Position numbers and translations under genes: made by a program. Below, piece after piece: positions 1 to 64,000 of a DNA stretch of 64,000 nucleotides. Source of the stretch: Variovorax paradoxus B4 (GTDB lineage Bacteria > Pseudomonadota > Gammaproteobacteria > Burkholderiales > Burkholderiaceae_C); NCBI RefSeq assembly GCF_000463015.1, contig NC_022247.1, positions 2,232,001 through 2,296,000 of the forward strand, in the 5' to 3' direction. Below the pieces are notes generated by a model. It had not been told where the DNA came from, did no database searches, and was given only the letters and a program-made list of their open reading frames with translations. Positions within the stretch are counted from its first letter, which is position 1. Each line of letters begins with the position of its first letter.

Positions 1-1188
1 CTGCTGGACTGGGTGCCTTCGCACTTTCCGACCGACGAGCACGGCCTCGCGTTCTTCGACGGCACGCACCTCTACGAGCATGCCGACCCGCGCCAGGGCT
101 TCCATCCGGAGTGGAACTCCAGCATCTTCAACTACGGCCGCGCGGAGGTGCGCAGCTTCCTGGTGTCGTCGGGCCTGTTCTGGCTCGACAGGTACCACCT
201 CGACGGGCTGCGCGTCGATGCGGTCGCGTCCATGCTCTACCTCGACTACGCGCGCAAGCACGGCGAATGGATTCCCAACCGCCACGGCGGCCGCGAAAAC
301 CTGGAGGCCATCGACTTCCTGCGGACGCTGAACCGCGCCGTCTACCGCGAGCACCCCGACACGATCACCGTGGCCGAGGAATCCACCGCCTGGCCGCGCG
401 TCTCGCGGCCGACCGACATGGACGGGCTGGGCTTCGGCGAGAAATGGAACATGGGCTGGATGCACGACGTGCTCGCCTACATGAAGGAAGAGCCGATCCA
501 TCGCAAGTACCACCACCACAAGATGACGTTCTCGCTGGTCTATGCGTTCCACGAGAATTTCGTGCTGCCGCTGTCGCACGACGAAGTGGTTTATGGCAAG
601 GGCTCGTTGCTCGGCAAGATGCCCGGTGACCAATGGCAGCAGTTCGCCAACCTGCGCGCGCTGTTCGGCTTCATGTGGGCGCACCCGGGCAAGAAGCTGC
701 TGTTCATGGGGGGCGAGTTCGGGCAGCGGCGCGAGTGGACGCACGACGGCGAGCTCGAATGGTGGGTCTGCGATCTCGAAGGGCACGGCGGCCTGCAGCG
801 GCTGGTGGCGCAGCTCAACCGCGTGTACCGCGGCGCGCCCGCGCTCTACCAGCAGGATTTTTCCGCGTCGGGTTTCGAATGGGTCGCGGCCGACGATGCC
901 GACGCCAGCGTGTTCGCCTTCCTGCGCAAGCCGCGCGACGGCCAGCCGCCGCTCCTGGTCGTCAGCAACATGACGCCGGTGCCGCGCACCAACTACCTGC
1001 TGGGCGTGCCGCTGGCCGGTTTCTGGAGCGAGCTCATCAACACCGATGCCGTCGAGTTCGGCGGCTCGGGGTGGGGCAATCTTGGCGGCGTCGAGGCCGC
1101 ACCCGTGCGTTCGCATGGCCGCATGCACTCGGTGTGCATGACCCTGCCGCCGCTGTCCACGCTGATTCTCGAGCACCGGCCATCATGA
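1..1188 (+). CDS. glgB: 1,4-alpha-glucan branching enzyme GlgB, 3' part
   Basis: C-terminal part of the glycogen branching enzyme (GH13), which transfers alpha-1,4 segments to O6 positions to make branches. The frame is open from base 1 ([10 protein letters not shown]), so the start and N-terminal domain lie upstream; 395 codons are visible. GH13 signatures occur in order: nucleophile Asp in [12 protein letters not shown], acid/base Glu in [10 protein letters not shown], the GlgB-typical [14 protein letters not shown], then [10 protein letters not shown] and a C-terminal beta domain. Its TGA overlaps the glgE start as ATGA, so the two are translationally coupled. Within this locus it would branch the linear chains extended by GlgE. 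Identification is secure; only the missing 5' end is uncertain. Confidence 0.95.
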
Positions 1189-3236
1189 TGAAACTGTTCA
1201 CAACCCCGCAGGTGCCCATGGCTTCCGTGGCGCCCGACGTGCGCGACGGCAACCGGCGCGCAGTCATCGACACCGTGCTGCCGTCGGTGGACAACGGCCG
1301 CTTCGCAGTGAAGTGCATCGTCGGCGAGAGGGTGCGCGTGAAGGCGCACTGCTTCACCGATGGCCACGACGTGCTGCGCGTGCAGCTGTGCTGGCGTCCG
1401 CAAGGCAAGGCCGAGTTCCGCGAAGTGCCGATGAAGCCGCTCGCCAACGACGTGTGGGAGGCGGCCTTCTCGCCGCCCGCGCTCGGGCCCTATCTCTACA
1501 CCGTGGCGGCCTGGGTCGATCCCTTCGAGTCGTGGCGCCATGAAATGACGCGCCGCGTGGACCCCGACGACGTGCGCATCGCATCGCAGGTGGGCGCGCT
1601 GGAGGTGGCCGCCGCGGCCGAGCGGGCCGAGGGCGCGGACCGGCAGGCCCTGGCCAACTGGGCCACCGAGCTCGATGCCGTGGCCGCCGACCCCGGGGCG
1701 GACGCGTCGGCGCTCAAGGCCCTTGCGCTGGACGAAGAGCTTGCCATGCTGGCGCGCCGCCACCCCGACCGCCGGCACGAAGTGCGCTTTCCGTCCGAGC
1801 TGCCGCTGGAGGCCGAGCGCGAGCGCGCGCGCTTCAGCACCTGGTACGAGCTGTTCCCGCGCTCGGCCGGCCCGACGCCCGGCGTGCACGGCACCTTCAG
1901 GGACGTGGAGGCCCGGCTGCCGGCGATCGCGGCCATGGGCTTCGACGTGCTCTACTTTCCGCCGATCCATCCCATCGGCCGCCTGCAGCGCAAGGGGCCC
2001 AACAACGCGCTGGCCAGCGGCGCCGACGACGTCGGCAGCCCCTGGGCCATTGGCGCGGCCGAGGGCGGCCACAAGGCCATTCTTCCGGCCCTTGGCACGG
2101 CGGAAGACTTTCGCCGCCTCTGCGCGCAGGCCGCCACGCATGGCCTGGAGATTGCGCTGGACATCGCCTTCCAGTGCGCCCCCGACCATCCCTATGTGAA
2201 GGCGCACCCCGACTGGTTCCGCTGGCGTCCCGACGGCAGCGTGCAGTACGCGGAGAACCCGCCCAAGAAGTACCAGGACATCTATCCCTTCAACTTCGAG
2301 AGCGAAGACTGGCGCGGCCTGTGGGCCGAGCTGCGCAGCGTGATCGAGCACTGGATCGGGGAGGGCGTGCGCATCTTCCGCGTCGACAACCCGCACACCA
2401 AGGCCTTCGCGTTCTGGGAGTGGGTGATCGGGGAGATCCGGCGCGAGCACCCGGAGGTGATCTTCCTTGCCGAGGCCTTCACGCGGCCCAAGGTGATGCA
2501 CCGGCTGGCGAAGCTGGGCTTCTCGCAGTCCTACACCTACTTCACCTGGCGCAACACCAAGCAGGAGCTCGTCGAGTACTTCACCGAGCTTTCCACCGCG
2601 CCCGGCGTGGACTACTTCCGGCCCAATGTCTGGCCCAACACGCCCGACATCCTGCACGAGCAGCTGCAGGGCGGCGAAGCCTCGGTGTACATGGCACGGC
2701 TGGTGCTTGCCGCCACGCTGTCGGCCAACTACGGCATCTACGGGCCGGCCTACGAACTGCGCGAACACCTGCCGCGCTCGCCCGGCAGCGAGGAATACCT
2801 CGACTCCGAAAAGTACCAGCTGCGCCACTGGAACCACGACGACCCGGCCAGCCTGGCGCCGTTCATCACCCGCGTGAACCACATCCGCCGCGAGAACCCG
2901 GCGCTGCACCGGGACCGCGGCCTGCGCTTCCTGCGCATCGACAACGACCAGCTGCTGGCGTATGCCAAGGTGTCGGAGAGCGGCGACAACGTGGTCGTGA
3001 CCGTGGTCAACCTCGACCCGCACAACGTGCAGGAGGGCTGGCTCGAGCTCGATCCGCAGAGCGTGGGCGTGGATCGCTCGCGTGCGTTCCAGATGCACGA
3101 CCTGCTGAGCGGACAGCGCTTCATCTGGCAGGGCGGCTGGCACTACGTCAAGCTCGATCCGCACAGCGCGCCCGCGCACATCTTCGTCGTACGGCGGCGC
3201 CACGGCGACGAGCGCGACTTCGACTACTTCCTGTGA
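1185..3236 (+). CDS. glgE: Alpha-1,4-glucan:maltose-1-phosphate maltosyltransferase GlgE
   Basis: GlgE (GH13_3) adds maltosyl units from alpha-maltose-1-phosphate to the non-reducing end of alpha-1,4-glucans in the cytoplasm. The 683-residue product has the family's usual length. The nucleophile is Asp401 in [11 protein letters not shown] and the general acid Glu430 in [11 protein letters not shown]; their 29-residue spacing equals that of the characterised Streptomyces enzyme. The following [16 protein letters not shown] stretch is GlgE-specific and separates it from ordinary amylases. The start chosen is the ATG overlapping the glgB stop; a second ATG follows immediately. The open frame continues far upstream inside glgB, but that part is a shadow. 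The downstream gene supplies its substrate. Confidence 0.95.
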
Positions 3237-3246
3237 GGCCGCAACG

Positions 3247-6576
<3,330 letters not shown>

Positions 6577-6634
6577 TGCTTGCATTGCATTCGCCGCTTT
6601 CGTCCGCCACCACAACCACGCACCGGAGAGAAAC

Positions 6635-7354
6635 ATGGACCGATTTGGCATTCACCTGGAGCCGCTGAACGCAATGCTCTACCAGGTCGGGGCCTTCGTG
6701 CCCCGCCTGGCGATGGCATTGGTGGTGGTGCTCGCCGGCTGGCTGATCGCCAAAACGGTGCGCTTTGCGGTCACCAAGGCGCTGCGCGCCATCAATTTCA
6801 ACGTGCTGACCGAGCGCGCGGGGCTGGACAACTTCCTGCGCCAGGGCGGATGGCCGGGCGACACCAGCAGCCTCTTCGGCGTGCTGGCCTACTGGCTGGT
6901 GATCTTTGCGGCGCTGCTGCTGGCGTTCAACGGCATGGGCCTGAGCTACATCGCCGACCTGCTCGGGCGCGTGGTGTGGTTCGTGCCGAATCTGTTCGTG
7001 GCCTTGCTGGTGCTGGCCTTCGGTTCGTACTTTGCCCGCTTCGTGGGAGAGGCGGTGTCGAGCTACTTCCGGGGCGCGCAGTTGCGCGACGCCGCGCTGC
7101 TGGGGCAGATCGCGCGCTATGCGGTCATGGCCTTCGTCATCCTGATTGCGCTGGACCAGGTCAAGGTGGGCGGCGACATCGTGCGCGAAAGCTTCCTGGT
7201 GGTGCTGGCGGGCGTGGTGTTTGCGCTGGCGCTGGCCTTCGGGCTTGCGGGCAAGGATTGGGCGGCGGAGCAGATCGAGCGCTGGTGGCCCCGCCTGCCG
7301 AAGGACAACGGCACTGCCAAGGGCGGCCCGCCCGACGAGCGCCCGCCGCGCTGA
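6635..7354 (+). CDS. TM-helix (mechanosensitive-channel-like) membrane protein
   Basis: A 239-residue inner-membrane protein with about five hydrophobic segments, including VPRLAMALVVVLAGWLIAK and WFVPNLFVALLVLAFGSYFA, which look like the repeated conserved TM helix seen in MscS-related proteins such as CmpX. It ends shortly after GLAGKDWAAEQIERWW and has no MscS beta domain, so it is not a complete MscS channel. GGAGAG precedes the chosen ATG; the longer frame that begins inside treS lacks such support. It sits inside the glucan/trehalose operon between treS-mak and glgX. A role in sensing or adjusting to turgor next to trehalose metabolism is attractive but inferred. Confidence 0.8.
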   Translation: MDRFGIHLEPLNAMLYQVGAFVPRLAMALVVVLAGWLIAKTVRFAVTKALRAINFNVLTERAGLDNFLRQGGWPGDTSSLFGVLAYWLVIFAALLLAFNGMGLSYIADLLGRVVWFVPNLFVALLVLAFGSYFARFVGEAVSSYFRGAQLRDAALLGQIARYAVMAFVILIALDQVKVGGDIVRESFLVVLAGVVFALALAFGLAGKDWAAEQIERWWPRLPKDNGTAKGGPPDERPPR

Positions 7355-7380
7355 GATTTCTTTCTCCCACATCCAATTTG

Positions 7381-9542
<2,162 letters not shown>

Positions 9543-9546
<4 letters not shown>

Positions 9547-11381
9547 CGTGCAGCCGCATCCACCGCATGCCCTTCGGCGCCACGGTGCACGGCGGCGGTG
9601 TGGACTTCGCGCTCTGGGCACCGTCGATGCATGGCATCGCGCTCGTGCACACGCCGGCCGGAGGCACGGGCACGCCGCACGCCATGGCGCAAGACGCGGA
9701 CGGCTGGCACCGCCTCACGCTCGCCGATGCGCGCGATGGCGACCGCTATGCCTACCGGCTGGCCGACGGCACCACCATGCCCGACCCGGCCTCGCGCTTC
9801 AATCCGCAGGACGTCCATGGCCCGAGCCAGGTCGTCGATCCGGCCCGCTTCGCGTGGACCGACACCGCCTGGCGCGGCCGCCCCTGGCACGAGGCCGTGG
9901 TCTACGAGCTGCACGTCGGCGCCTTCACCGAAGAAGGCACCTTCCAGGCGGTACGCGAGCGACTCGGCGAGCTGGCGGAGCTTGGCATCACCGCCGTCGA
10001 GCTCATGCCGCTGGCGGAATTTCCCGGTGCGCGCAACTGGGGCTATGACGGCGTGCTGCAGTTCGCGCCCGACGCCAGTTACGGAGCGCCGGACGACCTC
10101 AAGGCGCTGGTCGACACCGCGCATGCGCTGGGGATGATGGTGCTGCTCGACGTGGTCTACAACCACTTCGGGCCGGAGGGCAACTATCTGCACGCATGCT
10201 GCCCCGAATTCTTCAACACGGCCGAGCACACGCCCTGGGGTGCGGCCATCAACTTCGACGGGCCGGGCTCGCGCACCGTGCGCGACTTCTTCATCCACAA
10301 CGCGCTGTACTGGGTGGAGGAGTTTCACCTGGACGGCCTGCGCATGGATGCGATCCATGCCATTCGCGATGCCTCGCCCAGGCACATCGTGCGGGAAATC
10401 CGCGAGGCGCTGAACGCCGGCCCGGCGCGCGAGAGGCAGGTGCACCTGGTGCTGGAGAACGACGCCAACCAGGCCTCGCTGCTGGCGCGCGACGGCAACG
10501 GCTTGCCCGTCGCGGGCACCGCGCAGTGGAACGACGATCTTCACCACGCCGTGCACGTGCTGGCCACCGGCGAGCGCGACGGTTACTACGCGGACTATGC
10601 CGACGCCGCCGCGGGCCGCTTTGCGCATGCACTGGCCGAAGGCTTCATCTACCAGGGGCAGCCATCGGCGTTCCGCGGCGGGGAGCTGCGCGGCGAACCC
10701 AGCACGCAGCTGCCGTCGACCGCGTTCGTGTCCTACCTGCAGACCCACGACCAGGTCGGCAATCGCGCGTTCGGCGAGCGCATCCATGCGCTGGGCGATC
10801 CGGTGCTGGTGCGCGCCGCGCTGGCTTGCGTGCTGCTGTCGCCGCACGTGCCCATGTTCTTCATGGGCGACGAATTCGCGGCCTCGTCGCCGTTCCTGTA
10901 CTTCTGCGATTTCGGCCCCGAGCTGGCCTCGGCCGTCGCCGAAGGGCGCCGCGCGGAGTTCGGCCGCTTCGCCGCCTTTGCCGACGAAGCGGCGCGTGCG
11001 CGCATTCCCGATCCCAACGCCGCCGAAACCTTCCTGGCCTCGAAGCTGCGGTGGCGCGAGCGCGGCGCGCAGCCGCACTTCGCGCGCCTGTGCGAGGTTC
11101 AGCGGCTGCTCGACGTGCGCCATCGCCTGCTGGTGCCGCACCTGGCCGGCGCGCACGGCGCGGGAAGCCATCGCTGTGAAGAGGGCGTCATTCGGGTCGA
11201 GTGGGAACTGACGGGAAAGCGCCTTCATCTGCTCGCGAATCTCGGCGCACAGCCTGCCGTGGAGACCACCGCGCCTCCTGGCACGGTGCTCTACAGCACG
11301 GGCACCGTGGCCGATGCAGCGGGCCTGCAACTCGAGCGCGGCGCCGTGCATGCCACGCTGGAGGACATGGCCGATGACTGA
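9543..11381 (+). CDS. treZ: Malto-oligosyltrehalose trehalohydrolase TreZ
   Basis: A 612-residue GH13_10 enzyme that releases free trehalose from maltooligosyl-trehalose, the second step of the TreY/TreZ route. The small N-terminal domain starts at MPFGATVHGGGVDFALWAP; the barrel carries VVYELHVGAFTEEGTF, nucleophile Asp in LDGLRMDAIHAI, acid/base Glu in HLVLENDANQASLL and YLQTHDQVGNRAFGER. MFFMGDEFAASSPFLYFCDF is a TreZ signature. ATGA overlap with glgX upstream, and an 8-base overlap with the malQ-treY start downstream, argue for tight co-translation. The in-frame upstream extension lies within glgX and is not used. Confidence 0.95.
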
Positions 11382-14300
11382 GCCGGGTCATTGGAGCCAC
11401 GATGCGCTGGAGCGCCTGTGCCGGCGCTACGGCATCTCTGCGACCTACCACGACGCCTTCGGAACGCTGCGCCATGCGACGCCCGAGAACCTGGCCGCGC
11501 TGCTGGCCGAGTTCGGCGTGCAGGCGGGGGCCGCAATCAGGGAGGAGGCCGGTTCTTCATCCGTGCCCGCCATGCCGCCGGTGCAGGTGGTGGAGGCGCA
11601 CGCACCGCACTGGTCGCTGCAGCTGCCGCAGGTGTCGGGCAGCCTTCGGTGGCGGCTGCGCGACGAGCAAGGGCGTTCGCGCCACGGCGAAGCCGATGCG
11701 CAGCCGTGGCCGCATGGCAGCTGCACGCTGCAGTTGGCAGAGGCGCTCGCGCCCGGCTATCACCGGCTGCAGATCGACGGCCTGGCCGGCGAGACCATGC
11801 TCATCGCTTCGCCCGGCCGCTGCTACCGGCCACCCGCCGTGCAGGATGGCGGCCGCGTCTGGGGGCCGGCGCTCCAGCTGTATGCGCTGCGTTCGGCGCG
11901 CAACTGGGGCATGGGCGATTTCTGCGACCTGGAGGCGCTGATCGACCGCATGGCCGGGCAGGGCGCCGACGTGATCGGCCTGAACCCGCTGCATGCGCTG
12001 TTTCCGACCGATCCGCCGCGCGCCAGCCCCTACAGCCCATCGTCGCGGCAATGGATCAACGTGCTGTACATCGACGTGGAGGCGGTCGACGATTTCGCCG
12101 CCTGCGAGGCCGCGCGCCGGCACGTGGAATCGCCCGAGTTCCAGGGCCGGCTCGCGGCGCTGCGGGCCGCGCCGCTGGTCGACCATGCCGGCGTGGCCGC
12201 CGCCAAGTTCGAGGTGCTGGAGCTTCTGTTCGAGCACTTCCGCGCCCGGCATCTTTCGCCGGCCGGCGCCCCCGACGCAAGAGGCGAGGCCTTCCTGGCT
12301 TTTGTCTCGGCGCATGGCGAGCCGCTGCGCCAGCACGCGCTCTTCGAGGCGCTGCAGGCCCACTTCGCCGCCGCCGATCCGCAATGCTGGGGCTGGCTCG
12401 CATGGCCCGAGGACTATCGGGAGGCGGATTCGCCCGAGGTGAGGGCCTTCGCGGCGCAGCATGCGCAGCGCCTGCAGTACCACCAGTACCTGCAATGGGT
12501 GGCCGAGCGCCAGCTCGCGCGCGCGGGCGAGCGCTGCACGGCGCTTGGCATGGGCATCGGCCTCTACCTGGACCTGGCCGTCTCGGTGGACCGCGGTGGC
12601 TCCGATGCCTGGGCCGCGCGGCATTGCTTCGCGGTTGGCGCGAGCATTGGCGCACCGCCCGACGAGTTCAACCCGGCCGGCCAGAACTGGGGCCTGCCGC
12701 CGCTGCGGCCCGACCACCTGCGCACACATCACTACCAGCCCTTCGTGCAGATGCTGCGCGCCAACATGCGCCATGCCGGCGCGCTGCGCATCGACCACGT
12801 GATGGGGCTGATGCGCCTGTTCTGGATTCCGCCGGGCCGCTCGCCGCACGACGGCGCGTACGTGCGCTATCCGGTCGATGAAATGCTGGCCATCGTGGCG
12901 GTCGAAAGCCATCGGCATCGCTGCATGGTCGTGGGCGAGGACCTGGGCACGGTGGAAGACGCCATGCGGGAAGCCCTCGCGCGTGCCGACGTGCTGTCAT
13001 ACCGGCTGCTCTACTTCGAGAAGCAGCAGGGCGGCGGGTTCACCTCCCCCTCGGCCTATCCGGCGGCCGCGCTGGTGGCCATCAGCACGCACGATCTCGC
13101 CACGCTGGCGGGCTGGTGGTCGGGCCACGACCTGCGGCTGCGGCTGGCGCTCGGCCTCTTCCCCGATCCCCGGCTGCTCGATGGGCAGCTTCTGGGCCGC
13201 GCGCAGGAGCGCATCCGGTTGATGCTGGCGGTGCGCGAGGCGGGGCTGCTGTCGCCGGACGAGGCGGCACAGGCGCTGTCGCTCGCAACGCCTTCGCCGC
13301 GGATCGTGCAGGCGATCCACGCGTTCCTTGCCGCGGCTCCGTCGGCGCTGATGGTGTTCCAGCTCGAGGACGTGGCCGGTGAAGTGGAGCAGGCCAACAT
13401 GCCCGGCACCACCGACACGCATCCCAACTGGCGGCGCAAGCTGGGGCCGACCGTGCAGGAACTGGCCGCGGGCGATGCCATGCAGGGGCTGGCCGAGCGC
13501 CTGCGCACGGCGCGGCCGCGCCGCAGCGTGGGCGCGGAAGCTACGCCGCCGACGCTGCCGCAGGCGTGCGTGCCGCGGGCCACCTACCGGCTGCAGTTCC
13601 ACCAGGGTTTCGGCTTCGACGACGCCATTCGCGTGCTGCCATACCTCGCGCAGCTCGGCGTGAGCCATGTGTATTGCTCGCCCATCCAGCGCGCGCGCGC
13701 GGGCAGCACGCACGGCTACGACGTGGTCGCCCATGCCGAGATCAATCCCGAGCTCGGCGGCGCCGAGGGCTTTGCGCGCTTCGTCGCGGCGCTGCAGGCA
13801 AACGGGCTGGGGCAGCTCCTCGACATGGTGCCCAACCACATGGGCGTGCTCGGCGCCGACAACGCCTGGTGGATGGACGTGCTGGAGAACGGCCCGGCCT
13901 CGCTGTTCGCGCACCACTTCGACATCGACTGGCAGCCGCTCAATGAAGAGCTGGCCGGCAAGGTGCTGCTGCCCGTGCTCGGCGGGCACTACGGCGAGGT
14001 GCTCGCCACGGGAGAGCTGGTGCTGCACTTCGAAGCGGAGCAGGGCAGCTTTGCGTTGCGTTATTTTGACCACCGGTTTCCCCTCGCGCCCGAAAGCTAT
14101 CCCGTGGTTCTCAGGCAGGCGCTGCAGCATCTGAAGGCCCCCGAGCTCGCGGCGCAACTCGCCAGCCTCTCGACGGCCTTCGGCCACCTGCCCGGCCGCC
14201 GTGTGCAGACGCCTTCCGAGTGCACGGAACGCGTGCGCGACAAGGAGCTGTTCAAGGATCGCCTTGCGCATCTGGCGCAGAGGCATCCTTCCCTCGCACG

Positions 14301-16434
14301 GGCCGTGCTGGCAGCGGTGGCGGAGTTCAACCTGGCCTCGGAAGAGGCGCGCGACCAGCTGCACCGGCTCATCGAGATGCAGGCCTTCCGGCTCGCCTAC
14401 TGGCGCGTGGCGGCCGACGAAATCAACTACCGGCGCTTCTTCGACATCAACGACCTGGCGGCGGTGCGCATGGAGCGCGACGACGTGTTCGAGGCCACGC
14501 AGTCCTTCGCGCTCGACCTTGCCGCGGCCGGCGTGGTGGACGGCCTGCGCATCGACCATCCTGATGGCCTGTACGACCCCGCACGCTACTTCCGACAGCT
14601 GCAGGAAGGCTATGCGCGCCGCGCGGGCATCGTCCTGCCGGCCTCCGGCCCCGACGGCCGGCCGCCGCGCCCGCTGTACGTGGTCGCCGAGAAGATCGCC
14701 GCCGCGGAGGAAGAGGTGCCGGTCGAATGGCACGTGCACGGCACCACCGGCTATCGCTTTGCCAACGTGGCGAACGGCGTGCTCGTGGATACCGCCGCAG
14801 CCGACGCCTTGCGGCAGGCCTGGCATGGCTTCACGGGCGAAACGCAGGACTTCGATGCCGTGGCCCGCTCGGGCAAGCGCGAGGTCATGCGCAATGCGCT
14901 GTCGTCGGAACTCAACGTGCTCTCCACCGAACTGCTCAGAATTGCGCGGGCCGACCGCGGCACGCGCGACTACACACTCAACGCCCTGCGCCGCGTGCTC
15001 GCGGAGGTGGCCGCCTGCATGCCGGTCTACCGCACCTACATCGTCGATGCGCCTTCCGCGCAGGACGCGAATTTCATCGACGCCGCCACCGAGGCGGCCG
15101 AACGCCAGAGCCTCGATGCCGACCGTTCCGTGTTCGCCTTCGTGCGCCGCTCGCTGCGCGGCGAGACCGCCGCCGCGCATGCGCCGCCGGCCCTGGCCGA
15201 GCGCGTGCGCCGGTTCGCGATGCGCTTCCAGCAGTTCAGCGCGCCGGTCGCGGCCAAGGGCGTGGAGGACACCTCGTTCTATCGCTACTTTCCGCTCAGT
15301 TCGCTCAACGAGGTGGGCGGCGAGCCCGACCGGTTCGGCATCGACGTGTCCGAGTTCCATGCGCTCAGCGCCGACCGGGCGCTGCACTGGCCGCACACCA
15401 TGCTCGCCACTTCCACGCACGACAACAAGCGATCGGAAGAGGTGCGCAACCGCATCGACGTGCTCTCCGAAATGCCCGGCGAGTGGCGCGACGGGCTCAC
15501 GCGCTGGCACGCGCTCTGCCGCGGTGGCGAGCAGGCGGAGGCGGCGCCTTCACGCGCCGACGAGTACCTGCTCTACCAGACCCTGCTCGGCACCTTGCCC
15601 TTCGGCGGGCTCGATGCCGCCGACGTGCCGGCCTATGCCGCGCGCGTGTGGCAGTACATGCAGAAGGCCGCGCGCGAAGCCAAGCTCCACACGCGCTGGA
15701 CCCAGCCCGATGCGCCGTACGAAGCGGCACTCGAAGCCCTGGTGCAGCGGATCCTCTCGGACCTGTCGAAGGACGGCTGCCTTGCGGACATTCAGCGCCT
15801 GGCCGATCGCCTGTCGTGGTTCGGTGCGTGGAACGGCTTGACGCTCACGCTGCTGAAGTACGGCTCGCCCGGCGTGCCCGATCTCTATCAGGGCAGCGAG
15901 CTGATCGACCTGAGCCTGGTCGACCCCGACAACCGGCGGCCGGTGGACTATGAACTGCGCAGCCGGCGGCTCGATGAACTCCAGGCGATGGCTGATGGGC
16001 CCGACCTGGCCATGCGTGTGCAGGCGCTTGCCGTGTCGCCGCACGATGGCCGCGCAAAGCTGTGGTTCATCTGGCGGCTGCTGTCGATGCGGCGCGAGCA
16101 CGCGGAGCTGTTCCGCGAAGGCAGCTATGAAGGGCTCACGGTCGAAGGGCCGCTGGCGCGGCATGTGGTGGCCTTTGCGCGCCGGCACGAAGGGCGGACG
16201 CTGGTGGTGATGGCGGGGCGGTTGTTTGCGGGAATTGCGCGCGCCGGCGCGGATGGTGTGCCGGAGCTTCCCGATGCGGATGCGTGGCGGGGGACGAGGG
16301 TGGTGCTGCCTGAGGATCTCGAAGGCGCAACGTTGGTGAACGTGCTCACCGGGGAATCGCTGGCTGACAAGGGTTGCGCCGTATCGCTGGAAGAAGCGTT
16401 CTGCCGCATGCCCTGGGCGGCGTTCAAGGGCTGA
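11374..16434 (+). CDS. 4-alpha-glucanotransferase / malto-oligosyltrehalose synthase fusion (MalQ-TreY)
   Basis: One uninterrupted frame of 1686 residues. Residues about 1-715 match MalQ (GH77), which disproportionates malto-oligosaccharides: nucleophile in ALRIDHVMGLMRLFWIP (Asp near 474), VVGEDLGTVE and STHDLATLAGWW. Residues about 735-1686 match TreY (GH13_26), which isomerises the reducing-end linkage to alpha,alpha-1,1: TYRLQFHQGFGFDDA, Asp near 1061 in VDGLRIDHPDGLYDP, VVAEKIAAAEEEVP, and STHDNKRSEEVRNRID. A short Pro/Arg-rich linker joins them. The start is the ATG overlapping the treZ stop by eight bases. It closes the operon. A sequencing-induced join is unlikely because both halves and the linker stay in frame with normal codon use. 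Confidence 0.93.
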   Translation: MTEPGHWSHDALERLCRRYGISATYHDAFGTLRHATPENLAALLAEFGVQAGAAIREEAGSSSVPAMPPVQVVEAHAPHWSLQLPQVSGSLRWRLRDEQGRSRHGEADAQPWPHGSCTLQLAEALAPGYHRLQIDGLAGETMLIASPGRCYRPPAVQDGGRVWGPALQLYALRSARNWGMGDFCDLEALIDRMAGQGADVIGLNPLHALFPTDPPRASPYSPSSRQWINVLYIDVEAVDDFAACEAARRHVESPEFQGRLAALRAAPLVDHAGVAAAKFEVLELLFEHFRARHLSPAGAPDARGEAFLAFVSAHGEPLRQHALFEALQAHFAAADPQCWGWLAWPEDYREADSPEVRAFAAQHAQRLQYHQYLQWVAERQLARAGERCTALGMGIGLYLDLAVSVDRGGSDAWAARHCFAVGASIGAPPDEFNPAGQNWGLPPLRPDHLRTHHYQPFVQMLRANMRHAGALRIDHVMGLMRLFWIPPGRSPHDGAYVRYPVDEMLAIVAVESHRHRCMVVGEDLGTVEDAMREALARADVLSYRLLYFEKQQGGGFTSPSAYPAAALVAISTHDLATLAGWWSGHDLRLRLALGLFPDPRLLDGQLLGRAQERIRLMLAVREAGLLSPDEAAQALSLATPSPRIVQAIHAFLAAAPSALMVFQLEDVAGEVEQANMPGTTDTHPNWRRKLGPTVQELAAGDAMQGLAERLRTARPRRSVGAEATPPTLPQACVPRATYRLQFHQGFGFDDAIRVLPYLAQLGVSHVYCSPIQRARAGSTHGYDVVAHAEINPELGGAEGFARFVAALQANGLGQLLDMVPNHMGVLGADNAWWMDVLENGPASLFAHHFDIDWQPLNEELAGKVLLPVLGGHYGEVLATGELVLHFEAEQGSFALRYFDHRFPLAPESYPVVLRQALQHLKAPELAAQLASLSTAFGHLPGRRVQTPSECTERVRDKELFKDRLAHLAQRHPSLARAVLAAVAEFNLASEEARDQLHRLIEMQAFRLAYWRVAADEINYRRFFDINDLAAVRMERDDVFEATQSFALDLAAAGVVDGLRIDHPDGLYDPARYFRQLQEGYARRAGIVLPASGPDGRPPRPLYVVAEKIAAAEEEVPVEWHVHGTTGYRFANVANGVLVDTAAADALRQAWHGFTGETQDFDAVARSGKREVMRNALSSELNVLSTELLRIARADRGTRDYTLNALRRVLAEVAACMPVYRTYIVDAPSAQDANFIDAATEAAERQSLDADRSVFAFVRRSLRGETAAAHAPPALAERVRRFAMRFQQFSAPVAAKGVEDTSFYRYFPLSSLNEVGGEPDRFGIDVSEFHALSADRALHWPHTMLATSTHDNKRSEEVRNRIDVLSEMPGEWRDGLTRWHALCRGGEQAEAAPSRADEYLLYQTLLGTLPFGGLDAADVPAYAARVWQYMQKAAREAKLHTRWTQPDAPYEAALEALVQRILSDLSKDGCLADIQRLADRLSWFGAWNGLTLTLLKYGSPGVPDLYQGSELIDLSLVDPDNRRPVDYELRSRRLDELQAMADGPDLAMRVQALAVSPHDGRAKLWFIWRLLSMRREHAELFREGSYEGLTVEGPLARHVVAFARRHEGRTLVVMAGRLFAGIARAGADGVPELPDADAWRGTRVVLPEDLEGATLVNVLTGESLADKGCAVSLEEAFCRMPWAAFKG

Positions 16435-16777
16435 GAGCTTGATTCGTCGAATCGCTTGCAGAGTAGTGGAGTGCGGCCGACCGGATAGGCGTAGTCGAGA
16501 GATCCTCCGGCCTCGGAGACTTGGCTGCGCGAGGTCGAGAGCTACTTGAGCAAGGTCGACTCATGGTTGAGCAGCGGGACGCCGAAGCAGAGGCGTTTTG
16601 GGCGTCCTCCGAAATGATCGGCACTCATGATGTTGGCGTCGCGATCAACTCCAAACTGTTCGGGACCTGAGAATCTCGACAGCGCCGACGCTACGTTGGT
16701 GCACCGCCAGCCGGCCAAGCCGCTGGCGCCCGGGCTGCGCCAAGCGTCAACGGGGAATCACTTCAACGTGAAACCTT
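16435..16777 (+). other. Gene-free gap after the trehalose operon
   Basis: No credible gene in 343 bases. A small palindrome, GATTCGTCGAATC, lies at 16441-16453 just after malQ-treY but has no T-run, so it is not a convincing terminator. From here base composition becomes visibly less GC-rich than in the operon, marking the start of the accessory stretch. Confidence 0.5.
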
Positions 16778-17134
16778 ATGACGCACAGAACCAATCTCTG
16801 CGCGCTCCGCGAGAGCGCTTTCTTGGCTCAAGGCCACCTTTGTTTTTACTGTCTGCACCCGATGTGGCGCGCAGACGCGAAAGCGTTCGCGGCGGCGCAT
16901 GGCATCTCGCGCGACCGGGCGCGAATGTTTCGGCTGACGGCCGAGCATCTGGCCGCGAAGATGGATGGCGGGCGCACCATCGCTTCCAACATCGTGGCCG
17001 CTTGCCGTTACTGCAACCACGGCCGCCATGCGCTGTTTCCGGGCTCCGCCTCCGACCCTGAGGCTTATTCATTCTTTGTGCTGCTCAGTGTTGCCGCCGG
17101 AGTTTGGGGTGCGAAGGGCCCGACGGTTGAGTAG
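16778..17134 (+). CDS. Small HNH-type endonuclease-like protein
   Basis: A 118-residue protein with the layout of a compact HNH domain: a first zinc-knuckle pair in GHLCFYCLHPMW, a central RLTAEHLAAKMDGG carrying the catalytic-type His, then SNIVAACRYCNHGRH with the second Cys pair and the Asn/His of the motif. It probably binds zinc and may cut nucleic acid. It stands alone, with no restriction-modification partner, terminase or group II intron nearby, so its role is open. The ATG gives the shortest frame that keeps the complete domain; no strong SD is visible. It sits in a lower-GC stretch and may have been acquired. Confidence 0.6.
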   Translation: MTHRTNLCALRESAFLAQGHLCFYCLHPMWRADAKAFAAAHGISRDRARMFRLTAEHLAAKMDGGRTIASNIVAACRYCNHGRHALFPGSASDPEAYSFFVLLSVAAGVWGAKGPTVE

Positions 17135-17582
17135 CAAGCCTGTTGTTCATCGGAGAAACGCGGCTGGCCGGACAGTCGTGCTGCGGCAACATTGCTTGCG
17201 AACTTTGGCATTCGTTCTGGCCTTGGAGGACGCTCGACTTTGAACTGTCGTTGTCTGACTGAAGTCTTTCGACTAACCTGAAACAACCTGCACGGAGCGA
17301 GCCGCGTCGCGGTGCGTCTCACCTGGGGTGATCGGCCGTTCAAGACATCCATCCCGCATGCAGAACGAGCCCACCCGGCCGCCGCATAAATTTCCTCACG
17401 GCTCCATCAAGCAGAAGACCTCCGCTGTTGCTACCGTTCGAGATTTTCTCGGTGTTCGGCATGCCGAACACCGAGAAATAGAGCCGGACAGAGAGGTGAA
17501 TTCGGCACGCAGCGAATTCGGGGGGGACCATCGAATGGGCACCCGCGTCGCCCCGCTGCGCGGCAATGCCGCCAAGAACAAC
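17135..17582. other. Gene-free gap with a perfect palindrome
   Basis: No convincing coding region in 448 bases between two convergent genes. Short frames here lack SD sites and recognisable motifs. The only striking element is the 34-bp palindrome at 17445-17478, listed separately. Confidence 0.5.
17445..17478. repeat. Perfect 34-bp palindrome
   Basis: Each 17-base half is TTTCTCGGTGTTCGGCA followed by its exact reverse complement, with no mismatch and no spacer. It lies between the HNH gene and the convergent cupin regulator. It is followed by TAGAG, not a T-run, so it is not a standard terminator. It could be a dimeric regulator or recombinase site. Confidence 0.8.
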
Positions 17583-18254
17583 CTACTCTCGCAGCGTGAA
17601 CACCACTGACAGATAAGAGACTGGCTGGGTCTGGATGGCCTCGATCCCATGCAGTGCGGTCGCATCGAACAGCAGCGAGTCACCTGCCCTCACCGCAACC
17701 GACTTCGCGCCATAGCGGTATGTGACCTCCCCGGACAGGAAGTACAGGAACTTGAGGCCCGGATGCTGGAAGGTCACGTAGGGATCGGCACCGGACAGCA
17801 GCGTGACCAGGTAGGGCTCCACGAACAGGTTGCCCGACAGCAGATGGCCCAGCAGCTCGTAGCGGTAGTCCGCCACCGCGCCGATGCGATCGACCAAGAC
17901 ACCATGTCCTGCGCGCACATGACAGAAGTCAGTGCGCCGCGCCTGGTCGCTGAAGAAGCGCGACGCCGGCACACACAGACCATTCGCGAGACGCTCCAGG
18001 GTCTCCACCGACGGCGAGACCAAACCGCGCTCGATGCGAGAAAGCATCGAGGCAGAAATCCCCGAGGTCTTGGCCAGTTCGCCGCCAGACACCTCGGCCG
18101 CCATGCGCAGCGCCCTCACCTGCGCGCCGATGCGGGCCGCGGACAGGCTGCGCACGACAGGTGCGGGTTGCCGCGGTCGGGCTCGCGTGACCGAGACCGG
18201 CAACCGCAGGGGTCGGACCATTGGCAGAGGCGAAGCGACTTGTCGGCGCGTCAT
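17583..18254 (-). CDS. XRE-family regulator with C-terminal cupin domain
   Basis: A 223-residue transcription factor. Residues about 40-100 are a Cro/CI helix-turn-helix (IGAQVRALRMAAEVSGGELAKTSGISASMLSRIERGLVSPSVETLERLANGL split across helices 1-5, given here in outline). The C-terminal half is a cupin: FQHPGLKFLYFLSGEVTYRYG and AGDSLLFDATALHGIEA. This HTH-cupin layout is typical of regulators of amino-acid, polyamine or catabolic genes that bind a small effector. The start ATG at 18254 has GGAG-type sequence upstream; a longer frame reaching 18314 is less likely. It is divergent from a second XRE gene across a 163-base AT-rich region with two dyads. Confidence 0.85.
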   Translation of the reverse strand: MTRRQVASPLPMVRPLRLPVSVTRARPRQPAPVVRSLSAARIGAQVRALRMAAEVSGGELAKTSGISASMLSRIERGLVSPSVETLERLANGLCVPASRFFSDQARRTDFCHVRAGHGVLVDRIGAVADYRYELLGHLLSGNLFVEPYLVTLLSGADPYVTFQHPGLKFLYFLSGEVTYRYGAKSVAVRAGDSLLFDATALHGIEAIQTQPVSYLSVVFTLRE

Positions 18255-18306
18255 TTGAATCTCACTCCGCTCCAGATAGTTGAGCTGACGAAGAAGGAAA
18301 TTTGAT

Positions 18307-18337
18307 CGAAACAAAACACACTTTGCGTTTTGTTTTC
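18307..18337. promoter_or_regulatory. Inverted repeat, putative operator of divergent XRE genes
   Basis: CGAAACAAAAC at 18307-18317 faces GTTTTGTTTTCG at 18326-18337, a near-perfect dyad in the AT-rich region between the two XRE genes. A second, shorter dyad, CAAACT-GAT-AGTTTG, lies at 18367-18381. Both are placed where an autoregulating XRE protein would bind; binding is inferred. Confidence 0.45.
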
Positions 18338-18417
18338 GGCTAGTTTGCCAGAATCAGCCTCATAACCAAACTGATAGTTTGTGTACTCTTAGTGTTGGAG
18401 ATTGAAAACTTGGGCGC

Positions 18418-18723
18418 ATGCCCCGAGTAGTTGCAAACAAACCCCAGCCACGGGACTCCGCGTCCGGCAAAGAGCTGGAGCGTCTGCAACAAGCATTTGG
18501 CGAGCATCTGCGCGCCTTACGACACGACCGCCTCATCACGATCGAGCAACTTGCGGAGTTGGCCGGCTTGCACCCCAACTACGTTGGTTCTGTTGAACGC
18601 GGCGAGCGCAACTTGTCGCTCTTCAACATTTGGAGGCTGGCCGGCGGCCTGGAGGTCTCGGTCTCGCAACTTGTGGAAACGCTGCCCGCGCGGGTGGTCA
18701 AGCGTGTCCGCCGAGCCGGCTAG
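18418..18723 (+). CDS. Small XRE-family regulator
   Basis: A 101-residue single-domain DNA-binding protein. The HTH runs from about residue 24 to 85, with FGEHLRALRHDRLITIEQLA as helices 1-2 and HPNYVGSVERGERNLSLFNI as the recognition helix and following turn, then WRLAGGLEVSVSQLVETL. Such stand-alone XRE proteins often repress their own gene or a neighbour. It is transcribed away from the cupin-XRE gene. The ATG at 18418 has only a weak upstream SD (GGAG 17 bases away), so the exact start is uncertain. No toxin partner is visible downstream. Confidence 0.75.
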   Translation: MPRVVANKPQPRDSASGKELERLQQAFGEHLRALRHDRLITIEQLAELAGLHPNYVGSVERGERNLSLFNIWRLAGGLEVSVSQLVETLPARVVKRVRRAG

Positions 18724-18804
18724 CAGCCCCCGTCACACTCAGACAAAGTAAGTCGTCGAGCCGAGTAATCCTCCGACGATCGACAGGCAGTGCAGGCATC
18801 TATT

Positions 18805-18885
18805 CGACAGGTGCCCCGCAGGGAACCTGTCGCCGGCGTGGGCGGGAGCTCGTCGGGCTACGCCCGCCGACCTCCCGCCCACGCC
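18805..18885. repeat. Two large adjacent hairpins
   Basis: Hairpin one pairs CGACAGGT (18805-18812) with ACCTGTCG (18825-18832) and can continue inward. Hairpin two has 24-base arms at 18835-18858 and 18862-18885 (GGCGTGGGCGGGAG at the outer end of the left arm) with only two mismatches and a three-base loop. No T-run follows. They could be a REP-like or recombination element. Immediately after are two 21-base direct repeats at 18890-18910 and 18913-18933 with two differences (TTCTCATCYTGATTG core). Confidence 0.7.
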
Positions 18886-18912
18886 ATCCTTCTCATCTTG
18901 ATTGACGCGCTC

Positions 18913-19398
18913 TTCTCATCCTGATTGCCGCGCCGCAAACGGCACCCCGCTGGTCACCGGCATCGCCTGGAACCCGCTGGGCCAGCCCACCGCCTGGACC
19001 TGGGCCTTTGCGAGCCAGAGCCTGAGCGCAACGTCGGTCACCCGGAGGGGGAGGAGCACGGTACAAAATCGAAGAAGCAGCGCGGAGCGGGGTTGAAAGG
19101 CGCGCGTGGTGCACGAGGTGTCGGTGGATTGTTGATATGGGACATCATCAACGGAATCTGTGACGAGACTCCAGGAGTCGGAGGTTGTGAGGTCATCAAG
19201 CCATCCCCGCCGCCACCACATGAACAGCTATGTTTGAAGGGATGGAATGCTGATGACGTCGTGGGAAACGCGCTGTTCGACCAGAAGCGCTTCCTGGAGG
19301 CAGCTGCGGCTTACTTTCCAGTCCGCGGGCGTCGAGATCAGTTGGGGCGCAAGGCTCGCTTGAACTTCAAAATGGCAAGTGCGATGGCAAGCCCGTGA
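18913..19398 (+). pseudogene. Remnant of an Rhs/YD-repeat gene with tip fragment
   Basis: Two short pieces in different frames. The first (about 18935-19040) reads GTPLVTGIAWNPLGQPTAWTWAFA, split here only in description, and resembles the repeat core of Rhs proteins; it breaks off into an unrelated frame. The second (about 19060-19398, other frame) contains GARGVGGLLIWDIINGICDE and GWNADDVVGNALFDQKRF and looks like a leftover C-terminal tip. There is no intact start, no full core and no immunity gene. I read it as debris of a polymorphic-toxin gene; the assignment of the second piece is weak. Confidence 0.4.
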
Positions 19399-19469
19399 AA
19401 AGGCGGCGGGTGCATAGCCTCCTTCGCAGCGATAGTTCGTTCTTTCAGCGCGGGTCGGCGGCTTCACGT

Positions 19470-19553
19470 TCAGTTGCTGAGCCACAAAGCAAGCAGCGCG
19501 AGCAAGTACACAAGCACCAAGAAGCAATTTCCGGGTAGCTGGCTGCGTTCCAT
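19470..19553 (-). CDS. Candidate 27-residue membrane peptide
   Basis: A 27-residue frame, MERSQLPGNC followed by an uninterrupted hydrophobic run (FLVLVYLLALLALWL) and SN. The ATG is preceded by GGAG at seven bases, one of the better SD sites in this region. It would be a single-span small membrane protein. No homolog is recognised and the case rests only on SD plus hydrophobicity, so it may be chance. Confidence 0.35.
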   Translation of the reverse strand: MERSQLPGNCFLVLVYLLALLALWLSN

Positions 19554-19831
19554 GTGCGTTCTCCAGTGAGGTGGACAACCGGCGCCGCTTGTTTGCCTGT
19601 CTTGGAACAAAGCGTTTCGCCGTGAAGTCACTGTAGAAGTTGCGCCGTACGCGCGCATGGGCGGTACGCACCTCTTCCGGGGAGACAAATGCCCTCACTG
19701 CTGCTGCCCACGACAAAGAGCCTCCCAGAGACCATCGGCGGCACACCGCTGTTCTGACCTGCAAGCCCTACAGCGGCCCCCGGCGGTGATGGCCGCAGCC
19801 GCCGTATCCGGGCGGCTGCGGCCGTGTGCTT

Positions 19832-20170
19832 TCAAAGTCCGTAATACTTGTCCACCGTCCCGCTGTACGCATCGTCGTACTCGGGCGCGCGGTCGCTCGC
19901 ATACTTCGGCGCACCCTCGATCTGTGCCTTGGTCAACGGCACCACGTAGCCGTCCTGCGAGGTGTCGTACTTCAGCATGGACCACGGGAGCGGATAGCGG
20001 TCCGTGCCTATGCCCAGGAAGCCGCCGAACTCCATCACGGCATAACGGACCTGACCCGAGATCTTGTCGATCATGAGTTCGTCGATGCTGCCGAGCTTGT
20101 CTCCCGACGCGTTGTAGACGGATGACCCCTCGACACGCTCTGACGAAATAACTGGATTGGCGCTGACCAT
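19832..20170 (-). CDS. PRC-barrel domain protein
   Basis: A 112-residue cytoplasmic protein made almost entirely of one PRC-barrel: VSSERVEGSSVYN.., a central LGSIDELMIDKISGQVRYAV and FGGFLGIGTDRYPLPWSML are typical. PRC-barrel proteins of this size are common stress-associated genes in soil bacteria; their biochemical role is poorly defined. CTGGAG stands eight bases before the ATG at 20170, which I prefer over the ATG at 20191. The tail is acidic and Tyr-rich (YDDAYSGTVDKYYGL). It begins the cluster of small stress-type genes. Confidence 0.85.
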   Translation of the reverse strand: MVSANPVISSERVEGSSVYNASGDKLGSIDELMIDKISGQVRYAVMEFGGFLGIGTDRYPLPWSMLKYDTSQDGYVVPLTKAQIEGAPKYASDRAPEYDDAYSGTVDKYYGL

Positions 20171-20307
20171 GGAAGTAACTCCAGCCGGCATTTCTGGGGG
20201 ATGACGGCGTTGATTGCGATGCCCAGGACTGCAACTTTCGATCTAGAAAATTCCTGCCGCATCGGCGGAGAGATCGTCGTGTTGTAGGAGGCTGTCTGGC
20301 ACCCGGA

Positions 20308-20766
20308 CTAAGCGCGGTGTGCTGCCTGATTCGGCAACTGGGGCGCCTTCTTTCCTCGCGCGCCAATGGCCCCGGACGCCGCGGCCCGCACGATGCGCCT
20401 GAACGTGGGGCACTCCATGTGGCTCGGCGCAGGGCAGGCGGCAGCGTGCCGCAGGCCGTCGCGCATGGCGCTGAGTTTGCGAATCGTCCTGTCGAGCTCT
20501 TCCGCCTTGGCCGCAAGCATCCGCCGGTCGATGCGCGGCCCGCCCTCGTGCGCGAACGTGCGCGCGATCTCGTCGAGCGAGAAGCCCGCGGCGCGTCCCA
20601 CGGCGATCAGCGCCAGGCGTTCCAGCACGCCGGCATCGAACAGGCGGCGCAGGCCGCGCCGGCCGGTCGAGGCGATCAGCCCCTTTTCCTCGTAGAACCG
20701 CAGTGTCGATGCGGGAACGCCGGATTGCTGTGCCACTTGGGCGATGTCCAGATGTTGTGTCGCCAC
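20308..20766 (-). CDS. SoxR-like MerR-family regulator with two of four cluster cysteines
   Basis: A 152-residue MerR regulator starting at a GTG. The N-terminal winged helix (IAQVAQQSGVPASTLRFYEE and RRLFDAGVLERLALI) and the dimerisation helix ending RKLSAMRDGL align well with SoxR. In E. coli SoxR the 2Fe-2S cluster is held by four Cys in CIGCGCLSRSDC; the gapless equivalent here is AAACPAPSHMEC, keeping only the second and fourth Cys, with a His between. The GAGG SD lies inside the operator shared with the divergent methyltransferase gene. It may sense a metal, thiol or another redox cue; classical SoxR chemistry is unlikely as the sequence stands. Confidence 0.85.
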   Translation of the reverse strand: MATQHLDIAQVAQQSGVPASTLRFYEEKGLIASTGRRGLRRLFDAGVLERLALIAVGRAAGFSLDEIARTFAHEGGPRIDRRMLAAKAEELDRTIRKLSAMRDGLRHAAACPAPSHMECPTFRRIVRAAASGAIGARGKKAPQLPNQAAHRA

Positions 20767-20769
20767 CTC

Positions 20770-20800
20770 TTGACCTCAAGTCGACTTGAAGTTGCACAGT
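20770..20800 (+). promoter_or_regulatory. MerR/SoxR-type promoter-operator
   Basis: TTGACC (-35, 20770-20775) and CACAGT (weak -10, 20795-20800) are separated by 19 bases, the lengthened spacer that MerR-family activators untwist. The spacer starts with the perfect 14-bp dyad TCAAGTCGACTTGA (20776-20789), nearly the soxS box (CCTCAAGTTAACTTGAGG). It points toward the methyltransferase gene and overlaps the regulator's own SD. Confidence 0.7.
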
Positions 20801-20840
20801 CTAGCTTCCGCCTCGTGAGGCAAGCCAAGGACAAACGATC

Positions 20841-21725
20841 ATGAACTTCAAGCAGCAGATGGAAGACAACGAACAAGCCGCACTCTGGAACGGCCGCGCC
20901 GGGCGCGCCTGGGTCGATGCGCAGGAGCCGCTCGACCGGTTGCTCGCGCCGTTCGAGAACCTGCTCGTGGACGAGGCACGCGCCGCATCCCCGCGCCGGG
21001 TGCTCGACGTCGGCTGCGGCACGGGCGCCACCACGCTGGCCATTGCACGGCTGCTCGGCGCGGCGGGGCATTGCGTCGGCGCCGATATTTCGGAGCCGAT
21101 GATTGCCGCCGCCCGGGCGCGTGCCGAACGGGTGGGCGCGCCGGCGAGCTTCATTTGCGGCGACGTGCAGAGACACGCCTTCGAGCCGGCAAGCTTCGAC
21201 TTGATCGTTTCGCGCTTCGGCATCATGTTCTTCGACAGCCCGGTGCAGGCCTTTGCGAACCTGCGGCATGCCGCGAGCGACGGTGCCGCGCTTCGGGTCA
21301 TCGCATGGCGCAGCGCCGCGGAGAACCCGTTCATGACGACGGCGGAGCGCGCCGCCGCACCGCTGCTGCCGAACCTGCCGGCGCGCCAGCCGGGCGCGCC
21401 GGGCCAGTTCTCCTTTGCGGACCGTGATCGGGTTTCCTCCGTCCTGGAGGAGAGCGGCTGGACCGGCATCGATATCCGGCCGATCGATGTCGAGTGCACG
21501 TTGCCCGAGAAGGCGCTGCATGGCTATCTCACGAGGATGGGCCCTGTCGGCCTGGTTCTTCAGGATGCGGACGAGCGAACGCGCACGCAGGTCATCGAAG
21601 CCGTGCGCGCAGCCTTCGAACCTTATGTGCACGGCAGCGAAGTCCGCTTCACCGCCGCCTGCTGGATGATCGGCGCCCAGGCAGCTTCCGCAACAACTGC
21701 ACCGAAGGAGGCCGCCCGTGTCTGA
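20841..21725 (+). CDS. Class I SAM-dependent methyltransferase
   Basis: A 294-residue cytoplasmic methyltransferase. Motif I is VLDVGCGTGATTLAIARLLG near residues 53-72, the acidic end of beta2 is VGADISEPMIAAAR, and motif IV is SFDLIVSRFGIMFF. The first residues, MNFKQQMEDNEQAALWNGRAG, resemble the ubiE/arsM-like small-molecule group in which a WN..AG segment precedes the Rossmann fold. The substrate is not evident. It is divergent from, and probably controlled by, the SoxR-like MerR gene through the 19-bp-spaced promoter at 20770-20800, which suggests induction by a chemical stress that the methylation relieves; this is inferred. Confidence 0.85.
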   Translation: MNFKQQMEDNEQAALWNGRAGRAWVDAQEPLDRLLAPFENLLVDEARAASPRRVLDVGCGTGATTLAIARLLGAAGHCVGADISEPMIAAARARAERVGAPASFICGDVQRHAFEPASFDLIVSRFGIMFFDSPVQAFANLRHAASDGAALRVIAWRSAAENPFMTTAERAAAPLLPNLPARQPGAPGQFSFADRDRVSSVLEESGWTGIDIRPIDVECTLPEKALHGYLTRMGPVGLVLQDADERTRTQVIEAVRAAFEPYVHGSEVRFTAACWMIGAQAASATTAPKEAARV

Positions 21726-21762
21726 AGCGGATGGTTGTCTGGTGTGCTGAACGGATCCGGTT

Positions 21763-22062
21763 CTAGTACTTGGCCGCCGTGCGTTCGTCGTCGACCGTGG
21801 CGATGCGCAGCCGGGCCCGCTCGTGCTTGATGACGAGCCTGGCGCATTGCTCACGCATGGAGGCATCCGCGGGCGGCTGCTCGCTGCAGTCCACGAGAAG
21901 CTGCGACTCGGCGAAGTCGAGGCCATGAAGAACCTCCTGGCCATGCGAATTGATGGCCAGGAGGTTGTCGGCCGAGAGGTGGGCCCGCAGGGCTTCGGAG
22001 ATGGCGAGCGTCTGCAAGGACTCCACTGCTTCGTCTTTGGGGTGCCGGGTGCTGCCTGCCAT
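21763..22062 (-). CDS. Small hypothetical protein coupled to upstream secreted protein
   Basis: A 99-residue acidic protein beginning MAGSTRHPKDEAVESLQTLA and ending DDERTAAKY; two Cys, no signal peptide, no membrane segment. Its ATG shares one base with the TAA of the upstream twin-CX10C gene (TAATG), and AAGAAG lies just before it, suggesting translational re-initiation. No family is recognised. Codon use is normal for the neighbourhood. The longer frame that extends upstream is only a shadow of the neighbouring gene. Confidence 0.55.
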   Translation of the reverse strand: MAGSTRHPKDEAVESLQTLAISEALRAHLSADNLLAINSHGQEVLHGLDFAESQLLVDCSEQPPADASMREQCARLVIKHERARLRIATVDDERTAAKY

Positions 22063-22493
22063 TACTTCTTCATTGCCTTGATGTCGGCCTTGCCCTTTGC
22101 TTCCGTGGCCTTGGCTTCCTTCACGCAAGCGCTCTTGGCCTCGCCCTTCTGGTCGTCGCACTTTTCCTTGGCGATCGCATAGGCGACTTCCACCTTGGCT
22201 TCCGCGACCTTGCGGGCATTGCTGTCGCTGGGCTTCTGCTTCTGATCGAGTTCGGCCTTGGCAATCTTTTCCTTGCCCTTGGCTTCTTCCTTGCAGACGT
22301 CCTTGGCGTTGTCCTTCATGGCATCGCAGGCCGCCTTGTCGGCCTTGTAGTCGGCCGAGATCTTGTCGCGTGCGGCCTTGTATTCGGCCATGGCCGGATC
22401 GACCGCTGCCGCAGGGGGCGTGTTCACTTGCGCATGCACCTGAACGACGGCCAGGCAGGAGGCCGCAGCACACATCAATAACAGTTTCTTCAT
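22062..22493 (-). CDS. Secreted Lys-rich twin-CX10C protein
   Basis: A 143-residue exported protein. MKKLLLMCAAASCLAVVQVHA is a clear Sec signal with cleavage after AHA-like sequence. The mature part is highly helical and Lys/Ala/Glu-rich, with two C-x10-C pairs: one in CDAMKDNAKDVC, the other in CDDQKGEAKSAC. The two halves look like an internal duplication, and each pair could staple a helix. It is paralogous to the divergent gene at 22749-23180, of identical length and Cys spacing. Function is unknown; similar Cys-containing helical periplasmic proteins are found in Burkholderiales. Start at 22493 follows GGAGC-type SD. Confidence 0.8.
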   Translation of the reverse strand: MKKLLLMCAAASCLAVVQVHAQVNTPPAAAVDPAMAEYKAARDKISADYKADKAACDAMKDNAKDVCKEEAKGKEKIAKAELDQKQKPSDSNARKVAEAKVEVAYAIAKEKCDDQKGEAKSACVKEAKATEAKGKADIKAMKK

Positions 22494-22748
22494 GGTTGAG
22501 CTCCTTGACGCCGGTGGTTTTTCTTGCAGGGGGAGGATCCGGCGTCCGAAATCAATATAGAAGTCGGCGGCGGCGCATCGGTAGGACGCCTTGCGAAGCG
22601 GTCGTAAGCACATGCTGACGCTTCCCATGGGCGCGGGCATGCTGGGGCAGTGCGTCGGCGGTGCCCCCGGCCGGCTTGGGCGCGCGTCCTACCGGCGCGG
22701 CAGATGCCACGCGCACACTGCCTCGACGCGGGCTTACAGGAGATCGCC

Positions 22749-23180
22749 ATGCAAAAGCTTCACGCGTTGTTCGCCATCGCGCTGTTGTGGGCGGCTGTGG
22801 TTCCAGCGGGTGCGCAAACCTCGCCGCCGCATCCGGCCGAGATCGATCCGGCCCTCGTCGAATACGGTGCTGCCCGGGAACGGATCGGCGCCAACCTGAA
22901 GGCCGCGCTGGGCCAGTGCGAGCTGCAGGTCGAGCTTGCCAGGGCGGTCTGCATCAAGGAGGCCCAGGGGCGGCAGAAGGTCGCGCTGGCCGAGCTCGAC
23001 CATCAGCGCAGTCCCAGCGACGCCAATGCCCGCAGGCTCGCCGAAGCGAGGGTGTCAGCGAGCTACGACGTTGCCAGGGAGACGTGCAACGAGCGCCAGG
23101 GCGGCGACAAGGCCGCATGCCTGTCGCGCGCCAGCGAGGAAGAATCGAAGGCCAGGGCAGGCATCAAGACCGGACAGTAG
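22749..23180 (+). CDS. Secreted Arg-rich twin-CX10C protein, paralog of 22062-22493
   Basis: Also 143 residues, with signal peptide MQKLHALFAIALLWAAVVPA ending GAQ. The two C-x10-C pairs recur as CELQVELARAVC and CNERQGGDKAAC, and the linker SPSDANARRLAEARV matches KPSDSNARKVAEAKV of the paralog. Basic residues here are mostly Arg, whereas the paralog uses Lys. AGGAGA precedes the ATG. The pair is divergently transcribed across a 255-base region that shows no other gene. It probably arose by inverted duplication and diverged in charge composition; the role is unknown. Confidence 0.8.
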   Translation: MQKLHALFAIALLWAAVVPAGAQTSPPHPAEIDPALVEYGAARERIGANLKAALGQCELQVELARAVCIKEAQGRQKVALAELDHQRSPSDANARRLAEARVSASYDVARETCNERQGGDKAACLSRASEEESKARAGIKTGQ

Positions 23181-23233
23181 GAGAGAAGAGACTCACCTGG
23201 CATGCGCGCAGGCCAGGCGCTGCCGGCGGCTGT

Positions 23234-23708
23234 TCATTCGTTGCGGATGACGCTCACCTTGCCGTCGCTCTCGAGCCGGGCGACGCGGACCACGCCGAGA
23301 TCGTCAATGCCTTCCTCGCGCAGCTTCCCCATCAGCTCGTCGACGGTGATGCGTTCTTTCCTGAGCGTGCGTGCGACCAGCTTGCCGTACCAGCGGCTCG
23401 GGCGGCGGCTCCAGAAGCCGCGCCACCAAGTCGTAGCGGTAGGCGAGCACGTCGAGCAGGTAGTTCCAGGCGATCAGCGTGCCCAGCAGGGCCACGCCAT
23501 TGGCAATGGATTTGTATTCGCCCTGCATCGCGCTGCTCGACGCATCGGCCACCAGCACGATGAACAGCAGGTCGGCCATGCTCATCGAGCCGATGTCGCG
23601 CCGCAGGACGAAACGGAAGATGACCAGGAGGAACCAGTAGATCGCGCTGCCGCGGATCACCATCTCCAGCAGCGGCTGGTCGGGGGAGAACAAGTCGGAC
23701 AGGTTCAT
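23234..23708 (-). pseudogene. DUF421 (YetF-like) membrane protein, frameshifted
   Basis: The 5' part starts MNLSDLFSPDQPLLEMVIRG and contains two to three membrane segments (IYWFLLVIFRFVL, MADLLFIVLVADASSSAMQG, GVALLGTLIAWNYLLDVLAY), all typical of DUF421. After EPPPEPLV the original frame turns into Arg/His-rich nonsense, while the conserved continuation GKLVARTLRKERITVDELMG..VSVIRNE is intact in another frame and ends at a proper stop at 23234. The break lies near 23385-23391; the length is consistent with loss of about five bases (or two) around an expected R-N-G-K turn. Either a recent inactivation or a sequencing error; the C-terminal half otherwise looks unspoiled. Confidence 0.8.
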
Positions 23709-23947
23709 GTGTGCCCTTCGGCGGCAAGGGCGGCCACCTGCAGCGCGATATTCCGCGCACCACGCGCCTGCGGCTGTCGTGCAATCGGCCCCAGGCACCG
23801 TCGGTGCAATCCCACAGTGGCCTCGCGCGGCCTTGCCGGATTGTGCCGCCGCCAGACTGCTCCCACGCACAGGGCCTGTGTCCTCCGACCCGCGGCGCGG
23901 AGGTAGCGCGCAGCATGAAGAGCTTCTTCACCCTTCAGGAGAAATCA

Positions 23948-24262
23948 ATGCCAAGAGGTGACAAGTCGTCCTACACGGACAAGCAGAAACGCAAGGTCGA
24001 GCGCATCGAGGAAGGCTACGAGCATCGCGGCGTGGGCAAGGGCGAAGCCGAAAGGCGCGCCTGGGCCACCGTCAACGCCGAGACCGGCGGCGGCAAGAAG
24101 AGCGGCAGCGGCCGCGGCAAGGCCGAGAACCATGCGCCGTCGCGCATCGGCGGCCACAAGGGCGGCGCCGCGGCAGCGTCCCGCACGGCCGCCGAGCGCT
24201 CGGCATCTGCCAAAAAGGCCGCCGCCACCCGCGAGCGCAACGCCGAGCGGCGCAGCGGTTGA
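23948..24262 (+). CDS. Small basic 'plasmid stabilization'-type protein
   Basis: A 104-residue, strongly basic protein beginning MPRGDKSSYTDKQKRKVERI and EGYEHRGVGKGEAERRAWAT, a conserved N-terminus usually annotated as plasmid stabilization protein although no plasmid function is shown. The second half is low-complexity Gly/Ala/Lys with RIGGHKGGAAAASRTAAERS, suggesting nucleic-acid binding or disorder. It has AGGAG 8 bases before the ATG. It is followed within 20 bases by the CBS gene and is likely cotranscribed. Related genes are common in stress-gene clusters of soil proteobacteria. Confidence 0.75.
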   Translation: MPRGDKSSYTDKQKRKVERIEEGYEHRGVGKGEAERRAWATVNAETGGGKKSGSGRGKAENHAPSRIGGHKGGAAAASRTAAERSASAKKAAATRERNAERRSG

Positions 24263-24282
24263 ACCACCCGAGGAAACATGCA

Positions 24283-24756
24283 ATGACACGCGTATCCGAA
24301 CTGATGACACGCGGCGTGCGGACCCTTTCGCCGACCGACACGGTGGCACTGGCCGCCCAGGCCATGGACGAACTGGACATCGGCGCCATTCCCGTGTGCG
24401 ATGGCCAGCGGCTGCTCGGCATGGTCACCGACCGCGACATCGTGCTTCGCGTGGTGGCGCAGACGCGCCCGCTGGACACTTCACTGTCCGAGGTGATGTC
24501 GAAGGACGTCAAGTGGTGCAGCGAGAGCGACAACGTCGAAACCGTGATGGACGAGATGGCCGGCTACCAGCTGCGGCGCATGCCGGTGGTGGACCGCGGC
24601 CGCAGGCGGGTGGGCATGCTGTCGCTGGGCGACACTGCCGCGAAGGGCGACATCGGCAAGGCGGGCGACACGCTCAACATCATTTCCCAGCCGGCCGAGC
24701 CCGACCGCTCGGGGCAGTCCGCGGCAAGCGGGCCCAGCGGCGGAGGTTCCTCGTAG
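24283..24756 (+). CDS. CBS-domain-pair protein
   Basis: A 157-residue protein with two CBS motifs: MTRGVRTLSPTDTVALAAQAMDELDIGAIPV (described in outline), LLGMVTDRDIVLRVVAQ, then MSKDVKWCSESDNVETVMDE and RRMPVVDRGRRRVGMLSLGD. CBS pairs bind adenine nucleotides such as AMP, ATP or SAM and act as energy sensors; stand-alone versions like this are typical stress genes. The C-terminus is a Ser/Gly-rich tail. The chosen ATG at 24283 has GAGG upstream; an in-frame ATG at 24259 overlaps the preceding stop and is less likely. Confidence 0.88.
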   Translation: MTRVSELMTRGVRTLSPTDTVALAAQAMDELDIGAIPVCDGQRLLGMVTDRDIVLRVVAQTRPLDTSLSEVMSKDVKWCSESDNVETVMDEMAGYQLRRMPVVDRGRRRVGMLSLGDTAAKGDIGKAGDTLNIISQPAEPDRSGQSAASGPSGGGSS

Positions 24757-24775
24757 GTCCGAGGGCGCCCAGGCC

Positions 24776-25378
24776 TCAGTGCCTCGCGGGCAGGCGAATG
24801 CGCGACCCGGGCGTGGTGGAGATCCGCAGCGCTTCTTCCGCCTGGCGCAGGAAGCGCTGGTTGCGTGTGCTCGTCTGCGAAGCGACGCAGTCGCGGGGAA
24901 CGATGGCCTGCAGGTCGCGCATGCCCGCGTCGGCCACGCTGGCCCAGATGCACTGGTCGCTTGCCACGCCGGTCACGATCAGCCGCCTGGCCTTCAGGTA
25001 CGCGAGCAGCAGTTCGAGCGGCGTTGCGAAGAAGGCGGATTGCTTGGGCTTGAGCACGAAGTAGTCCGTCTCTTCGGGCAGGAGCGCCGAGGTGATCTCG
25101 GCACCGGCGCCTCCCGAGGCCAGCGACAGTTCCACCAGCCTGGGAAAGTCCGAGCGCCAGCGTCCGCGGTTGTCGTTGACGTAGATGGCGGGCACGCCTG
25201 CGCGCGTGCAGCGCGCCTTCAGTGCCGCGATGCGCCCGGCAATGGCGTGCGCGCCGGGCAGCAGCTTTTCGGCGTCGGGAAAATCCCAGCAGCTGATCAT
25301 GTCGATGATCAGCAGGGCGGTGTGGCCGGCGGCGGGAGCCGGTGCGAGGGCTGGAGGCTCGGAACGGGAAGACGCCAT
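24776..25378 (-). CDS. Isochorismatase-family cysteine hydrolase
   Basis: A 200-residue hydrolase of the isochorismatase fold. The catalytic triad is visible: Asp in ALLIIDMISCWDF, Lys in FVLKPKQSAFFATPLE and Cys in TGVASDQCIWASVADAG; NDNRGRWRSDF also fits. Members hydrolyse isochorismate, nicotinamide, ureidoacrylate or similar amides; the substrate cannot be told here. The residues before the domain are Pro/Ala-rich. I place the start at 25378 (MASSRSEPP); an ATG at 25390 is also possible. It is convergent with the CBS gene and close to other stress-type genes. Confidence 0.85.
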   Translation of the reverse strand: MASSRSEPPALAPAPAAGHTALLIIDMISCWDFPDAEKLLPGAHAIAGRIAALKARCTRAGVPAIYVNDNRGRWRSDFPRLVELSLASGGAGAEITSALLPEETDYFVLKPKQSAFFATPLELLLAYLKARRLIVTGVASDQCIWASVADAGMRDLQAIVPRDCVASQTSTRNQRFLRQAEEALRISTTPGSRIRLPARH

Positions 25379-25483
25379 GGCGCCCACCATTCCCAATGGC
25401 CACCGCCGCAGCCGTAGGAAAGCCGCGCGTGGCGGCGAAAGTCGCCGCCACGCGCGTTGGTCAGGACTGGCCGGGACTGCCGC

Positions 25484-25687
25484 TCACCGGTCTTCCGGCA
25501 CGCCGTATGCCGCGCGCATCTGGTCGAGCCGTGCCTGCGCGACCTCGAAGCATTCGGCCAGTTGCTCCGGCGTTGCCGGCGGATAGCCGGCCGGCGGCTG
25601 CAGCGCATTGCCCAGCCGTTCCCAGGCCGCCTCCCATGCCAGCTTGGCGAGCGCGCGGGACTCCCGGGAAGACGGCGGAGCGGGCAT
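25484..25687 (-). CDS. Small hypothetical protein
   Basis: A 67-residue protein (MPAPPSSRESRALAKLAWEA.., ending QMRAAYGVPEDR), predicted mostly helical, without membrane or signal segment. GAGG stands seven bases before the ATG. No family is recognised, but codon use is normal and the SD supports translation. The following 280 bases to 25967 hold no gene that I can support. Confidence 0.5.
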   Translation of the reverse strand: MPAPPSSRESRALAKLAWEAAWERLGNALQPPAGYPPATPEQLAECFEVAQARLDQMRAAYGVPEDR

Positions 25688-25967
25688 GTTCGTCCTCGGT
25701 TGTGACGCAACAGAGTATGCGCCCGCGGGAGGAGGGATGATTTGGCGGGGCCCGCGTAGGAGGCCTCTTTCACAACGACGCGCGTTATCCCGCCCCGCCG
25801 GGCCGAAACATGTCCGACCATCGGCGCGAGGACGACGCCTGCTGCGAAGGCCGCGAAGGAAGAGGAAGCTAGGCCCGTGCGGGGAGGCCTTCTGTAGGAG
25901 CCGGCCTCATCGACATGCACGGATCGCCCCCGTGCACCCGCCCAACCGTTCACAAGGAGCTCTCCCG

Positions 25968-26054
25968 ATGAACACTTCCGCTCTTACCCGGTCCTTCGCC
26001 ATAGCCCCCGCCGCCGGCGCCTCCTCGGGCTTCGGCCTGGAGGAGCACCGCTAA
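25968..26054 (+). CDS. Short 28-codon ORF upstream of DUF3182 gene
   Basis: MNTSALTRSFAIAPAAGASS..EEHR, 28 residues, with a textbook AAGGAG eight bases before its ATG. It ends 16 bases before the DUF3182 start, which itself has only a weak SD. It may be a leader peptide or a translational coupler; no repeated codon run hints at attenuation. Confidence 0.4.
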   Translation: MNTSALTRSFAIAPAAGASSGFGLEEHR

Positions 26055-26070
26055 GACCGGGGCACATGCC

Positions 26071-27243
26071 ATGGACACCCTTTTCAGCTCGGGAGTCGCC
26101 CTCGTGGACACGGTCCTCAAGAGCACCGGCGGCGGCGTCGTGGTCTGGAGCGCCGATCCGCAGGCCTATTGCAGCGATCACGAGCGGGCCACGCGCAGCA
26201 ATTTCGCGCAGCGGCTCGCGGCGCTGAAGCAGTTCCGCTTTGCGGGCGAATACGACGCCTCGCGCGCGCACGAGAACGCGCCGCTGTACTTCGTGCCGAG
26301 CGACACCATCGCCAGCGCGCAGCTCGCGCGCTCGCTCGGCATCTCGACCTTGCACGACCTGTTCGGCGGCGTGGTTCCATACCCCTTCGTCGCCACCAAG
26401 GCCATCACGCATCCGCTGGTGGGCAGGGCGGCCGTCTGCCCCGAGGGATGGGAGCCGGCCTTTGCCCCCGCCGTGTCGGATGCGGTGCTCGACGGCTTTT
26501 CCGCGTTCTCGATCGAAGACGCGCGATGGGCCGGGCGCCACCTGCTGGAAAGCGGCGTGGTGCGCGTCAAGCCGGTGTGCGCCACCGGCGGGCGGGGCCA
26601 GGCCGTGGCCGCCGACGCCGATGCCCTGGACCGCTGCCTTGCCGCCATGGACGAGAGCGAGATCGCGCTGCATGGCGTGGTGCTGGAAGAGAACCTCGCC
26701 AGCCCGGAAACCTACAGCGTCGGGCAGGTGCTGGTCGACCAGATGATCGTGAGCTACTTCGGCCGCCAGCGGATGACGCGCGACAACGCCGGACAGAACG
26801 TCTACGGCGGCTCCGACCTGACGCTCGTGCGCGGCAACTTCGATGCGCTGCTTGACATGACCAGCCCCGGCCCGGCGCTTTGCCTGGCCATCGACCAGGC
26901 GCGGCGCTACCACCATGCGGTGATCGACTGCTACCCGGGTTTCTTTGCCTCCCGCGTGAACTACGACGTGGCGCAGGGCCTGGGCGCGGACGGCGCCTGG
27001 CGATCGGGCGTGCTCGAGCAGTCGTGGCGCGTCGGCGGCGCCACCGGGGCCGAAATGGTCGCGCTCGAATGCTTCTGGCGCGACCCGGTGCTCGAGCGCG
27101 TGCGCATCTCCTGCTTCGAAGCGTATGGTGCTGCGGTGCCGATCCCGGCCGATGCGACGGTGCACTACCGAGGCGTCGACTCGCAGGTCGGGCCCCTCGC
27201 CAAATACGCATTGTTCCAGCCATATGACAGCGACACGACATAA
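26071..27243 (+). CDS. DUF3182 family protein
   Basis: A 390-residue cytoplasmic protein of the DUF3182 family, found in Burkholderiales and some other proteobacteria beside stress and hydrolase genes. Visible landmarks include YFVPSDTIASAQLARSLGIS, VRVKPVCATGGRGQAV and VGQVLVDQMIVSYFGRQRMT; the central Lys/Gly-rich and Glu-containing stretches (GVVLEENL) look ATP-grasp-like, which would imply ligase chemistry, but this is only a resemblance. The gene overlaps the next (alpha/beta hydrolase) by 20 bases, so the two proteins likely act together. A 28-codon ORF with a better SD precedes it. Confidence 0.75.
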   Translation: MDTLFSSGVALVDTVLKSTGGGVVVWSADPQAYCSDHERATRSNFAQRLAALKQFRFAGEYDASRAHENAPLYFVPSDTIASAQLARSLGISTLHDLFGGVVPYPFVATKAITHPLVGRAAVCPEGWEPAFAPAVSDAVLDGFSAFSIEDARWAGRHLLESGVVRVKPVCATGGRGQAVAADADALDRCLAAMDESEIALHGVVLEENLASPETYSVGQVLVDQMIVSYFGRQRMTRDNAGQNVYGGSDLTLVRGNFDALLDMTSPGPALCLAIDQARRYHHAVIDCYPGFFASRVNYDVAQGLGADGAWRSGVLEQSWRVGGATGAEMVALECFWRDPVLERVRISCFEAYGAAVPIPADATVHYRGVDSQVGPLAKYALFQPYDSDTT

Positions 27244-28003
27244 CTTCATAGACATATCCGTAGACGGCCAGCACATTGCCGGAACGCTGGTCGCCGCCTC
27301 CACGATGGTGCCCGGCGTTCTCCTGGTCCACGGCTGGGATGGCAGCCAGGAGCAGTACATCGCGCGCGCGCACGAGATTGCCGCGCTCGGCTGCGTCTGC
27401 CTCACCTTCGACCTGCGCGGCCACGCGCGCCATGCCTCGCTGCGCCAGGAGGTCACGCGCGAGGACAACCTGCGCGACGTGCTCGCGGCCTACGACACGC
27501 TCATCAGCCACCCGACCGTCGACCCGCAGGCCGTCGCCATCGTCGGCAGCAGCTACGGCGGCTACCTGGCGGCGCTGGTCAGCACGATGCGGCCGGTGCG
27601 CTGGCTCGCGCTGCGGGCTCCGGCGCTCTACCGCGACCGCGAGTGGCTCGCGCCCAAGGGCCAGCTGAGCAGGCCCGATCTCGTGGCCTACCGCCGCACC
27701 CTCGTCGGCCCGCGCGACAACCGGGCGCTCGCAGCCTGCGAGGCCTTCACGGGCGACGTGCTGATCGTGGAATCGGAGCACGACCAGATCGTGCCGCACC
27801 CGGTCATCGAGAACTACCTGGGCGCATTCAAGCGCGTGCGCTCCGCGACCTACCGCGTCATCTCGGGCGCCGACCATGCCCTGTCGAAGCAGGCGCACCG
27901 CCAGGCCTATGGGCAACTCCTCGTCTCCTGGATGACGGAAATGACGCTGGGCGCCCGGGCGACCGGCACCATGACGCGGCCCGTCTCCGCGAGTCCCGCA
28001 TAG
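27224..28003 (+). CDS. Alpha/beta hydrolase
   Basis: A 259-residue serine hydrolase. The oxyanion segment is VLLVHGWDGSQEQY, the nucleophile elbow GSSYGGYLAAL (Ser near residue 112), the acid probably Asp in IVESEHDQIVPH and the His in SGADHALSKQAH, an order typical of dienelactone hydrolase/peptidase-like members. The substrate is unknown. The ATG at 27224 lies within the DUF3182 3' end (20-base overlap), implying coupling. The next gene, a small membrane protein, begins 12 bases after its stop. Confidence 0.87.
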   Translation: MTATRHNFIDISVDGQHIAGTLVAASTMVPGVLLVHGWDGSQEQYIARAHEIAALGCVCLTFDLRGHARHASLRQEVTREDNLRDVLAAYDTLISHPTVDPQAVAIVGSSYGGYLAALVSTMRPVRWLALRAPALYRDREWLAPKGQLSRPDLVAYRRTLVGPRDNRALAACEAFTGDVLIVESEHDQIVPHPVIENYLGAFKRVRSATYRVISGADHALSKQAHRQAYGQLLVSWMTEMTLGARATGTMTRPVSASPA

Positions 28004-28015
28004 ACAGGTTCCCCT

Positions 28016-28510
28016 ATGAAGACCATGACCGAAAGACAACTGTCCACGCTGCGAACCGGCCTGATTGCAGGAACCCTCGCAAGCATTGCCTCCACCGCCG
28101 CGCTGATGCTGTGCGGCCGCCGCGAGACCGGCAGCATGGCGGCGCCGACCAACGCCACCAGCCACTGGCTGTGGGGAGACCAGGCCTTCGAGGCGCGCCG
28201 GCCCACGCTGAAGCACACCGGGCTGGGCTACGCCACGCACCATGCGAGCGCCATATTCTGGGCGCTGATCTATGCCTGGCTGCACGCCAGCCGGCATCCC
28301 GCGCAGTCGGTTCCCGCAGCGCTCGCCAGTGCCGGTGCCGCAACCGCACTGGCCTGCGCGGTGGACTACACGATCATCCCGCGCCGGCTCATGCCAGGCT
28401 TCGAGCACCATCTTTCGAAGCGCTCCCTGGGCGTCGTCTATGGTCTGTTTGCGGTGGGGCTGGCGGCCGGATGCCTGCTGGCCCAGCGTGGGCGCGGCCG
28501 GGGCGGCTAG
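28016..28510 (+). CDS. Hypothetical inner-membrane protein
   Basis: A 164-residue protein with four hydrophobic segments near residues 13-33, 73-90, 97-117 and 137-156 (for example ASAIFWALIYAWLHA and LGVVYGLFAVGLAAGCLLA). His residues in GYATHHASA and the turn IIPRRLMPGFEHHLS are noticeable. No catalytic motif is recognised. It follows the alpha/beta hydrolase at 12 bases and is probably the last gene of the DUF3182 operon. Confidence 0.7.
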   Translation: MKTMTERQLSTLRTGLIAGTLASIASTAALMLCGRRETGSMAAPTNATSHWLWGDQAFEARRPTLKHTGLGYATHHASAIFWALIYAWLHASRHPAQSVPAALASAGAATALACAVDYTIIPRRLMPGFEHHLSKRSLGVVYGLFAVGLAAGCLLAQRGRGRGG

Positions 28511-28637
28511 CGCGAACAGGGAGGGCGGCGACGCACGAGTAGTGCGCCTTGCTACGCGCACTCAAGGAGCTTTCCTACGTCGCGGCGCCGGCGGCCCTTT
28601 CATCGTTCGGCTTTCCTCAACCAGACCGGAGCCCACG

Positions 28638-29132
28638 ATGCCCAACTCCACCAAGCGCGCAGCGCCCGATGCATGCAGCCTTCTCGATTCGGATCACCGC
28701 AACGTCAAGAAAATGTTCAAGGCGTACGAGGAACTGACCCATTCGCGTGCTGCCGATGCGCAGCAGAAGAAGCGCGAACTCGCCAACCAGATCTGCACCG
28801 AGCTGACCGTTCATGCGCAGATCGAGGAAGAGATCTTCTACCCGGCCCTGCGCGAGGCGATCAGCGAAACCGATCTTCTCGACGAAGCCGAAGTCGAGCA
28901 CGCCAGCGCCAAGGAATTGATCGCGCAGATCGAAGCTGCCACCGAGGTGGACGACAAGTTCGATGCCAAGGTCATCGTGCTGGGCGAATACATCGACCAC
29001 CACGTGAAGGAAGAGCGCAACGAGATCTTCGTCAAGGCACGCGCCGCCAGCGGGCTCGACCTGGTGGCCATGCGCGAGCAGCTCGCCGCGCGCAAGGAAG
29101 AGCTGATGGAAGAGCTCACCGCAGCGGCCTGA
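28638..29132 (+). CDS. Hemerythrin-like domain protein
   Basis: A 164-residue four-helix protein with the di-iron ligands of hemerythrins: His in LLDSDHRNVKKMF, His and Glu in LTVHAQIEEEIFYPAL, His in AEVEHASAKELI and His-His-Glu in GEYIDHHVKEERNEIF. Such cytoplasmic single-domain hemerythrins are linked to oxygen, NO or iron handling and are frequent in stress clusters. The ATG follows GGAGCCCACG. It stands alone with its own upstream region of about 125 bases. The DUF2383/2231-type partners sometimes found nearby are not seen. Confidence 0.88.
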   Translation: MPNSTKRAAPDACSLLDSDHRNVKKMFKAYEELTHSRAADAQQKKRELANQICTELTVHAQIEEEIFYPALREAISETDLLDEAEVEHASAKELIAQIEAATEVDDKFDAKVIVLGEYIDHHVKEERNEIFVKARAASGLDLVAMREQLAARKEELMEELTAAA

Positions 29133-29235
29133 CTGCACACGGCCCGCGACACGTGCTTCCAGCTTGAGTCCACCATCGAGGCTTTCGTCGCCAGCCTGCC
29201 TTTGCCGATGATGGAGATGTCTTCCGCCCGGGGCC

Positions 29236-30939
29236 ATGGTAGAAACCGGCCACCCTGCGCACGTTGCGCATTGCATCGCACCGATGGCCGAAGACTTCTC
29301 CTTCAATCCACGACATCCCGTCATCCCGACCGCCCCCGGCTTCCGCCCGGGGCGCGCGTCCTGGCTGCTGCTGCTCGGCCTGGCCCTGCTGTTCATGGGC
29401 GGCTGCGCGGGGCTGCCGGCCGGGGTGGAGCGCAAGCCTTCGGTGGCCATTGCCGACGGCGCCGCCACCATGCTGGGCCGCCTGGTGGCGGCGGCTTCAC
29501 CGCCGGGGCAGGGGCTGAGCGGTTTCCGGCTGCTGCCGATGCCGCAGTATTCGCTGCATGCGCGCGTCGAACTCGCGCGCCGCGCCCAGCGCTCGATCGA
29601 TGTGCAGTACTACCTGGTGCAGAACGACGAAACCGGCCGCTACCTGCTGCGCACGCTGCGCGACGCGGCCGACCGCGGCGTGCGCGTGCGCCTGCTGGTG
29701 GACGACCTCTACACCGCGGGCGCCGATCCGCTGTTCGCGGGCTTCGCGGCGCATCCGAATGTCGAGGTGCGGTTCTTCAATCCGTTCCCGGCCGGCCGCG
29801 ATTTCCTGGGCACGCGCTGGGCAGCGTCGCTGCTCGACTTCGACCGGGTGCACCGCCGCATGCACAACAAGCTGTTCGTGGTGGACAACACGATGGCGGT
29901 CATGGGCGGGCGCAACATCGCCAACGAATACTTCCTGCGCGATGGCGGCTCGAACTTCATCGACATCGACACGCTGGTGGCCGGCACGGTCGTGCCGCGG
30001 CTTTCATCGCTGTTCGACATGTACTGGAACAGCCCGTACGTCTATCCGATCGAGTCGCTGGTCTCCGATGGCGGGGCCACGCCGCAGCAGCTGCGCGAAC
30101 GCTTCGAGCAATTGACCACCGGGCCGGACACGCTGCATCCCGAGCCGCTGGATTCCACCGACCTGCTGGGCAACAACGCGCTCGCCAAGGATCTGGGCGA
30201 GGGCGCGCTGTCGCTCGTCTGGGCGCGCGCCGAAGCCTATGCCGACGCGCCCGCCAAGGCACTGGGTCCCACGGACGAGGCCCGCGGACTGCCGGCTGAC
30301 GAGTCGACCGACAGCGTGCTCTACAACGTGCGGCGCTACCTGCGCGGCGCCCAGCAGGAGATCCTGCAGACCACGCCCTACCTGATTCCGGGTCGCGGCG
30401 GCATGGAGACGATCCGCCTCGTGCGGCAACGGGGCGTGAGCTACACCATCGTCACCAATTCATTGGCCGCCACGGACGAATCGCTGGTGCACATTGGCTA
30501 TCGCCGCTACCGGCCCGAGATGCTCGGCCTCGGTGTGGAGCTCTACGAGCTGAGCCCCAAGCGCGTCGAGCAGACGAAGCGTTTCGGCATCTACGGTTCG
30601 GCCAGCGGCCGGCTGCACGGAAAGTCGGCGGTGGTCGACCGCAGCATGGTCTTCATCGGCTCGATGAATTTCGATCCGCGCTCGATGCTGCACAACACCG
30701 AGATCGGCATATTCATCTTCAGCCCGCAGATTGCCCAGCAACTCACCAGTCTGATCGGTTTCATCCGGCTCGACGGCGCGTACCAGCTGCAGCTGGGTCC
30801 GAGCGGCGGCATCGAATGGGTGAGCCCGGCCGCGGGCGACGGCGCCGACACCATCCTGCACGTGGAGCCGGAAACGGATTTCTGGTCGCGCTGGAAGCTG
30901 GAGCTTTTTGCGCCGCTGGTGCCCGAGAGCCTTTTGTAG
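29236..30939 (+). CDS. Phospholipase D-type lipoprotein (cardiolipin synthase-like)
   Basis: A 567-residue PLD-superfamily protein with two HKD motifs: MHNKLFVVDNTMAVMGGRN near residue 210 and LHGKSAVVDRSMVFIGSMNF near residue 460. This spacing and RSIDVQYYLVQNDETG are typical of ClsC-like phospholipid synthases/phosphodiesterases. The N-terminus has a hydrophobic run LLLLGLALLFMGGCAGLP whose GGC could be a lipobox, so the enzyme is probably anchored outside the inner membrane. The exact start is unclear: ATG 29236 or 29284, neither with a clear SD. It would act on membrane phospholipids; the substrate is not established. Confidence 0.85.
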   Translation: MVETGHPAHVAHCIAPMAEDFSFNPRHPVIPTAPGFRPGRASWLLLLGLALLFMGGCAGLPAGVERKPSVAIADGAATMLGRLVAAASPPGQGLSGFRLLPMPQYSLHARVELARRAQRSIDVQYYLVQNDETGRYLLRTLRDAADRGVRVRLLVDDLYTAGADPLFAGFAAHPNVEVRFFNPFPAGRDFLGTRWAASLLDFDRVHRRMHNKLFVVDNTMAVMGGRNIANEYFLRDGGSNFIDIDTLVAGTVVPRLSSLFDMYWNSPYVYPIESLVSDGGATPQQLRERFEQLTTGPDTLHPEPLDSTDLLGNNALAKDLGEGALSLVWARAEAYADAPAKALGPTDEARGLPADESTDSVLYNVRRYLRGAQQEILQTTPYLIPGRGGMETIRLVRQRGVSYTIVTNSLAATDESLVHIGYRRYRPEMLGLGVELYELSPKRVEQTKRFGIYGSASGRLHGKSAVVDRSMVFIGSMNFDPRSMLHNTEIGIFIFSPQIAQQLTSLIGFIRLDGAYQLQLGPSGGIEWVSPAAGDGADTILHVEPETDFWSRWKLELFAPLVPESLL

Positions 30940-30968
30940 GACGCGTGCGTCGGCGGCCGATGCAAGCG

Positions 30969-31472
30969 CTACTGCTGCAGGCGGCCGCTCAGATAGGGCT
31001 CCGGATCGACGGCGGCGCCGTTCTTGCGAATCTCGAAATGCAGCTTCACGCGGTCGGTCTCGCTCTTGCCCATTTCGGCGATCTTCTGGCCTTGCCGGAC
31101 CACCGCGTTTTCCTTCACGAGGATGGTCTGCGCATGGGCGTACGCGGTCAGGAAGGTCTCGTTGTGCTTGACGATGACCATGTTGCCGTAGCTGCGCAAC
31201 TCGCCGCCCACGTACACCACGCGGCCGTCGGCCGAGGCCACGATGGGGTCGCCCAGGTTGCCGGCAATGTCGAGCCCCTTGTTGCGCACGCCGTCGAAGC
31301 GGGCAATGGTGCTGCCGGCGGCGGGCCGGATGAACATGGCCTGGGGTTGCTGGACGGGCGGCGGAATGGTCACGCCGGGCCGCGCGGGCGGCTGTGGCGT
31401 GGTGCAGGCGGCAAGGCCGGCGGCCACGAGAAGCGCGGCGCCGGTGCGAAAGGCAAAAGTCTGGAGGTGCAT
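30969..31472 (-). CDS. Lipoprotein with degenerate LytM (M23) domain
   Basis: A 167-residue lipoprotein: signal LLVAAGLAAC with lipidated Cys near residue 22, a Pro-rich linker, then an M23/LytM domain from about residue 45. The metal site is degenerate: the usual H-x3-D is RNKGLDIAG (Asn for His) and the HxH is VKLHFEIRKNG (Lys for the first His), as in NlpD/EnvC-type activators. It therefore probably activates an amidase or binds peptidoglycan and does not cut it itself. It lacks the LysM domain of full NlpD. Start at 31472 has CTGGAGG-like sequence on the coding strand's 5' side only weakly. Confidence 0.82.
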   Translation of the reverse strand: MHLQTFAFRTGAALLVAAGLAACTTPQPPARPGVTIPPPVQQPQAMFIRPAAGSTIARFDGVRNKGLDIAGNLGDPIVASADGRVVYVGGELRSYGNMVIVKHNETFLTAYAHAQTILVKENAVVRQGQKIAEMGKSETDRVKLHFEIRKNGAAVDPEPYLSGRLQQ

Positions 31473-31568
31473 GGCTCTGTTGGAACGAATTCGTTGCGGA
31501 GGGTTCCTTCGGTCGGCGCGCCGGGCGAGCCACCTCGTCCATGCTAGCAAACTCGGCCGAGCCCGGAT

Positions 31569-32075
31569 CTACTTGAGCGGAATCGGCGTGCCGCGGTCGA
31601 TGGGCACCGCCGTCACGCTGTTCTTCGGCGAACCTTCGATCAGCAGGTCGGAGTACGTGAGATAGACCAGCGTGTTGCGCCTGGCGTCGACCATGCGCAC
31701 CACGCGCAGCCGCTTGAACAGGATCGACAGCCGCTCGCTGTAGACCTCTTCCCGCTTGGGCAGGGGCTGCGTGATGCTGACCGGCCCGACCTGGCGGCAG
31801 GCAATGGAGGCTTCGGACTTGTCTTCCGCAACGCCGAAGGCGCCGGCCAGCCCGCCCGTCTTGGCACGCGAGACGTAGCAGGTCACGCCGCTCACCTTGG
31901 GGTCGTCGTAGGCCTCGACCACGATCTTGTGGTCGGGGCCGATGAGCTTGAACACGGTGTCGACGTCGCCCACCGTTTCCGCGTGCGCGGCCGAGGCCAG
32001 CGCCAGGCCCACCAGCGCCAGGCCGGATGCGAAGGCGCAGCGGAGCAGGGCGGGGGCGCGGCGTGCCTTTGTCAT
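31569..32075 (-). CDS. creA: CreA family periplasmic protein
   Basis: A 168-residue exported protein with signal peptide ending ASAAHA. The mature part follows CreA: VGDVDTVFKLIGPDHKIVVE, CYVSRAKTGGLAGAFGVAED, and SIACRQVGPVSI; two Cys could form a disulfide. CreA has no defined biochemical function. It is the third gene of a probable three-gene unit (FAH, NUDIX, creA) on the minus strand, starting eight bases after the NUDIX stop. The longer frame upstream is a shadow of the NUDIX gene. Confidence 0.88.
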   Translation of the reverse strand: MTKARRAPALLRCAFASGLALVGLALASAAHAETVGDVDTVFKLIGPDHKIVVEAYDDPKVSGVTCYVSRAKTGGLAGAFGVAEDKSEASIACRQVGPVSITQPLPKREEVYSERLSILFKRLRVVRMVDARRNTLVYLTYSDLLIEGSPKNSVTAVPIDRGTPIPLK

Positions 32076-32083
32076 GTATTGTT

Positions 32084-32635
32084 TCAAACGATGCTGAGTT
32101 CGTGCACGCGGTCGAAGCTGCCGCGCCGCCGGTCTTCGAAGAAATGTTCCAGCGCCTCGCGCACGGTGCGAAAGGCGATCTCTTCCCAGGGAATTTCTTC
32201 CTCGGTGAAAAGCCGGGCCTCGATGGTCTCGTGGCCGGGGTCGAAGCGGTCGTCGAGCAGGCGGGCGCGGTAGAACAGGTGCACCTGGCCCACGCGCACC
32301 ACGCTGATCACCGCGAACAGGCCCTGTATCTCGTAGTGGGCGCCGGCCTCTTCGTCGGTCTCGCGGGCCGCGCCCTGGGCGGCGGTTTCGCCCAGCTCCA
32401 TGAAGCCCGCGGGCAGCGTCCACTTGCCCCAGCGCGGCTCGATGTTGCGCTTGCACAGCAGCACCTTGTCGCCGAGCACGGGGATGGTGCCCACCACGTT
32501 CAGCGGGTTCTCGTAGTGGATGGTGCTGCAGGCCGGGCAGACGGCGCGCTCCTTGGTGTCGCCGTCGTCGGGGACGCGGTAGACCACTGCGGTGCCGCAG
32601 TTCTTGCAGTGCTTGATGGGTACGCGCAGGATCAT
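32084..32635 (-). CDS. NUDIX hydrolase with zinc ribbon
   Basis: A 183-residue hydrolase. An N-terminal zinc ribbon (CKNCG.. and CPAC) precedes the NUDIX box, which reads GFMELGETAAQGAARETDEEAG in outline, with the RE..EE Mg-binding residues. This layout resembles NudC-like or ADP-sugar/NADH-type pyrophosphatases; the substrate is not decided by the sequence. It lies between FAH-family and creA genes with short gaps (19 and 8 bases). The ATG at 32635 is preferred over upstream codons in the FAH gene's tail. Confidence 0.87.
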   Translation of the reverse strand: MILRVPIKHCKNCGTAVVYRVPDDGDTKERAVCPACSTIHYENPLNVVGTIPVLGDKVLLCKRNIEPRWGKWTLPAGFMELGETAAQGAARETDEEAGAHYEIQGLFAVISVVRVGQVHLFYRARLLDDRFDPGHETIEARLFTEEEIPWEEIAFRTVREALEHFFEDRRRGSFDRVHELSIV

Positions 32636-32654
32636 GGAGCGTGGAGAGCCGGCG

Positions 32655-33359
32655 TCACGCGATCTTGACAGTGAGCTTCGGCAGGCCCGCCACTTCACCC
32701 ACCAGCGTGTCGCCCGCCACCACCGCCGCCACGCCTTCGGGCGTGCCGCTGTAGATCAGGTCGCCGGGCTGAAGCTCCCACGCGGCCGACAGGTGTTCGA
32801 TGGTTTCGGCCACGTTCCAGATCAGCTTGCTCACGGTGCTGCGCTGGCGGTCGGTGCCGTTCACCTGCAGCGAGATCTCGGCGTTCTCGGCGTCGCCGGC
32901 CGCTGCCACCGGCACGATGGGGCCGATGGGCGCGCTCTGCTCGAAGCCCTTGCCGATGTCCCAGGGGCGGCCCTGCTTCTTCATGTCGTTCTGCAGGTCG
33001 CGCCGCGTCATGTCGAGGCCGACCGCGTAGCCGTAGATGTGCTTGTGCGCATCGGCCGCCGAAATGTTCTTGCCGCCGGTGCCGATCGCCACCACGAGCT
33101 CGATCTCGTGGTGCAGGTTCTTCGTGAGCGTGGGGTAGGCCATGGTGCCGGTCTGGCCCGCATCGACCACCACCAGCGCGTCGGCCGGCTTCATGAAGAA
33201 GAAGGGCGGCTCGCGGCCGGTGAAGCCCATTTCCTTGGCGTGATCTTCATAGTTGCGGCCCACGCAGTAGATGCGGTGCACCGGAAAACGGGCCGGCTGG
33301 CCGACCACGGGGATCGAAACGGTCGCGGGCGGGGTGAAAACAAACTCGGCGGAAGCCAT
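32655..33359 (-). CDS. Fumarylacetoacetate hydrolase family protein (fumarylpyruvate hydrolase-like)
   Basis: A 234-residue FAH-family hydrolase. The signature begins IYCVGRNYEDHAKEMGF, then PPFFFMKPADALV, the metal-binding Glu-x-Glu in HHEIELVVAIG and Asp in GYAVGLDMTRRDLQ, and GDLIYSGTPEGVAAV. The size and YCVGRNY start resemble NagK fumarylpyruvate hydrolases. It is divergent from a MaiA-type isomerase gene; together they match the last two steps of gentisate degradation (maleylpyruvate -> fumarylpyruvate -> fumarate + pyruvate). No gentisate dioxygenase is in the window, so an oxaloacetate decarboxylase-type activity is an alternative. Confidence 0.85.
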   Translation of the reverse strand: MASAEFVFTPPATVSIPVVGQPARFPVHRIYCVGRNYEDHAKEMGFTGREPPFFFMKPADALVVVDAGQTGTMAYPTLTKNLHHEIELVVAIGTGGKNISAADAHKHIYGYAVGLDMTRRDLQNDMKKQGRPWDIGKGFEQSAPIGPIVPVAAAGDAENAEISLQVNGTDRQRSTVSKLIWNVAETIEHLSAAWELQPGDLIYSGTPEGVAAVVAGDTLVGEVAGLPKLTVKIA

Positions 33360-33445
33360 TGCGTCAGTCCTTTTCAGCGGAACGGAGAAAAACGGCAGTG
33401 TGCCAGAGGCAGGCCCGCGTTGCCGGTGAGCGCTATGCTTGGGGA

Positions 33446-34087
33446 ATGATGAAGCTGTACAACTACTTCCGATCCTCTGCGTCGTTCCGCGTGCGCATTG
33501 CGCTCAACCTGAAGGGCCTGGAGTTCGAATACATCCCGGTGCATATTGCCCGCGGCGAGCATCGCACGGGGCCGTATTCGGCCATTTCGGCCGACATGCT
33601 GGTGCCGCTGCTCGAGGACGAGGGCGAGCGTCTTTCGCAGTCGATGGCCATCATCGAATACCTGGACGAAACCTGCCCCGAGCCGGCGCTGCTGCCGCAC
33701 GATCCGGTGGGCCGCGCCCACGTGCGCGCGCTGGCGCAATCCATTGCCTGCGAGATCCACCCGCTGAACAACCTGCGCGTGCTCAAGTACCTGGTGAAGG
33801 AACTCAAGCTCGACGACGAGGCCAAGAACGCCTGGTACCGCCACTGGGTGCGCGACGGCATGCTGGCCTTCGAGCGCCAGCTCGCCCAGCATCCGGGCGG
33901 CAGGTTCTGCTACGGCGACACACCCACCATGGCCGACTGCTGCCTGGTGCCGCAGATCTTCAACGGCCGCCGCTTCGACTGCGACTTCAGCGGGCTGCCG
34001 CGCACCATGGCCGCTTTCGAGGCCTGCATGGAACTCGATGCCTTCCAGCGCGCCCAGCCCTCCCAGGCGCCCGACGCGGAAGCCTGA
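33446..34087 (+). CDS. maiA: Maleylacetoacetate/maleylpyruvate isomerase (zeta GST)
   Basis: A 213-residue zeta-class glutathione transferase. The active-site motif YFRSSASFRVRIALNLKGL near the N-terminus, and the all-helical C-terminal domain with IHPLNNLRVLKYL and MADCCLVPQIFN, are typical of MaiA/NagL. It would isomerise maleylacetoacetate or maleylpyruvate to the fumaryl form with glutathione. The divergent FAH-family gene supports the gentisate version. GGGG precedes the ATG pair; either ATG 33446 or 33449 may be used. The pgeF gene follows after 14 bases. Confidence 0.88.
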   Translation: MMKLYNYFRSSASFRVRIALNLKGLEFEYIPVHIARGEHRTGPYSAISADMLVPLLEDEGERLSQSMAIIEYLDETCPEPALLPHDPVGRAHVRALAQSIACEIHPLNNLRVLKYLVKELKLDDEAKNAWYRHWVRDGMLAFERQLAQHPGGRFCYGDTPTMADCCLVPQIFNGRRFDCDFSGLPRTMAAFEACMELDAFQRAQPSQAPDAEA

Positions 34088-34101
34088 TCGAGCCCGCCAC
34101 C

Positions 34102-34881
34102 ATGGACGCACACTGGCTCGTTCCAGAGTGGCCGGCGCCGCCGAACGTGCGGGCCGTGTGCACCACGCGGGAGGGCGGTGTTTCGCAGGGCCGCTACGAA
34201 AGCCTCAACCTGGGCGACCATGTGGGCGACCTGGCCGCGGACGTCGCCGAGAACCGCCGCCGCCTGGCGCAGGCGATCGGCGCGCGCCCCATTTTCCTGC
34301 AGCAGGTGCACGGCACCGGCCTCGTGGCGCTCGATGCCGAACCGGGCATCGTGGGCCACGGCACGCCGGCCGATGCCTGCACCGCCACGGCCGTCGGCAT
34401 GGCCTGCACGATCATGGTCGCCGACTGCCTGCCCGTGCTCTTCACCGACGAATCGGGCCAGCGGGTGGCGGCTGCGCACGCCGGCTGGCGCGGCCTTGCC
34501 GGCGGCGTGCTGGAAGCGGCGGCCCGGTGCTTCGCGGCCGAGCCGAAGGCCGGGCCTGGGCACGGTGCCAGCAAGGTCATGGCCTGGCTCGGCCCCTGCA
34601 TCGGTCCCAGGGCCTTCGAGGTCGGGCCCGAGGTCAAGGCTGCGTTCGAGGCGCATGCGAGCGAAGCCGCGCACTGCTTCCAGCCCGCGCCGGCACCCGG
34701 CAAGTGGCTGGCCGACCTGCCCGCGCTCGCGCGCCAGCGCCTCCGCGCGGCCGGCGTGGAGTCGGTGCATGGCAACGACGGCAGCGACGGCTGGTGCACC
34801 GTCGCCAACCCGTCACGGTTCTTTTCGCACCGGCGGGACGGCGTCAGCGGGCGTTTCGCCGCGCTGGTCTGGAAGGTCTGA
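34102..34881 (+). CDS. pgeF: Purine nucleoside phosphorylase YfiH/PgeF family
   Basis: A 259-residue member of the multicopper-oxidase-like fold family once called laccase-domain proteins. Zinc/active-site residues are in FLQQVHGTGLV, MVADCLPVLF and AAHAGWRGLAGG, followed by LGPCIGPRAFEVGPEV. These enzymes act on purine nucleosides and, in E. coli, help correct peptidoglycan precursor use. The ATG lies 14 bases after maiA. Its 3' end overlaps the convergent membrane-protein gene by 69 bases, with the overlap coding on both strands. Confidence 0.88.
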   Translation: MDAHWLVPEWPAPPNVRAVCTTREGGVSQGRYESLNLGDHVGDLAADVAENRRRLAQAIGARPIFLQQVHGTGLVALDAEPGIVGHGTPADACTATAVGMACTIMVADCLPVLFTDESGQRVAAAHAGWRGLAGGVLEAAARCFAAEPKAGPGHGASKVMAWLGPCIGPRAFEVGPEVKAAFEAHASEAAHCFQPAPAPGKWLADLPALARQRLRAAGVESVHGNDGSDGWCTVANPSRFFSHRRDGVSGRFAALVWKV

Positions 34882-35202
34882 AGCCGTGCCTGCCGCCGTG
34901 GCCGCCTCGCTTGCGGCGCGGCGCGCTTCTTCCTGCGCCTGGGCCTCGCGCTGCCTGGTCGCGCGGCGCCGTCCCGGGGTGCCCATCAGGTAAACCACCA
35001 GTGCGACAGGCGCCAATCCGTACAGAAGAAATGTGAAGATGGCACCCAATACGGTGCCGGTGGTGTTGGTGGCTTCGGCCACGGCCATCATCAGGGCGAC
35101 GTAGAGCCAGCCAATCACGATCAGGTGGATGAACACAAGAAGTTTCAGTCGGTAAGTGAGCGGGGAGCGTTGTGGGCGCCTTGCGAAATGCAGGATACTC
35201 AA
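34813..35202 (-). CDS. Hypothetical two-span membrane protein
   Basis: A 129-residue protein with two membrane segments (LLVFIHLIVIGWLYVALMMAVAEA and LGAIFTFLLYGLAPVALVVYLMG in outline) and a charged Arg/Glu/Ala-rich cytoplasmic tail. No ATG exists close to the first span; TTG at 35202 (LSILHFARRPQRS) is the most likely start, while ATG 35247 would overlap the phaC start on the other strand. The tail overlaps the pgeF 3' end by 69 bases. Function unknown. It is divergent from phaC across about 43 bases, so regulatory regions overlap. Confidence 0.65.
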   Translation of the reverse strand: MSILHFARRPQRSPLTYRLKLLVFIHLIVIGWLYVALMMAVAEATNTTGTVLGAIFTFLLYGLAPVALVVYLMGTPGRRRATRQREAQAQEEARRAASEAATAAGTASDLPDQRGETPADAVPPVRKEP

Positions 35203-35245
35203 AATGCGCAAGCCATCCGTACGATTCAGGTGAGGACCAGGAGAC

Positions 35246-37000
35246 ATGATGAAGCAACAAGCCACGGGGGCCGATGCGTTCGCGCCCTTCCAGCAGGCTC
35301 TTTCAGAGGGATGGGCCAAGGCGCTGGAATCGCTCCAGCAATCCGCCGTGCAGGGGGCTTCGGCCTTCAACGGGGGCGGCACGCCGCTGTGGCAATTGCC
35401 GCCGGCGGCGAAGATGCCCGACCTGCCGAAGGTATCCATCGCGCCCGAGAAGCTGCAATCCATCCAGCAGCAGTACATGGCCGAAGCCACCGAGCTCTGG
35501 CGCCGCGGCCTGGACGCCAGGCCCGAAGGCGACAAGCGCTTTGCGGGCGAAGCCTGGGGCAGCAATCCGCTCGCGGCCTTCTCCGCGGCCGTCTACCTGC
35601 TCAACGGCCGCACCCTGCTCGGCATGGCCGAGGCCATCGATGCCGACGAAAAGACCAAGGCGCGCATGCGCTTTGCGGTCGAGCAATGGATGGCGGCCTC
35701 GTCGCCCAGCAATTCGCTCGCCTTCAACGCCGAAGCGCAGAAGAAAGCCATCGACACGCAGGGCGAGAGCATTGCCAAGGGCATCCAGAACCTGCTGCAC
35801 GACGTCAGGCAGGGCCACCTCAGCATGACCGACGAGAGCGCCTTCGAAGTGGGGCGCAACGTCGCCACCACGGAGGGCGCCGTGGTGTTCGAGAACGAGT
35901 TTTTCCAGTTGCTCGAATACAAGCCGCTCACGGCCAAGGTCTACGAACGGCCGTTCCTGCTGGTGCCGCCGTGCATCAACAAGTTCTACATCCTCGACCT
36001 GCAGCCCGAGAACTCGCTGATCCGCTATGCGAACGAGCAGGGCCACCGCGTGTTCGTGGTGAGCTGGCGCAACCCCGACGAGTCGCTGGCCAACGCCACC
36101 TGGGACGACTACATCGAGAACGCCGCCATCAAGGCGATCCACCTGGTGCAGGAGATCAGCGGGAGCAAGCAGATCAACGCGCTGGGCTTCTGCGTGGGCG
36201 GCACCATCCTGAGCACCGCGCTGGCCGTGCTCGCGGCGCGCGGCGAAAAGCCGGCCGCCTCGGTCACGCTGCTCACCACCTTTCTCGACTTCAGCGACAC
36301 CGGCATCCTCGACATCTTCGTGGACGAGGCGATGGTCGCGTACCGCGAAATGCAGCTGGGCAAGGGCGGCCTGCTGCCCGGCATGGACCTGGCATCGACC
36401 TTCAGCTTCCTGCGCCCCAACGACCTGGTGTGGAACTACGTGGTCGGCAACTACCTGAAGGGCGAAACCCCGCCGCCCTTCGACCTGCTCTACTGGAACA
36501 GTGACGCCACCAACCTGCCGGGCCCGTTCTATACCTGGTACCTGCGCAACACGTACCACGAGAACAAGCTCGCAAAGCCCAATGCGCTCACGGTGTGCGG
36601 CGAGAAGATCGACCTCGGCAGGATCGACATCCCGGCCTACATCTACGGCTCGCGCGAAGACCACATCGTGCCCATCGGCGGCGCGTACGCGTCCACGCAG
36701 CTGCTGCCGGGCAGGAAGCGCTTCGTCATGGGGGCCTCCGGCCACATCGCGGGCGTGATCAATCCGCCGGCCAAGAAAAAGCGCAGCCACTGGATCCGCG
36801 AAGACGGCAAGTTCCCGAAGACCCAGGCCGAATGGCTGGCCGGCGCGGCCGAGCACCCCGGCAGCTGGTGGACCGACTGGGCACAATGGCTCAAGGGCCA
36901 TGCGGGCAAGCAGATCCCCGCGCCCAAGACCTACGGCAACGGCAAGGCCTACAAGGCCATCGAACCGGCGCCCGGACGCTACGTCAAGGCAAGAGCCTGA
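35246..37000 (+). CDS. phaC: Class I poly(3-hydroxyalkanoate) synthase PhaC
   Basis: PHB synthase of 584 residues, normal for class I. It polymerises 3-hydroxybutyryl-CoA on granule surfaces. The lipase-like box GFCVGG carries the catalytic Cys, the Asp is in SREDHIVPIG and the His in GASGHIAGVIN; ATWDDYIENAAIKAI and WNSDATNLPGPFYTWYLRN are diagnostic. GGAGAC stands before ATGATG. phaA follows after 51 bases and is probably cotranscribed; phaB lies about 7.5 kb downstream after an unrelated module. Confidence 0.96.
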   Translation: MMKQQATGADAFAPFQQALSEGWAKALESLQQSAVQGASAFNGGGTPLWQLPPAAKMPDLPKVSIAPEKLQSIQQQYMAEATELWRRGLDARPEGDKRFAGEAWGSNPLAAFSAAVYLLNGRTLLGMAEAIDADEKTKARMRFAVEQWMAASSPSNSLAFNAEAQKKAIDTQGESIAKGIQNLLHDVRQGHLSMTDESAFEVGRNVATTEGAVVFENEFFQLLEYKPLTAKVYERPFLLVPPCINKFYILDLQPENSLIRYANEQGHRVFVVSWRNPDESLANATWDDYIENAAIKAIHLVQEISGSKQINALGFCVGGTILSTALAVLAARGEKPAASVTLLTTFLDFSDTGILDIFVDEAMVAYREMQLGKGGLLPGMDLASTFSFLRPNDLVWNYVVGNYLKGETPPPFDLLYWNSDATNLPGPFYTWYLRNTYHENKLAKPNALTVCGEKIDLGRIDIPAYIYGSREDHIVPIGGAYASTQLLPGRKRFVMGASGHIAGVINPPAKKKRSHWIREDGKFPKTQAEWLAGAAEHPGSWWTDWAQWLKGHAGKQIPAPKTYGNGKAYKAIEPAPGRYVKARA

Positions 37001-37051
37001 CCCTTCACAACCACGACTTCAAATCACTTCATCATTTCAACGGAGAACCTC

Positions 37052-38230
37052 ATGGAAGACATCGTCATCGTTTCGGCTGCACGCACGGCGGTCGGCAAGT
37101 TCGGCGGCTCGCTCGCCGGTATCCCTGCCACCGAACTGGGCGCCCTCGTGATCAAGGAAGTGATTGCGCGCGCGAATCTCACGGCCGAGCAGGTCGGCGA
37201 GGCGATCATGGGCCAGGTGCTGGCGGCAGGTGCCGGCCAGAACCCCGCGCGCCAGGCGTGGCTCAAGAGCGGCGGCACCAAGGAAACGCCGGCACTCACC
37301 ATCAACGCCGTCTGCGGCTCGGGCCTGAAGGCCGTGATGCTCGCGGCACAGGCCGTGGCCACGGGCGACAGCGAGATCGTCATTGCCGGCGGGCAGGAGA
37401 ACATGAGCATGGCGCCGCACGTGCTGCCCAACTCGCGCAACGGCCAGCGCATGGGCGACTGGAAGCTGGTCGACACCATGATCGTCGACGGCCTGTGGGA
37501 CGTCTACAACCAGTACCACATGGGCATCACGGCCGAGAACGTGGCCAAGAAGTTCGGCATCGACCGCGCCGCGCAGGACGAGCTCGCGCTCGGCAGCCAG
37601 ACCAAGGCGGCGGCCGCACAGGATGCCGGCAAGTTCAAGGACGAGATCGTCGGCGTGAGCATTCCGCAGAAGAAGGGCGACCCCATCGTCTTCAACCAGG
37701 ACGAGTTCATCAACCGCAAGACCAGCGCCGACGTGCTGGCCGGCCTGCGCCCCGCCTTCGACAAGGCGGGCGGCGTGACCGCGGGCAATGCCTCGGGCCT
37801 GAACGATGGCGCTGCCGCCGTGATGGTGATGACGGCCAAGAAGGCCGCCGCGCTCGGCCTCAAGCCGCTGGGGCGCATCGCCAGCTACGCCACTGCCGGC
37901 CTCGACCCGGCCATCATGGGCATGGGCCCGGTGCCCGCGTCGACCAAGGCGCTGCAGCGCGCCGGCTGGAAGGCTGCCGACCTCGACCTGCTCGAGATCA
38001 ACGAAGCCTTTGCGGCGCAGGCCTGCGCCGTGAACAAGGAAATGGGCTGGGACGTGAACAAGGTCAACGTGAACGGCGGCGCCATTGCCATCGGCCACCC
38101 GATCGGCGCGTCGGGCTGCCGCATCCTGGTGACGCTGCTGCACGAAATGCAGCGCCAGAACGCGAAGAAGGGCATTGCCTCGCTGTGCATCGGCGGCGGC
38201 ATGGGCGTGGCGCTGACCATCGAGCGATAG
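37052..38230 (+). CDS. phaA: Acetyl-CoA acetyltransferase PhaA
   Basis: Biosynthetic beta-ketothiolase of 392 residues that condenses two acetyl-CoA to acetoacetyl-CoA, the first step to PHB. Acyl-accepting Cys in NAVCGSGLKAV, His in AIGHPIGASGCRIL and the second Cys in SLCIGGGMGVAL are all present. GGAGAACCTC precedes the ATG. It follows phaC and probably ends the transcript; no hairpin terminator is evident immediately after it. Confidence 0.95.
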   Translation: MEDIVIVSAARTAVGKFGGSLAGIPATELGALVIKEVIARANLTAEQVGEAIMGQVLAAGAGQNPARQAWLKSGGTKETPALTINAVCGSGLKAVMLAAQAVATGDSEIVIAGGQENMSMAPHVLPNSRNGQRMGDWKLVDTMIVDGLWDVYNQYHMGITAENVAKKFGIDRAAQDELALGSQTKAAAAQDAGKFKDEIVGVSIPQKKGDPIVFNQDEFINRKTSADVLAGLRPAFDKAGGVTAGNASGLNDGAAAVMVMTAKKAAALGLKPLGRIASYATAGLDPAIMGMGPVPASTKALQRAGWKAADLDLLEINEAFAAQACAVNKEMGWDVNKVNVNGGAIAIGHPIGASGCRILVTLLHEMQRQNAKKGIASLCIGGGMGVALTIER

Positions 38231-38656
38231 GCTTCACGCGCCCGGGTTGCGCACCTCTCTTTCTGGGGGGCGCGGCCGTTCAGGGCGCGCTCCCGCCGAC
38301 GGGGTACGCGGCGAAGCGAATGTCCCCCGGCCTGCGGCCTCTCCCTTGATTTCGCTGCGCAAGGCACCCCATCGACGGGAACGTTGGACGGAGCAGTTGT
38401 TGATCGGCGATACACCACGCACCCTGAACGACAGCGCTCGGACATCGGAGCACAACAGCTCGCTGCCGGACCCGGCGGGCGCATGCCACCTTGTTCACCG
38501 CTCAAAATTTGAGCAAACTGATTATTCCCCTTGTAAAACAACGACTTAAATCGCCTTTACAAGGAAGAACATCAGTTATCCCCAAAGTTGTCCACGGAAA
38601 TTGGGGATGGCATCGACTTCTTCACAATTCGCCTGCAAGTCCTTGTTTTTGGACGC
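38231..38656. other. Gene-free gap between phaA and convergent LysR gene
   Basis: In 426 bases no credible gene. The only notable element is an inverted repeat CCTTGTAAA (38529-38537) and TTTACAAGG (38556-38564) with an 18-base AT-rich spacer; it has no T-run. Possibly a regulator site or a weak bidirectional terminator. The last part (38500-38600) is markedly AT-rich. Confidence 0.5.
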
Positions 38657-39568
38657 TCAATCGATGGCAGCCTGCTGCCCGGCGTAGTGCAGGCACAGCG
38701 TCTCGACCAGCGCCTGCGCGTAGATGGGCAGCGCAGCCCGGTCGCGTACCAGCAGGTAGCGCTCCCGCACGCACCACGCATCGCTGAGATCGATCAGCGC
38801 GAGCTGCATGCTTTCCTGGTTGCGCCGCGCGGCCGATTCCGGCACCACGCCGATGCCCACGCCGCTGCCGATCATCCGGCACATGGCGTCGAAGCTGCCG
38901 AGCTGGATGCGCAGCTTCTGCCGCTTGCCGAGGTTGTCGGTGATCTGCGCGAGAAAGGTCTGCAGGGTGCTGCCTTGCTGCATGCCGATCGCGTCTTCGT
39001 CCAGCGTTTCCGCGAATGAAATCCTGCGGCGCTTCGCAAAGCGGTGCTTGCGCGAGGTGACGAGCACCAGCCGGTCGGTGCTGAAGTGGATGGCTTCCAG
39101 GCCCAGCGTGTCGACCCGGCCCGCGACGATGCCGATGTCGGCGCGGCCGTCGAGCACGCCGCGCGGGATCTGAGCATTCGGTTTTTCCTGAAGGTCGACG
39201 TTGATGCGCGGGTTGCGCGCGAGGAAGCCCGGCAATATTTCGGGCAGGAAATCGGTCACCGCCGTGGTGTTGGCGAACACGCGCAGATGGCCGCGCAGCC
39301 CGCCGCCGTATTCGAGCAGGTCGGCACGCAACTGCTCGGTCTGGTGCAGCACCAGGCGCGCGTGGTGCAGGAAGGCTTCTCCCGGCGGTAGCAGGCGAAC
39401 GCCGCGTGCCTCCCGCTGCAGCAGCTGCAGTCCGGCCTGGGTTTCGAGCGCCTTGATGCGCGCACTGGCCGCCGCAAGCGACAGATGCTGCCGCTCGGCC
39501 GCCCGCGTGAGATTGCCGAGCTCGGCCGTGGCAACGAAGAGGCGCAGGTCGGTCAGGTCGAAAAGCAT
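38657..39568 (-). CDS. LysR-family regulator of the downstream CoA module
   Basis: A 303-residue LysR-type regulator: N-terminal winged helix DLRLFVATAELGNLTRAAERQHLSLAAASARI in outline, and a periplasmic-binding-like effector domain with INVDLQEKPNAQIPRGVLDG and MIGSGVGIGVVPESAARR. It is divergent from the Bug-hydratase-CoA-transferase-lyase operon across 107 bases containing a dyad. That position suggests it activates the operon in response to a C5-dicarboxylate or its CoA ester, by analogy with RipR-type regulators; the effector is not shown. Start at 39568 begins MLFDLTDL, typical for this subgroup. Confidence 0.87.
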   Translation of the reverse strand: MLFDLTDLRLFVATAELGNLTRAAERQHLSLAAASARIKALETQAGLQLLQREARGVRLLPPGEAFLHHARLVLHQTEQLRADLLEYGGGLRGHLRVFANTTAVTDFLPEILPGFLARNPRINVDLQEKPNAQIPRGVLDGRADIGIVAGRVDTLGLEAIHFSTDRLVLVTSRKHRFAKRRRISFAETLDEDAIGMQQGSTLQTFLAQITDNLGKRQKLRIQLGSFDAMCRMIGSGVGIGVVPESAARRNQESMQLALIDLSDAWCVRERYLLVRDRAALPIYAQALVETLCLHYAGQQAAID

Positions 39569-39584
39569 CGCGTCATCGTACACA

Positions 39585-39607
39585 AGCCTTCGGAATTTCA
39601 GAAGGCT
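39585..39607. promoter_or_regulatory. Putative LysR operator
   Basis: AGCCTTC (39585-39591) and GAAGGCT (39601-39607) form a dyad with a nine-base AT-rich centre in the short divergent region between the LysR gene and the first Bug gene. Placement and symmetry suit a LysR recognition site; binding is inferred. Confidence 0.4.
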
Positions 39608-39675
39608 GGGTTCCGAAATCGCAGATTGCGCGCACTGCCATGGCGGAACACCATGCGGCCATGGAGACAAAGACA

Positions 39676-40650
39676 ATGAAATTCCGCGCACTGGCGCTTC
39701 TTTCCCTCGCCGCGGCAGCGCTCGGCACCGCAGTTCCGGCTGCCGCGCAGCCGTATCCCTCGCGCCCCGTCACGCTCGTCGTGCCGCAGGCCGCGGGCGG
39801 CACCAACGACATCGTGGGCCGCCTCGTGGGCCAGAAGATCGGGGAGGTGATGAATGCCAGCGTCGTGGTCGACAACCGGCCGGGTGCGGGCGGCAACATC
39901 GGCACGCAACTCGTCGCCAAGGGCCCGAAAGACGGCTACACGCTGCTCATGACCATCAGCAGCAGCCAGGCCATCAATCCGGCGCTCTACAAGAATCCGG
40001 GCTTCGATCCGGTGAAGGACTTCAAGCCCGTGGGCCTGATCGGCGCGGTGCCCAACGTGCTGCTGGTCCATCCCTCGTTTCCCGCCAAGGACTTCAACGA
40101 ATTCCTGAAGCTCGCGCGGCAGAAGGGTGCCAACTACCAGTACGCCTCGGCCGGCAACGGCACGCTGAACCACCTGCTCGGCGAAATGCTCAACAGCATG
40201 GCGGGCATCTCGCTGCAGCACGTGCCGTACAAGGGCGTGGCGCCTGCGCTCAACGACGTGCTCGGCGGACAACTTCCGATCGTGTTCGCGAGCCTGCCTT
40301 CGGCGCTCTCGCACATCAAGGCCGGCAAGCTGCGCGCGCTGGCCGTGAGCGGCGAGAAGCGCTCGCCGGTGCTGCCGGACGTACCCGCCATCGCCGAGGT
40401 CGTGCCGGGCTACAACGGCACGCTCTGGATCGGCCTGTTCGCGCCAGCGGGTGTGTCGGCCGACGTGCTGGCCACGCTGCAGGATGCGACGCGCAAGGCG
40501 CTGGCCGCGAAGGACCTGCGCGACAAGCTCGACCAGCAGGGCGTCGAGATCGCGCCGCCCACCACGCCCGATCAATTCTCGAGACTGCTGCAGGACGACC
40601 TTGCCAAATGGGCACGCATCGTCAAGGCATCCGGCGCTGCAGTGGACTGA
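39676..40650 (+). CDS. Bug/TctC-family periplasmic solute-binding protein
   Basis: A 324-residue exported binding protein with signal peptide ending AAPAAAQ-like sequence (LGTAVPAAAQPYPSRPVTLV). The Bug signature VVPQAAGGTNDIVGRLV, then VVVDNRPGAGGNIGTQLVAK and QHVPYKGVAPALNDVLGGQL are diagnostic. Bug proteins bind carboxylates, amides or similar small molecules, mostly without a cognate transporter gene next to them, as here. GGAG lies nine bases before the ATG at 39676; an ATG at 39661 is less likely. First gene of the C5-dicarboxylate-type module; its ligand may be the module's substrate. Confidence 0.9.
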   Translation: MKFRALALLSLAAAALGTAVPAAAQPYPSRPVTLVVPQAAGGTNDIVGRLVGQKIGEVMNASVVVDNRPGAGGNIGTQLVAKGPKDGYTLLMTISSSQAINPALYKNPGFDPVKDFKPVGLIGAVPNVLLVHPSFPAKDFNEFLKLARQKGANYQYASAGNGTLNHLLGEMLNSMAGISLQHVPYKGVAPALNDVLGGQLPIVFASLPSALSHIKAGKLRALAVSGEKRSPVLPDVPAIAEVVPGYNGTLWIGLFAPAGVSADVLATLQDATRKALAAKDLRDKLDQQGVEIAPPTTPDQFSRLLQDDLAKWARIVKASGAAVD

Positions 40651-40658
40651 AAGAACCA

Positions 40659-41567
40659 ATGAGCAATCCCCCTCAGGAAAAATCTTTCGGCGCGATCGAC
40701 GGCGACACGCTCGCGAAGCTCCAGGCCTGGCAAGGCCGCAGCGAAACGCTGGCCGACGGCATCACCGCCGCTCCGGTGCGCGCGCTCTCCGCCACGCTCG
40801 ACCGCGACGACGCGCTGCCCATTGCCGGCACGCGTCTGCCCGAACTCTGGCACTGGCTCTACTTCCTGCCGCACCATCGCCAGTCCGAGATCGGCGAGGA
40901 CGGCCATGCGAGGCGCGGCGGCTTCCTGCCGCCGGTGCCGCTGCCGCGCCGCATGTGGGCCGGCGGCCGGCTGGCGTGGGAGCAGGGCAACCCGCTGCAG
41001 GTCGGCGACAAGGTCGAGCGCACCTCGACCATCGCCTCGGTCACCCACAAGGTCGGCCGCACGGGCGAGCTGATGTTCGTGCTCGTGCGCCATGAAGTGC
41101 GCAACGAGCGCGACCTCGCGCTGACCGAGGAGCACGACATCGTCTACCGCGCCGCGGCCGCGCCCGGCGAGAAGGCGCCGCCGCCCACGCCGGCGCCGAA
41201 GGACGCCGCCTTCAGCCGCGAGATCGCGCCCGACGACGTGCTGCTGTTCCGCTATTCGGCGCTCACCTTCAACGGCCACCGCATCCACTACGACCGCCGC
41301 TACGTGACGCAGGTCGAGGGCTATCCGGGCCTGATCGTGCACGGCCCGCTGATCGCGACGCTGCTCGTGGACCTGCTGCGCCGCAACGTGCCGGGCGCGC
41401 AGCTCGCGCGCTTCGAATTCCGCGCCGTGCGGCCGACCTTCGACATCGCGCCGTTCCGCGTGCACGGCAAGCCGGCCGACGGCAGTGCGGACGGAAAAAC
41501 CTTCAGCCTCTGGGGCGAAGACGCCGATGGCTGGCTCACGATGCAGGCCACGGCCGTGCTCGCATGA
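40659..41567 (+). CDS. MaoC/FAS1-like hydratase (mesaconyl-C4-CoA hydratase-like)
   Basis: A 302-residue double-hotdog hydratase. The first half contains LPELWHWLYFLPHHRQSEIG and LPRRMWAGGRLAWE, a pattern of mesaconyl-C4-CoA hydratase/FAS1-like dehydratases; the second half carries the catalytic-type FNGHRIHYDRRYVT and YPGLIVHGPLIATLL (Asn/His of the hydratase-2 motif). It would hydrate a C5 enoyl-CoA to a citramalyl-CoA-type product. It lies eight bases after a Bug gene and 17 bases before a CoA-transferase, with a CitE-type lyase next, which together indicates a mesaconate/itaconate-type pathway. Confidence 0.83.
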   Translation: MSNPPQEKSFGAIDGDTLAKLQAWQGRSETLADGITAAPVRALSATLDRDDALPIAGTRLPELWHWLYFLPHHRQSEIGEDGHARRGGFLPPVPLPRRMWAGGRLAWEQGNPLQVGDKVERTSTIASVTHKVGRTGELMFVLVRHEVRNERDLALTEEHDIVYRAAAAPGEKAPPPTPAPKDAAFSREIAPDDVLLFRYSALTFNGHRIHYDRRYVTQVEGYPGLIVHGPLIATLLVDLLRRNVPGAQLARFEFRAVRPTFDIAPFRVHGKPADGSADGKTFSLWGEDADGWLTMQATAVLA

Positions 41568-41584
41568 ACAGGGAGGACAAGCCC

Positions 41585-42766
41585 ATGACAAGACCTCTCG
41601 ACGGCATCACCGTGGTTTCCCTCGAACACGCGATTGCCGCGCCGTTCTGCACCCGGCAGCTGGCCGACCTTGGCGCCCGCGTCATCAAGGTGGAACGCCC
41701 CGGCGCCGGTGACTTCGCGCGCGCCTACGACGCGCGCGTGGGCGGCGAGGCCTCGCACTTCGTGTGGGTGAACCGCTCCAAGGAAAGCCTCACGCTCGAC
41801 CTCAAGCAACCCGCCGCGCTCGCGGTGCTGCAGGAGCTGGTGGCCGATGCCGACGTGCTGGTGCAGAACCTCGCGCCGGGCGCCGCCGCACGCATGGGCC
41901 TGGGCGCCGAGGCGCTGCAGGCATTGCATCCGCGGCTCATCGTCTGCGACATCTCGGGCTATGGCGACGACGGCCCGTACCGCGACAAGAAGGCCTACGA
42001 CCTGCTGATCCAGAGCGAGGCAGGTTTCCTGTCGGTCACGGGCACGCCGGACGATCCGTGCAAGTCGGGCAATTCCATCGCCGACATCGCGGCGGGCATG
42101 TACGCCTACACCGGCATCCTCGCGGCGCTGCTCCAGCGTGGCAAGACCGGCAAGGGCTCGCACATCGACGTGTCGATGCTCGAGTCGCTCGCCGAGTGGA
42201 TGGGCTACCCGATGTACTACGCCTACGACGGCGCGCCGCCGCCGCCGCGCAGTGCCGCCTCGCACGCCACCATCTATCCCTACGGGCCGTTTCCCGCGGG
42301 CGACGGCGGCACGGTCATGCTGGGCCTGCAGAACGAGCGCGAATGGCGCGTGTTCTGCGAGAAGGTGCTGCTGCAGGCAGCGCTCGCCACCGACGCGCGC
42401 TTCGACAGCAACGCGCGGCGCAACGAGAACCGCGACGCACTGCGCGCGATCATCGTGGAGACCTTCGCCGCGCTCGGCACCGCGCAGGTGGTCGAGCGCC
42501 TCGATGCGGCGCAGATCGCCAACGCACGCATGAACGACATGGCCGGGCTGTGGGCGCATCCGCAGCTGCAGGCGCGCGAGCGCTGGCGGCAGGTGGGCTC
42601 GCCGGCGGGCGACATTCCGGCCCTGCTGCCGGCCGGCCGCCAGAGCGCCTTCGACTACCGCATGGATGCGATACCGGCCGTGGGCCAGCACACCGACGCC
42701 ATCCTGCGCAGCCTCGGCCGCGGCGAGGCGGACATCGCGGCGCTGCGCGAGGCGGGGGCGGTGTGA
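41585..42766 (+). CDS. CaiB/BaiF-family (class III) CoA-transferase
   Basis: A 393-residue family III CoA-transferase. It starts LDGITVVSLEHAIAAPFCTR, has the ADLGARVIKVERPGAGDFAR stretch, the catalytic Asp likely in KKAYDLLIQSEAGFLSVTG and the GSHIDVSMLESLAEWMGYP region. It would move CoA, usually from succinyl-CoA, to a dicarboxylate such as mesaconate or itaconate. GGGAGG stands nine bases before ATG 41585, preferred over ATG 41564. Its TGA overlaps the GTG start of the lyase gene. Substrate assignment rests on the neighbours. Confidence 0.9.
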   Translation: MTRPLDGITVVSLEHAIAAPFCTRQLADLGARVIKVERPGAGDFARAYDARVGGEASHFVWVNRSKESLTLDLKQPAALAVLQELVADADVLVQNLAPGAAARMGLGAEALQALHPRLIVCDISGYGDDGPYRDKKAYDLLIQSEAGFLSVTGTPDDPCKSGNSIADIAAGMYAYTGILAALLQRGKTGKGSHIDVSMLESLAEWMGYPMYYAYDGAPPPPRSAASHATIYPYGPFPAGDGGTVMLGLQNEREWRVFCEKVLLQAALATDARFDSNARRNENRDALRAIIVETFAALGTAQVVERLDAAQIANARMNDMAGLWAHPQLQARERWRQVGSPAGDIPALLPAGRQSAFDYRMDAIPAVGQHTDAILRSLGRGEADIAALREAGAV

Positions 42767-43647
42767 GCGCGCAGCTCGCCCTGGCGCGCGCCTTTCTCTT
42801 CGTGCCGGCCGACCGGCCCGAGCGCCATGCGCGCGCGCTGGCCACCGGCGCGGGCGCAGTGATCGTCGACCTGGAGGACGCGGTGGCGCCCGAGCGCAAG
42901 GCGCCGGCGCGCGAAGGCCTTGCCGCCTCGTTCGCCGCGCTGCCCGGCACCGACCGGCAGCGCCTGCTGGTGCGCATCAATGCCGCAGGCACGCCCTGGC
43001 ACGAGGACGACCGCGCGGCCGTGGCCGGGCTGGTCTCGCAAGGCCTGGCCGCGGGCGTGGTGCTGCCCAAGGCAGAGCGGGCCGGCGACCTGCGATGGGT
43101 GGCCGAAGCCATCGGCCCTCGCGGCGTGCTCGTGCCGCTCGTCGAATCGGCGGCCGGCCTCGCAGCGATCGATGGACTCGCGGCGGCTGCGCAGGTGCTT
43201 CGGCTGGCCTTCGGCAATCTCGATTTCCAGGCCGACGTCGGCCTGGCCTGCGATGCGGACGAGGCCGAACTGGTGCCGGTGCGCCTCGCGCTGCTGCTGG
43301 CGTCGCGCCGCGCCGGCCTGCCTGCGCCCATCGACGGCGTGACGGCCGACTGGCGCGACGCGCAACGCCTGGCCGCCGACACGGCACGCGCACGCCGCGG
43401 CGGCTTCGGCGCCAAGCTCTGCATCCATCCCGACCAGGTCGCGCCGGTGCAGGCCGCGCTCGGTCCGAGCGACGGCGAGCTCGCATGGGCGCGCCGCGTG
43501 ATCGAGGCCGTGCGGTCCGCCCGCGGCGGCGTGGTCAGCCTCGACGGACGCATGGTCGACGCGCCGGTCGTTCGCCTGGCCGAACGCCTGGTGGCGCTCG
43601 ATGCAGAACAAGACAGGCATCCAACAACCCAGGAGACAAGCAAGTGA
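42763..43647 (+). CDS. HpcH/HpaI/CitE-family CoA-ester lyase (citramalyl-CoA lyase-like)
   Basis: A 294-residue CitE-like lyase starting at GTG within the stop of the CoA-transferase gene (GTGA). Key features: FVPADRPERHARALATGAG with the CoA-binding Arg, VIVDLEDAVAPERKAPAR, the metal ligands Glu in VPLVESAAGL and Asp in FGNLDFQADVG, and the C-terminal KLCIHPDQVAPV. It would split a citramalyl- or malyl-type CoA ester to acetyl-CoA (or glyoxylate) and pyruvate. With hydratase and CoA-transferase it completes a plausible C5-dicarboxylate degradation route. Confidence 0.88.
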   Translation: MSAQLALARAFLFVPADRPERHARALATGAGAVIVDLEDAVAPERKAPAREGLAASFAALPGTDRQRLLVRINAAGTPWHEDDRAAVAGLVSQGLAAGVVLPKAERAGDLRWVAEAIGPRGVLVPLVESAAGLAAIDGLAAAAQVLRLAFGNLDFQADVGLACDADEAELVPVRLALLLASRRAGLPAPIDGVTADWRDAQRLAADTARARRGGFGAKLCIHPDQVAPVQAALGPSDGELAWARRVIEAVRSARGGVVSLDGRMVDAPVVRLAERLVALDAEQDRHPTTQETSK

Positions 43648-44648
43648 ATCTGAAGAAGAACTGGAAAGCACGCAGCCTGCTGGCCGCATCGCTGGGCGCA
43701 TGCCTGCTGGCCGCGCAAACGCCGGCCGCGGCGCAGGCGCCCTGGCCCGAGAAACCCATCACCATGGTCGTGCCGTATTCGGCCGGCGGCCCCACCGACG
43801 TGGTCGCGCGCATGCTCGCGATCCCCATGGGCAAGTCGCTCGGGCAGACCGTGATCGTCGAGAACACCGTGGGCGCCGGCGGCACGATCGCGCCCGCGCG
43901 CGTGGCCAAGGCGGCGCCCAACGGCTACACCATCCTGATCCACCACATGGGCATGGCCACCGCGCCCGCGCTCTACAAGAAGCTCAACTACGACCCGCTG
44001 AAGGATTTCGAATACGTGGGCCAGGTGATGGACGTGCCCATGACCCTGCTCTCGCGCAAGGACTTTCCGGCCAGCAACTTCCAGGAGTTGCTGGCGTACG
44101 TGAAGACGAACAAGGACAAGGTGACGCTCGCCAACGCCGGCATCGGCGCGGTGTCCCAGCTGTGCGGCATGCTCTTCGCGCACCAGATCGGGGTGCAGCT
44201 CACCACCGTGCCCTACAAGGGCGCCGGCCCGGCGCTCAACGACCTGATGGGCGGGCAGGTCGACCTCCTGTGCGACCAGACCACGCAGACCGCGCCGGTC
44301 ATCAAGGACGGCAACCGCGTCAAGGTGTTCGGCGTGACCACGCCGAAGCGGCTGTCCAGCATGCCGAACATTCCCACGCTCGACGAGCAGAGCCTGAAGG
44401 GTTTCGACGTGAAGGTGTGGCACGGCATCTACGCACCCAAGGGCACGCCGCCGGCCGTGATGGAAAAGCTCAACACGGCCCTGCGCGCCGCGCTGCAGGA
44501 CGACATGGTCAAGCACCGCTTCGCCGAACTGAGCACCGAGGCCGTGCCGATGGACAAGGTGACGCCCGAAGCGCTGCGCACCCACCTGGCGGCCGAGACC
44601 GAGAAATGGGGGAAGGTGATCCGGGCGGCAGGGGTGCAGGCGGATTAG
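43644..44648 (+). CDS. Bug/TctC-family periplasmic solute-binding protein
   Basis: A 334-residue exported Bug protein starting at GTG in a GTGA overlap with the lyase gene, with AGGAGAC upstream. Signal peptide MNLKKNWKARSLLAASLGAC.. ending QTPAAAQ. VVPYSAGGPTDVVARMLAIP and TTVPYKGAGPALNDLMGGQV are the Bug signatures; AETEKWGKVIRAAGVQAD is the usual C-terminus. Last gene of the module and second Bug protein in it. Its ligand is presumably an acid used by the pathway. Confidence 0.92.
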   Translation: MNLKKNWKARSLLAASLGACLLAAQTPAAAQAPWPEKPITMVVPYSAGGPTDVVARMLAIPMGKSLGQTVIVENTVGAGGTIAPARVAKAAPNGYTILIHHMGMATAPALYKKLNYDPLKDFEYVGQVMDVPMTLLSRKDFPASNFQELLAYVKTNKDKVTLANAGIGAVSQLCGMLFAHQIGVQLTTVPYKGAGPALNDLMGGQVDLLCDQTTQTAPVIKDGNRVKVFGVTTPKRLSSMPNIPTLDEQSLKGFDVKVWHGIYAPKGTPPAVMEKLNTALRAALQDDMVKHRFAELSTEAVPMDKVTPEALRTHLAAETEKWGKVIRAAGVQAD

Positions 44649-44738
44649 TACGGGTGGGCGATCCTCGATCCGCCTGAGCTCCTTGGTCTGCGGCGGACCG
44701 AACGCGGCTGACCGGACACGCCGACCGCCGACCGATGC

Positions 44739-44987
44739 TCAGGCGCCGGCTGGCGGCCTTTTCGGCTTCATGCGCGTGACCTTGTACACAGCGCCTTCCT
44801 TGTCGTACGTCGTCCATTCGCCGGTCTGTTCGCCGTTCTCTAAATGGCCGGAGCGCATCCGGGTTCCGTCGCTGCGGAACCATTCCCAATAGCCCGTCAG
44901 GACACCCTCGGGCGTCTTCTGCCCGCGCGCCCAGACGCTGCCGTCCTTGTGGTATTGCACATGAGGTTGGGTGGTCGGTTTCTTCAT
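44739..44987 (-). CDS. MORN-repeat-like small protein
   Basis: An 82-residue protein rich in aromatic/Gly turns: QYHKDGSVWARGQKTPEG, LTGYWEWFRSDGTRMRSGHL and QTGEWTTYDKEGAVYKVTRM are three MORN/YwqK-like repeats. No signal peptide. YwqK-type proteins are sometimes called antitoxins, without firm evidence. It starts 14 bases after the CinA-like gene on the same strand, so the two may be cotranscribed. Function unknown. Confidence 0.75.
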   Translation of the reverse strand: MKKPTTQPHVQYHKDGSVWARGQKTPEGVLTGYWEWFRSDGTRMRSGHLENGEQTGEWTTYDKEGAVYKVTRMKPKRPPAGA

Positions 44988-45001
44988 CGGCACCTCGTTG
45001 T

Positions 45002-45520
45002 TCAGCCAGGTGTTCCCGGATGGGCCAGCAGCGTCTCGTGGAACAGCAGAAGCAGCTGCCGCGCGAATACGTCCATGTTCGACACGCGGTCCGCATCGGC
45101 GGTTTCGATCGTCCTGCTTGCCGCGGCCTCTCCGGCGATGGCCACGCACACATGCCCCGGCGCGTCGCCATACGGGCTGCCGGAAGGGCCGGCCGCGCCG
45201 CTCTCGGCAATTCCCCAGGTGGCGCGGTGGCTGCCGCGGATCCTGCCTGCAATGAAGCTGGCATAGGGTTCGGTTTCTGCGCGCATGCCGGCCATGTCTT
45301 CGGCCGTCAGCCCCAGCAGCGCTTTTCCGGCCCGGCGCGAATAGACGACCGCACCGCCGAGGAAAAAGGCCGATGCGCCCGGGATGGCGAGCAGCGCGGC
45401 CGACACGAGGGCGCCGGCCGAGGATTCGGCCACGGCCACGGTCTGGCGCCGCTTGCGGAGGATGGCGCCGACACGGTCGGCGAGGACGGAAAGCGGCTCG
45501 AGGCCGGCCGTGTCAGACAT
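45002..45520 (-). CDS. CinA C-terminal-domain protein (NMN amidohydrolase PncC-like)
   Basis: A 172-residue stand-alone CinA-C domain. TVAVAESSAGALVSAALLAI carries the catalytic Ser region, FFLGGAVVYSRRAGKALLGL and GIAESGAAGPSGSPYGDAPG are family motifs; the usual AESCTGG is here AESSAGA, and the terminal GPGG is AAGPSG. PncC deamidates nicotinamide mononucleotide in pyridine-nucleotide recycling. The altered first motif leaves some doubt about full activity. It is divergent from phaB. Confidence 0.83.
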   Translation of the reverse strand: MSDTAGLEPLSVLADRVGAILRKRRQTVAVAESSAGALVSAALLAIPGASAFFLGGAVVYSRRAGKALLGLTAEDMAGMRAETEPYASFIAGRIRGSHRATWGIAESGAAGPSGSPYGDAPGHVCVAIAGEAAASRTIETADADRVSNMDVFARQLLLLFHETLLAHPGTPG

Positions 45521-45744
45521 GGGGGCGCCGCCTGGTGATTTTGAAATTCATACTTTCGAACTCCTTGGAAGCAGAAGGGGCGAGCAAGACGGGGAAGGAC
45601 TGATGCAATATGGTTGCACATGCGGCCGCGCCGTGACAGCTGGTTGCAAGCTCGGCTCAGTGTTTTCCTCAGAGTTCGACGGCTTGAAACTCGCTAGAGT
45701 GAAGGCGGCCGTTCAGGCTTTTCGCACACATCAAGGAAAAATTC

Positions 45745-46482
45745 ATGAGCAAGAAAGTTGCATATGTCACCGGGGGCATGGGTGGCATCGGAACAGCCAT
45801 TTGCCAGCGCCTTCACAAGGACGGTTTCACTGTCGTCGCAGGCTGCGGCCCCACGCGCGACCATGCCAAATGGCTGGCCGAGCAGAAGGCCCTGGGCTTC
45901 GAGTTCCACGCCTCGGTCGGCAACGTCGGCGACTGGCAATCCACCGTCGAGGCCTTTTCTGCCGCCAAAGCAGCGCATGGCCCCATCGACGTGCTGGTCA
46001 ACAACGCCGGCATCACGCGGGACCGCATGTTCCTGAAAATGACGCCCGAGGACTGGAGCGCGGTCATCGAGACCAACCTCAACAGCATGTTCAACGTGAC
46101 CAAGCAGGTGGTGGGCGACATGGTCGAGAAGGGCTGGGGCCGCATCATCAACATCAGCTCGGTCAATGGCGCCAAGGGCCAGGCGGGGCAGACCAACTAC
46201 TCGGCGGCCAAGGCCGGCATGCACGGCTTCACGATGGCGCTGGCGCAGGAACTGGCGAACAAGGGCGTCACGGTCAACACCGTGAGCCCGGGCTACATCG
46301 GCACCGACATGGTCAAGGCCATCCGCCAGGAAGTGCTCGACAAGATCGTGGCCACCATCCCGGTCAAGCGCCTGGGCGAGCCGAGCGAAATTGCCTCCAT
46401 CATCTCGTGGCTTGCCACGGACGAGGGCGGCTACAGCACGGGCGCCGACTTCTCGGTCAACGGCGGCCTGCACATGCACTGA
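45745..46482 (+). CDS. phaB: Acetoacetyl-CoA reductase PhaB
   Basis: NADPH-dependent reductase of 245 residues that makes (R)-3-hydroxybutyryl-CoA for PhaC. The SDR motifs are YVTGGMGGIGTAICQRL, NNAGITRD, catalytic Ser in INISSVNGAKGQAGQ and YSAAKAGMHGF with Tyr and Lys; RVTVNTVSPGYIGTDMV-type sequence follows. The AKGQAGQTNYSAAKAGMHGF stretch is diagnostic for PhaB. It has its own leader region and a strong terminator at 46511-46531, so it is transcribed independently of phaC-phaA. Confidence 0.95.
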   Translation: MSKKVAYVTGGMGGIGTAICQRLHKDGFTVVAGCGPTRDHAKWLAEQKALGFEFHASVGNVGDWQSTVEAFSAAKAAHGPIDVLVNNAGITRDRMFLKMTPEDWSAVIETNLNSMFNVTKQVVGDMVEKGWGRIINISSVNGAKGQAGQTNYSAAKAGMHGFTMALAQELANKGVTVNTVSPGYIGTDMVKAIRQEVLDKIVATIPVKRLGEPSEIASIISWLATDEGGYSTGADFSVNGGLHMH

Positions 46483-46510
46483 TCGCGCTGACGGAAAGCT
46501 GATCGAAAAG

Positions 46511-46531
46511 ACCCGCCTCGGCGGGTTTTTT
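46511..46531 (+). terminator. Rho-independent terminator of phaB
   Basis: ACCCGCC (46511-46517) pairs with GGCGGGT (46520-46526) and is followed by a run of six T; an A-run precedes it. It lies 28 bases after the phaB stop. Confidence 0.9.
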
Positions 46532-46613
46532 CATTTGTGCGCATCGGCAAGATGGCCGATCGATGATGCCCGTGTGAAACCAGAGTGGCGCATCGTTCCT
46601 GCAAAATGGAGCA

Positions 46614-48311
46614 ATGCCCCACAGCGTTTCCCTGATCAACACGATTGCCGCCGGCCTGGGGCTGGCACTCGTGCTCGGTTTCCTGGCGCTGCGGCTGCGG
46701 CTGCCGGCCTTGGTGGGTTACCTGCTCGCGGGCGTGATCATCGGACCCTTCACGCCGGGCTTCGTGGCCGATGCGGGCATTGCAGCGCAGCTGGCCGAGA
46801 TCGGCGTGATGCTGCTGATGTTCGGCGTGGGCCTGCATTTTTCGCTCGACGACCTGCTGGCGGTGCGCAAGATCGCGCTGCCGGGCGCGCTGGCGCAGAT
46901 CGCGGTGGCCACGCTGCTGGGCGGTGCGCTGGCGCTCTGGTGGGGCTGGTCATGGGGCGAGGCGCTGGTCTTCGGGCTGGCGCTGTCGGTGGCGAGCACG
47001 GTCGTGCTGCTGCGCGCGCTCGAGAGCCTGGGCATTCTCGATTCGTTCACCGGGCGCATCGCGGTCGGCTGGCTGGTGGTCGAGGACCTGGCCATGGTGC
47101 TGGTCCTGGTGCTGATGCCGCCGCTCGCGGGGGCGCTGGGCGGCCACGCGGGCGATTCGGCCAACGCCGATCCGCTGTGGCAGACGCTCGGCGTCACGCT
47201 GCTGCAGGTGGGCGGGTTCGTGGCGCTGATGCTGGTGGTGGGGCGGCGCGCGTTTCCTTGGATTCTCTGGCAGGTCACGCGCACCGGCTCGCGCGAGCTG
47301 TTCACGCTGTGCGTGATCGCGGCCGCGGTCAGCATCGCCTTTGCGTCGGCGGCGCTGTTCGGCGTGTCGTTCGCGCTGGGCGCTTTCTTCGCGGGCATGG
47401 TGATGCGCGAATCCGAATTCAGCCACCGCGCGGCGCAGGAGTCGCTGCCGCTGCGGGATGCCTTCGCGGTGCTGTTCTTCGTGTCGGTGGGCATGCTCTT
47501 CGATCCCTCGGTGCTCATCGAGCGGCCGCTGCAGGTGCTGGCGGTGGTGGGCGTGATCGTGCTGGGCAAGTCGCTGGCCGCCTGCGCGCTGGTGCTGGCG
47601 TTCCGCTATCCGCTGGGCACGGCGCTCACCGTGAGCGCGAGCCTCGCGCAGATCGGGGAGTTCTCGTTCATTCTTGCGGGGCTCGGCGTCTCGCTCGGCC
47701 TGCTGCCGGTGGAAGGCCAGAGCCTGATCCTGGCCGGTGCGCTGATTTCCATCGCCACCAATCCGCTCTGGTTCAGCCTGGTCGCTCCCATCGAGAAATG
47801 GCTGCACGGCCGTGTCCCGGTGGCGCGCGGCCTCGAGTCGCACGACCATCCGCTGGCCGAACTGCCGACGACCACCGAAGCCCGGTACCTGTCCAGGCAG
47901 GTGGTGCTGGTGGGCTACGGGCGCGTCGGGCGCCGCATCGCGTCGGAGCTCGAGGCGCACGACATTCCCTTCGTGGTGGCGGAGCAGAACCGCGAACTGG
48001 TGGAGAAGCTGCGCGAAGCCGGCGTTGCGGCCGTCTGGGGCGACGCGGCCGATCCGGCCGTGCTGATCCAGGCGCACATCGCGCGTGCCCGCGTGCTGGT
48101 GGTGGCCATACCGGACGCCATGAACGTGCGCCAGATGATGGAAACCGCCCGCACGCTCAATCCGGCCATCGAAACCGTGATCCGCAGCCACAACGAAGAG
48201 GAGGCCGGACTGCTGACGCGCGAAATGGCCGCCACGGTCTTCCTGGGCGAACAGGAACTCGCGCAGGCCATGGCGCGCGACGTGGTGCGGCGCGCAGCGG
48301 CGGCCGCCTGA
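46614..48311 (+). CDS. ybaL: CPA2-family cation:proton antiporter with TrkA-N domain (YbaL-like)
   Basis: A 565-residue membrane protein. About 12 membrane segments fill residues 5-385 (LVGYLLAGVIIGPFTPGF, GVGLHFSLDDLLAV, FFVSVGMLFDPSVL are KefB/YbaL-type motifs); residues about 425-540 form a Rossmann TrkA-N domain, VVLVGYGRVGRRIASELE, for NAD(H) or nucleotide sensing. It probably exchanges K+ or Na+ for H+ in response to redox or pH stress. The N-terminus starts shortly after the phaB terminator. KefF-like ancillary protein is not adjacent; the oxidoreductase at 59873-60652 is distant. Confidence 0.9.
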   Translation: MPHSVSLINTIAAGLGLALVLGFLALRLRLPALVGYLLAGVIIGPFTPGFVADAGIAAQLAEIGVMLLMFGVGLHFSLDDLLAVRKIALPGALAQIAVATLLGGALALWWGWSWGEALVFGLALSVASTVVLLRALESLGILDSFTGRIAVGWLVVEDLAMVLVLVLMPPLAGALGGHAGDSANADPLWQTLGVTLLQVGGFVALMLVVGRRAFPWILWQVTRTGSRELFTLCVIAAAVSIAFASAALFGVSFALGAFFAGMVMRESEFSHRAAQESLPLRDAFAVLFFVSVGMLFDPSVLIERPLQVLAVVGVIVLGKSLAACALVLAFRYPLGTALTVSASLAQIGEFSFILAGLGVSLGLLPVEGQSLILAGALISIATNPLWFSLVAPIEKWLHGRVPVARGLESHDHPLAELPTTTEARYLSRQVVLVGYGRVGRRIASELEAHDIPFVVAEQNRELVEKLREAGVAAVWGDAADPAVLIQAHIARARVLVVAIPDAMNVRQMMETARTLNPAIETVIRSHNEEEAGLLTREMAATVFLGEQELAQAMARDVVRRAAAAA

Positions 48312-48335
48312 GCCGTCCTCGGCGGGAGAGAAATC

Positions 48336-48740
48336 TCAGAGGTCTTCGATGACCAGCGTGCGATAGCGCTGCGCGATCGAATAGGGCACGGTGCGCACCA
48401 CCTCCATCAAGTGGTTGGCTGCGTCTTCGTTCTTCGTCCTGACCAGCAGGCCCGTGTGGCCTTCGCGCGCCAGCTTGGTGTAGGCGCGCACGGTGGCCGC
48501 GTCGGTTCCGGCCGAAGGCAGCGGCTCGTCGGCTTCCCTCACGGTGGGGGTGATCTCCTCCAGGATCGTTGCCGCGGGAAGCAGGTAGATCTCGTCGCCG
48601 CTCACGCCGTTTTCGATCAGTTTGTGACCGATGCGGTTGGCGTCTTCCGCGCTTGGAAACATCACCATCGAATAGCCTGTGGGATAGAAGGCGCCGCCGA
48701 TGCTCGAGCGCATGCGGGGCTCCAGAACGAAATTCTTCAT
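48336..48740 (-). CDS. Hypothetical stress-type cytoplasmic protein
   Basis: A 134-residue soluble protein without membrane or signal segments. It contains AFYPTGYSMVMFPSAEDANR and GDEIYLLPAATILEEI, and LLVRTKNEDAANHLMEVVRT; the two halves resemble each other as alpha/beta repeats found in general-stress (GsiB/YflT-like) proteins, but I cannot name a family. It ends 24 bases from the convergent antiporter gene. The ATG is preceded by GGAG-like GGCAGCATC only weakly. Confidence 0.65.
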   Translation of the reverse strand: MKNFVLEPRMRSSIGGAFYPTGYSMVMFPSAEDANRIGHKLIENGVSGDEIYLLPAATILEEITPTVREADEPLPSAGTDAATVRAYTKLAREGHTGLLVRTKNEDAANHLMEVVRTVPYSIAQRYRTLVIEDL

Positions 48741-48986
48741 GATGCTGCCTCCTGATGATGCAGTTCTTTGTCCACGACACTAGGCCTGCTGCCGACGCAG
48801 CGCTGTAGGCCTGCTCCCCGTATTCCCGCAGGTTTGGCGCGGCAGTCTCGGCGCCAGCCGGCCGGCCTCTTGTACACTTCCATCTGCATGTCGTGCCATC
48901 TCTTCCCCGCCACCGTCTGCGTAGCCTCCCTGGCCCGCATGATGCCGCCTGCCTTCGCGTGGGCGGAGGGGTCATTGGTTGCACGA

Positions 48987-49019
48987 ATGATTACCACCAT
49001 TACCAACGCGGCCACCTGA
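48987..49019 (+). CDS. Thr/Ile-rich leader peptide of homoserine dehydrogenase
   Basis: A 10-residue ORF, MITTITNAAT, with four Thr and two Ile, 111 bases before hom. It resembles the E. coli thrL peptide (STTITTTITITT). GGAGGGG lies 15 bases upstream of the ATG, a long spacing; an in-frame TTG at 48975 is too close to it. It is followed by overlapping hairpins and an intrinsic terminator before hom, the layout of transcription attenuation by threonine and isoleucine. Confidence 0.75.
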   Translation: MITTITNAAT

Positions 49020-49052
49020 GCACGCGCAGGTGGCCGTTTCGGCAGCCACCTG
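49009..49052 (+). promoter_or_regulatory. Alternative leader hairpins of hom
   Basis: CGGCCACCTG (49009-49018), inside the leader ORF, pairs over 10 bases with CAGGTGGCCG (49027-49036). The latter can instead pair with GCCACCTG (49045-49052). GCCA/CTGG of that third segment can in turn pair with CCAG/TGGC at 49086-49096 within the terminator. These exclusive pairings fit an attenuator switch; the model is by eye. Confidence 0.6.
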
Positions 49053-49081
49053 GTGTATCGCTCTTCTTCTCCGAATGAATG

Positions 49082-49115
49082 AAACCCAGCTCTGGCAGCT
49101 GGGTTTCTTGTTTTT
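49082..49115 (+). terminator. Attenuator terminator before hom
   Basis: AAACCCAGCT (49082-49091) and AGCTGGGTTT (49097-49106) form a perfect 10-bp stem with loop CTGGC, followed by CTTGTTTTT. It lies between the Thr/Ile leader peptide and hom, ending 15 bases before the ATG, so it must be read through for hom expression. Confidence 0.88.
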
Positions 49116-49130
49116 CATCCGGAGAATTCC

Positions 49131-50489
49131 ATGTACCGCGATCCAGTCCAGTCCCTCGAACCCCTGCCCAGCCGCCCCGCGGCCATTCGCGCGCTGCGCG
49201 TGGGCATGATCGGCATCGGCACCGTCGGCTCCGGCACATTCCGGGTGCTGGCGCGCAACCAGGCCGAGATCGCGGGGCGGGCGGGCCGCCCCATCGAGCT
49301 GGTGATGGTGGCCGCGCGCAACCTGGTGCGCGCCGCCGCCATCGTGGGTGCGGATGTTCCCTTGACGGACGAACCGCTGCGCGTGGCCACCCACCCCGAC
49401 GTCGACGTGGTGGTCGAAGTGGCCGGCGGCACCGGACCGGCGCGCGAATGGGTGCTGGCCGCCATCGCGCACGGCAAGCATGTGGTCACGGCCAACAAGG
49501 CCCTGCTCGCGGTGCATGGCGCCGAGATCTTTGCCGCGGCCCGGCGGCATGGGGTGGCCGTGGCCTACGAAGGCGCGGTGGCGGTGAGCATTCCCATCGT
49601 CAAGGCGCTGCGCGAAGGCCTTGCGGCCAACCGCATCGAATGGGTGGCGGGCATCATCAACGGCACCACCAACTTCATCCTGAGCAAGATGCGCGATGAA
49701 GGCCTGGACTTCGCGGCCGCGCTCGCGCAGGCCCAGGCGCTCGGCTATGCGGAAGCCGATCCGGCCTTCGACATCGAGGGCATCGACGCCGCGCACAAGC
49801 TCACGCTGCTGGCCGCCAATGCCTTCGGCACCTCCGTGCGGCTTGCCGATGTGCAGGTGGAAGGCATCACGGCCTTGCAGCGGGTGGACGTGGCCTGCGC
49901 CGAGCAGCTGGGCTACCGCATCAAGCTGCTGGGCGTGGCGCGGCGCCGGGAAGAGGGCGTGGAGCTGCGCGTGCAGCCCGCGCTGGTGCCTGCGTCGCAC
50001 CTGATGGCGCATGTGAACGGGTCGATGAATGCCGTCATGGTCAAGGGCGATGCGTCCGGCGTGACGATGTACTACGGCGCAGGCGCCGGCTCCGAACAGA
50101 CCGCATCGGCGGTGATTGCCGACCTGGTCGACGTGGCGCGGCTCGACGGCACCCACGCCGCGCAGCGCGTGCCGCACCTCGGCTTCCATCTGCACGCCAT
50201 GAGCGAACTCCCGGTGCTGCCCCGCGCCGCCGCGTGCTGCGCGCACTACCTGCGCATACCCGTGCATGCCGCGAGTCACGTCGAGGCGGTGTCGGGCTGG
50301 CTGGCCGGGCAGCAGGTGCCGGTGCAGCAGGTGGCGCTGGCGGCTGCGCAGCCCGGCATGGGCGCGCAGGTGCTGGTGCTGACGCAGCCGGTGCGGCAGG
50401 GCGCGATGGACCTGGCGCTGCATGCGCTGCAGGCGCATCCCTCGGTCGCAGGCAAAGTGGCGGCGCTGTGCGTGGAGGCGCTGGCCTGA
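49131..50489 (+). CDS. hom: Homoserine dehydrogenase
   Basis: A 452-residue enzyme converting aspartate semialdehyde to homoserine in threonine, methionine and isoleucine synthesis. The NAD(P)-binding GMIGIGTVGSGTFRVL, HVVTANKALLAVHG, WVAGIINGTTNFILSKM and AEADPAFDIEGIDAAHKL (catalytic Asp/Lys region) are all present. The C-terminal part resembles an ACT domain but lacks the usual PGVL turn. It stands without thrB, thrC or aspartate kinase neighbours. GGAG lies six bases before the ATG. The upstream Thr/Ile leader and terminator suggest attenuation control. Confidence 0.93.
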   Translation: MYRDPVQSLEPLPSRPAAIRALRVGMIGIGTVGSGTFRVLARNQAEIAGRAGRPIELVMVAARNLVRAAAIVGADVPLTDEPLRVATHPDVDVVVEVAGGTGPAREWVLAAIAHGKHVVTANKALLAVHGAEIFAAARRHGVAVAYEGAVAVSIPIVKALREGLAANRIEWVAGIINGTTNFILSKMRDEGLDFAAALAQAQALGYAEADPAFDIEGIDAAHKLTLLAANAFGTSVRLADVQVEGITALQRVDVACAEQLGYRIKLLGVARRREEGVELRVQPALVPASHLMAHVNGSMNAVMVKGDASGVTMYYGAGAGSEQTASAVIADLVDVARLDGTHAAQRVPHLGFHLHAMSELPVLPRAAACCAHYLRIPVHAASHVEAVSGWLAGQQVPVQQVALAAAQPGMGAQVLVLTQPVRQGAMDLALHALQAHPSVAGKVAALCVEALA

Positions 50490-50594
50490 GACAGAATGCG
50501 GCACGGCGTGCGTTGGCGCGGCCGATGAAACGGGAGTTGCTGCAATGGATTTCGCCTGGCATGGTGGTCTTCGAGGACACGGCGGGGGCCGCGT

Positions 50595-50936
50595 ATGAAA
50601 CTGTGGCCCTGGATCGTCGTGCTGGCGCTGGCCTCACCTGCATTCGCACAACCCGCGGAGACGGGGGCGGGCGCATCTACCGCTTCTTCATCCTGCGAAG
50701 CGGAGGAGGCCGCACTGGAGCGCGACATGGACCTGGCCCGCTCCAGGGGCCAGATGCTGCGACGCCGGCAGCTCGCCGAGAAACTGGACGCGCTGCGGGC
50801 GCGCTGCCTGTCGTCCGAATCGCCGCAAAGCCGTGCGGCACGCATCGACAAGCTGGAGCGCGACATTCGCGCGCTGCGGGCGGAGCTCGAGCATGCCGAG
50901 GCGCAGCTGCGCGAGCTGAAGAACGAACGGCCCTGA
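50595..50936 (+). CDS. DUF1090 family periplasmic protein
   Basis: A 113-residue exported protein: signal MKLWPWIVVLALASPAFA, then a helical coiled-coil mature part with the DUF1090 pattern (CEAEEAALERDMDLARSRGQ and LDALRARC with two Cys spaced by one helical hairpin). The C-terminal LERDIRALRAELEHAEAQLR is a clear coiled coil. DUF1090 (YqjC-like) proteins have unknown function. It lies 105 bases after hom, with no SD stronger than GGGGG before its ATG. Confidence 0.8.
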   Translation: MKLWPWIVVLALASPAFAQPAETGAGASTASSSCEAEEAALERDMDLARSRGQMLRRRQLAEKLDALRARCLSSESPQSRAARIDKLERDIRALRAELEHAEAQLRELKNERP

Positions 50937-50949
50937 GGGGCCGCCGCCG

Positions 50950-51801
50950 TCAGAGCCTGGGCAGCTGCATGCGCAGGCGCCGCGCCGCTTCCTCTTCGCG
51001 CGCGTCGTCCACCTCGCGCAGCACGTTGCCCAGGTCGACGGGGCCGGTGTCGCGCGCATGCGTGCCGGTCAGCACCGATTCGACGCGCAGCAGGCCGCGT
51101 TCGTACAGGTGCCAGATCTCGTCGCCGTAGTGCGTGCCCAGCAGCTCCGGCGCGAACTGGCCGAAGAAGTTGCGCAGGTTCTCCACGTCGCGCAGCAGCA
51201 TGCGCTTTGCGTGGTTGTTGCCCGCCGCATCCACCGCTTGCGGCAGGTCTATCACCACCGGGCCGTCGGCTGCCAGCAGCACGTTGAACTCCGACAGGTC
51301 GCCGTGCACCACGCCCGCGCACAGCATGCGCACCACTTCCTTCAGCAGGCTGGCGTGGTGCTGCATGGCCTCCTCGCGCGTGAACGCCACGTCGTTCAGG
51401 CGCGGCGCCGCATCGCCGTTGGCGTCGGTCACCAGCTCCATCAGCAGCACGCCTTCCAGGAAGTTGTAGGGCACGGGCACCCGCACGCCGGCCGCCGCCA
51501 GGCGGTAGAGCGCATCGACCTCGGCGCTTTGCCAGATGGCCTCGGTCACCTGGCGGCCGAAGCGCGTGCCCTTGGCCATGGCCCGCGTCTCGCGCGAGTT
51601 GCGCACGCGGCGGTTCTCGGTGTAGTCGACGGCCTGGCGGAAGCTGCGCTTGTCGGCTTCCTTGTAGACCTTGGCGCAGCGCGTCTCCTCGCCGCAGCGC
51701 ACCACGTAGACCATGGCTTCCTTGCCGCTCATCAGCTGGCGGACCACCGTGTCGATCAGGCCTTCGTCGACCAGCGACTGCAGTCGTGGTGGTGCTTTCA
51801 T
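50950..51801 (-). CDS. RIO1-family serine kinase
   Basis: A 283-residue atypical protein kinase. The Gly-loop-like GKEAMVYVVRCGEETRCAKVY holds the ATP-binding Lys, the catalytic loop is VVHGDLSEFNVLLA and the metal-binding loop VVIDLPQAVD. RIO kinases in eukaryotes and archaea act in ribosome maturation; bacterial ones are of unknown role. The ATG overlaps the upstream acetyltransferase stop (ATGA), so the two are coupled. No kinase target is evident. Confidence 0.9.
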   Translation of the reverse strand: MKAPPRLQSLVDEGLIDTVVRQLMSGKEAMVYVVRCGEETRCAKVYKEADKRSFRQAVDYTENRRVRNSRETRAMAKGTRFGRQVTEAIWQSAEVDALYRLAAAGVRVPVPYNFLEGVLLMELVTDANGDAAPRLNDVAFTREEAMQHHASLLKEVVRMLCAGVVHGDLSEFNVLLAADGPVVIDLPQAVDAAGNNHAKRMLLRDVENLRNFFGQFAPELLGTHYGDEIWHLYERGLLRVESVLTGTHARDTGPVDLGNVLREVDDAREEEAARRLRMQLPRL

Positions 51802-52892
51802 TGGTACCGCTCCATCGGGTCCAGCGGGCGGGTCGAGAGGAAGGCCCTCAGGCTTTCCGGGCCGATCTGGTAGACCGCATCATGCCTGTGCGGCGCAAAG
51901 CCCAGCCGGTGGTTGATGGAGAGCATCGGTGCGTTGACCTCGGCGTTGCTGGTGATGACGGTGGCCACCTCGGGGTGGCGCTCGCGCACCAGCGCCAGCA
52001 TGGCGGCCTTCACGCCCTTGGCCAGGCCCTTGCCGCGCCAGCGCGGCGCCACGGCGGTCAGCTGCTGGTACATGCGATCGGGAAAGCGCTGGTCCCAGCT
52101 GGCGTCGCACATGGCGGCCACCTCGTCGCCGTCGAGCAGAAGCACCAGGAAGTGCTCGCCGCCGCGTTGCGACATGTCGGCATACCAGGTGCGGTAGTTC
52201 TCGAGCTCGTAGCGCATCCGCGGCATGTCCAGGGCGTTGGTGGGCGCGTCGTTGATGAGCACGGAGAAGGGCGCGATCAGGCTGGCCAGGCGGTCGAAGG
52301 GCACGCGGCCGGCGTGGATTTCCGCACGCAAGCCCCCGCCGGAGGCGAATGCCCGCGCTTGCCAGCGGGCGAGTTCGTCCCACGGCAGCGTGTCGAAGGC
52401 CGCCCGGTTCTCGACGGCGCGGTGCTTTTCGATCGCGCCGATGGCCGAGACAAACGCATGCCCTTCGGGCAAATGGGCCTTGATGCTGGCCGTGGTCTTG
52501 CCGCGTTCCTCCATGACGCCGAGCAGCGCGCGCAGCAGTGCGCTGGCCACGCCGCGCCGCCGGTGCGGACGCAGCACGCCGCCCCAGGCGTCGAGATAAG
52601 GCGCAAAGGCGGCATGGTCCGGCGAGCCTTCGCGGCGAAAGCTCAGCGTGAGGCTGCCGATGAATTCGCCATCGCAGCTCGCGAGGACCCGATGGAAGGC
52701 CTGCAGCGGCAGGTGCTCCCGCAGCGCGCGCTCGGTGTCGGCGTTGGGGGTGCGGCGCTCGCCGGGGTGGTCTTCCTCGGTGCGAAGCTGCCAATAGCGA
52801 TGGAACTTCTCCCAGCTTTCGGCGGACGCCTCATGGGGATCGAAAACGGAAATCGAGAACGGCCGCGAATGCGCGGCACGGGTTTCAAGCAT
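51798..52892 (-). CDS. Tandem GNAT acetyltransferase
   Basis: A 364-residue protein with two GNAT halves. In the first, RPHRRRGVASALLRALLGVM is the acetyl-CoA-binding R/Q-x-x-G-x-G/A loop; in the second, VAPRWRGKGLAKGVKAAMLA plus NAEVNAPMLSINHRLGF are the corresponding motifs. This two-domain layout resembles mycothiol synthase-like or Rv-type GNATs; the acceptor is unknown. It is cotranscribed with, and overlaps, the RIO kinase gene. Start at 52892 (MLETRAAHS) chosen because upstream sequence is a shadow frame; SD is weak. Confidence 0.85.
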   Translation of the reverse strand: MLETRAAHSRPFSISVFDPHEASAESWEKFHRYWQLRTEEDHPGERRTPNADTERALREHLPLQAFHRVLASCDGEFIGSLTLSFRREGSPDHAAFAPYLDAWGGVLRPHRRRGVASALLRALLGVMEERGKTTASIKAHLPEGHAFVSAIGAIEKHRAVENRAAFDTLPWDELARWQARAFASGGGLRAEIHAGRVPFDRLASLIAPFSVLINDAPTNALDMPRMRYELENYRTWYADMSQRGGEHFLVLLLDGDEVAAMCDASWDQRFPDRMYQQLTAVAPRWRGKGLAKGVKAAMLALVRERHPEVATVITSNAEVNAPMLSINHRLGFAPHRHDAVYQIGPESLRAFLSTRPLDPMERYQ

Positions 52893-53378
52893 GGCGAGCC
52901 TTGAGGATTCTGAAAACGAGCAGATCGCGGCCGGCACCTGCATGCCGACGGCGGCGTTTGAATCTCGGGCGGTTTGTCTTTTGCGGCCAGGAAGCGCCGC
53001 AAGGGTCGAGTTGGCTGTGTCAGCAACTCTTCGAAGAACCGACAAACCGTCCGGAAGCGGGGCAATGAATAGCTGTGTCTTCCATCGCATACCTCCGATC
53101 CGGGTTGTTTTGTCGAGGCGTCGAATGTAGCGGCCTTGCCGCGCCCTGTGAAGTGCCGTGTGGCATGTGCGCCGCTGCACAAGCCGGTCGCTAGCAGCTT
53201 TCGCGCATCGCTTCAAAGGGTGGCCGGCTGTTTCCACGTCGCGATTGCCGGGATTCCCTTTTCCGGGGGTCTGTACCTGGATGCCGTCGCAGAATGGATT
53301 TCACGGACCAGCCCAAAAAGCAAAAACGGTTCGAAGCCTCCCTCCATCCATCCATTCATTGAATCGAAGGACATCCGA
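52893..53378. other. Gene-free gap before DUF4148-like gene
   Basis: In 486 bases I see no supported gene. It must hold the promoters of the divergent GNAT-RIO unit and of the secreted-protein gene. Short frames here lack SD sites and family motifs. Confidence 0.5.
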
Positions 53379-53765
53379 ATGACCGTCTCCAGCTCCAAGC
53401 ACCTCTGCGCCATCGCGGTGGCCCTCGCGGCCGTCACCGGCGCCGCCCATGCCGAAACCTATGAAGGCGTCCATCCGCCCACCTCCGCCGAGAGCCGCGC
53501 CGATGTGGCCGCCGGGGCCGTGGTGGCCGCGCACACGGGCGACCCCTATGCCACGGGCGCGGATGCAGGCCCGATCTATCCGCCGGTTGCCATGAACAGC
53601 CGCGATGCCGTGCGTGCCGAAGCGGTGGCCGCCGCGCGCGCGCCCGACCCGTACGCCGAAGGTGCCTCGTCGGGCGCCGCGCCGATCGTCGCCGGTGCGG
53701 TGGATCGCGCGACGGTGCGGGCCGAAGCCCATGCTGCCGCACGCGGCAACGCGCTGCCGCTGTAG
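53379..53765 (+). CDS. Small secreted repeat protein (DUF4148-like)
   Basis: A 128-residue exported protein with signal MTVSSSKHLCAIAVALAAVT and cleavage after AHA. The mature region is built of imperfect repeats: SRADVAAGAVVAAHTGDPYA, SRDAVRAEAVAAARAPDPYA and DRATVRAEAHAAARGNA, each R-x-x-V-x-A-E/G-A-x-A-A. This is the pattern of DUF4148-type small periplasmic proteins abundant in Burkholderiales. Function unknown. A strong GNRA-loop terminator follows at 53811. Confidence 0.75.
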   Translation: MTVSSSKHLCAIAVALAAVTGAAHAETYEGVHPPTSAESRADVAAGAVVAAHTGDPYATGADAGPIYPPVAMNSRDAVRAEAVAAARAPDPYAEGASSGAAPIVAGAVDRATVRAEAHAAARGNALPL

Positions 53766-53810
53766 TTGCAAGCAACCCGTCCGCAAGGACGTGGGTACGA
53801 GAAAGAAGGC

Positions 53811-53840
53811 CGGGCCTGCGAAAGCGGGCCCGTTTTTTTT
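53811..53840 (+). terminator. Strong intrinsic terminator with GAAA loop
   Basis: CGGGCCTGC (53811-53819) pairs with GCGGGCCCG (53824-53832) with a single G-U, closed by a GAAA tetraloop and followed by eight T. It ends 38 bases before the next gene's ATG. Confidence 0.93.
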
Positions 53841-53878
53841 CGCCGATGTAAGGTTGCGGGCCCAAGCAGAGATTGAAC

Positions 53879-54850
53879 ATGAACAACAAGAGCAGGCTCG
53901 CCGCATTCCTCCTCGCCTGCGCATCGGCGATGGCCGCCTCCGCCCAGGAGTGGCCGACGAAGCCGGTGCGCGTGATCGTTCCCGCGCCAGCCGGCAGTTC
54001 GCTCGACCTGATCGCGCGCACGCTGGCCGACCGGCTGCGCCCGATGTGGAAGCAGCCCATCGTCATCGAGACCCGGGCCGGTGGGGGCGGCCTGATCGGC
54101 ATGGACGCCGTGGCCAAGGCGCCGGGCGACGGCCACACGCTGGGCATCGGCTTCAACGGGCCGATTGCCTTCGGCCCCTACATGTACAGCCGCATGCCGT
54201 ATGCGCCCGCGCGCGACCTGCTGCCGATCGTGCTCACGACCTCGCAGCCCAACGTGCTGGCGGTGCAGGCCGGCAACCCGGCCAATACCCTGCCGGAGTT
54301 CGTGGCGTGGGCCAGGAAGCAGGGCCACCAGTTCAGCTATGCGTCGGTGGGCGCGGGGAGTTCTTCGCATCTGACGATGGAGCTGTTGCGCAGCGTTGCC
54401 GGCCTCGAGGCGGTGCACGTGCCCTATGCCGGGTCGCCGCCCGCGGGCCTCTCGGTGGCGGCGGGCGACACGCAGGCGCTGTTCACCGTGGCGCCCGCGC
54501 TGCTGCCGCTCATCCAGGGCAAGCGCATCAAGCTGCTCGCGGTCACGAGCGCGAAGCGCTCCGAGCTCATGAAGGACTTGCCCACGGTTGCGGAGTCGGG
54601 CTATCCGGGCTTCGAATCGCTGGCCTGGAACGGCCTGTTCACCGCAAGCGGTACGCCGCCCGAGGTGGTCCGCCGCATCAACGCCGATGTGAACACCGTG
54701 CTGCAGGAGCCTGCCGTGCGCGAACTGCTGGCCAACCAGGGCCTGGTGGCGGGCGGCGGCTCCGCCGAGGAGTTCAGCTCATTCATCGACAGCGAGGGCC
54801 GCAAGTGGGGCGCGATCATCGCCAAGCGCGGCATCCGGCTCGACCAATGA
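53879..54850 (+). CDS. Bug/TctC-family periplasmic solute-binding protein
   Basis: A 323-residue exported Bug protein. Signal peptide MNNKSRLAAFLLACASAMAA ends at SAQ; VIVPAPAGSSLDLIARTLAD and VHVPYAGSPPAGLSVAAGDT are Bug landmarks, with IIAKRGIRLDQ at the end. Its ATG lies only 38 bases after a strong terminator, so the promoter must overlap that hairpin or be absent and some read-through occur. It precedes the DUF1446 genes and is probably part of their operon; the ligand is unknown. Confidence 0.9.
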   Translation: MNNKSRLAAFLLACASAMAASAQEWPTKPVRVIVPAPAGSSLDLIARTLADRLRPMWKQPIVIETRAGGGGLIGMDAVAKAPGDGHTLGIGFNGPIAFGPYMYSRMPYAPARDLLPIVLTTSQPNVLAVQAGNPANTLPEFVAWARKQGHQFSYASVGAGSSSHLTMELLRSVAGLEAVHVPYAGSPPAGLSVAAGDTQALFTVAPALLPLIQGKRIKLLAVTSAKRSELMKDLPTVAESGYPGFESLAWNGLFTASGTPPEVVRRINADVNTVLQEPAVRELLANQGLVAGGGSAEEFSSFIDSEGRKWGAIIAKRGIRLDQ

Positions 54851-54936
54851 GTGGGCCCATGTAATCTGAAATCCAGATCAATTGATCCGAATTTTCGATT
54901 TTACGGATGACGGCGGCCTGCCTAAAGTCCGCCTCG

Positions 54937-56331
54937 ATGAATGCCAATGCACCGCCCCCACTGCTGATCGGCTGCGCGGCCGGCTTTTCCGGCGACCGCA
55001 CCGATGCGGCCGGGCCGGTGGTCGACACGCTGATTGCGCGGCTCGCCAGCGGCCCGGCCGGCCAGCGCGCGTTCCTGATCTTCGAAACGCTGGCTGAGCG
55101 TACGCTCGCGCTCGCCCAGCTGCGCCGCCGCGACAACCCCGAGGCGGGCTACGAGCCCTTGCTCGACGCCATGCTGCGGCCCGTGCTGGCGCGCTGCCTG
55201 GCGCACGGCATCCGCATCGTGAGCAACTTCGGCGCAGCCAACCCGCGCGCCGCAGCCCGCCACATTGCCCGCATGGCGCGCGAGCTCGGCGCCGACGCAC
55301 CGCGCATCGCGGTGGTGGAGGGTGACGACCTTTCCGGCCCCGCGCACCGCGCGCTGTTGCATGAGGCGCTCGGCGCGCAGATGGAGGGCCTGCGCATCGT
55401 CAGCGCCAATGCCTACATCGGCGCCGAGCCGATTGCCGCCGCGCTCGACGCCGGCGCGCAGATCGTGGTGTGCGGCCGCGTGGCCGATCCTTCTCTCGCA
55501 GTCGGTCCCGCCATGTCGCACTTCGGCTGGCGCGCCGACGACTGGCACCGGCTGGGCCGCGCCACCATGGCGGGGCACTTGCTCGAATGCGGCGCGCAGG
55601 TGTGCGGCGGCTACTTCGCGGACCCGGGCTACAAGGATGTGCCGGGCCTCGACGCAGTGGGCTTCCCGATTGCCGAGATCGATGCCGAGGGCCACTGCAG
55701 CATCGGCAAGGCCGACGGCACCGGCGGGCTCGTGAGCGAAGCCACCGTGAAGGAGCAGCTGCTGTACGAGGTGCACGACCCGAGCGCCTACCTGACGCCC
55801 GACGTGGTTGCCGACATCGCCGAAGCCGAGGTGAAGCCGCTGCCGGGCGCGCCCGACCGCGTGGCGCTCTCGGGCGTGCGCGGCCACGCGCGGCCGAGCC
55901 ACTACAAGGTCAACGTCTGCCATGAAGGCGGCTGGCTCGCCGAGGGCGAAATCTCCTATGCGGGGCCGCGCGCCGAGGCGCGTGCCCGGCTCGCGGCCGA
56001 GGTGCTGCGCAAGCGGCTCGAGGGGCTCGCGCTGCGCGTGGACCTGATCGGCGCGCTGAGCATCCTGGGCGACGATGCGGGCCGCATGCTCGCGGACACG
56101 CCCGACACCGGCCTGCGCGACGTGCGCCTGCGCGTGGCGGCCACGCATGCGGAGCGCGCGCAGGCCGAGCGCCTGGCGCGCGAGGTCATGGCGCTCTACA
56201 CCTGCGGACCCGCGGGCGGCGGCGGCGTGCGCACGGCGCTCACGCCGCGGCTCAACACCTTGTCCTGCCTGCTGCCGCGAGAAGCGGTGCCGGTGCGCTT
56301 CGAACTGCTCGGCGCGGAGGCCCTGGCATGA
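54937..56331 (+). CDS. DUF1446 (AtuA-like) protein, main domain
   Basis: A 464-residue member of the DUF1446/AtuA family. Visible segments: PLLIGCAAGFSGDRTDAAGP, VVCGRVADPSLAVGPAMSHF and CGGYFADPGYKDVPGLDAVG; THAER and TCGPAGGGGVRTAL mark the C-terminus. AtuA is needed for acyclic terpene (citronellol/geraniol) use in Pseudomonas; here geranyl-CoA carboxylase genes are missing, so another acid may be the substrate. The ATG at 54937 overlaps nothing upstream; its TGA overlaps the next ATG (ATGA). Confidence 0.85.
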   Translation: MNANAPPPLLIGCAAGFSGDRTDAAGPVVDTLIARLASGPAGQRAFLIFETLAERTLALAQLRRRDNPEAGYEPLLDAMLRPVLARCLAHGIRIVSNFGAANPRAAARHIARMARELGADAPRIAVVEGDDLSGPAHRALLHEALGAQMEGLRIVSANAYIGAEPIAAALDAGAQIVVCGRVADPSLAVGPAMSHFGWRADDWHRLGRATMAGHLLECGAQVCGGYFADPGYKDVPGLDAVGFPIAEIDAEGHCSIGKADGTGGLVSEATVKEQLLYEVHDPSAYLTPDVVADIAEAEVKPLPGAPDRVALSGVRGHARPSHYKVNVCHEGGWLAEGEISYAGPRAEARARLAAEVLRKRLEGLALRVDLIGALSILGDDAGRMLADTPDTGLRDVRLRVAATHAERAQAERLAREVMALYTCGPAGGGGVRTALTPRLNTLSCLLPREAVPVRFELLGAEALA

Positions 56332-56696
56332 ACACATCGACTGACGACATGATCGAAGTGCCGCTCTATCGCGCGGCCCACGGCCGCACCGGCGACAAGG
56401 GCGACCGCTCCAACATCAGCGTGATTGCCTGGCACGCGGACCTCTACCCCTTGCTGGCCGAGCAGCTCACGCCCGAGCGCGTGTCGATGCAGTTCCGCCA
56501 TCGCACACCGGCACGGGTGCAGCGTTTCCTGCTGCCCCGGCTGCATGCGATGAACTTCGTGCTCGACGCGGTGCTCGACGGCGGCGTCAACGATGCGCTG
56601 AACCTCGATGCGCATGGCAAGGCGTTGTCGTTCCTGCTGCTCGACATGCCCATCCGCGTGCCGCGCGCGCTTGCGCCGATGCTGGCGGGGCCGTAG
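56328..56696 (+). CDS. DUF1446-associated small protein (AtuA C-terminal domain)
   Basis: A 122-residue protein matching the C-terminal AtuA-like domain: VPLYRAAHGRTGDKGDRSNI and MNFVLDAVLDGGVNDALNLD. In many organisms this domain is fused to DUF1446; here it is a separate gene overlapping the main-domain gene by ATGA, implying a two-subunit protein. Its substrate is unknown. The following Bug gene starts after 55 bases with GGAGAC SD. Confidence 0.85.
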   Translation: MNTSTDDMIEVPLYRAAHGRTGDKGDRSNISVIAWHADLYPLLAEQLTPERVSMQFRHRTPARVQRFLLPRLHAMNFVLDAVLDGGVNDALNLDAHGKALSFLLLDMPIRVPRALAPMLAGP

Positions 56697-56751
56697 CAGC
56701 AGCCAGCTTCCCTTTTTTCCCTTACCCATCCATCCATCCGGAGACAAAACA

Positions 56752-57723
56752 ATGAAACGACGTTCCCTGACCCTCTCGGCCGCCGCGCTGGCCCTGGTGC
56801 CGCTGCTGGGCCATGCGCAGCAACAGGCCTTTCCGGAAAAGCCCATCACCTTCGTCGTGCCCTTTGCGGCCGGCACCGCCACCGACCAGATCGCGCGTGC
56901 GCTGGGCAACAGCATCACGGCCGAAACGAAGCAGCCGGTGGTGATCGACAACAAGGCCGGCGCGAGCGGCTTCATTGCCTCGCAGCAGGCGGCCAAGGCC
57001 GCGGCCGATGGCTACACCGTGCTGATCACCACCAACACCACGCATGCCGCCAACGAGCACCTGTTCAAGAAGCTGCCCTACGACCCGGTGAAAGACTATG
57101 CGCCCATCACCGCGCTGGGCAAGGGCGGGCAGATCATGGTGGTGAATCCGTCGTTCCCCGCCAGGAGCGTGGCCGAGTTCGTGGCGCTCGCGAAGAAGGA
57201 GCCGGGCAAGTACAGCTTCGGCAGCGGAAGTTCGTCCAGCCGCATGGCGGGCGAGCTGCTGCAGCAGATGGCCGACATCAAGCTGCTGCACGTGCCCTAC
57301 AAGAGCAACACGCTGGCCGTCACCGACCTGCTGGGCGGTCAGATCCACATGATGATCACCGACGCGGCCACCGGCCTGCCGCAGGTCAAGGGCGGCAAGC
57401 TGCGCGCGCTGGGCGTTTCGAGCGCGGCGCGTTCGCCGCTCGCACCTGACGTGCCGACCATTTCGGAGGCCGGCGTGAAGGGCTACGAGATGGGCTACTG
57501 GTTCGCGGCCTATGCGCCAGCGAAGACGCCGCCGGCCGTGGTCAAGCGGCTCAACGAGTTGCTGGTGAAGGCCGCGAAGAGCGAGTCCGCGAAGACGGCT
57601 TTCTACGAACCCACCGGCACCGAGGTGTTCACCACCTCGCCCGAAGAGCTCGCGAAGTTCCAGACGGCCGAGTCGCAGAAGTGGGGCCGCATCGTGAAGG
57701 CCGCCGGCATCGAAGCCGAGTAG
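56752..57723 (+). CDS. Bug/TctC-family periplasmic solute-binding protein
   Basis: A 323-residue Bug protein with signal MKRRSLTLSAAALALVPLLG ending HAQ. FVVPFAAGTATDQIARALGN, VIDNKAGASGFIASQQAAKA and LHVPYKSNTLAVTDLLGGQI are diagnostic; IVKAAGIEAE closes it. It is the second Bug protein around the DUF1446 pair, repeating the arrangement seen in the hydratase/CoA-transferase module. GGAGAC lies seven bases before the ATG. Followed by an alpha/beta-hydrolase lipoprotein. Confidence 0.92.
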   Translation: MKRRSLTLSAAALALVPLLGHAQQQAFPEKPITFVVPFAAGTATDQIARALGNSITAETKQPVVIDNKAGASGFIASQQAAKAAADGYTVLITTNTTHAANEHLFKKLPYDPVKDYAPITALGKGGQIMVVNPSFPARSVAEFVALAKKEPGKYSFGSGSSSSRMAGELLQQMADIKLLHVPYKSNTLAVTDLLGGQIHMMITDAATGLPQVKGGKLRALGVSSAARSPLAPDVPTISEAGVKGYEMGYWFAAYAPAKTPPAVVKRLNELLVKAAKSESAKTAFYEPTGTEVFTTSPEELAKFQTAESQKWGRIVKAAGIEAE

Positions 57724-57785
57724 GGCGCGCGCCGGCCGTAGCGGGGATCGGCACCGCGCAGACACCACAACGAAGGAGACAAACC

Positions 57786-59876
57786 ATGAAACGCTGGAGC
57801 CTGTTGGCTGCCACGGTGGCTTCGGCCGCCTTTTTTCTGAGCGCATGCGGCGGGAGTGGTGGCGGAGGAGGCGGTGGCTTCGTGCTGCCGCCGCCGGTCG
57901 CAACCACGCCCCCGCCGGCGACCGCCGAAGCACCGAAGTTCAAGCTCGCGATCTCGAAGACCGAGGACGTGGCCGGCACCTTCGGCAGCGCCGGTGCCTA
58001 CGAGAAGATCACCGGCACCTTCACCGGCGAGGTCGATCCGAAGGACCCGCGCAACGCCATCATCCAGGACCTGTCGCTCGCGCCGCGCAATGCCAACGGC
58101 AAGGTCGAGTACAGCTCCGACTTCGTGCTCTTCAAGCCCAAGGACATGGGCAAGGCCAACGGCGTGCTGCGCTACGACGCGCCGAACCGCGGCAACATCG
58201 TCAACCTCGATCCGTACTTCGCCTCGCGCGGCTACGTGTTCCTCACGGCCGCGTGGCAGGGCGACGTGCCGGCCGCGGTGGGCAAGCTCACGCTCCAGGT
58301 GCCCGTGGCCCGCAATGCGGACGGCAGCAGCATCACCGGCACCTACCGCGCCGAGCTGCTGCCCACCGCGGCCACCAACGATTCGCTGCCGCTGCCCGGC
58401 GGCCCGTTCAACGCCGCCATGCAGGCCTATGCGACCGCGAGCCTGGACAACACCCGGCCCGGCTACGTGCTCACGCGGCGCATCAACGAAGCCGATGCGC
58501 GCCAGCTCATTCCCGCAAGCGACTGGAAATTCGCCAAGTGCAGCGCCGCCGCGCCGTTTCCCGGCACGCCCGACGAGACGAACGTGTGCCTCAGGGACAA
58601 ATGGGACCCGGCCTACATGTACGAGCTGGTCTATGTCGCAAAGGACCCGAAAGTCATGGGCCTGGGCCTCGCGGCGGTGCGCGACATGATCGCCTTCTTC
58701 CACCGTGAGGCGAGCGATGCCGCGGGCACCGCCAACCCGGTGGCTGCCGCCATCAGGAACACCATTGCCTCGGGCGTTTCGCAGTGCGGCAATTTCATGA
58801 AGACCTTCGTGCACCTCGGCTTCAACCAGGACCTCGCGGGACGCAAGGTGTTCGACGGCGTGTTCGCGCAGATTGCGGCGCGGCAGACCAACATCAACAT
58901 GCGCTTCGCGATTCCGGGCGGCGGCGGGGGCGTGCGCACCGACCACACGGCCTTCGGCCAGGCCGGCACGCGCGGCCTCTCGAAGGACTACGTGGACGAC
59001 GTGGCGCAGCGCCGCGGCGGCATCCTGTCGCGCTGCGAGGCGAGCGGCACCTGTCCCAAGCTCTTCATCGGCTTCAGCGGCACGGAGTTCTATGTGCTGC
59101 AGGGCTCGCCGCTGCTGACCGATGCCTGGGGCACGGCCGACCTCGTGCAGCCGGACAACGCGCGCATCTACTACTACGCGAGCACGCACCACCTGCTGGG
59201 CCTGCCCTCGCTGCCGGCCGCGAGCGCAGGGGCGCTCTACGCCACCAATGCCAACGCCGGCGTGGTGCCGGTGGTGCGCGCGCTCTACCAGAACCTGGAG
59301 GACTGGGTCGTTAAGGGCACCACGCCGCCCGACAGCCAGGTGCCGAAGCTGGCCGACGCCACGCTGGTGCGGCCGCAGCAGCTGAAGTTTCCGGCCATTC
59401 CGGGTGCGAACTACACGGGCCTGGTCAACACCTATTCGCTGCTCGACTGGGGGCCGAACTACCGACCGCAGGACGAGAGCGGCATTGCCACGCAGGTGCC
59501 GCCCGCGTACCTCGGCCGCGACTACGCCATCCTGGTGCCGCAGGTGGATGCGGACGGCAATGACATCGCAGGCATCCGCAGCCTGGACGTGGCGGTGCCC
59601 GTGGGCACCAACACCGGCTGGAACTACACCGGCAAGCCGGGCACCATCGACCTGGCGGGGCTCTTCGGCGCGTACTTCCCGTTCGTGAAGACGGCCGCGC
59701 AGCGCACGGGAACGACCGATCCGCGGCTCTCGCTGCAAGAGCGCTACACCGACCAGGCCGGCTATGTGGCGGCCGTGACGGCCGCGGCCAACGACCTGGT
59801 GGCGAGGCGCTTCATGCTGCGCGTCGATGCCGACGCGGCGATTTCGAACGCAGCTGCAAACCCCGTGCTGCCCTAG
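57786..59876 (+). CDS. Large alpha/beta-hydrolase-domain lipoprotein
   Basis: A 696-residue lipoprotein: lipobox LSAC with Cys21, a Gly-rich GGSGGGGGGGF linker, then the alpha/beta-hydrolase domain of the Abhydrolase_10 kind. The nucleophile region reads SGVSQCGNFMKTFVHLGFNQ, where the usual GxSxSG has Cys in place of the second Ser; FDGVFAQIAARQTNINMRFA follows. The enzyme is probably outside the inner membrane and hydrolyses an ester or lactone. It follows the second Bug gene with AAGGAGAC SD and its stop overlaps the stop of the convergent oxidoreductase gene by four bases. Confidence 0.83.
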   Translation: MKRWSLLAATVASAAFFLSACGGSGGGGGGGFVLPPPVATTPPPATAEAPKFKLAISKTEDVAGTFGSAGAYEKITGTFTGEVDPKDPRNAIIQDLSLAPRNANGKVEYSSDFVLFKPKDMGKANGVLRYDAPNRGNIVNLDPYFASRGYVFLTAAWQGDVPAAVGKLTLQVPVARNADGSSITGTYRAELLPTAATNDSLPLPGGPFNAAMQAYATASLDNTRPGYVLTRRINEADARQLIPASDWKFAKCSAAAPFPGTPDETNVCLRDKWDPAYMYELVYVAKDPKVMGLGLAAVRDMIAFFHREASDAAGTANPVAAAIRNTIASGVSQCGNFMKTFVHLGFNQDLAGRKVFDGVFAQIAARQTNINMRFAIPGGGGGVRTDHTAFGQAGTRGLSKDYVDDVAQRRGGILSRCEASGTCPKLFIGFSGTEFYVLQGSPLLTDAWGTADLVQPDNARIYYYASTHHLLGLPSLPAASAGALYATNANAGVVPVVRALYQNLEDWVVKGTTPPDSQVPKLADATLVRPQQLKFPAIPGANYTGLVNTYSLLDWGPNYRPQDESGIATQVPPAYLGRDYAILVPQVDADGNDIAGIRSLDVAVPVGTNTGWNYTGKPGTIDLAGLFGAYFPFVKTAAQRTGTTDPRLSLQERYTDQAGYVAAVTAAANDLVARRFMLRVDADAAISNAAANPVLP

Positions 59877-60652
59877 TCGGCGACGTGCGCCGCAAACCCC
59901 GAGCGGTCCGGCGCGACGTCGGGCCGCAGGGTGAGCGCGGGAATCTCGTAGTCGCCTGCGTTCTGCGCGCGGAACGGAATCGGGGCCGTCGTCCACAGTG
60001 CGTCGAGCCGGTGGCCGAGGTCTTCGGTGATCCGCGCATAGGCCGCGTCGTCGACCTTGCCGGTGCGGTGGATCACGAAGGGCGGCAGCACCTCGAAGCC
60101 CGGGTAGTAGAGGATGCCGTGGTGGATGGGAAAGAGCAGGTCGTCCATCGGCCCGTTGATGCCGCGCGGGCTGTAGTGCGGCGCCCAGCCGCCGGTGGTT
60201 ACCACCAGCATCGCGCGCTTGCCGGCCATCACCCCCTGGCCGAAGCGGTCGCCCCAGTGGGTGTCGGAATGCTCGCCTACGCCGTAGGCAAAGCCATAGG
60301 CGTAGACGCGGTCGACCCAGCCCTTGAGGATGGCCGGCATCGTGTACCACCACAGCGGAAACTGGAAGATCACGGCGTCGGCCCACAGCAGCTTGGCCTG
60401 CTCGGCGGCGACTTCCTCGCGCTGGGTGCCGGTCTCGAAGGCGCGCAGCGAATCGGCGATGGGATCGAAGGGCGCGCCGGGCTCGAGGTGCGCGAAGTCG
60501 TCGGCGGCCAGCGTCGCCTTCCACTGCATGGCGTACAGGTCGGACACCTGCACCTCGTGCCCGGACTGCACGAGGCGCTCCACCATGAATTGCTTCAGCG
60601 ATCCGTTGAGGGAGCGGACTTCGGGGTGGGCATGGACAAGAAGAATTTTCAC
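59873..60652 (-). CDS. NAD(P)H-dependent oxidoreductase (flavodoxin-fold quinone reductase)
   Basis: A 259-residue flavoprotein of the MdaB/KefF/NQO family: MKILLVHAHPEV-like start, FQFPLWWYTMPAILKGWVDR for substrate/FMN contact and VVTTGGWAPHYSPRGINGPM. I take the GTG at 60652 as start because homologs begin with KILLVHAHPE; an ATG at 60682 would add ten residues, and neither has a clear SD. It reduces quinones or nitro/azo compounds with two electrons. It is divergent from, and probably regulated by, the adjacent LysR gene across a dyad-containing region. Confidence 0.87.
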   Translation of the reverse strand: MKILLVHAHPEVRSLNGSLKQFMVERLVQSGHEVQVSDLYAMQWKATLAADDFAHLEPGAPFDPIADSLRAFETGTQREEVAAEQAKLLWADAVIFQFPLWWYTMPAILKGWVDRVYAYGFAYGVGEHSDTHWGDRFGQGVMAGKRAMLVVTTGGWAPHYSPRGINGPMDDLLFPIHHGILYYPGFEVLPPFVIHRTGKVDDAAYARITEDLGHRLDALWTTAPIPFRAQNAGDYEIPALTLRPDVAPDRSGFAAHVAD

Positions 60653-60708
60653 GGCTGCATGGTTCGTCGGATGAAGATGCATGCAGGTTAGGAGTTGCCA
60701 AGCTATAT

Positions 60709-60732
60709 TGGAAATGAATATTCAAGATTCCA
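60709..60732. promoter_or_regulatory. Putative LysR operator between oxidoreductase and LysR genes
   Basis: Nested dyads: TGGAA (60709-60713) with TTCCA (60728-60732), and centred within them GAATATTC (60716-60723). The AT-rich sequence stands out in this GC-rich DNA and lies between the divergent genes, where a LysR protein would act on both. Binding is inferred. Confidence 0.5.
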
Positions 60733-60741
60733 GGAATAGCG

Positions 60742-61635
60742 GTGGACAATTTCAAGAGGCTCGACCTCAACCTCCTCCTCACGCTCGACGTGCTGCTGGC
60801 CGAGCGCAACGTGACGCGCGCGGCCGAGCGCCTGAATCTGTCGCAGCCTTCGGTGAGCGTGCAGCTCGCCAAGCTGCGCGAGGTGTTCGACGATCCGCTG
60901 CTGGTGCCCGCGCAGCGCGGCATGCGGCCCACCGCGCGCGCCGACGAACTGCGCGAGCCGCTGCGCGAAGCGCTGGAGTCATTGGGCCGCGCAGTGGCGC
61001 CTACGAAACCTTTCGACCCCGCCGAGGCGACCACCACCTGGCGCGTGGCCGCGGCCGACTACGCCGAGTCGGCGATCCTGCTGCCGGCGCTCGCCGGACT
61101 GCGCGCGGCCGCGCCGAGCACCCGGCTGGCCGTGGTGGAGGCGGTGCCATCGCGCATGGCGCGGCAACTGGAGCAGGGGGAAATCGACCTGTTCTTCCAC
61201 ACCAGCGTGGGCGCACCGCCCGGGCTGCACCGGCGGGTGCTGTTCAACGAGCGCTACGTGCTGGCCGGGCGGACGGGGCATCCGCGGCTGAAGCGCCGGC
61301 CCACACTCGCGCAGTTCTGCGCACTGGAGCATGTGGTGGTGTCGCCTGGCGGCGGCGGCTTCGTCGGGCCCACGGACGAGGCGCTGGCGGAAAAAGGCCT
61401 GGCGCGGCGCGTGGCGCTGTCGGTGCCGCACTTCCTTTTCATGATGTCGGTGCTGGCCGGCACCGACATGGTCGCGATGCTGCCCGAGCGGCTGACGCGC
61501 GGCGCGCCGGGGTTGCGCGTGGTGGAGGCGCCGCTGGAGGTGCCGGGCTATGAGATGGCGATGCTGTGGCACGAGCGGCGGCACCGGGACCCGGCGCACC
61601 GGTGGCTGCGGGAACGGATTGCCGCAAGCCTGTAG
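60742..61635 (+). CDS. LysR-family transcriptional regulator
   Basis: A 297-residue LysR protein starting at GTG (FKRLDLNLLLTLDVLLAERN). HTH: NVTRAAERLNLSQPSVSVQL. The effector domain contains RVAAADYAESAILLPALAGL and ERYVLAGRTGHPRLKRRPTL, typical of the NodD/PnbR-like subgroup. It is divergent from the flavodoxin-fold oxidoreductase, a classic LysR-quinone reductase pair, suggesting induction by an electrophile or quinone. SD is weak (GGAATAGC). Confidence 0.88.
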   Translation: MDNFKRLDLNLLLTLDVLLAERNVTRAAERLNLSQPSVSVQLAKLREVFDDPLLVPAQRGMRPTARADELREPLREALESLGRAVAPTKPFDPAEATTTWRVAAADYAESAILLPALAGLRAAAPSTRLAVVEAVPSRMARQLEQGEIDLFFHTSVGAPPGLHRRVLFNERYVLAGRTGHPRLKRRPTLAQFCALEHVVVSPGGGGFVGPTDEALAEKGLARRVALSVPHFLFMMSVLAGTDMVAMLPERLTRGAPGLRVVEAPLEVPGYEMAMLWHERRHRDPAHRWLRERIAASL

Positions 61636-61643
61636 GCGCCTTG

Positions 61644-62717
61644 CTACTTCTCCCGAGCCCTGAAGGCGCTCTTCATCTCCTGCACCGTCGAGAAGACATC
61701 GGGCCGCTCGGCGGAGCAGGCAAGCTGCGGGACGGTCTTCGTTTGCGGCGAGCCGTTGTCGTCCACCGCCCCGCCGAGGTGATAGGAGATCCGAGGCAAC
61801 TGGCCGAATGTGTCGACCGGGTAGGGCGAAGGTGCCGGCTCGAGATGCGGGATGAACCTCTCCAGAATCGGTCCGGCGAGCCCGGGCCGGGCGAGATGCC
61901 AGCGGCGGCTGTGCTGCCCCTGCTTCGCGAACACATGGGCGAGGTGCTTCTTGACCGTGTTGACGCTGATGCCGAGTTGCTCGGCGATCTGCTTGTTGGA
62001 CAAGTCCCGGTGCATCAGCGACAGCACCTCGTCCTCTCGCGCTGTCAGCCGGACTGCAGGCGGTGTCGAACCCGTCGCCGGACGCCCGCCGACGACCGCC
62101 AATCGCAGCACGGAAAGATAGAGTGCCTGCAATACCGGCCCCGGAAAGCCCAGGGTGCCTGCCAGCACGGCATCGAGCGATTGCGCGAACTGCTCAGCGT
62201 TTGCTCCCCATTCGACGCAGCCGCGCGCCTGGATTCGGATCGCCGCATCCAGCCCCTTCGTCGAGGGCTGCTCCCAGCCAAGAAGCCAGTCGGTGGCTGG
62301 AAAGTGGCGGCGCAGATCGTCCAGTTTGCCGACTCCTTCCGGGGAAAGAAGCCCGATGTCCACCAGCAGCAGACGAGGCGCCTGCTGGCGACAGCAGGCT
62401 TCCAGGTCGCAGATGCTGTTCATCTCCGCCTGCTCGACCCGGTACGTCCGCTCGGGCCGGTGCCTCGACGCCAACAGGCCCGGTCCGAACAGCGTCGATG
62501 CGCGGCTCGGGCAGCGTGCAATCAGAACTGAAACGCGAGTTTCGAGCGCACGCGGCGAAACAGATGGGCTCTCCACGCGAGCGGGATGAAGACATTTCGA
62601 TGTGCGCAGCGCGGTCGGCGCGAATGGCGACGGCGGGCGAGAGTCTTGCGTTGACGGCCGCGGCTCTGCGTTCCACGCAGAGCCCAGCCCCGCAGACGAG
62701 CGTGGGACCTGTTCCAT
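61644..62717 (-). CDS. LuxR-type transcriptional regulator with atypical receiver-like domain
   Basis: A 357-residue protein. Residues about 215-275 are a GerE/LuxR HTH: LTAREDEVLSLMHRDLSNKQ and LGISVNTVKKHLAHVFAKQG. Before it lies a receiver-like domain: LLLVDIGLLSPEGVGKLDDL has an Asp where phosphoacceptors sit, but the acidic pair normally at the first strand is absent (VSVLIARCPSR), so phosphorylation is doubtful. A Ser/Pro-rich N-terminus and an extra C-terminal region of about 80 residues are unusual. GGGGG precedes ATG 62717. It is divergent from a large adhesin gene that it may control. Confidence 0.8.
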   Translation of the reverse strand: MEQVPRSSAGLGSAWNAEPRPSTQDSRPPSPFAPTALRTSKCLHPARVESPSVSPRALETRVSVLIARCPSRASTLFGPGLLASRHRPERTYRVEQAEMNSICDLEACCRQQAPRLLLVDIGLLSPEGVGKLDDLRRHFPATDWLLGWEQPSTKGLDAAIRIQARGCVEWGANAEQFAQSLDAVLAGTLGFPGPVLQALYLSVLRLAVVGGRPATGSTPPAVRLTAREDEVLSLMHRDLSNKQIAEQLGISVNTVKKHLAHVFAKQGQHSRRWHLARPGLAGPILERFIPHLEPAPSPYPVDTFGQLPRISYHLGGAVDDNGSPQTKTVPQLACSAERPDVFSTVQEMKSAFRAREK

Positions 62718-63019
62718 GTTTTCCCCCGCGGTGCCTGTTGAGTGCACCCTTGAATTAATGATAAAGGTTTACATGGTTGTCCGGAATGATTCCTGGCCGT
62801 CGCAAGGTATCGAGATGTATGCCGGGTCAAGGCGCGACGGCCGGCGCGGCGCGTCATCCTATGGGTGACAACTTTCGAACTATGGACAGTGCGCGGGCCC
62901 GCGGTTCAGCATCGTCTCTCCTTTGCTGATACGTGAGCCTGGTCCATTGCCAGCGAACGCAGCCCATTTCGAGTTGCGCGGTTCTCCGTCGGCCGAATTT
63001 CCTAACCCGAGGAGCGTTT
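62718..63019. other. Divergent regulatory region between LuxR-type and adhesin genes
   Basis: No gene in 302 bases. The part near 62750-62790 is AT-rich (TTGAATTAATGATAAAGG) and probably carries promoter elements. I could not fix a clear -10/-35 pair. The adhesin SD (GAGGAG) sits at the right edge. Confidence 0.5.
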
Positions 63020-64000
63020 ATGTCTGTGCTGATCACGACGGCCATTTCGACCGTCACCCTGGACGAATCCGCCGGTTTGCAGAACCCTGTCGCTACCCCC
63101 GCACCTGCGGAAGATGCTAACGACAATGACATTCTCGCAAGTTCGCTGCCGACCGTTTTCAGCAGCCGCCTGACCACCCTGGGTGCGGGGGCCCCGACCA
63201 AAGCTGCCTTGAGTGGCTATACCGGGAGCAACACCGGCGCCAACGCATTCACGTTCACCGCATCCGGCACAGTCACCGATGTCTCATTCACGGGCGCGAC
63301 CGGCGCTCCGCTCAATGGCCTGGACAGCGGTCTCAATACCGCCGATGGTGAAGACATCTTCCTGTTCACCGACACGACCAACAACAACATCGTCTTGGGG
63401 AAGACCAGCGCCGGTGTCATCGTGTTCGCCGCCTACCTGGAGGAAACGGGAACCCCGGTGTCGGGCGCCAAGATCTGGATGGTCCAGTATGAAGCGATAT
63501 CGAACCCCGATCCGACCAATCCCGACGATGCAGTCAACCTGTTGAACAAGGTCTTCGTCAGCGTCAGCCAGGACACGGAGTTCAATCTCGAAGGCGCGCC
63601 GTCTGGCCAGAACCTGTTCCTGATGTTCACGAAGGACAACCCGACGATCGTGGACGGCCGGATTTCCGAGGTGACGATCATCGCGACGGGAAAGGACCCG
63701 GCAAATCAGTCCGGGCCCAATCCCAACATCACCAGCGACGACATCAACATCAACACCGGTGACACGATCAACACCAGCCAGGCCGGCGGGCCGACCACGT
63801 TCGGCACCAACAGCCAGATGATCACCGAGCAGGAGGGCATCCGCTTTACGTTCGTGACCGGCGCCAGGGCGGACGTCACCATTCCGAACCTGGACCAGAA
63901 CGAGGCCGATCTGGAGTCGAACATCGACTTCACCGGCATGTTCGGAGCGAGGACTGCCGATTTTGACGTTGTGCAGTTGCAAAGCGGAAAGACTGCCCAG
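63020..64000 (+). CDS. Large secreted adhesin with DUF5801 repeat, 5' part
   Basis: Open frame of 327 codons running off the end. It starts MSVLITTAISTVTLDESAGL after GAGGAG and has no signal peptide. LDESAGLQN, ALSGYTGSNTGANAFTFTA, GLDSGLNTADGEDIFLFTDT and VSGAKIWMVQYEAISNPDPT match the DUF5801 repeat of giant T1SS-secreted adhesins; ATGKDPANQSGPNPNITSDD ends the first unit. The product is acidic, Asn/Thr/Asp-rich and Cys-free, as usual for calcium-binding RTX-type adhesins exported with a C-terminal signal. Codon use is slightly less GC-extreme than nearby. Secretion genes are outside the window. Confidence 0.85.
   Translation, partial: MSVLITTAISTVTLDESAGLQNPVATPAPAEDANDNDILASSLPTVFSSRLTTLGAGAPTKAALSGYTGSNTGANAFTFTASGTVTDVSFTGATGAPLNGLDSGLNTADGEDIFLFTDTTNNNIVLGKTSAGVIVFAAYLEETGTPVSGAKIWMVQYEAISNPDPTNPDDAVNLLNKVFVSVSQDTEFNLEGAPSGQNLFLMFTKDNPTIVDGRISEVTIIATGKDPANQSGPNPNITSDDININTGDTINTSQAGGPTTFGTNSQMITEQEGIRFTFVTGARADVTIPNLDQNEADLESNIDFTGMFGARTADFDVVQLQSGKTAQ

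Follow-up and report, generated by a model that had tools for sequence, protein, structure and literature searches.

In the window analysed here, a stretch of 64 kb that forms part of the 7.1-Mb genome of Variovorax paradoxus B4, a homoserine dehydrogenase gene is preceded by a reading frame ending in Thr and Ile codons, by RNA arms that can pair in more than one way and by an intrinsic terminator. This arrangement raises the question of whether expression of the gene is controlled by a ribosome translating a leader peptide and, if so, which amino acids would be sensed and in which direction the control would act. Our analysis points to a probable answer: a ribosome-mediated attenuator of the second homoserine dehydrogenase gene of the genome, in which a stalled ribosome would lead to read-through and a ribosome moving at full speed to termination.

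The leader region and the second hom gene

The gene, designated hom2, and the elements associated with its leader are listed below.

48873 to 48878, plus strand: -10-like hexamer TACACT, predicted leader promoter, with a predicted start near 48885
48888 to 49019, plus strand: leader peptide ORF of 43 codons and TGA, MSCHLFPATVCVASLARMMPPAFAWAEGSLVARMITTITNAAT, predicted to be leaderless; frame kept in 82/82 loci
48987 to 49007, plus strand: control codons -10 to -4, which read M I T T I T N here and, in many relatives, M I T T I T T
49009 to 49018, plus strand: arm 1, overlapping the leader stop codon; 10 bp with arm 2
49027 to 49036, plus strand: arm 2, common to helices 1:2 and 2:3; eight 2:3 pairs invariant in the genus alignment
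49042 to 49053, plus strand: arm 3, common to helices 2:3 and 3:4; cross-pairing, and two-sided changes in 3:4
49086 to 49099, plus strand: antiterminator partner of arm 3, comprising the terminator 5' arm, the loop and the start of the 3' arm; covariation
49081 to 49107, plus strand: intrinsic terminator hairpin 4:5, 11 bp, loop CTGGC; terminator scan and covariation
49108 to 49115, plus strand: U-rich terminator tail, TTGTTTTTCA; terminator scan
49069 to 49078, plus strand: 5' half of a lower stem beneath the terminator, pairing with 49115-49124 with one mismatch in the window
49115 to 49124, plus strand: 3' half of the lower stem, which contains the Shine-Dalgarno of hom, GGAG (49121-49124); cross-pairing
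49131 to 50489, plus strand: hom2, second homoserine dehydrogenase, 452 aa; NCBIfam NF004976, 500 bits

The peptide MITTITNAAT (48987-49019), the arms and the terminator were all found where a sequence-only reading of this DNA had placed them, with helices of 10 bp, 8 bp (2:3, 49027-49034 with 49045-49052) and 11 bp. The terminator, described in that reading as standing just before hom, consists of the 11-bp hairpin and its U-rich tail and lies upstream of the hom2 start codon, the ATG at 49131. None of 200 dinucleotide shuffles folded as well as the region 49005-49110 (z -4.57). The isolated hairpins of the window are of similar strength, with energies of -22.0 (1:2), -16.5 (2:3), -19.1 (3:4) and -17.1 (4:5) kcal/mol. 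Helix 2:3 (49027-49052) lies outside the terminator (49081-49107), which is overlapped by 3:4.

Leader ORF and helices, whose lack of conservation the sequence-only reading had named as one finding that would speak against it, were found to be conserved: the block, the arms and the terminator are present at 39/39 hom2 loci of the genus (38 relatives and the window), the loop letters CTGG are identical in the 39 genus sequences, and the leader frame is kept at all 82 loci from the genus and beyond. The same layout was also found at 42 loci in 16 other genera of the family, 39 of which precede a hom gene. The first covariance model, R1, matched 47 genomes, one of them a weak extra; the second, R2, rebuilt on the family alignment, matched 46/399 family genomes, in 17/141 genera, at E < 1e-6. 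Two weak family matches unlike the leader (L088 and L089) and one genome with E 0.007 (G245) were left out of the counts. A search for the exact pattern of arm 2 plus arm 3 gave 84 matches on named contigs, and among the matches listed (80 of the 84) Variovorax, Acidovorax, Giesbergeria, Simplicispira, Rhodoferax and Pseudorhodoferax were represented, which confirms the family as Comamonadaceae. When R2 was applied to the whole order, 57/399 genomes were matched at E 0.01, with three strong matches, all within the family; 10 of the 54 weakly matching genomes were inspected by eye; seven look like ordinary terminators and three were thrS leaders.

The leader and the second hom gene occur together. 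A search for hom proteins in 61 genomes of the genus found hom1 in nearly all and a second copy in 39, and in a tree of 21 hom1 and 21 hom2 proteins the two groups were split by one branch with 100/100 support. Two hom copies were found in 27/30 leader-bearing genomes (in one of them, G358, hom2 is in two pieces); the remaining three carry one hom copy and retain only the end of hom2. A single copy was found in 26/26 sampled genomes with no leader match, the search being made at E 1e-80, where fragments would be missed.

The sequence-only reading had spoken of a hom gene without thrB and thrC. Neither was found among the five proteins scanned around the leader, hom included, and it can now be added that this genome has two hom copies, of which this gene is the second. 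No Pfam ACT match was obtained for hom2 up to E 10, hom1 of the same genome has a Pfam ACT domain (E 1.2e-10), and the C-terminal stretch of hom2 aligns with hom1 more poorly than the remaining protein does. The hom2 enzyme is presumably less sensitive to Thr than hom1 and would be controlled by the attenuator instead.

In three species of one genus (L074, L078 and L080) the leader precedes a C-terminal hom2 remnant of 114-119 aa and the body of hom2 has been lost. The remnant resembles only the C-terminal domain at the ACT position and is 45-61% identical to the hom2 of a sister species. At L037 and L081 hom2 seems to be broken into two overlapping pieces each, and the leader is still there. 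On the other side of the leader, a 134-aa protein is encoded upstream on the minus strand (48336-48740), with no Pfam match at E 0.001.

Pairing of the arms across genera

A cross-pairing test was performed on 54 sequences from 17 genera, in which the pairing of each arm with its own partner was compared with its pairing to partners from other genera (20000 genus permutations). All four helices were found to fit their own partners, with p 0.0003 for 1:2, 0.00005 for 2:3 and < 0.00005 for 3:4 and 4:5; these values are optimistic, because the genera were treated as independent though they are related, an effect limited by the control pairings. None of the latter was significant (1:4, p 0.30; 1:5, p 0.53; 2:5, p 0.23; 3:5, p 0.065). 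Since all four helices fit their own partners across genera and the four other pairings are non-significant, sequence comparison indicates a conserved, mutually exclusive RNA switch, in agreement with the mutually exclusive pairings of the sequence-only reading.

Base pairs with changes on both sides were also counted directly, in 53 sequences and 500 shuffles. Such changes were seen in one pair of 1:2 (G-C to A-U, 4 cells), in three pairs of 3:4 (15 cells) and in three pairs of 4:5 (8 cells). For these three helices the cell counts were above all 500 shuffles, and the numbers of pairs were matched by 163/500 (1:2), 83/500 (3:4) and 1/500 (4:5) shuffles. No pair of 2:3 showed a two-sided change in the 53 sequences, so that the support for this helix comes from the cross-pairing test. 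Examples of compensatory replacement are GGTCA/TGACC in L062 against GGCCA/TGGCC in L067, GGTCG/CGACC in L086 and L087, and GCCTGGTGG with CCGCCAAGGC in L075.

Inside the genus (39 loci) no helix showed a two-sided change, because the sequences are too conserved. The check by helix covariation that had been suggested for this leader thus had a mixed outcome: positive across genera by cross-pairing, negative inside the genus and, for two-sided changes, at 2:3. Two further details count against the helices as drawn. Helix 4:5 slid by +1 scored higher covariation than in register (0.110 vs 0.078), and two of the eleven pairs of 3:4 are unpaired, in 22/53 and 30/53 sequences. The proposal that arm 3 disrupts the terminator is supported by the results for 3:4; only the extent of the pairing had to be revised, to 49042-49053 with 49086-49099.

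Ribosome position and direction of control

In the mechanism that we favour, transcription would begin at the leader ATG or a few bases before it, and a ribosome would translate the leader of 31-50 codons, chiefly kept for its frame, before meeting a block of Met, Ile and Thr codons. Shortage of charged tRNA for any of these amino acids would stall the ribosome before arm 1 is covered; 1:2 would then pair, leaving arm 3 free to pair with the terminator 5' arm and loop, and the polymerase would enter hom2. Fast reading of the block would cover arm 1, so that 2:3 would pair, the terminator 4:5 would form and transcription would stop. Should a message nevertheless be read through, the lower stem of this hairpin would mask its ribosome site for hom2. 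In the absence of translation, read-through would occur, making ON the default state.

The effect of ribosome position was modelled for 17 genera by masking all RNA behind a ribosome edge that was moved along the leader, and folding the remainder, and in this model the position of the ribosome switches the fold. With the RNA extending through arm 4, 1:2 was accompanied by 3:4 in 17/17 genera for edges up to 49009; for edges 49013-49026, 2:3 was preferred in 12 to 16 of 17, with 3:4 ahead in 1 to 5; and for edges from 49029, 3:4 was favoured again, in at least 13/17 genera. With the complete terminator, 3:4 was ahead in 11 to 14 of 17 genera for edges 48997-49008, the window being an exception, and in 0/17 for edges 49015-49025. 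In the window, with the edge at 48997, the equilibrium was 4:5 over 3:4 even with 1:2 formed (9.1 vs 1.6 bp); 3:4 would therefore have to win there by forming first, since the equilibrium prefers the complete 4:5. The idea that the fold alone decides the outcome was rejected, given that the equilibrium favours the terminator in the window.

The position of the codons relative to the switch point depends on the footprint of the ribosome. With a footprint of 7-9 nt past the A-site, codons -10 to -5 lie no further than the switch point, and the stop codon falls in the OFF range; with 12 nt, codons -10 to -7 alone give ON, the OFF range includes codons -5 and -4 and, with the ribosome at the stop codon, 3:4 is favoured in 13/17 genera before arm 5 exists. 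The proposal that a ribosome at the stop codon allows 2:3 to pair and leads to termination therefore holds with the smaller footprint and is ambiguous with the larger one. A large footprint for the trp ribosome, as suggested by passages of PMC1183508, would count against the 7-9 nt case. The model nevertheless suggests a polarity in which starvation turns hom2 ON, and an increase in hom mRNA on shortage of Thr or Ile would fit the modelled switch points. We hold the identity of the element as an attenuator firmly and its polarity less so, because the state at the stop codon depends on the footprint assumed.

Leaders of a similar kind were found before another gene. Three weak order-level matches (L179, L181 and L185), in genomes of two other families, precede a second thrS. 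The leaders before the second thrS (L188, L189 and L190) each encode, in frame, a peptide of 39-42 aa in which six or seven Thr codons stand close to the end; by eye, the start ATG follows a -10-like stretch, so that these leaders are predicted to be leaderless, and the 1:2:3 arms are of the same kind. No U-tailed terminator was seen at the three loci. Single-strand folding shows the GGAG of thrS paired with arm 3 when arm 2 is not available, and released when 2:3 pairs. A model built on the thrS leader recovered only the same 3/399 genomes. According to these folds, the second-thrS leader may be a related switch with a read-out opposite to that of hom2, in which 2:3 means ON. That read-out would make sense for a gene whose product is required once Thr-tRNA is uncharged, and the thrS and hom2 leaders may be related.

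The opposite polarity for hom2 itself appears rather unlikely. A ribosome reaching the stop codon at full speed would mask arm 2, 3:4 would form and hom2 would be ON when Thr is plentiful, a Thr-insensitive enzyme keeping homoserine for Met while Thr inhibits hom1. This would agree with the advantage of 3:4 over 2:3 at the stop codon, before arm 5, in those 13/17 genera when the edge is set 12 nt past the A-site, with a hom2 that has no recognisable ACT domain beside a hom1 that has one, and with a related thrS leader apparently built for 2:3 = ON. However, once the terminator is complete, with the edge at 49029, 4:5 prevails in the window (10.8 vs 0.0 bp) and 3:4 is ahead in 6/17 genera; stalling on the earliest Thr codons would then likewise be ON, so that little regulation would be left; and the gap from the leader stop codon to arm 2, 10 nt in the window, is larger than in trpL.

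The lower stem brings in the ribosome site of hom2. Its two sides were found to fit each other in the cross-pairing test, both across 12 genera (p 0.0000 to four decimals) and in the genus (39 loci, p 0.0004); 73/81 loci were usable and eight, in which the hairpin or the GGAG was unrecognised, were left out. This stem could hide the hom2 ribosome site, and comparison of the loci makes it likely that a translational layer lies on top of termination control. We regard as unlikely the stronger version, in which control is mainly translational, the hairpin serving to hide the ribosome site and termination being minor. The cognate pairing of the stem containing the GGAG would suit it, as would the thrS relative, which has no terminator and whose arm 3 hides the GGAG. 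By eye, moreover, the U-tail is absent or weak at 4/82 loci from three genera (L068, L071, L072 and L075), which suggests that their hairpins, with no proper U-tail, represent a translational variant. Against it, the terminator is canonical and U-tailed in the window and, by eye, at 78/82 loci, and its helix covaries.

Leader peptide, control codons and known attenuators

One of 13 allowed -10-like hexamers was found 12-18 nt (mode 15) before an in-frame ATG at 82/82 loci, TACACT at 71 of them, and at none of the 82 did an out-of-frame ATG come first 10-20 nt after the hexamer. A promoter scan recognised no sigma-70-like promoter with a -35 at the leader. The leader is predicted to be leaderless because the predicted start lies at the ATG or a few bases before it.

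The frame of the Thr block is free of stop codons back to this upstream ATG at all 82 loci. The ORF is 31-50 codons long, and several lengths, always in frame, occur in 9/10 genera with several loci. Codon-position bias was absent from the upstream part, both in 27 sister pairs (121:115:111) and in 207 overlapping pairs (1512:1251:1280); as none was seen, it was dropped as a proof of coding. With this bias absent, only the keeping of the frame argues for translation of the leader, and the upstream part appears to be conserved in frame and free in sequence.

Codons -10 to -4 are of a different kind. Met, Ile and Thr account for 93.2% of 574 residues there vs 12.6% of 2438 upstream. At the 82 loci, codon -9 is Ile in 71, Met in 9 and Thr in 2, codon -6 is Ile in 62, Met in 19 and Thr in 1, and Val or Leu never occurs at either. 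The leader stop codon is TGA in 59 loci, TAG in 23 and TAA in none. Homoserine gives rise to three amino acids, namely Met, Ile and Thr, and the codon counts indicate that Met codons form part of the control block along with those for Thr and Ile.

MITTITNAAT had been taken for the whole leader peptide. Its character as a Thr/Ile-rich control block is confirmed, but its start is not, since all 82 frames are open to an upstream ATG (48888 here). In the window GGAGGGG lies 15 nt 5' of the ATG at 48987, a motif absent in most relatives, and no Shine-Dalgarno is present at the usual spacing. The ATG at codon -10 is found in 73/82 loci and missing in 9/82, and in one genus two loci (L071 and L072) begin the block without a Met. 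Because the usual Shine-Dalgarno is missing, the ATG is not constant and the frame is open to 48888, the ATG at 48987 probably encodes an internal Met, MITTITNAAT being only the end of the leader. That translation starts at 48987 and yields MITTITNAAT alone is very doubtful: the frequency of the ATG and the lack of codon-position bias upstream would agree with it, but the upstream frame would then have been kept at 82/82 loci despite many length changes. Least probable of all is an element that senses no amino acid, a fixed terminator plus hairpins for protein binding or small-RNA production, since the very high sequence conservation in the genus and the lack of a matching Rfam family, which would suit it, stand against codon identities in the block that are far from random and arms that fit as mutually exclusive partners across genera.

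The thrL leader of the E. coli thrABC operon, named Thr_leader in Rfam, has Thr and Ile codons, a terminator before a homoserine-synthesis gene and mutually exclusive helices. The attenuator that we propose for hom2 resembles it in the Thr and Ile codons of the leader ORF, the terminator, the mutually exclusive helices and the use of ACC as main Thr codon; eight ACC codons are given for the thr leader in passages of PMC1183508. It differs from thrL in preceding a stand-alone second hom in Comamonadaceae, in being predicted leaderless, with 31-50 aa, a control block at the end and Met codons included, and in its four overlapping helices, where covering of arm 1 is predicted to result in termination. 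In thrL and trpL, 2:3 overlaps the terminator and serves as antiterminator; in the hom2 leader the antiterminator is 3:4, and 2:3 is clear of the terminator. The description as thrL logic with a different helix arrangement is therefore apt, and the arrangement is conserved in 17 genera. The hom2 leader also matches no Rfam family, unlike thrL: with Rfam 15 at the gathering cut-off, T-box and SAM riboswitch included, neither the window nor any of 19 related loci gave a match, and up to E 10 the nine matches in 48880-49200 did not include the thr leader.

Vitreschak reportedly predicted in 2004 an attenuator of thrA in Pasteurellales that senses Thr, Ile and Met. The sensing of Met besides Thr and Ile would be common to both, whereas that thrA is bifunctional and belongs to gammaproteobacteria. 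In Sinorhizobium meliloti the trpL RNA begins with the trpL ATG, according to passages of PMC7298713 and PMC10117765, providing a leaderless leader-peptide ORF of an attenuator, as predicted for hom2; that peptide differs in having 14 aa, in sensing Trp, and in its gene and bacterial class. For ilvBNC of Corynebacterium glutamicum, which differs in gene, bacterium and the amino acids involved, passages of PMC11857589 describe terminator, antiterminator and anti-antiterminator hairpins under leader-peptide control. Pausing at its control codons lets the antiterminator form; in hom2 a stall is predicted to lead to 1:2, which would free arm 3. Titles and abstract starts of the open-access literature, to which the search was confined, revealed no such hom leader in the group among the matches listed, and the passages of PMC8632094 on other leader ORF motifs name neither Variovorax, Acidovorax nor homoserine.

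We tentatively suggest that the hom2 leader represents a Burkholderiales-specific class of leaderless attenuators, in which a four-helix cascade would be read by the position of the ribosome on a Met/Ile/Thr block. One leader would report all three homoserine-derived amino acids, the default would be ON when untranslated, termination and the ribosome site would be controlled jointly, and the three-arm switch would have been reused with the opposite read-out before the second thrS. If true, threonine-family attenuation would extend to betaproteobacteria, and it would be explained how a second hom with no recognisable regulatory domain could stay silent until a homoserine-derived amino acid is short. 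Two features would also become open to test in this system: a leaderless leader peptide that is retained only for its frame, and a three-arm switch of one kind that acts with opposite read-outs upstream of two genes.

A search for a second copy of the leader in its own genome gave weak matches only, and one of three inspected was a terminator before the ordinary thrS. Inspection by eye of the ordinary thrS of several Burkholderiales, with L193, L197, L211, L212, L216 and L217 left out, revealed, in this genome (L175) and at L194, L195, L200, L202, L208, L209 and L214, a strong terminator together with a short ORF that contains Thr (MTPRTTP... is one example), possibly another attenuator.
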